Below are positions 1 through 19,571 of a stretch of DNA of 19,571 nt, piece after piece (the stretch's first letter is position 1; the number at the start of each line of letters is the position of its first letter). The DNA lies in contig JAHLKH010000331.1 of the NCBI GenBank assembly GCA_025526915.1, positions 1-19,571 on the forward strand, written 5' to 3'. The notes under the pieces are model-generated. The model had not been told where the DNA came from and did no database searches. It worked only from the letters and a program-made list of their open reading frames with translations. Source of the stretch: Entophlyctis helioformis. Lineage: Eukaryota; Chytridiomycota; Chytridiomycetes; Chytridiales; Chytriomycetaceae. Position numbers and translations under genes: made by a program.

Positions 1-2757
1 AGCCGACGGTCATAGCCGAGGTCCTCGGCGGCATCCTGCTCGGCCCGTCGCTGCTGTCTCGCTCGGCGACTTTCAAGGAGCATGTGTTTCCAGCGGTGGT
101 TGCTGCAGTGTTGTTGTGCTGTGCTCTAGTGTTCTGCAGTGTTCTGCAGTGTTGTGTGCCGTTCGGTGTGCTCTAGCGTGTGCAGTGTGCCCATCCTTCT
201 TGCACCACCCACGCACCCACCCTTGCTTGGCATGCCATCCACTTTGCCATCGGCATCCACCCTTATCTGCCAATCCCTTCAGTGGCCCCTTCAATGCCGC
301 CACCGCTCCACGACCGCCGCTGACGTACGTGTGATTTCCATGTGACTACCGTGTGACTCATCCATGGCGCGATTTGTGCCGCCGGCATCGTCTTGGGCAT
401 CCGCCAGTCGTCGCTGCCCCGCCTCAAGCTCGTGGCCGACTTTGGCCTGATTTTGTTCCTGTTTCCTCGTAAGCCTCTCAGCCTGTCTCGCACTTGTTGT
501 GCACCTGCCTCACACCTGCCTCTCCCTCAACGTCCCTCCTTCCAGGTCGGCCTCGAGCTCGACCCTCGCAAGATCGTCAAGGACCTCAAGGACTTCTGCG
601 TCCATCTCCATTGCTGGCATCGTCGTGCCCTTTGCCGGCCGGTGTCGGCGTGTCCAAGGTCATCTACGACCATCTCGCCGACACCGCCAAGGTCAGCTTC
701 TCGTCCTTTGTCGTCTTCTGCGGCGTCGCCATGTCCATCACCGCGTTCCCCGTACTCGCCCGCATCCTCACCGAGCGCAAGCTCTTCAAGACGCGCGTCG
801 GCCAGGCCACGCTCGCCGCCGCTGCCTCGGACGACGCCGTCGCTTGGTGTCTCCTTGTGCTCGTCGTGGCCCTCATCAACAACCCGTCCAAACTCGGTGC
901 TCGCCCTCTACGTGTTCCTGACCGTCGTCGCCTGGGCCGCCTTCCTCTGGATCGCTGTCCGTCCCATGCTCGTGTACCTGGTCAACAAGTCGGAATCCAA
1001 CGACAGCGTCTCGCAGACGGCTGTTCTTGTCACGTTTGCTTGCGTCTGCATCTCTGCCTGGTACGTCCTCGCCTTTTTGACACCCCGTGCACCGCGCGGC
1101 CGTCTGACACTTGCATCCACGCCACCTTCCACAGGTTCACTCAGGCGGTCGGCGTGCATGCCATCTTTGGCGGCTTCCTCATGGGCATGATCACCCCTCA
1201 CGAACACGGCTTTGCCATCAAAATCACCGAAAAGGTCGAGGACCTCGTCTCGATCCTGTTCCTGCCTCTGTACTTTGCCTACTCTGGCCTCAACTTCAGC
1301 ATCGACTCGCTCAACGACGCGTTCTCGTGGGGCATGGTTGTCCTTGTCATTGCAGTCGCCTGTGGCGGAAAGATCATTGGATGCACAGCAGCTGCACGCT
1401 ACGCTGGCCTCACCTGGCGCGAGTCGTTTACCGTTGGCATCCTCATGAACACCAAGGGGTAAGTTGGGGGCTTTCTGGCCTTGCGTTGCACGTTCCCGTC
1501 GCGAACTGACACATGCACCCCCCATGCAGCCTTGTCGAGCTGATTGTGCTCAACCTCGGTCTCCAGGCGGGTGTCATCACCACCAAGATCTTCACCATCT
1601 TTGTCATCATGGCGCTGTTCACCACGTTCATGACCACGCCCATCGTCACGGCCATTTTCCCCATGCGTCTCTACATCAAGCAGCAAGCCCCGAGTGAGAT
1701 TGGCACGCGCTCCATCATCCGCCAGCCATCTGGCGTTACGCTTGGCGACGCCAAGAACGGCCCTGCCATCAAGGTGCTCGTCTGCCTTCCATCCATGCGC
1801 ACGATGCCCGCCATGATGAACGTCACGCAGCTGCTCTCCCGTTCGCAGGGCAGTCTCTCCATCATTGCTCTCCGCATTGTCGAGCTGTCCAGCCGCTTAT
1901 CCCAGATCATGATGGCTGCCGACTCGTCCGAGACGCTCCGCTCGGATGCTGTTGTCAATGTGTTCCGCACGTTTGGCCAGCTCAACAAGGTGCGCGTGAG
2001 CACGGTCCTCGCCGTGTCCGACGTCAAGGACTTTGCCCACAACATCATCTCAGCCGCTGTGGACGCGGACGCAGATCTCCTCATCTTCCCGACCGAAGCG
2101 GCTGCCGTGGCAGCATCGCGCGGCTCATCGCACACGCTCGTGACCGACATCTTTGACCAGTCGCCGTGCTCCGTGGGTGTGTTTGTCGACCGCGGATTCG
2201 GCGTGTCCTCGGCCGAGATCACGGATGCCAGCGACAAGGCAAACGACGGTGCAGACTCGCCGCTCGTGATGCCCGGCGCCAACCAGCGGATCCTGTTTGC
2301 CTTTTTCGGCGGACCCGACGACTGCGAGGCGGCGTTAGTGGTGCAGCGACTTGCCGCCCATGACGGCGTGTCGCTCACAGTGCTTGTAGTGCCGTCGAGC
2401 GACAATGCTGCCACAGCCGACGACAAGGCGAACGAGGCTGCCGTCATTGAGGCGCTCCGCGCTGTGCCTGGATCGACCATTGAGATGCTCCCGTCTGCGA
2501 ATGCCAACGAGACGGTGCTTGCGCGCGCTGCCGAGTTTGGACGCAAGGATCTGATTGTCGTGGGCAAGGCCGCGTACGAAACGGTCACCATGACCGGCCC
2601 TGCACCTGCCCAAGACGCCAATGGCAGCAGCAGCAACATGGTTGCGGTACAGTCGTTCAAGACGTGGCTGGACACGACCAGTGTGTCGTCTGTCATGATT
2701 GTCAAGCTCAAGCAGATGGTCGGCAAGGGCGACAGCCACGCCGCCAAATCAGTGTGA
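1..2757 (+). CDS. Kha1/CHX-type monovalent cation/H+ antiporter, 5' partial, with frame breaks
   Basis: This is a CPA2-family antiporter that exchanges K+ or Na+ for protons across an internal membrane. Proposed exons are 1-95, 408-468, 546-1060, 1135-1458 and 1530-2757; the introns are GT-AG, and the last two junctions read cleanly in frame. Visible family features are the opening GGILLGPS stretch, the LFLF...VGLELDPRK segment, the SDDAVAW motif of the transport core, the GFLMGMITPHEHGF stretch and a run of hydrophobic helices to about 1680. From about 1700 to the stop lies a hydrophilic cytosolic tail with two regions resembling nucleotide-binding UspA folds, as in yeast Kha1 and plant CHX proteins. 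The start codon is upstream of the window. The reading frame steps by +1 near 462-468, 588-600, 632-640 and 884-892, each in conserved sequence and mostly at homopolymers. This suggests consensus errors or early decay. From 1135 to the stop the frame is intact. The family assignment is secure; the exact ion is not. Confidence 0.85.
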
Positions 2758-2888
2758 ATGTGACCGTGGACTTTCTTCTGTGTGGACTCTTTGAACATCA
2801 TCAGCAACAGCAGCAGCAGCTTTTTTATGACATCATTCATTCATGCTGGATATATCGAAATATATTCATCCACTCCCAACACGGCCCA

Positions 2889-4472
2889 TCACTCGAGAGA
2901 GACGTACTTGTGGAGGTGCTCGGGGATCGCAGCCAGCAGGCCCTTGGACTCGAGCCACGACTTGGAAAAGAGCCGCGACTGGTAGCGGTACGCGCCGTCG
3001 CAGATGATGGTGGCAATCGTGTGGCCCGGGCCCAACTTCTTGGCGACCTGGACCGCAGCGGCGACATTGAGTGCAGAGGACGCGCCGACAAACAGGCCCT
3101 CCTCGTCCAGCAGCCTGTACACCATGGCAATGCTCTCTTCGTCGGGGACGTGCACGGCATCATCCACGAGATCAATGTCCGGCTGCAGGTTGTCCGTGAC
3201 ACGGCCCTGGCCAATGCCTTCGGTGATGGATCCGGTGCCGGTGCGCTCAAGGACGCCCGTGCGCTTGTAGTTGTACAGGACGGAGCCGGGCGGGTCGGCC
3301 AGGAACACCTTGACACGGCCGGCCGACGTGTCCTTGAGGTAGCGCGTGATGCCGGCCAGCGTGCCGCCTGTGCCGGTCGCGCAGGTAAAGGCATCCACCT
3401 TGCCCTGGGTCTGTTCCCAGATCTCGGGGCCTGTTGTTTCAATGTGTGCCTGTCTGTTTGCTGTCTGTGCACACGGCGCCGGGCGTGAGCAATAAAGGAG
3501 AAGGGGAAGGGCAGATCAGGACACGGCTCAGCAAGGCAGACGCACATTGTCAAACTGGTTGGTCCAGACGGCGTTGTCGAGCGTTGCGGCGTACTCCTTG
3601 GCCTGGTGGTTGTAGTTTGCGGGATCGGTGAACGGGACGGCCGGCACCGGACGCACATCGGCGCCGAGCATGCGCAGGAGATCGATCTTCTCCTTCGACT
3701 GGGTGTTGGGCATGTAGATGACGCACTTGTAGCCCTTGGAGCGGCAGATGTGCGCCAGGCCGATGCCGGTGTTGCCGGCCGTGCCCTCGACGACGGTGCC
3801 GCCGGGCTTGAGCGAACCGCGGCGCTCGGCGTCCTGCACAAGGAACAGAGCGGCACGGTCCTTGACCGAGCCGCCTGTTCAGCCGTCGATGGCGTGATTG
3901 GCGTGCACGCATCACGTCAGTCGTGCCAGTCGTGCCAGTCGTGTCAGTCGAGTGGGCTTGGAGCAGGTCGGGTTGGCAGACCATAGGCAGGCTGTATGCA
4001 GACAGACTATAGGCAGACAAGCAGGCAAGCAAGCAATAGGCAGCCGCACGTGCCTGGGTTCATGAACTCGGCCTTGCCCAGAATCTCGCAGCCGGTCTCC
4101 TCGGACAGGCGGTTGAGGCGGATGAGCGGCGTGTTGCCGACGGCGCCGGTCAGGCCGCGCACGACTCTCTGCGCAGCGACGACGGGCGTGATGGACATTT
4201 GGCTTGCTGGTTGACGCTTGCTGTAGGTTGTCGTAGCTGTAGGTTGTAGATTGAAGCGAGGGGTGGGCAATAGGGCGAGGGAATGCCGGCAAACCGCCGG
4301 CAAATGGCCCGACATTCAAACAATTGCCAAGCGTTTTGGAATTGGATTCGACCCGAGAGGCGACGAATGCAAGCCAGCACATCACACGATGGAAGGTTCG
4401 AGTCAGCAAAGAACATGCGACGACAGGTGGGCGATGCACATCCACATGCATGAGGGACTTACCTTGCACCAT
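2889..4472 (-). CDS. Cysteine synthase (O-acetylserine sulfhydrylase), PLP-dependent
   Basis: The enzyme makes cysteine from O-acetylserine (or a related activated serine) and sulfide using pyridoxal phosphate. Exons on the minus strand are 4463-4472, 4054-4236, 3546-3874 and 2889-3464; together they give 366 codons including the stop with no frame break. Seen in the protein: the [15 protein letters not shown] opening, NPGGSVKDR with the Schiff-base lysine, the [13 protein letters not shown] substrate loop, [11 protein letters not shown] binding the cofactor phosphate, and [14 protein letters not shown] near the C-terminus. The 10-nt first coding exon (Met-Val-Gln) ends at a strong GTAAGT donor and splices in frame to a basic, Ser/Thr-rich stretch, which may be a mitochondrial presequence. 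The alternative start is the internal Met at 4198, which makes the first intron a 5'UTR intron. The second intron (3875-4053) has a GC donor. The gene is convergent with the antiporter, 131 bp between stops. If translation starts at 4472, the upstream gene's stop codon is only 28 bp away. Confidence 0.9.
3911..3950. repeat. Short tandem repeat, unit about 9-10 bp (GTGCCAGTC)
   Basis: About three to four imperfect copies of a unit resembling CAGTCGTGC lie inside the GC-AG intron of the cysteine synthase gene. A looser repeat of ATAGGCAGAC-like words follows at 3983-4045. Both are non-coding. Confidence 0.7.
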
Positions 4473-4485
4473 TGTTTGAACAATG
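4470..4485. other. Perfect inverted repeat (7-bp arms, 2-bp loop)
   Basis: CATTGTT, then TG, then AACAATG form a perfect palindrome immediately downstream of the large nuclease gene (stop at 4501) and over the proposed cysteine synthase start codon. It could be a hairpin in the nuclease transcript's 3' end, a protein-binding palindrome in the cysteine synthase promoter, or chance. In Fanzor and TnpB systems the guide RNA usually comes from the 3' end of the nuclease locus, so the position is worth noting; no function is demonstrated. Confidence 0.45.
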
Positions 4486-4500
4486 ATGTGATAAGTGACC

Positions 4501-7500
4501 CTATTGGTCGATCAGGAGGTGCCCTGATTCAAAGTGTTGGTGGTCAAACAAGTCACTGTGTGGGATGCAGGTCAAGTGACTTGAGGGCAGGCTGTCTGCG
4601 TGCTGGTCGCTGCTGGATGACGGATGGACCGTGTCTTGAATGCTGCTGTACAGCACGTCTTGAATACCACAGGACGGCAGCATGATCTGGTCCCATGAGG
4701 CCACATGTGACTTGAAGGGAAATGGAGCATGACTTGCACGCTCCTGGATGTCAGCCTGCATTCTTGCAATGCCTGCAAGGTACTCTGGTGTGGCTGGATC
4801 ATCACTGGCTGGCGTGTGCGTCAAGTAGAGCGGCCGGTGTCCAAAGAGCAGATGCCACAGTGCAACCATCCCGATGTTGGTGGCTCCAAGCACGTCGCGG
4901 TGGTAGACGGTCGTGCAGTCTGTGCACTTGTAGTGTCGCAGGTTGGTGCGGTTCTCATATGGGATCCGCTGCTTGCACTGTGGGCACATCTGGCTGGTCA
5001 GGTTCTCGTTGCAGCGGTAGATCTGTGTGTGTGTGTGTGTGTGTGTATGATCGTGTGTCAGTTGGTGCACAGATGGATGGATGGATGGATGGATGGACAG
5101 TGTGGAATCAGACGCACATAGGCATATCCAGACGACCGTAGATGCCTGATGAGAAACCTCTCAAACACAGCGTGCCGGCCACCTTGGCCTGTAAAGTCGA
5201 TGCCAAATGCCCACACAACGGGAACGTCCTTCTCTGTTGGCTTGTCACAGCGGCCTTGAGACGCAGCAGATGCGCGCTCTCCAGTGGTCGAGCCTGCCAG
5301 ATTCATGATGCCCTCAAGAGCATTTCCGCGAATAGACATGCTGTTGCTGCGCTTGGTGAACCGCTTGGCCTTGACCTTCTGTGGAATGCCATGCCATGCC
5401 ATGCCATGCAGTGTGATCAGCAGGCAATCAAGCAGCATGGCGGCCATGTCAATGGGCATCCAGAAACAGAGAAAACATACCCGTGCATTCAGGAATGGCG
5501 TGCAGTATGCATGACAGCGCAGATCCCAAAAGGCTCTCTCACCAGGCTTGACGTTTGGATCGGCATGCTTTGCTGTCTTGAATGCAATGGCCTCGTGGAC
5601 GTCCACTGCCTTGGCATATCGATTGTTGAGCCTGGCACAAGAGGCAGGCACTGTGAGTTGATCTGGTCAAGAGTGCGCGCGGCAGAGTCATTGCATGCAT
5701 ACCACCGCTGAAAGATGCGCTCAGCATGTGCCATGCCAGAGGCGAGCACATAGTTGGACTCGAGCGTATATGAAAAGTCTCTGAGATCAACCAAGATGCT
5801 GGACGCGCCATACAGGTACCGCTGGCCCCAATCAAAGCTGACAACGCGAACAGTCTGGTAGCCCTTGTTGGTGAACAGGTTGTTGGCTTTGATGATGTCA
5901 TGCAATCGCTGCGAGGCGTAAAAGTTGCGCTTGCCCTGTCATGCCATGGCATGAGTGAGGAATGCACAATGCATGTGCACCAATGCGCGAGTTTAGCATG
6001 CAAGTGGCTTACAGGATTGGGCGTGTATGGCTTGGCGGCCGACGGGTTGGCTGGATTGGCGGCTGTGGATGGCATGTCAGTCGGTGTGGACAACAAGTGC
6101 GCGTCTGGATTGGCACAGCAACTCACATGTGCCATCAAGGCCATCATCCAAGCCATCATCCAAGCCATCATCCAAGCCATCATCCAAGTCATCATCATCA
6201 TGAGCAACCCACGGCTGCTTGCCTGAAGACATCAGATTGTATGCAGAGCAAGGCAGCAGTCAGAATCCATGTGTGCACCAAAGCATTCAAGCATGCCACA
6301 TACAGCAAGGCGACTCTGGACGGTTTGTGCAAAAGTCCAACACTGTCTGGCAGATGCTGTATCCATCAGTCTTGATGCTGCCCAGTCTGACTGCCTTGGT
6401 TGGTCGTGCTGGTGGCAGAGCATCAATCGCAGCCTGAATGTGCTTCTTGCGCTGCTCATCATCCAGCTTGAGACAATCAGCTTTGAGCATTGCCATGGCT
6501 GTGGCATCTGCTTCAGCCTGGGCATTAGCTGTGTCCATCTCTGTCTTGGCCTCAGCTGGCGTTTGGAAGCGACGTGTATCCGAGGCGAGTCCAGGGAGGA
6601 GGATGTCAAGGATGGCCAGCTCCTTGCTTTTGCTGAAGGCCTTCTCAATCGGGTCATTTGGCAACTTAAGGGCCAACTCGGCATCATTGTAGCCTTGGAA
6701 CACAGTGCAGTGTTAGCATCAAATGGCATTGGCATGGCATAGACAAATGTGACCTACCAAGTGCAGCCAGGAGCTGCTCTCTCAGTGCTTGGAGGACAGC
6801 ATTGTCCTTGGTGGGTACACGATCCTTCTTTGTCCCCATCACAGCCCAAAAGAGGGTGGCCTCTGTGATGAGGACAAAGGGGTCACAGCTGGCTGGCTCT
6901 GGGCATAACTTGATGGCTGTGCCACCTGCAAGATCACAGAGCTCCTTGAACTTACAAATGTCTGATGTTGACGTGCTGCGCACAATCGCCTGAATCGGAT
7001 GCAGCTCTTGTGGGATCTCGATGGTGTCCCCATCCTGTGTGGCTGGTGGTGTGGTGTTTGTGGCATCTGTGGCAGCAGTCTTGTCCTTTGGCCTCTTGGA
7101 TGTGCTGCCATCAGTGGCCAGCAGCAGCTGTGATGCAGTCCGCTTGAGACTCAGGGCAGGAGGAGCGACATCCTGGGCAGCGTCCTGGGTGGTGTCCACA
7201 CTCTCTTGGTTGTTGATGGGCCCCTTGCACCTTGCTCTCTTGCGTGTCGGTAGGCTGGATGCAGTGTCCATGGCAGCAGTGCGCTTGGCGACCTTGGTGG
7301 TCTTGACTGGCTTGAACATGGCATTGACCCATGCCGCAATCTGCTCGGAAGTTGCAGTGGGCATCGCACGGTGGGCCGCAATCGACACAAGCTTCGACCG
7401 GCTTGAGATAAAGTGTGTAGCAAGTGTGCTGCTCACCTCCCTTGCCAGGTTGCTGAAGATCTGGTGGTCGCAAGCCCGCACAAGGTGTTGACAAGCCTGT

Positions 7501-8567
7501 ATGGCACAGCTGCCTGCTGTGTGTCGGCCTGCTGTGCATCGGCTGGGAGCAAGCTTGCCCACCACATGTCTAGATGCCGCGCACGAGTCTGCTGCTTCTT
7601 GGCCGGTCGACGTGCGCCTGCCTTCATCTCGGCCTTCCGTGTGGTGGTCCGCATTGCGCCTGCCTGTTGCGCATCGCCAGTGTCCATGTCAGCCTTGATC
7701 GTGTCGGCTGGTGGTGCGGCTTGGTCGGTCATGCTGGCCAGCGTCCAGCTGCGGTGGATCATGAGCTGCATAACCGTAACAAGCCATGCGTTGAGCTTGA
7801 GCATATCCACCCGTGGCTTGGCCATCTGCTCGCCTGTAAGGACAAATGAGAGGTGCCGCAGGATGCAGGCCACAGATGTCTGGCCAGCAGACTTGCTGGT
7901 GATGAGCATCGACAGCAAGTCATTGGGTGTTGGCACTGCTGGTGCTGCTGGTGTGCTGGTGCTGCTGGTGCTGCTGGGGCTGCTGGCTTCTTGGGCATCT
8001 TTTGCGTCTTTGGCGTCTTGTGCGTCTTTGGCTCGTCAGGCTTCTCAAAGAGACAAAGCTTGAGTGTCGTTCCCGCTGATAGTTGCACTGGTGACCCAAA
8101 TGAAGGGAGCTTGCCCTTGCAACTGTACTGACTTGGGCCGTACATCGCATGCGCAGTAATGTCCGTCTCGAGGATGCATGGGCCGGCCATGAGTGCGTTG
8201 CCAATGTCGTCGAGGTCCTTGAGGCTATCAAGACTCAGAAAGCAATGCCCGCTCTGCTCTCCATGGGTCCACTCGTATATGTGGTACATCGGGGGAAGTG
8301 GCATGTCCGGGTTCAGATCAAGAAGCTCCTCCAGGATGGCACCGATTACAATGAGTCCAGCATGGCGTATGCCGACGGTGAATGAGTAGATCCGCGCGAT
8401 GATGTCCTCGATGAGTTGGCAGCGTGTCCAACCCATCGGCAACCTGCTTGCATGAACACCAAAGACTGGGGCACTCTGCAGGTGACTTGACAACATGTCC
8501 TGCACACCATGCCAGCCTGCAAGTCAGTACATGCAAAGCCATGCAGGCAGGCAGGCAGGCAGAATGG

Positions 8568-8606
<39 letters not shown>

Positions 8607-11600
8607 AATGGCAATCCTGCCACTTACCTTCAGAAGCACTCGCATGCCAGGATGGTCAGGCATGTCCTCTCCATGTTGATCCAGCACGTCCTCATTGTGT
8701 TGATCAGATGCATTCCCCTTGGCTTGTTGCACTTTGCCATTGATGGCTGCAGCGAGTGTCATGAACCATCCTGTGATTGTGCGGCCCAGCTTTTCGAGCT
8801 GCAGATGCAGTGCAAATCGACTCCCAGCAACCCATCTGTGGCATAACATGCATGTCAGCAAGCATCTTCAAGTATTGCAGTGTGGCATACACAACTTACG
8901 TCTTGTCGCTCTCTGATGCAGCTGTTTCAGTCTGGCGGTCTTGCCGGCGTGCACTCTCCTTGTTGTTGTCAATGGTCTTGTTGATCACAGCATCTGCAGC
9001 TTCCTTTTTGCGGTTCTTCTCGTACGTGGCCTTCCTGGTTGCTGAGAGTAGGAGTTGTGCCTGTTGAGGTCCAATGCACCATCAGCATTGTGTGCAATAT
9101 GTCCAAAATCACAAACAGTGCATGTGGACTGACCGTTGTCTTGTTGTCAGCAGATGGATCAACATACAAGACCTTGCTGGCAGCCACGCAAGCATGCTCA
9201 TTGTGGGAGGGGCCAACTGGAGTGGATGCATCCAACTCAGCCTGTTGGATGTAAAATCAGTGACTGTGCAAAGTCAACACATCCATACACAGCAAGCAAA
9301 GTTGAAGACATACAGCAGATCGCTTGAGGATTGATTCCAGAATGGCGACTGCCTCTTCCCGCTTCTTGCCAAGTGTTGACAGATGGAGATCAGGCAGGCC
9401 GTGATCCATGGGATGTGTCAGGCGTTCCAGCCACTCCAAAGCCTTGATCTGTATGTCCACAAATTTGGAGAGCTTTTTCAAAGAGATGCCTGTCCGGTGG
9501 TGGTGTCGACCCTTGCGTCCACCTTCCAAAAGAGTGGTGCATTCAGACAAATGTGCTGTGAGTACAGAGTGTGGCATCATCCAACAGCAGTCTCAAAGTA
9601 CCTGGCGTTGCTGTCTTCCTGAATGGTGGATATGCAAGCTTGTTGAACTGTCTGCGCAGCTTTGATGCAACATCCTGTCCAACAAGCAGTGGATGAGTGG
9701 GATGTTTCAAGGCAAGGAATGCACATGCATCCAGTCATGCAACAACATACATGTCCATCACGAATGATCTTATTTCCTTCGTTGAACTCGGTGTGCATTT
9801 CTGCTGCAGGAGACTTCTCGCGTACAATCCCAATGAGCTCTGCACTGGCTGTCTTGCTGATCTCTGCCAGAACGTCGCGGCCAGTGAATCCGTCGGTGTT
9901 GCAAGCGACGCGATCTGCTGCGTGTAACAGAACACAGTCAACAGCAACTGGACATCCCTTGACTTGTTCCAGCAAAGTGTGAGTCGCTTGGTGTTGATGA
10001 TGCCTTCGACTTGCTGCTTGACATCTTCCTGGGAGAGATGGACAACATCAGCGCCTTGCTTGCCTTGCTGGGCCTTGGGGTGAACAAGAACACAGTCGCG
10101 ATGTAGCTGGCAGCTGCATTGCAATCCAATCAAACACAGAATGCCAAGTCAGTTATACAACACACACCAAGCAATGTCATGCATGTGTACCTTGTGGTGG
10201 TTGTGCCAACAGCTGTGCTGCTGTCAATGGCATGTAGGGATGGACAGTCAGTAGAGTGTTGTGCATGCAAATGCATCTGTGCCACCATGCCATGACCAGT
10301 CAAACAAAATCTTGCCTCTGCGCTGGTGCATCACCAGATGGGCTGCTGTGACTGGATGGGGATGTGGTCTCACCAACAGAGCTTCCTGATTCATCGTGGT
10401 GGACAAAAACGCCAAAGGCGTTCAGGAAGCTCTTGGTGAGGCCACACCACCATCCAGCAACAACAGATCCTTGCAGTATGCATCCTTGATTGCATTTGCA
10501 AATGCAACTGCCTTGTCGCGGTCATGGAGGTGGGCACAGTAGTCACTGGCTTGATGCCTGCCTTTCTGGCTGCGGCCTCGACAAACTTGTTGATGAACTT
10601 GACAGCGGCAGGTAGACCTTCCATGTCATGGGAGTGGCAATGTGCATTAGTCATCATCACAACATGGATGGCAAGCAAGAGCAGAGTCATGCAATGAACA
10701 TACCGCGACCGTAGCAATCATGATAGTCATTCTTGGCCATGGAGGCGGCCAGCTGACATGCCAGGGGGAAATTGTACAACCGTAAGGCTGCTGCAGTAGA
10801 TGCAGCGCCACTGTAGTTGTACAATCGGACCTGGCTGACATGTCCCTTCTGCATGCGTGTCAGGATGACAGGGCAGCATCCAGTACAATGCACAACCAGG
10901 TCCGAGTCCCCAGCAATGACAGCCATTGGCATGCCATTGCTGTGGGATGCAGGTTGTCAGCCATTGATCATAAACAACAGATACCATGGTGATGAATACC
11001 TTGGCTCGCGTGCATAGAGGGCAGCCTTGCGGGCGATGCAGACATCAGACTCGTTGTCACACTGATGGACAGTGTGTTGCGATGATGGGCCGAGGATTGC
11101 CGCGATTGCCTCAGCAATGTTCTTCTTGTCTGACCGTGTAAGAGTGAAGGAGCCAAGTAGTGCCTTTCTCTCCTTCCTGCAGCATCAACTAAAAGTTAGA
11201 ATCATGTGTATGAAGCACAAAGAGGCAGACATACCAAGACAAACGTCCAGACCGTCCATGCTTGCGGCGCCAGTAGATGGATCTCTGGATGGCGGCCACT
11301 GATTGAAGTACTCGAAGAGCACGGCTGCTATATGCGCGCTTGATTCCCGTCTCGGCAAGCCTGCCATCGACATGGAACTGTAGGACCCGCCCGTCACCGA
11401 CCGACTTGAGAAACGTCTTGAGAACAGGTGCAACGATTGTCACCCACTCATCAACAGACGACGGCCGGTGGAAAGCGGCCAGCCCACGTAGCGGTCCATA
11501 GAAGATGCTCAGTGCATCAACATGGATGACACTGGATGCACTCATGTGTGGTTGCAGTGGTGGTGGTGGTCGTGGCGGTTGTGGTGGCGGTTGTGGTGGT

Positions 11601-12024
11601 CGTCGTGGCGGTTGTGGTGGTGGCGGTTGTGGTGGTGGTGGTGGCAGCGGATACAGTCGTCGAAAGGCTGGTGGCCGCAGAGGTGCTGGTGCCATCAGAA
11701 GCGACGGCAGATGGGGCAGAAGAGGTGGTGGTGGCAGCAGAGGAGGCAGTGGCAACCGTAGGTGTGAAACGGCGATGCTGGCAGCTGTGGCTGCCTTGGA
11801 TATAAGTCCAGCAGTGATGGTGGCTGCAGCAGCGACGGTCGAGGAGTTGCACTGGTGTCATCCACAGCGATGTCGTCGACGTCCATGTCGTCGATGGCAG
11901 GGTCGCCGTGTTGCTTGACCTCTCCAAGTACCGTGGAAAGTGCGTCGGACAAGCTTGCACCGTCGCCGAACACGATGACGTAGCCAAACTCCTTGAGGAG
12001 TCGCAGCCAGTCAGGGACTCCCAT
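4501..12024 (-). CDS. Giant two-nuclease protein: N-terminal XPG/FEN1-like domain, C-terminal Fanzor/TnpB-like RuvC and zinc ribbon
   Basis: Minus-strand exons by frame and splice sites: 11853-12024, 11235-11790, 11000-11176, 10704-10939, 10316-10617, 9751-10113, 9602-9674, 9314-9555, 9134-9241, 8900-9060, 8628-8835, 7437-8499, 6758-7401, 6304-6693, 6127-6222, 6013-6062, 5703-5935, 5481-5631, 5118-5378 and 4501-5022. About 5.7 kb of coding sequence gives about 1,900 residues. Phases match at nearly every junction. The doubtful spots are inside 10316-10617, near 9970-10020, near 7940-8140 and the 35-nt gap at 7402-7436; each needs a further short intron or hides a one-base error. The start Met is set by the XPG-type MGVPDWLRLL opening. 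The N-terminus carries all the acidic residues of the 5' nuclease site; the C-terminus carries RuvC motifs and a four-Cys ribbon. The middle (about 450-1,400) is helical and charged, with NLS-like basic clusters, and is not recognised. Likely role: DNA cleavage in the nucleus for a mobile element, possibly RNA-guided (inference). Two adjacent genes instead of one fusion cannot be excluded without a transcript. Confidence 0.65.
5024..5047. repeat. (TG)n microsatellite
   Basis: About 12 TG units sit directly against the splice acceptor of the last exon of the nuclease gene. On the minus strand they form an (AC)n tract ending in CAG. A six-copy ATGG tract follows at 5073-5097 in the same 95-nt intron. 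Confidence 0.9.
5073..5097. repeat. (ATGG)n microsatellite
   Basis: About six ATGG units in the intron at 5023-5117 of the nuclease gene. Non-coding. Confidence 0.9.
5387..5409. repeat. (ATGCC)n pentanucleotide repeat
   Basis: About five units of ATGCC lie within the intron at 5379-5480 of the nuclease gene, just upstream of its acceptor on the minus strand. Confidence 0.85.
6141..6199. repeat. Coding 12-bp tandem repeat (CATCATCCAAGC)
   Basis: Four copies of a 12-bp unit are read on the minus strand as an acidic Asp-Asp-Gly-Leu repeat in exon 6127-6222 of the nuclease gene. The run lies between the TDG motif and RuvC-I. The frame is maintained through the repeat, and copy number probably varies between alleles. 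Confidence 0.8.
7935..7987. repeat. Hexanucleotide-type (GCTGGT)n repeat in the nuclease gene
   Basis: GCTGGT and GCTGCTGGT units encode Ala-Pro runs on the minus strand. The two flanking reading frames do not line up across this tract: the frame ending in Lys-Lys-Pro-Ala continues in another frame as Pro-Thr-Pro-Asn-Asp. This means either a slippage indel or an intron whose acceptor lies in the CAG-rich repeat. Confidence 0.75.
8543..8606. repeat. (CAGG)n microsatellite array
   Basis: Two uninterrupted CAGG/GGCA tracts are separated by AGAATGG and followed by a second AGAATGG. They lie inside intron 8500-8627 of the nuclease gene. The repeated AGAATGG-plus-tetranucleotide layout suggests a local duplication. 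Confidence 0.9.
10570..12024 (-). other. XPG/FEN1-like 5' nuclease domain (N-terminal part of the large gene)
   Basis: The spliced N-terminus reads like an XPG-N plus XPG-I pair. It begins MGVPDWLRLLKEFG. Then come an acidic stretch, a Pro-rich insert of about 90 residues, VIHVDALSIFYG (Asp near residue 149), QFHVDGRLAETGIKR (Asp near 199), QCDNESDVCIARKA (Glu/Asp near 285 and 287), VIAGDSDLVVH (Asp near 313 and 315) and NDYHDCYGRGLPAAVKFI, matching the FEN1 Asp plus helix-hairpin stretch. These positions and spacings match the two-metal acidic residues of FEN1, XPG and EXO1, so the site looks catalytically complete. The oddity is the poly-Pro insert between the start motif and the first catalytic Asp, where FEN1 has about 20 residues. 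Family members cut branched or flapped DNA; the substrate here is unknown. Confidence 0.75.
11552..11651. repeat. (GGT)-rich imperfect repeat encoding poly-Pro
   Basis: GGTGGT/GGTGGC runs encode a poly-proline linker on the minus strand in exon 11235-11790 of the nuclease gene. The linker joins the start motif to the first catalytic Asp of the FEN1-like domain. Confidence 0.85.
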
Positions 12025-12712
12025 GCTGCAGCAAGCGGTGTTGAGAGCGTCTGTGTGTGTGTGTGTGCAAGGGTTGGTGGTCAGTATCAGCATGCAGAGC
12101 ATGCAGGGTGTGCAAGGACATGCAACAGCCAGCAAGCAGAGACTTACGAGCTGGCTTGCTGGGCAAGAGGGCCGAGCGGTTGTGGGATGGGCAAGGTTCA
12201 ATGAGCGGCGGCGGTGTGCTGGCCTGTGTGCACTTGGCTGGCTGGGCGAGTGGTGGTGTCGTTGAACGAGAGGGCAGGCAGCGAGCAGCGGCGATGTGCT
12301 TGCTGCTGTTGGCTGGCTGGCTGAGCGGCAAGCGAGAGAGGTCGGTGGTGCGACGAGCGACGACGAGCAGGCCTGGGTGTGTGCACAGGCGTGGATGTCG
12401 GTGGTGCCAAGCAGCAAGCAGCGTTGCTGATGCAACAGCAGCTGCAGAACGAGAGCAGCAGAGAAAACAGGCAAGTTTGAGCAAGTCGCCGTTGCTGGTT
12501 TGCTGATGGCGGCGGTGGGCAGCGTCGTACGGCACTCGGTGCCGCCGTTGCTGTGCTTGCATCGCGCAGTGTCTGAACCTTGCAAGGGCTCTCTCGATCG
12601 ACCAATCACAGTGATCCCACCAAGATTGACCAATCACAGCGATTCCATCAAGATCGACCAATCACAGCGATCCCACCACCAGTGGCAGTGGCGCTCTGGC
12701 AACAGAGTTGGA
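12025..12712. promoter_or_regulatory. Intergenic bidirectional promoter between the nuclease gene (-) and the accessory gene (+)
   Basis: These 688 bp separate the two divergent start codons. The stretch holds a (TG)n tract at 12051-12067, GCTGGCTGGCTG-like runs near 12315 and three phased CCAAT repeats at 12595-12676. A minus-strand open frame runs through part of it, upstream of the chosen Met at 12024. It resembles nothing I know, and the XPG-type start motif argues that coding begins at 12024. I see no clear TATA box. Confidence 0.55.
12595..12676 (+). promoter_or_regulatory. Three phased CCAAT-box repeats, 28-bp period
   Basis: GATYGACCAATCACAGYGAT occurs three times. The CCAAT pentamer sits at 12602-12606, 12630-12634 and 12658-12662, exactly 28 bp apart. 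CCAAT boxes are bound by the HAP/NF-Y complex in fungi. The array lies 37-118 bp upstream of the plus-strand start and about 570 bp upstream of the minus-strand start, so it probably drives at least the plus gene. Confidence 0.7.
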
Positions 12713-14500
12713 ATGGACGAGCAACAGCCACCACATGCCGCTGTGCACCAGCAGGACGACATGGACGCAGCAGCCACCACAGAGCCAGCTCCCAGTCAAG
12801 CAGACCCACAGGTCATCGACCCAACAGGGAGTTTCTAGACTACGGCTTGGGCTTCCACTGCGACGATGGTTCATTTGAAAGCATGACACTGGAGGACAAG
12901 AAGAACCAAATACATTCGCTGCTGCCACTTGTCAAGCTCACAGATGGCCCGCGTAAAGGCGTCATATGCGTCCAAGTGTCTCGCCTCCCCTTGGTTCTGA
13001 CAAGCTTCATGCCAAGACGACTTGACAACAACGTCCCTGCTTTTGCCATCAAGGTGAAACTTGGCGGCCGTGAAGTATAGGTGGTGCCTCTTGACAGCAT
13101 CGACAAGCTTCTCGTCATGCTCCCATGCCTCGAAGATCCCAGCAATCCTGACATCGTGATGCATGGCATTGCATCCTGATCCCTCGTTCAAGAGCAGCGT
13201 CCTCCAACTCCTTGAGCACTATGCAAAGTACCGCGATCATCACAAGGTAAGTCTGATCACCCACAACGCACAATAAGCAGTGCAATCACTCCAAACCTCA
13301 CACGACAGTTTGCCGAGACGAGCGTCTTTGCAGCAGCCAACAACCAGAATCTGGGCATGCTTGCGACACTTGATCCAACAGCAGAGTTTGCAGTCCCAGA
13401 AGGAGCGACCTTTACGCACCTGTATGGTCGCGCGCTTACGTCCTATCCCGTGGAGCAAGTAAGCTTATAAACGGGCAGGCGACACACTCTCCTTGACAAT
13501 CAGCACTAACCATTGCATGCAACACAGCTGTTTAACGCGTGGCGAGACAGTTTACGACGGACTGGAAAGGGCCGGAATGACAAGTCAGACCTGGAAGAGT
13601 TCATGTCAGTCACACGACAGATGCAACTCATCTTCAAGATCAGGTGGATGGACGTTGAGCAGCGCGGATTCCTTGTTGAGCCATCCTCCAAATGCCGGTA
13701 GGATGTTCTCATAGGATGTGTATGCACTGATCGCACAGCAGACTGACTGCACAAACAGCACATACAAAACCTACAACAGATCATACAACATCTTTGTATG
13801 GGGATCCATCAGCAATCCCATCCAGAAAGAGTATGCTGTGTATACAAAGGCAGCCAGGACAGAGGTTGACATGAGTGGGCAGAATTGCCGCAGGCATTCT
13901 GTGTGTATCGCCTCGACAGTTCTCAAAGTCAGACCAATCCAAGCGCGATGCCTTACAGCAGCTCGATGATACGCAGCAGCTGGACGATACGCCGAGTGAT
14001 CCATCCAGTCCTCGTTGGTGAGCTCGCCTGCCTCTTGTGCGATGGCTGTCAACGTTGCGACTCTGTTGACACTGTGTGCCTTGACAATCTCGACGACGGC
14101 AAGGACCTTGCGGACGAGCCTGGACACCAACCGTTGCTGTAGCTGCCACGCCAACAGCCAGCCGCCAAAGAGCGTCAAGCAAGCGGAAGAGAGCAGCAGC
14201 AGATGCCAGTGCGTCTGTGTGGCTGTGACGTCGGTCGTTCGGACATTGCAGCAGGCCGCCTCAGCAGCACGCACAAGTGCGCCGCCTGGACGCAGAGGGA
14301 CAGCAGCTGCAACAGGCAATGGCAGGACAGTTCTTCGTGACACTACCAACACGCAGACAACTGCTGCCCCTGGGACAGGCTCGGCAGACCACAAGCCAGC
14401 GCCAAAGCGTCCACGGCTTGAGAAGGCATCGCTGCAGGCTGCTCAGAGTGACTGGGAATTCGGACAAGAATATGAATTGGATTCAAAAAGATTGGAAATT
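12713..14500 (+). pseudogene. Unrecognised multi-exon gene divergent from the nuclease gene; frame broken in places
   Basis: I do not recognise this protein. It starts Met-Asp-Glu-Gln-Gln with an acidic, Gln-rich N-terminus. Supported pieces are 12713 to 13246 (with breaks), exon 13309-13458, exon 13528-13697 and exon 13780 to 14017. The introns at 13247-13308, 13459-13527 and 13698-13779 are GT-AG and keep phase, so this was a real spliced gene. Breaks: a -1 step near 12830, an in-frame TAG at 13078-13080 where CAG would continue the frame, a +1 step near 13172, and -1 steps near 13870 and 13920. Recognisable coding stretches include LLPLVKLTDGPRKGV, LLEHYAKYRDHHK, LFNAWRDSLRRTGKGRN and QQLDDTQQLDDTPSD. 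Downstream, a frame to about 14599 includes a KPAPKRPRLEK nuclear-localisation-like cluster, but its splicing is unclear. Divergence from the nuclease gene suggests an accessory protein of the same element. It may be a pseudogene, or functional with sequencing errors. Confidence 0.45.
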
Positions 14501-14650
14501 GGATGCCAAATTGAACAAAATTCGAGGCAAACCAGCCGACCAATCAGGTGCCGGCGCAGGGTTCTCTATGGGAACGAAATCAATTACCCCCTCCGTTGAA
14601 GCTTGTTGTTGGTTAAACCGTCGACTTTTGGTTTGACAAAGTCAGACCCG

Positions 14651-14675
14651 CTCGGACCACTCGGACCACTCGGAC
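14651..14675. repeat. 9-bp tandem repeat CTCGGACCA upstream of SRC1
   Basis: Nearly three head-to-tail copies lie 33-57 bp before the proposed SRC1 start codon, so they could be regulatory sites or part of the 5'UTR. The 100-190 bp further upstream is AT-richer than the surroundings. Confidence 0.7.
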
Positions 14676-14707
14676 GTGCAGCGCCAGATCACGCACAGCA
14701 GCAGGCC

Positions 14708-17641
14708 ATGAACGACGCACCTGCAACGCCCGGCGCAAGCGGCGGCGAGCTGCCCGACTACCTGGCGCCAGACTTTGCGCCCGCAAGGCCACCATCATGC
14801 AGCTGGTGCGCATCCTGACCAAGCACGACGTCGAGCTGCCCGCCACCCGCCAGCGCAAGGAAGAGTACGTGCGGCTGTTCGAGTCGGCCATTGCCGCCAA
14901 CAGGGACGTGCTGCTGCGTGCAAGGGCCCGCCCCACGCCAAAGCCCCCAAAGAACTCAGTCTTTGCCGTGCCGTCCAACCCGCCCGCGTGCCCACGCCTC
15001 TGCGCCCAAGCTCGGCCTCCAACGTGCCTGCTCCGTCGTCGGCGTCGTCGTCGGCGCCGTTTTCTGTCAGCGGTGCCGGTGGGTCTGGTGTCGAGGCAGC
15101 GGCCGACACCAAGAAACGCATCCGTGCAACCCCGGCTCGCCAGGCTCCCGGCGGCTTTGTTGCACCCGACGCTGCAGACAATCCGTTCCTGGTGCCCTCG
15201 GTGCACAGCGGCGGCCCGTCGTCAACCGATGCCGATCTCGACACGGACGAGCAACCGCCGCAACGGCCGGCACGCCTCGCAAGCGTGTGGCCGTCAAGAC
15301 GCCGCGTCGCTCGGCATCCCTCGCGGCTGTGTCAGGCTCGGCAAGACCTGCCGAGACGGACGATGATCAAGTGTTTTCCGACGAGAATCCGTTCCAGGCC
15401 GCATCGCCCACCCGTGCGCCAGTGACGCTTGCCTCCGCCGCGTCGTCGTCCACGCCGCTCAAGTCGGTGCGCTCCAAGTCGGCCGCCAAGGCAAAGGGCT
15501 CGGTCGCCTTTGATCGCTCGGCCCTGTTGCAGCCTGCCATGCCAGAGTTTGGCGACCCCAACGACGCGACCATCGATCTGTCGTTTGCCGACACGGCCCA
15601 CGGGTCTCCGTCTGCCTTTTCGCCTGCTGGATCGTCGCGCACGCTCACGGAGATCATGAACAGCATGGATGCTGCTCGGGAGCAGTCGGCCGTGCCTGTG
15701 CCTGAACGCCGTGTTGCTAGTGCGTCTGTCAGGCGTCGTCCGGCAGCCAAGAGTGCGTCGTCGTCTGCGTCCGACCACGAGACGGCATCGGCATCTGCCC
15801 GCAAACCGGCCGTCGTTACCCTTGATCGTGCTGCCACTCTCACGACTGCACCTGTTCAGGCTCCAGGATCGCCGCTTCCCGCCCGCTTACAGTCCAGGGC
15901 GTCGCAGCGTGCCTCGGCAGCTCCTCGCCGCAAGCTTGTGCGCACCAGCAATGGCATCATCACGGCATCGTCGACTATCCAACGCGACCTGTCCCTTGCA
16001 CTCACGACTCTCGGTCTTGCTGCCACGGCCCTGTTTGTGCACTGGCTTGTGTTCTTGCACCCGTACCTGACCTACTGTGCGAACGGCTCTGCCTCGCTTG
16101 ATGGCCAAGATGCAAAGAGTGTCCATGACCCGTACAGCCCCCATGCGTCGATCCATGCCAAATGGAACCCGCTTGCGTATGTGCTGCCAACGTGCATCAG
16201 CTGCCCAGACTACGCAGTGTGCTCTGCGCGCAACGTGACTGCATGCACGGACGAGCACATTCTCAAGCCCAGCCTGCTGGCACCCGTGTTCGGCTATGGC
16301 CCCGACGCCTTTTTCCCGCTCGCCCAGCCTCTTTGCGCGCCAGACACCGAACGGCTTGAAAAGGAAGCGCGTCGCCAGCAGCGCGTAACGGGTCTCATCA
16401 GCGTGCTGGACGACATGGTGCGCAACTGGATTGGACAGGCACAGTGCGGCGAGGTGCAGACTGGACCCGAGTTATACTGGGCCTGGTCGTCGGCAAGCAA
16501 TGGACAGAGACGCCTCATTGGCATGCCGCTCTCGCTGGCACGATCGCAGCTGCGCGCAGCTGTGCCCAAGAAGTGGAGCGACGCGACGTTTGACGAGCTG
16601 TGGAGCGCCGTGTTTTCGGTCGTGGCTACCAACCACGAGGGTGCTGGCTACGGCGCATGGAAGGCAAGCCAGCATGGATCTGTTGCACCGAGTGGAGACC
16701 GTGGCGGCGACATGTCTCAACGCCAAGTGCCCGCGGTGCCTCTGTACACGGTCTTAGACGAGTCGACCCGCCAGAACCGTCTGCTGGTCTCCATCCACCC
16801 GCCAGTCATGTCGGTCTCGTGCCGCGTGCGTCGCGCCGCCTGGCGCTTCACTGTCGACTATGCACCCCACCTTGCGCTGAGCTGCGCCGCCATCATTGCT
16901 GCAGTCATTGCATACACGTTACGACTCCAGGCCGAGCAGGAGCGGCGCATCGTGTCCATCATTGTGGGCGACGTTCTCGACATGGTGCATGCCGAATCGG
17001 ACTCGCACCACACGGACCCTGTGCGGCACCCGGCACCAGGCCTCTCCATCGCCAACCTGCACGACCATCTCATGCCAAGCTCGGTGAGCTCAGGCAACGC
17101 CGCGTCGACCGAGGCCGATGGCACGGACGAAGGCACCGGCACGCCCTACCAGACGTTTGCGGATGCGGGCGGACACACGGTCTGGGTTATTGGCGACACC
17201 GCCACGCGCAAACGCGTCTGGGCGGCCGTTTGCAAGGAGATGGGCAAGACGAGCACGGTGCGCAAGACGACGATGGAGGTGCGCGGCCAGCCACAGGATC
17301 TGTGGATGTGGGTAGCCAGCCATGCGCTGAGCCCGCGGAAACCCAAGGGTGTCTCTGCTGCGTCTGCTGCTGCCTCTGCTACTCCTGGACGATCGGTGTC
17401 TGGTTTGGGCTCGGGTGATGTACCCAAACGGCCCGTGTTTACGAGAGCGGTCCCAGCACTGGCGTTCCTCACGGAATCTTTGCGTTTGATAAGTCGGTCC
17501 AAGCCAAGGGCGACAGTGGTAGCAACACGGATCGATCTAAAGCGAGCATTTTCTGAGAGTGTGTTGTCTTGTTCTTTCCAAAGCTCCTTTTCTTCTCATC
17601 CTGCAAACCATGAAAGCTTTCTTCATTATTCCTCTTGTTGA
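14708..17641 (+). CDS. SRC1: Src1/Heh1-type inner nuclear membrane protein (HeH/LEM, MSC domain), with frame breaks
   Basis: These proteins sit in the inner nuclear membrane, tether chromatin and rDNA, and recruit ESCRT for nuclear pore quality control. The order of features is typical: an N-terminal HeH motif (PDYLAPDF, then ATIMQLVRILTKHDVELP and RQRKEEYVRLFE), a long Ser/Ala/Lys-rich nucleoplasmic stretch with KRVAVKTPRR basic NLS-like sequence and two NPF-type motifs, and a transmembrane helix at about 15990-16070. A Cys-containing lumenal Man1-Src1p domain follows, then a second helix at about 16865-16925 and a C-terminal winged-helix-like region (RKRVWAAVCKEMG, then QPQDLWMWV). The first ATG before the HeH motif is taken as the start. 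The frame steps by -1 near 14779-14785, 14975-14995 and 15265-15285, although the protein is clearly continuous across each step, so I suspect missing homopolymer bases. From about 15270 to the stop the frame is open. The last 70 or so residues after the winged helix are not typical. Confidence 0.85.
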
Positions 17642-17657
17642 ATGTTCCCTGATGATG

Positions 17658-17693
17658 CACCACTACCACCACCACCACCACCACACCACCACG
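17658..17693. repeat. (CAC)n triplet repeat
   Basis: An imperfect CAC/CCA run lies in the 75-bp gap between the convergent stop codons of SRC1 and the MARVEL-like gene. Confidence 0.8.
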
Positions 17694-17716
17694 ACGGATC
17701 ATGCCGATGCGGGCCA

Positions 17717-18488
17717 TCACGGCATCGGAGCGACCTTGCTGTACGTCTCGCGACGCTCGATGCCGTACCCGCCATCATCGTCGGCCTCTGAGCTCCCCAT
17801 GCCACCGCCGCTGTTGGCTCCCACATACAGCATCGCCTCGTCGACACTGGTCCACATGACGACTCCCTGCATGGCCCACAGACAATCATGCGCACGGTCG
17901 AGCCGGTGAGCACGCTGCAGCCGTACACGGACGTGTAGAGGCCGGCCACGCAAGATGTCTGGAACGCCCTGTACGTCAGAGCGAACAGGATCGCGACAAT
18001 GTTGGACAGGAGAATGGTGCCGGCCAGATGCTGTCAATGGACGCGTCAGTTGGCAATGCGAGGCGAGGCGAGGCGAGGCGAGGCGAGGCAGGGGTTTGGC
18101 CAGCCATCTGCGAGACAGTCGAGGAGAGAGAGAGAGAAGGAGAGAGAGAAGGGAGGGAGGGGGAGAGCACGCACCACCACCGTGACGATACGCCGCCGCC
18201 GCGGTGTGCGCGAGAAGCCAAAGAAAAAGTCGCTGGCGGCGAGGGCGGACAGGCGAGTTGAAGGAAACAGGCCCAGAGGGACGAGTAGGCGTCGTAGACA
18301 CTGGGCTGCGACACGAAGTGGTGGATGATGAGGCCGAAACAGGTCACCTGGACGAGCCCATGCCCCCGTGCGGTGGTGGGTGAGCAACGCGTAGATGTAT
18401 GCATGGTGGTCGACAGCCCAGGGCAGGACGCACCACTTGGAGGATGAGCGACCACGCATACAGCGTCGACGTGAGTATCCGGGTACAT
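17717..18488 (-). CDS. Putative MARVEL-like four-pass membrane protein, frame uncertain
   Basis: The 3' exon (17717-18030) is well supported. It opens HLAGTILLSNIVAILFAL, a membrane helix, followed by another hydrophobic stretch (SVYGCSVLTG). It ends in a hydrophilic Gly/Ser/Asp-rich tail with ERRETYSKVAPMP. A -1 step at the GGG near 17873-17877 links it to AMQGVVMWTSVDEAML. The intron at 18031-18174 has a GTGCGT donor. The 5' part (18175 to about 18488) contains hydrophobic segments in different frames (VTCFGLIIHHFV, LYAWSLILQ, SALAASDFFFGF), so more introns or base errors must be present and the start is not fixed. Four hydrophobic segments, a short soluble C-terminal tail and small size fit the fungal MARVEL or Nce102-like class. 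I infer this from topology more than from diagnostic motifs. Confidence 0.45.
18059..18089. repeat. (GCGAG)n pentanucleotide repeat
   Basis: About six GCGAG units lie in the intron of the MARVEL-like gene. A purine-only GAGA/GGGA tract follows at about 18119-18166. On the gene's own strand this is a long polypyrimidine run after the donor. Confidence 0.85.
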
Positions 18489-18626
18489 GGTCGGCCACCA
18501 AGACGCGCGCTGCGCTTGTCAAAAACGACGTCAACCGTTTGCGTCCAACAGGTTTCTTCATTCAAACCTCTTTCAAGCCAGTCAACCCATCGCATCGCGG
18601 CAGCGCACGAGGAACAGGACGGTATC

Positions 18627-19571
18627 TCAAAAGTCCATGTCCTCCTCCTCATCGTCAAGCTCGCCGTCGAAAATGCCCTTGGCAAGCTTGCGCTCCTCCT
18701 CGAGCAGCTCGTTGGCCTTGGAAAGCTCCTTGCGATGCGCGTCGCTCGGGAACCGCAGCGCCTTGACCGACTCGTTGTGCAGGTTGAGGCAGAAACTGAT
18801 GCGCTGGTGGAAGGCTCCCTGCGGCTCGTTGGTCGAGTAGAGATCCACATTTTCCTGTAAAAGGCGAATTCTATGATGAGCGTCACTGAATGGCATGGCA
18901 GTCTGGCTCGCATCAACTCACGTTGGACTTCATGAAGCCCTTCTCGTGGTCAATCGAGGCATCAATGACACCATCGCGGATAGCCTATGAGAGGACATGG
19001 GTCAGTTGGGCAGCACAGGCAAAGCAAGTAAAGTGGCAGGCTGCAGCAATAATCCAACCTTGGCAACAATATATTCGGCATCCTCCTCGCTGTCGAGCTG
19101 CAGCTTGATGCAGATGTCGCGGAGCGAGATGCGCGAGTAGGCGAGCGAAATGCGGCGCACACCGGCCTTGATGACGTTGTGGCGCAGACGCAGAATGAGC
19201 GACAGGTTCTTGTCGTTGCGGAACACGGCGCCATACGTCGCCAGAGCCTCTTGGAACTTGGCAAGGTCACCAATGCGCACGGCCTGGGTAATGCACAGAT
19301 ACGGCACCAGAGCCTTGCGGAGCGTGGGCTCGCGGAACGTTGAGCGCTCGGGGATCTCGCCCATCAGCAGCTGCACAATGATCGCAAGCTTGGTGACCTG
19401 GATTCAGACAGAAGAGCGTGATTGGGCGGTGCGGGTGTCAGTGGACAGCCCAGATCGAGTAAAGAGTGGATCAAGTACCCTACCGTCTGTTGAAAGCCAG
19501 CAGCAAAGTCGCTCTGGGGAGCCTTGCGGATGGCCTGAAGCAGGTGGCGGTGGGACGTGGAGTAGTCGAGC
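18627..19571 (-). CDS. RPN3: 26S proteasome regulatory subunit Rpn3 (PSMD3), 5' truncated by window edge
   Basis: Rpn3 is a PCI-domain scaffold of the 19S lid of the 26S proteasome. Exons on the minus strand are 19484-19571 (continuing past the window), 19059-19397, 18922-18984 and 18627-18854, all in phase 0 with GT-AG introns of 67-86 nt. The protein reads [15 protein letters not shown], then [18 protein letters not shown], the PCI stretch ([20 protein letters not shown], then [19 protein letters not shown]), and the very conserved [19 protein letters not shown]. It closes with a Glu/Asp-rich tail ending DEEEDMDF. There are no frame breaks. It is transcribed in the same direction as the MARVEL-like gene, with 138 bp between them. 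Confidence 0.95.

Follow-up and report, generated by a model that had tools for sequence, protein, structure and literature searches.

A transposon family of Entophlyctis helioformis whose main gene appears to join a FEN/EXO1-type to a Fanzor-type nuclease

We describe a DNA transposon of Entophlyctis helioformis of about 10.34 kb (W4258-14593, where the prefix W gives the position in the analysed window, a stretch of 19,571 nt of contig JAHLKH010000331.1), whose main cargo is a FEN-like plus Fanzor-like gene. Shared introns and phases, an open frame and dN/dS values support the view that a single spliced gene fuses FEN/EXO1-type and Fanzor-type nucleases. We are about half convinced that this cut-and-paste-like family thereby encodes a FEN/EXO1-type plus Fanzor/TnpB-type protein that works as an RNA-guided cut-and-trim system.

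The element and its copies

4258..14593, no strand: whole element, with imperfect terminal inverted repeats whose first letters are GAGGGG
4249..4257, plus strand: left copy of a putative 9-bp target-site duplication, GATTGAAGC, 7/9 against the right copy
14594..14602, plus strand: right copy of the putative duplication, CGTTGAAGC, paired with 4249..4257
4258..4520, minus strand: 3' terminal block, candidate guide-RNA scaffold (88% mean identity, 29 copies)
4501..12024, minus strand: FEN-like plus Fanzor-like gene, ATG at W12024 and stop at W4501, from a frameshift-tolerant protein-to-DNA alignment
12544..12678, no strand: repeat-rich block upstream of this gene, GATCGACCAATCACAG units in many copies
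12717..14593, plus strand: second divergent gene-like stretch and element end, its frame broken in the window copy

The family is large, with at least 126 FEN-like places and at least 150 TNB places in 29.6 Mb, and its near-identical copies point to recent movement. A preliminary description had proposed a fusion gene here; the gene, its coordinates and its strand stand, with ATG and stop now placed, but its membership in a large transposon family had gone unnoticed. The left end is sharp in 28 out of 30 loci (L066 has the same end displaced, and L071 is without the end), and among matches of W13000-14700 at 38 places, C331 and C14 being left out, 22 finish at W14591-14594 and 10 at W14572. 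Comparison of GAGGGGCAGGCAAT with GAGGGGT[A/T]GGCAAT at the element ends gives, by eye, 13 out of 14 positions in C18 and 12 out of 14 in C235, a deletion derivative that retains both ends. The terminal inverted repeats are short and partly shown, and the target-site duplication is convincing, again by eye, in two out of nine copies, agreeing at 8/9 positions in C235 and 7/9 in the window and being shifted or absent in the others. The ends are homogenised between subfamilies and the core has diverged. Profile searches of the gene and of the second stretch recognised no transposase within the element, and the second stretch matched no Pfam family.

The two nuclease-like halves

11837..12024, minus strand: exon 1, MGVPDWLRLLKEFGY.., equivalent to the MG[I/V] N-terminus in the FEN family, its junction with exon 2 provisional
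10704..11531, minus strand: FEN-like core in three exons, catalytic residues invariant in five subfamilies, with a structure model of paralogue P0001
W11518-16, minus strand: catalytic D of the FEN-like core
W11368-66, minus strand: catalytic D of the core
W11052-50, minus strand: catalytic E of the core
W11046-44, minus strand: catalytic D of the core
W10908-06, minus strand: catalytic D of the core
W10902-00, minus strand: catalytic D of the core
W10728-26, minus strand: catalytic D of the core
10316..10617, minus strand: exon in which the FEN-like domain finishes, helix-hairpin-helix-like, GLPAAVKFI.. (dN/dS 0.15, window against L041)

The N-terminal part appears to be a domain of the 5'-nuclease superfamily (FEN/EXO1/GEN1/XRN fold), which a predicted fold and seven carboxylates fit. 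Residues D9, D59, E145, D147, D174, D176 and D234 are invariant in five out of five subfamilies and stand in family order, their correspondence to FEN1 being drawn by inspection, and an MG[V/L/I] start is also found in L041, L033 and P0003. In the second of two structure models, that of P0001 (pLDDT 47.8), Foldseek rows 1-24 are all of FEN1/EXO1/GEN1 type, none of them at E ≤ 0.001, and 46 out of 50 VIA rows have a 5'-nuclease fold; the first model (pLDDT 43) had no FEN match in Foldseek. No Pfam XPG model reached its cut-off (the best, XPG_I_2, had E 0.03 and 14.3 bits against 24.2), PDB searches with a single sequence and a thin profile returned no FEN for this part, and hhalign against FEN1 profiles, made from 80 archaeal FEN1 loci and two typed FEN1, was not significant (Prob 0.1-0.3%), with just two out of seven catalytic positions correctly placed in one alignment. 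The acidic site of the preliminary description, there with five positions of family spacing, is thus confirmed as a site but not in its number, and its assignment to FEN1 holds for the superfamily but not for the label itself.

It is possible, although we rather doubt it, that the fusion is real but that its FEN-like half, instead of resecting a cut target, works on RNA in the manner of XRN and trims the guide RNA, or else processes the transposon ends during excision. The fold matches of the P0001 model do include XRN1, XRN2 and Rat1, and ends of the inverted-repeat type need processing, but on this same predicted structure EXO1 and FEN1 rank above XRN in Foldseek. The observations fit DNA and RNA substrates alike.

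5118..5935, minus strand: RuvC-like exons, RuvC-I Asp in SFDWGQRYLYG at W5833-31, from the copy alignment
4501..5022, minus strand: last exon, with alternative Glu (W5007-05), C4 zinc ribbon, ..YHRD Asp (W4896-94) and tail (PF07282, 1.9e-11)

Judging from its domain and motifs, the C-terminal half is a TnpB/Fanzor-type RuvC nuclease; it is probably RNA-guided. The TNB domain PF07282 scores 44.4 bits against a cut-off of 26.3 (E 1.9e-11; TNB place C331:4873-5028), and the motif D-X(125,275)-[TS][TS]XX-C4-X(5,50)-RD, which comes from PMC3627910, is present in the alignment columns by inspection. The sequence ENLTSQMC in the window and L041 puts the alternative Glu six residues ahead of the first CxxC, a placement that separates Fanzor from TnpB in PMC10711439, where DPG at RuvC-I is also given as near exclusive, not absolute, in Fanzors. 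Here RuvC-I reads FDWG in the window and L041 and IDWG in P0005 and P0011, not DPG; PDB searches of the C-terminus gave weak TnpB-like rows only. The name Fanzor, as first given, agrees with three of these features, namely TNB domain, C4/RD motif and alternative Glu, and RuvC-I departs from it. Structure prediction and profile searches had been suggested as checks on the fusion: the former gave the FEN/EXO1/GEN1 fold for P0001 but not in the first model, and the latter found the zinc ribbon but left the XPG models below cut-off.

Exon chain, selection and frame breaks

10218..10315, minus strand: GC-AG intron, AG/GCAAG.., phase 2, with an in-frame stop five codons in
10191..10217, minus strand: 27-nt micro-exon TAVGTTTT, also in P0004
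8628..10113, minus strand: linker exons 7-11, the least conserved part (dN/dS 0.45-0.55, window against L041)
6304..8499, minus strand: middle exons 12-13, no known family matched

Read through five frame breaks, the gene has about 20 exons and encodes about 1,900 aa. Its alignment contains 19 introns, 18 of them firm, and 18 introns with the same phases are common to the window, L041 and L042 despite 58% protein identity. The six introns of the FEN region (phases 2,2,1,2,2,0) are kept in 15 out of 19 aligned copies, four of the 15 having an overlong sixth intron and L024, L031, L034 and L038 deviating. The chain of about 20 exons with agreeing phases first described is therefore recovered, except that one junction proves to be the GC-AG intron (W10315-10218) followed by the micro-exon and that the exon 1-exon 2 junction, in low-complexity sequence (W11850-11530), is provisional. 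Codon comparison shows that purifying selection acts between diverged copies, as dN/dS between the window and L041 is 0.15-0.67 in every computable block between the two ends; values above 1 occur in two close pairs, the window with L039 (micro-exon plus exon 7, 2.63) and L041 with L042 (H3TH exon, 1.43). Among the matches listed, 64 out of 126 FEN-like places are followed downstream, on their own strand and at no more than 15 kb, by a TNB place; the spacing is 4.9-6.4 kb in 53 of these 64 pairs, and other arrangements amount to three pairs in all; 62 of the 126 FEN places and 86 of the 150 TNB places are without a partner among these matches. Together with the frame, open save for scattered breaks, the introns and dN/dS values support the one-gene fusion that had been proposed.

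The FEN part is joined to the rest by the GC-AG intron and micro-exon, and it is here that the element could be read as two genes: one for a stand-alone FEN-like protein that stops at the TGA near W10300, the other for a middle-plus-Fanzor protein, to which the exon chain between the halves would belong. We consider this unlikely. The deposited P0001 (349 aa) does end at that intronic stop, as the FEN part in its own right, the stop lies in frame five codons past the GC donor in 16 out of 16 copies showing the intron, and deposited models split the Fanzor half as well. However, the GC-AG intron, the micro-exon and the phase-2 frame are kept in four diverged subfamilies, L024 and L031 have by inspection a GTAAGT donor where others have the GC donor, and the deposited P0004 is spliced through, with an acceptor 3 nt earlier. 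Early stops after donors are also frequent in other introns of the gene, and being not peculiar to the GC-AG intron they led us to reject an intron-retention switch at that site.

For a single gene, the frame between the ends is open, as the absence of a compelling stop had suggested, but the window copy needs five frameshifts in the alignment (W10546, 10442, 9977, 7941 and 7462), and the lack of in-frame stops owes something to the aligner, which penalises them. Each of the copies read needs 4-6 frameshifts in the alignment. None of the seven near-identical loci compared, which represent six places since L010 and L040 coincide, has the W10546 or the W10442 break, the W9977 break is missing from L010, L011, L014, L015, L039 and L040, the W7941 break is missing from L039 and L040, and the W7462 break is common to the window and L039. 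A frame change is also seen in a host gene of this contig (W473-2757), so that some breaks may be assembly indels. A dead lineage, in which an old fusion survives as decayed copies mobilised in trans by another element, would suit the broken copies, the shared W7462 break, the both-ended derivative C235 and the lack of a recognised transposase, but we think it improbable. Of the five window breaks, three are missing from every near-identical copy that covers the site, and L039 and L040 lack one more; the host gene changes frame too; dN/dS between the window and L041 stays below 0.7 wherever a block could be computed; and near-identical copies suggest recent movement.

Relatives and a possible mechanism

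A full-length protein query found no homologue among the 7,990 candidates sharing most words that were scored. The FEN alignment found four proteins at E ≤ 10 (7,999 such candidates scored) and the Fanzor C-terminus ten at E ≤ 0.01, all from Entophlyctis helioformis, the one species covered by the genome-level fungal comparison; 14 pattern matches in viral contigs yielded none that was confirmed. Term look-ups in the searchable literature found no published combination of FEN-type and Fanzor-type nucleases. Academ-type transposons are said to carry an XPG nuclease, for which our literature search found no paper; they likewise have a 5'-nuclease domain in a transposon, whereas here there is a Fanzor half and no Academ transposase was recognised. 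With FEN1, EXO1, GEN1 and XPG the protein shares the MG[I/V/L] start, the ordered set of seven carboxylates, DxD, the NDY..GxG end and the predicted fold, but it differs in being a transposon protein, in having no significant profile match and in Asp for the second Glu of ExE.

Like Fanzor1 (SpuFz1, GtFz1, PpFz1), as presented in PMC10432273, PMC3627910, PMC11423790 and PMC10711439, it is cargo of a eukaryotic transposon with a C-terminal RuvC and TNB/C4 ribbon, and the elements share the alternative Glu placement, a conserved block at the 3' end and high copy number. By the same sources, it differs in length (about 1,900 aa against 633 aa in SPu-1-1p), in its approximately 19 introns against the single ORF of SPu-1, in the N-terminal 5'-nuclease domain and in DWG against DPG at RuvC-I. 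Fanzor elements of MuDR type in Mucoromycota (ROr-4, PBl-3, MCi-4), described in PMC3627910, have terminal inverted repeats, 9-bp target-site duplications and no encoded transposase. Ours resemble them in having inverted repeats, putative 9-bp duplications and no recognised transposase, but the repeats are short and partly shown, where a MuDR-like transposon would have long ones, and the duplications are as given above.

Why eukaryotic transposons keep Fanzors is a question in the field, since a cut by itself copies no element. We speculate that transcription across the conserved block at the 3' end and on into flanking DNA would supply a guide RNA for the RuvC half, which would recognise and cut an empty insertion site; the FEN/EXO1-type half could then trim or resect the 5' ends at the cut, and repair might use another copy as the template for the element or for its ends. 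End-anchored conversion of this kind would have left the homogenised ends behind, although they fit ordinary recombination as well. More doubtfully, and only as a possibility, the protein might be a self-contained RNA-guided cut-and-resect machine that cuts the empty site, chews its ends and biases repair to copying of the element, its footprint being conserved ends that have been exchanged again and again while the core between them diverges fast. Against the cut-and-trim system we count the end of P0001 at the intronic stop, the frameshifts in all copies, the partnerless places, the weak FEN profile and structure matches, the blocks with dN/dS above 1 and the unconvincing covariation of the 3' block. 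If the fusion is true, the proposed link from an RNA-guided cut to repair-driven copying could be tested in one protein, with more than 100 natural variants for comparison within this genome, and editors that depend on resection could take over its architecture as it stands.

Insertion just upstream of start codons was considered and rejected, as an ATG with 40 open codons occurs within 150 nt in 23 out of 27 flanks against 15-22 out of 27 in shifted windows. No Rfam family was found within the window. Pair counts in the 3' block (29 copies) are near those of shuffled sequence, and a hairpin UUCG[A/U]C suggested there by covariation by eye was discarded, its key pair being unpaired in 17 out of 29 copies. 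Near the end of the block lies a hairpin, UGCCGGC..GCCGGCA.

Gene structure and domain content

The features discussed here are the following.
W473-2757: host Na/H exchanger gene
W4258-14593: the transposable element
W12024-4501, minus strand: gene with an N-terminal FEN-like and a C-terminal Fanzor-like part
W10315-10218: GC-AG intron of that gene
W12717-14593, plus strand: second, divergent gene-like stretch

The genome comprises 29.57 Mb in 482 contigs, the window being contig C331 (19,571 bp). Zinc-ribbon (TNB) places number at least 150 in 29.6 Mb (150 scored among 205 candidates) and FEN-exon matches at least 202, both counts being lower bounds. With the FEN-like and Fanzor-like alignments as queries, all proteins found were from Entophlyctis helioformis, a chytrid.

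The preliminary description placed one spliced FEN-like and Fanzor-like gene at 4501..12024, and an intron chain with phases common to diverged copies confirms it. Protein-to-DNA alignment covered 1,923 residues and gave 19 introns, of which 18 are firm; it needed five frameshifts and showed zero in-frame stops under an aligner that penalises stops. The first intron, 305 nt across a low-complexity stretch, is a guess. The diverged copies L041 and L042, whose proteins share 58% identity with that of the window, have the identical 18 introns in identical phases, each with one additional short gap-like intron, and are nonsense past the last conserved residue. Locus L039 matches the chain from exon 2 onward with one extra intron, and L040 does so as far as about residue 1,110. 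The GC-AG intron (donor AG|GCAAG) precedes a 27-nt micro-exon, and by inspection loci L024 and L031 have a GTAAGT donor there. In the deposited protein P0004 (contig C93) the micro-exon is included, its acceptor lying 3 nt earlier, and the FEN-like part continues into exon 7; the deposited P0001 reads into the GC-AG intron and stops there.

The C-terminus contains a TNB domain (E 1.9e-11) and by inspection agrees with the Bao and Jurka motif (PMC3627910). The alternative Glu is as in Fanzors, whereas RuvC-I reads DWG, unlike Fanzors; the proposed Fanzor-like RuvC with a four-Cys ribbon fits except at this motif. NCBIfam TnpB models matched in the ribbon alone, below cut-off, a sequence search with the C-terminus matched no solved Fanzor, and the middle 700 residues matched no family at its cut-off. 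Reading the gene as a FEN1/XPG-Fanzor fusion was mostly right, with these domain names to be taken more broadly and the activity a putative one.

Frame breaks and selection

Every copy read by protein-to-DNA alignment has 4-6 frameshifts. Window breaks 1 and 2 are missing from 7/7 near-identical loci aligned (six places), break 3 from all six aligned loci covering it, and break 4 from L039 and L040, while break 5 (W7462) is common to the window and L039. Because the host Na/H exchanger gene also changes frame, with PF00999 in two stretches, some of these breaks may be assembly errors; the exchanger's frame changes resemble assembly indels.

Between the window and L041, the FEN-like part gave dN/dS values of 0.23 and 0.15 and the linker exons 0.45 and 0.55; the middle gave 0.27 and 0.35, exons 14-15 gave 0.67, and the RuvC-zinc part 0.28. 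As dS ran from 0.27 to 2.2, its larger values are near saturation. Two close-pair blocks exceed 1 and count against purifying selection: 2.63 for the micro-exon plus exon 7 (window versus L039) and 1.43 for the H3TH exon (L041 versus L042). The C-terminal tail of the gene shows no conservation.

Element ends and copies

The 3' end of the element is sharp at W4258 in 28/30 loci. The other end is W14593: in 38 places other than the window, with contig C14 set aside, matches to W13000-14700 stop at W14591-14594 in 22, at W14572 in 10 and elsewhere in 6. Both ends start GAGGGG, and over 14 bases the inverted repeats have 13 matches in contig C18 and 12 in C235 (by eye). Among 11 copies examined by eye, C235 carries a near-perfect putative 9-bp duplication (8/9) and the window a fair one (7/9), similar but shifted flanking stretches occur in C13, C95 and C121, and C2, C1, C130 and C18 have none; in C14 and C162 the element end lay outside the piece examined. 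The 5.7-kb copy C235:3081-8760 (L175 and L004) is an internal deletion derivative. It retains both ends as well as the middle and Fanzor parts; on inspection, the beginning of the FEN part is there too.

The copy at C14:143198-160347 (L044, L073, L163) shares the window's flanks and, where compared, ~98-99% of the window's sequence, but its FEN-TNB distance is 12.3 kb versus 5.7 kb in the window; it probably represents either the alternative haplotype or a duplicate, carrying a ~6.7-kb insert. Across most of its length the second gene-like stretch matches that of 22 other copies at 91-94%; it is broken in frame in the window and matches zero Pfam families. In W4198-4258, 59 nt separate the element end from the start codon (ATG) of a cysteine-synthase-like gene, and in copies L055 and L067 the distances to a SerC-like and a GDSL-hydrolase-like start are 14 nt and 21 nt (genes named by inspection); a comparison of flanks did not establish an enrichment of ends close before start codons.

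Exchange between subfamilies

Identity between the window and L041 rises from 58-76% over W11530 to W6430 to 82-97% between W6130 and the 3' end, a sharp step at W6130-6430, while L041 and L042 stay 85-99% alike along the whole length. In the 3' part, four of the window's five introns match L041 at 91-93% and L042 at 87-97%, and the last matches them at 73% and 77%; because introns are alike there too, recent common ancestry seems a better account of the likeness than protein constraint. Judged by these comparisons, the Fanzor part and the 3' block behave as an exchangeable module. Over at least 1.5 kb, 22 other copies match the window's right-hand end at 91-94%, and in six of these the FEN exons are just ~60% identical to the window's, a pattern indicating that the element ends are exchanged between subfamilies and the core is not.

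The element is mobilised via its ends, as its copies and ends show, and the fusion protein is probably produced, as the genomic evidence implies. On Fanzor precedent (PMC10432273, PMC10711439), RNA from the 3' block might guide the RuvC half; the block itself is conserved, and base-pair counts in it were close to those of shuffled sequences. The FEN half, going by its fold, would trim 5' ends at the break, and conversion from another copy could then homogenise the element ends, a step consistent with the data.

In W11530-9675, compared with L035, L033 and L041, intron identity is 0.61-0.82, almost gapless, mostly above that of exons (0.57-0.70) and far above that of fourfold-degenerate sites (0.42-0.53) in diverged copies. 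Intron constraint, escape of exons from silencing, or conversion may be the cause. Over W9601-8500 the intron excess is gone, with intron identity at 0.49-0.71.
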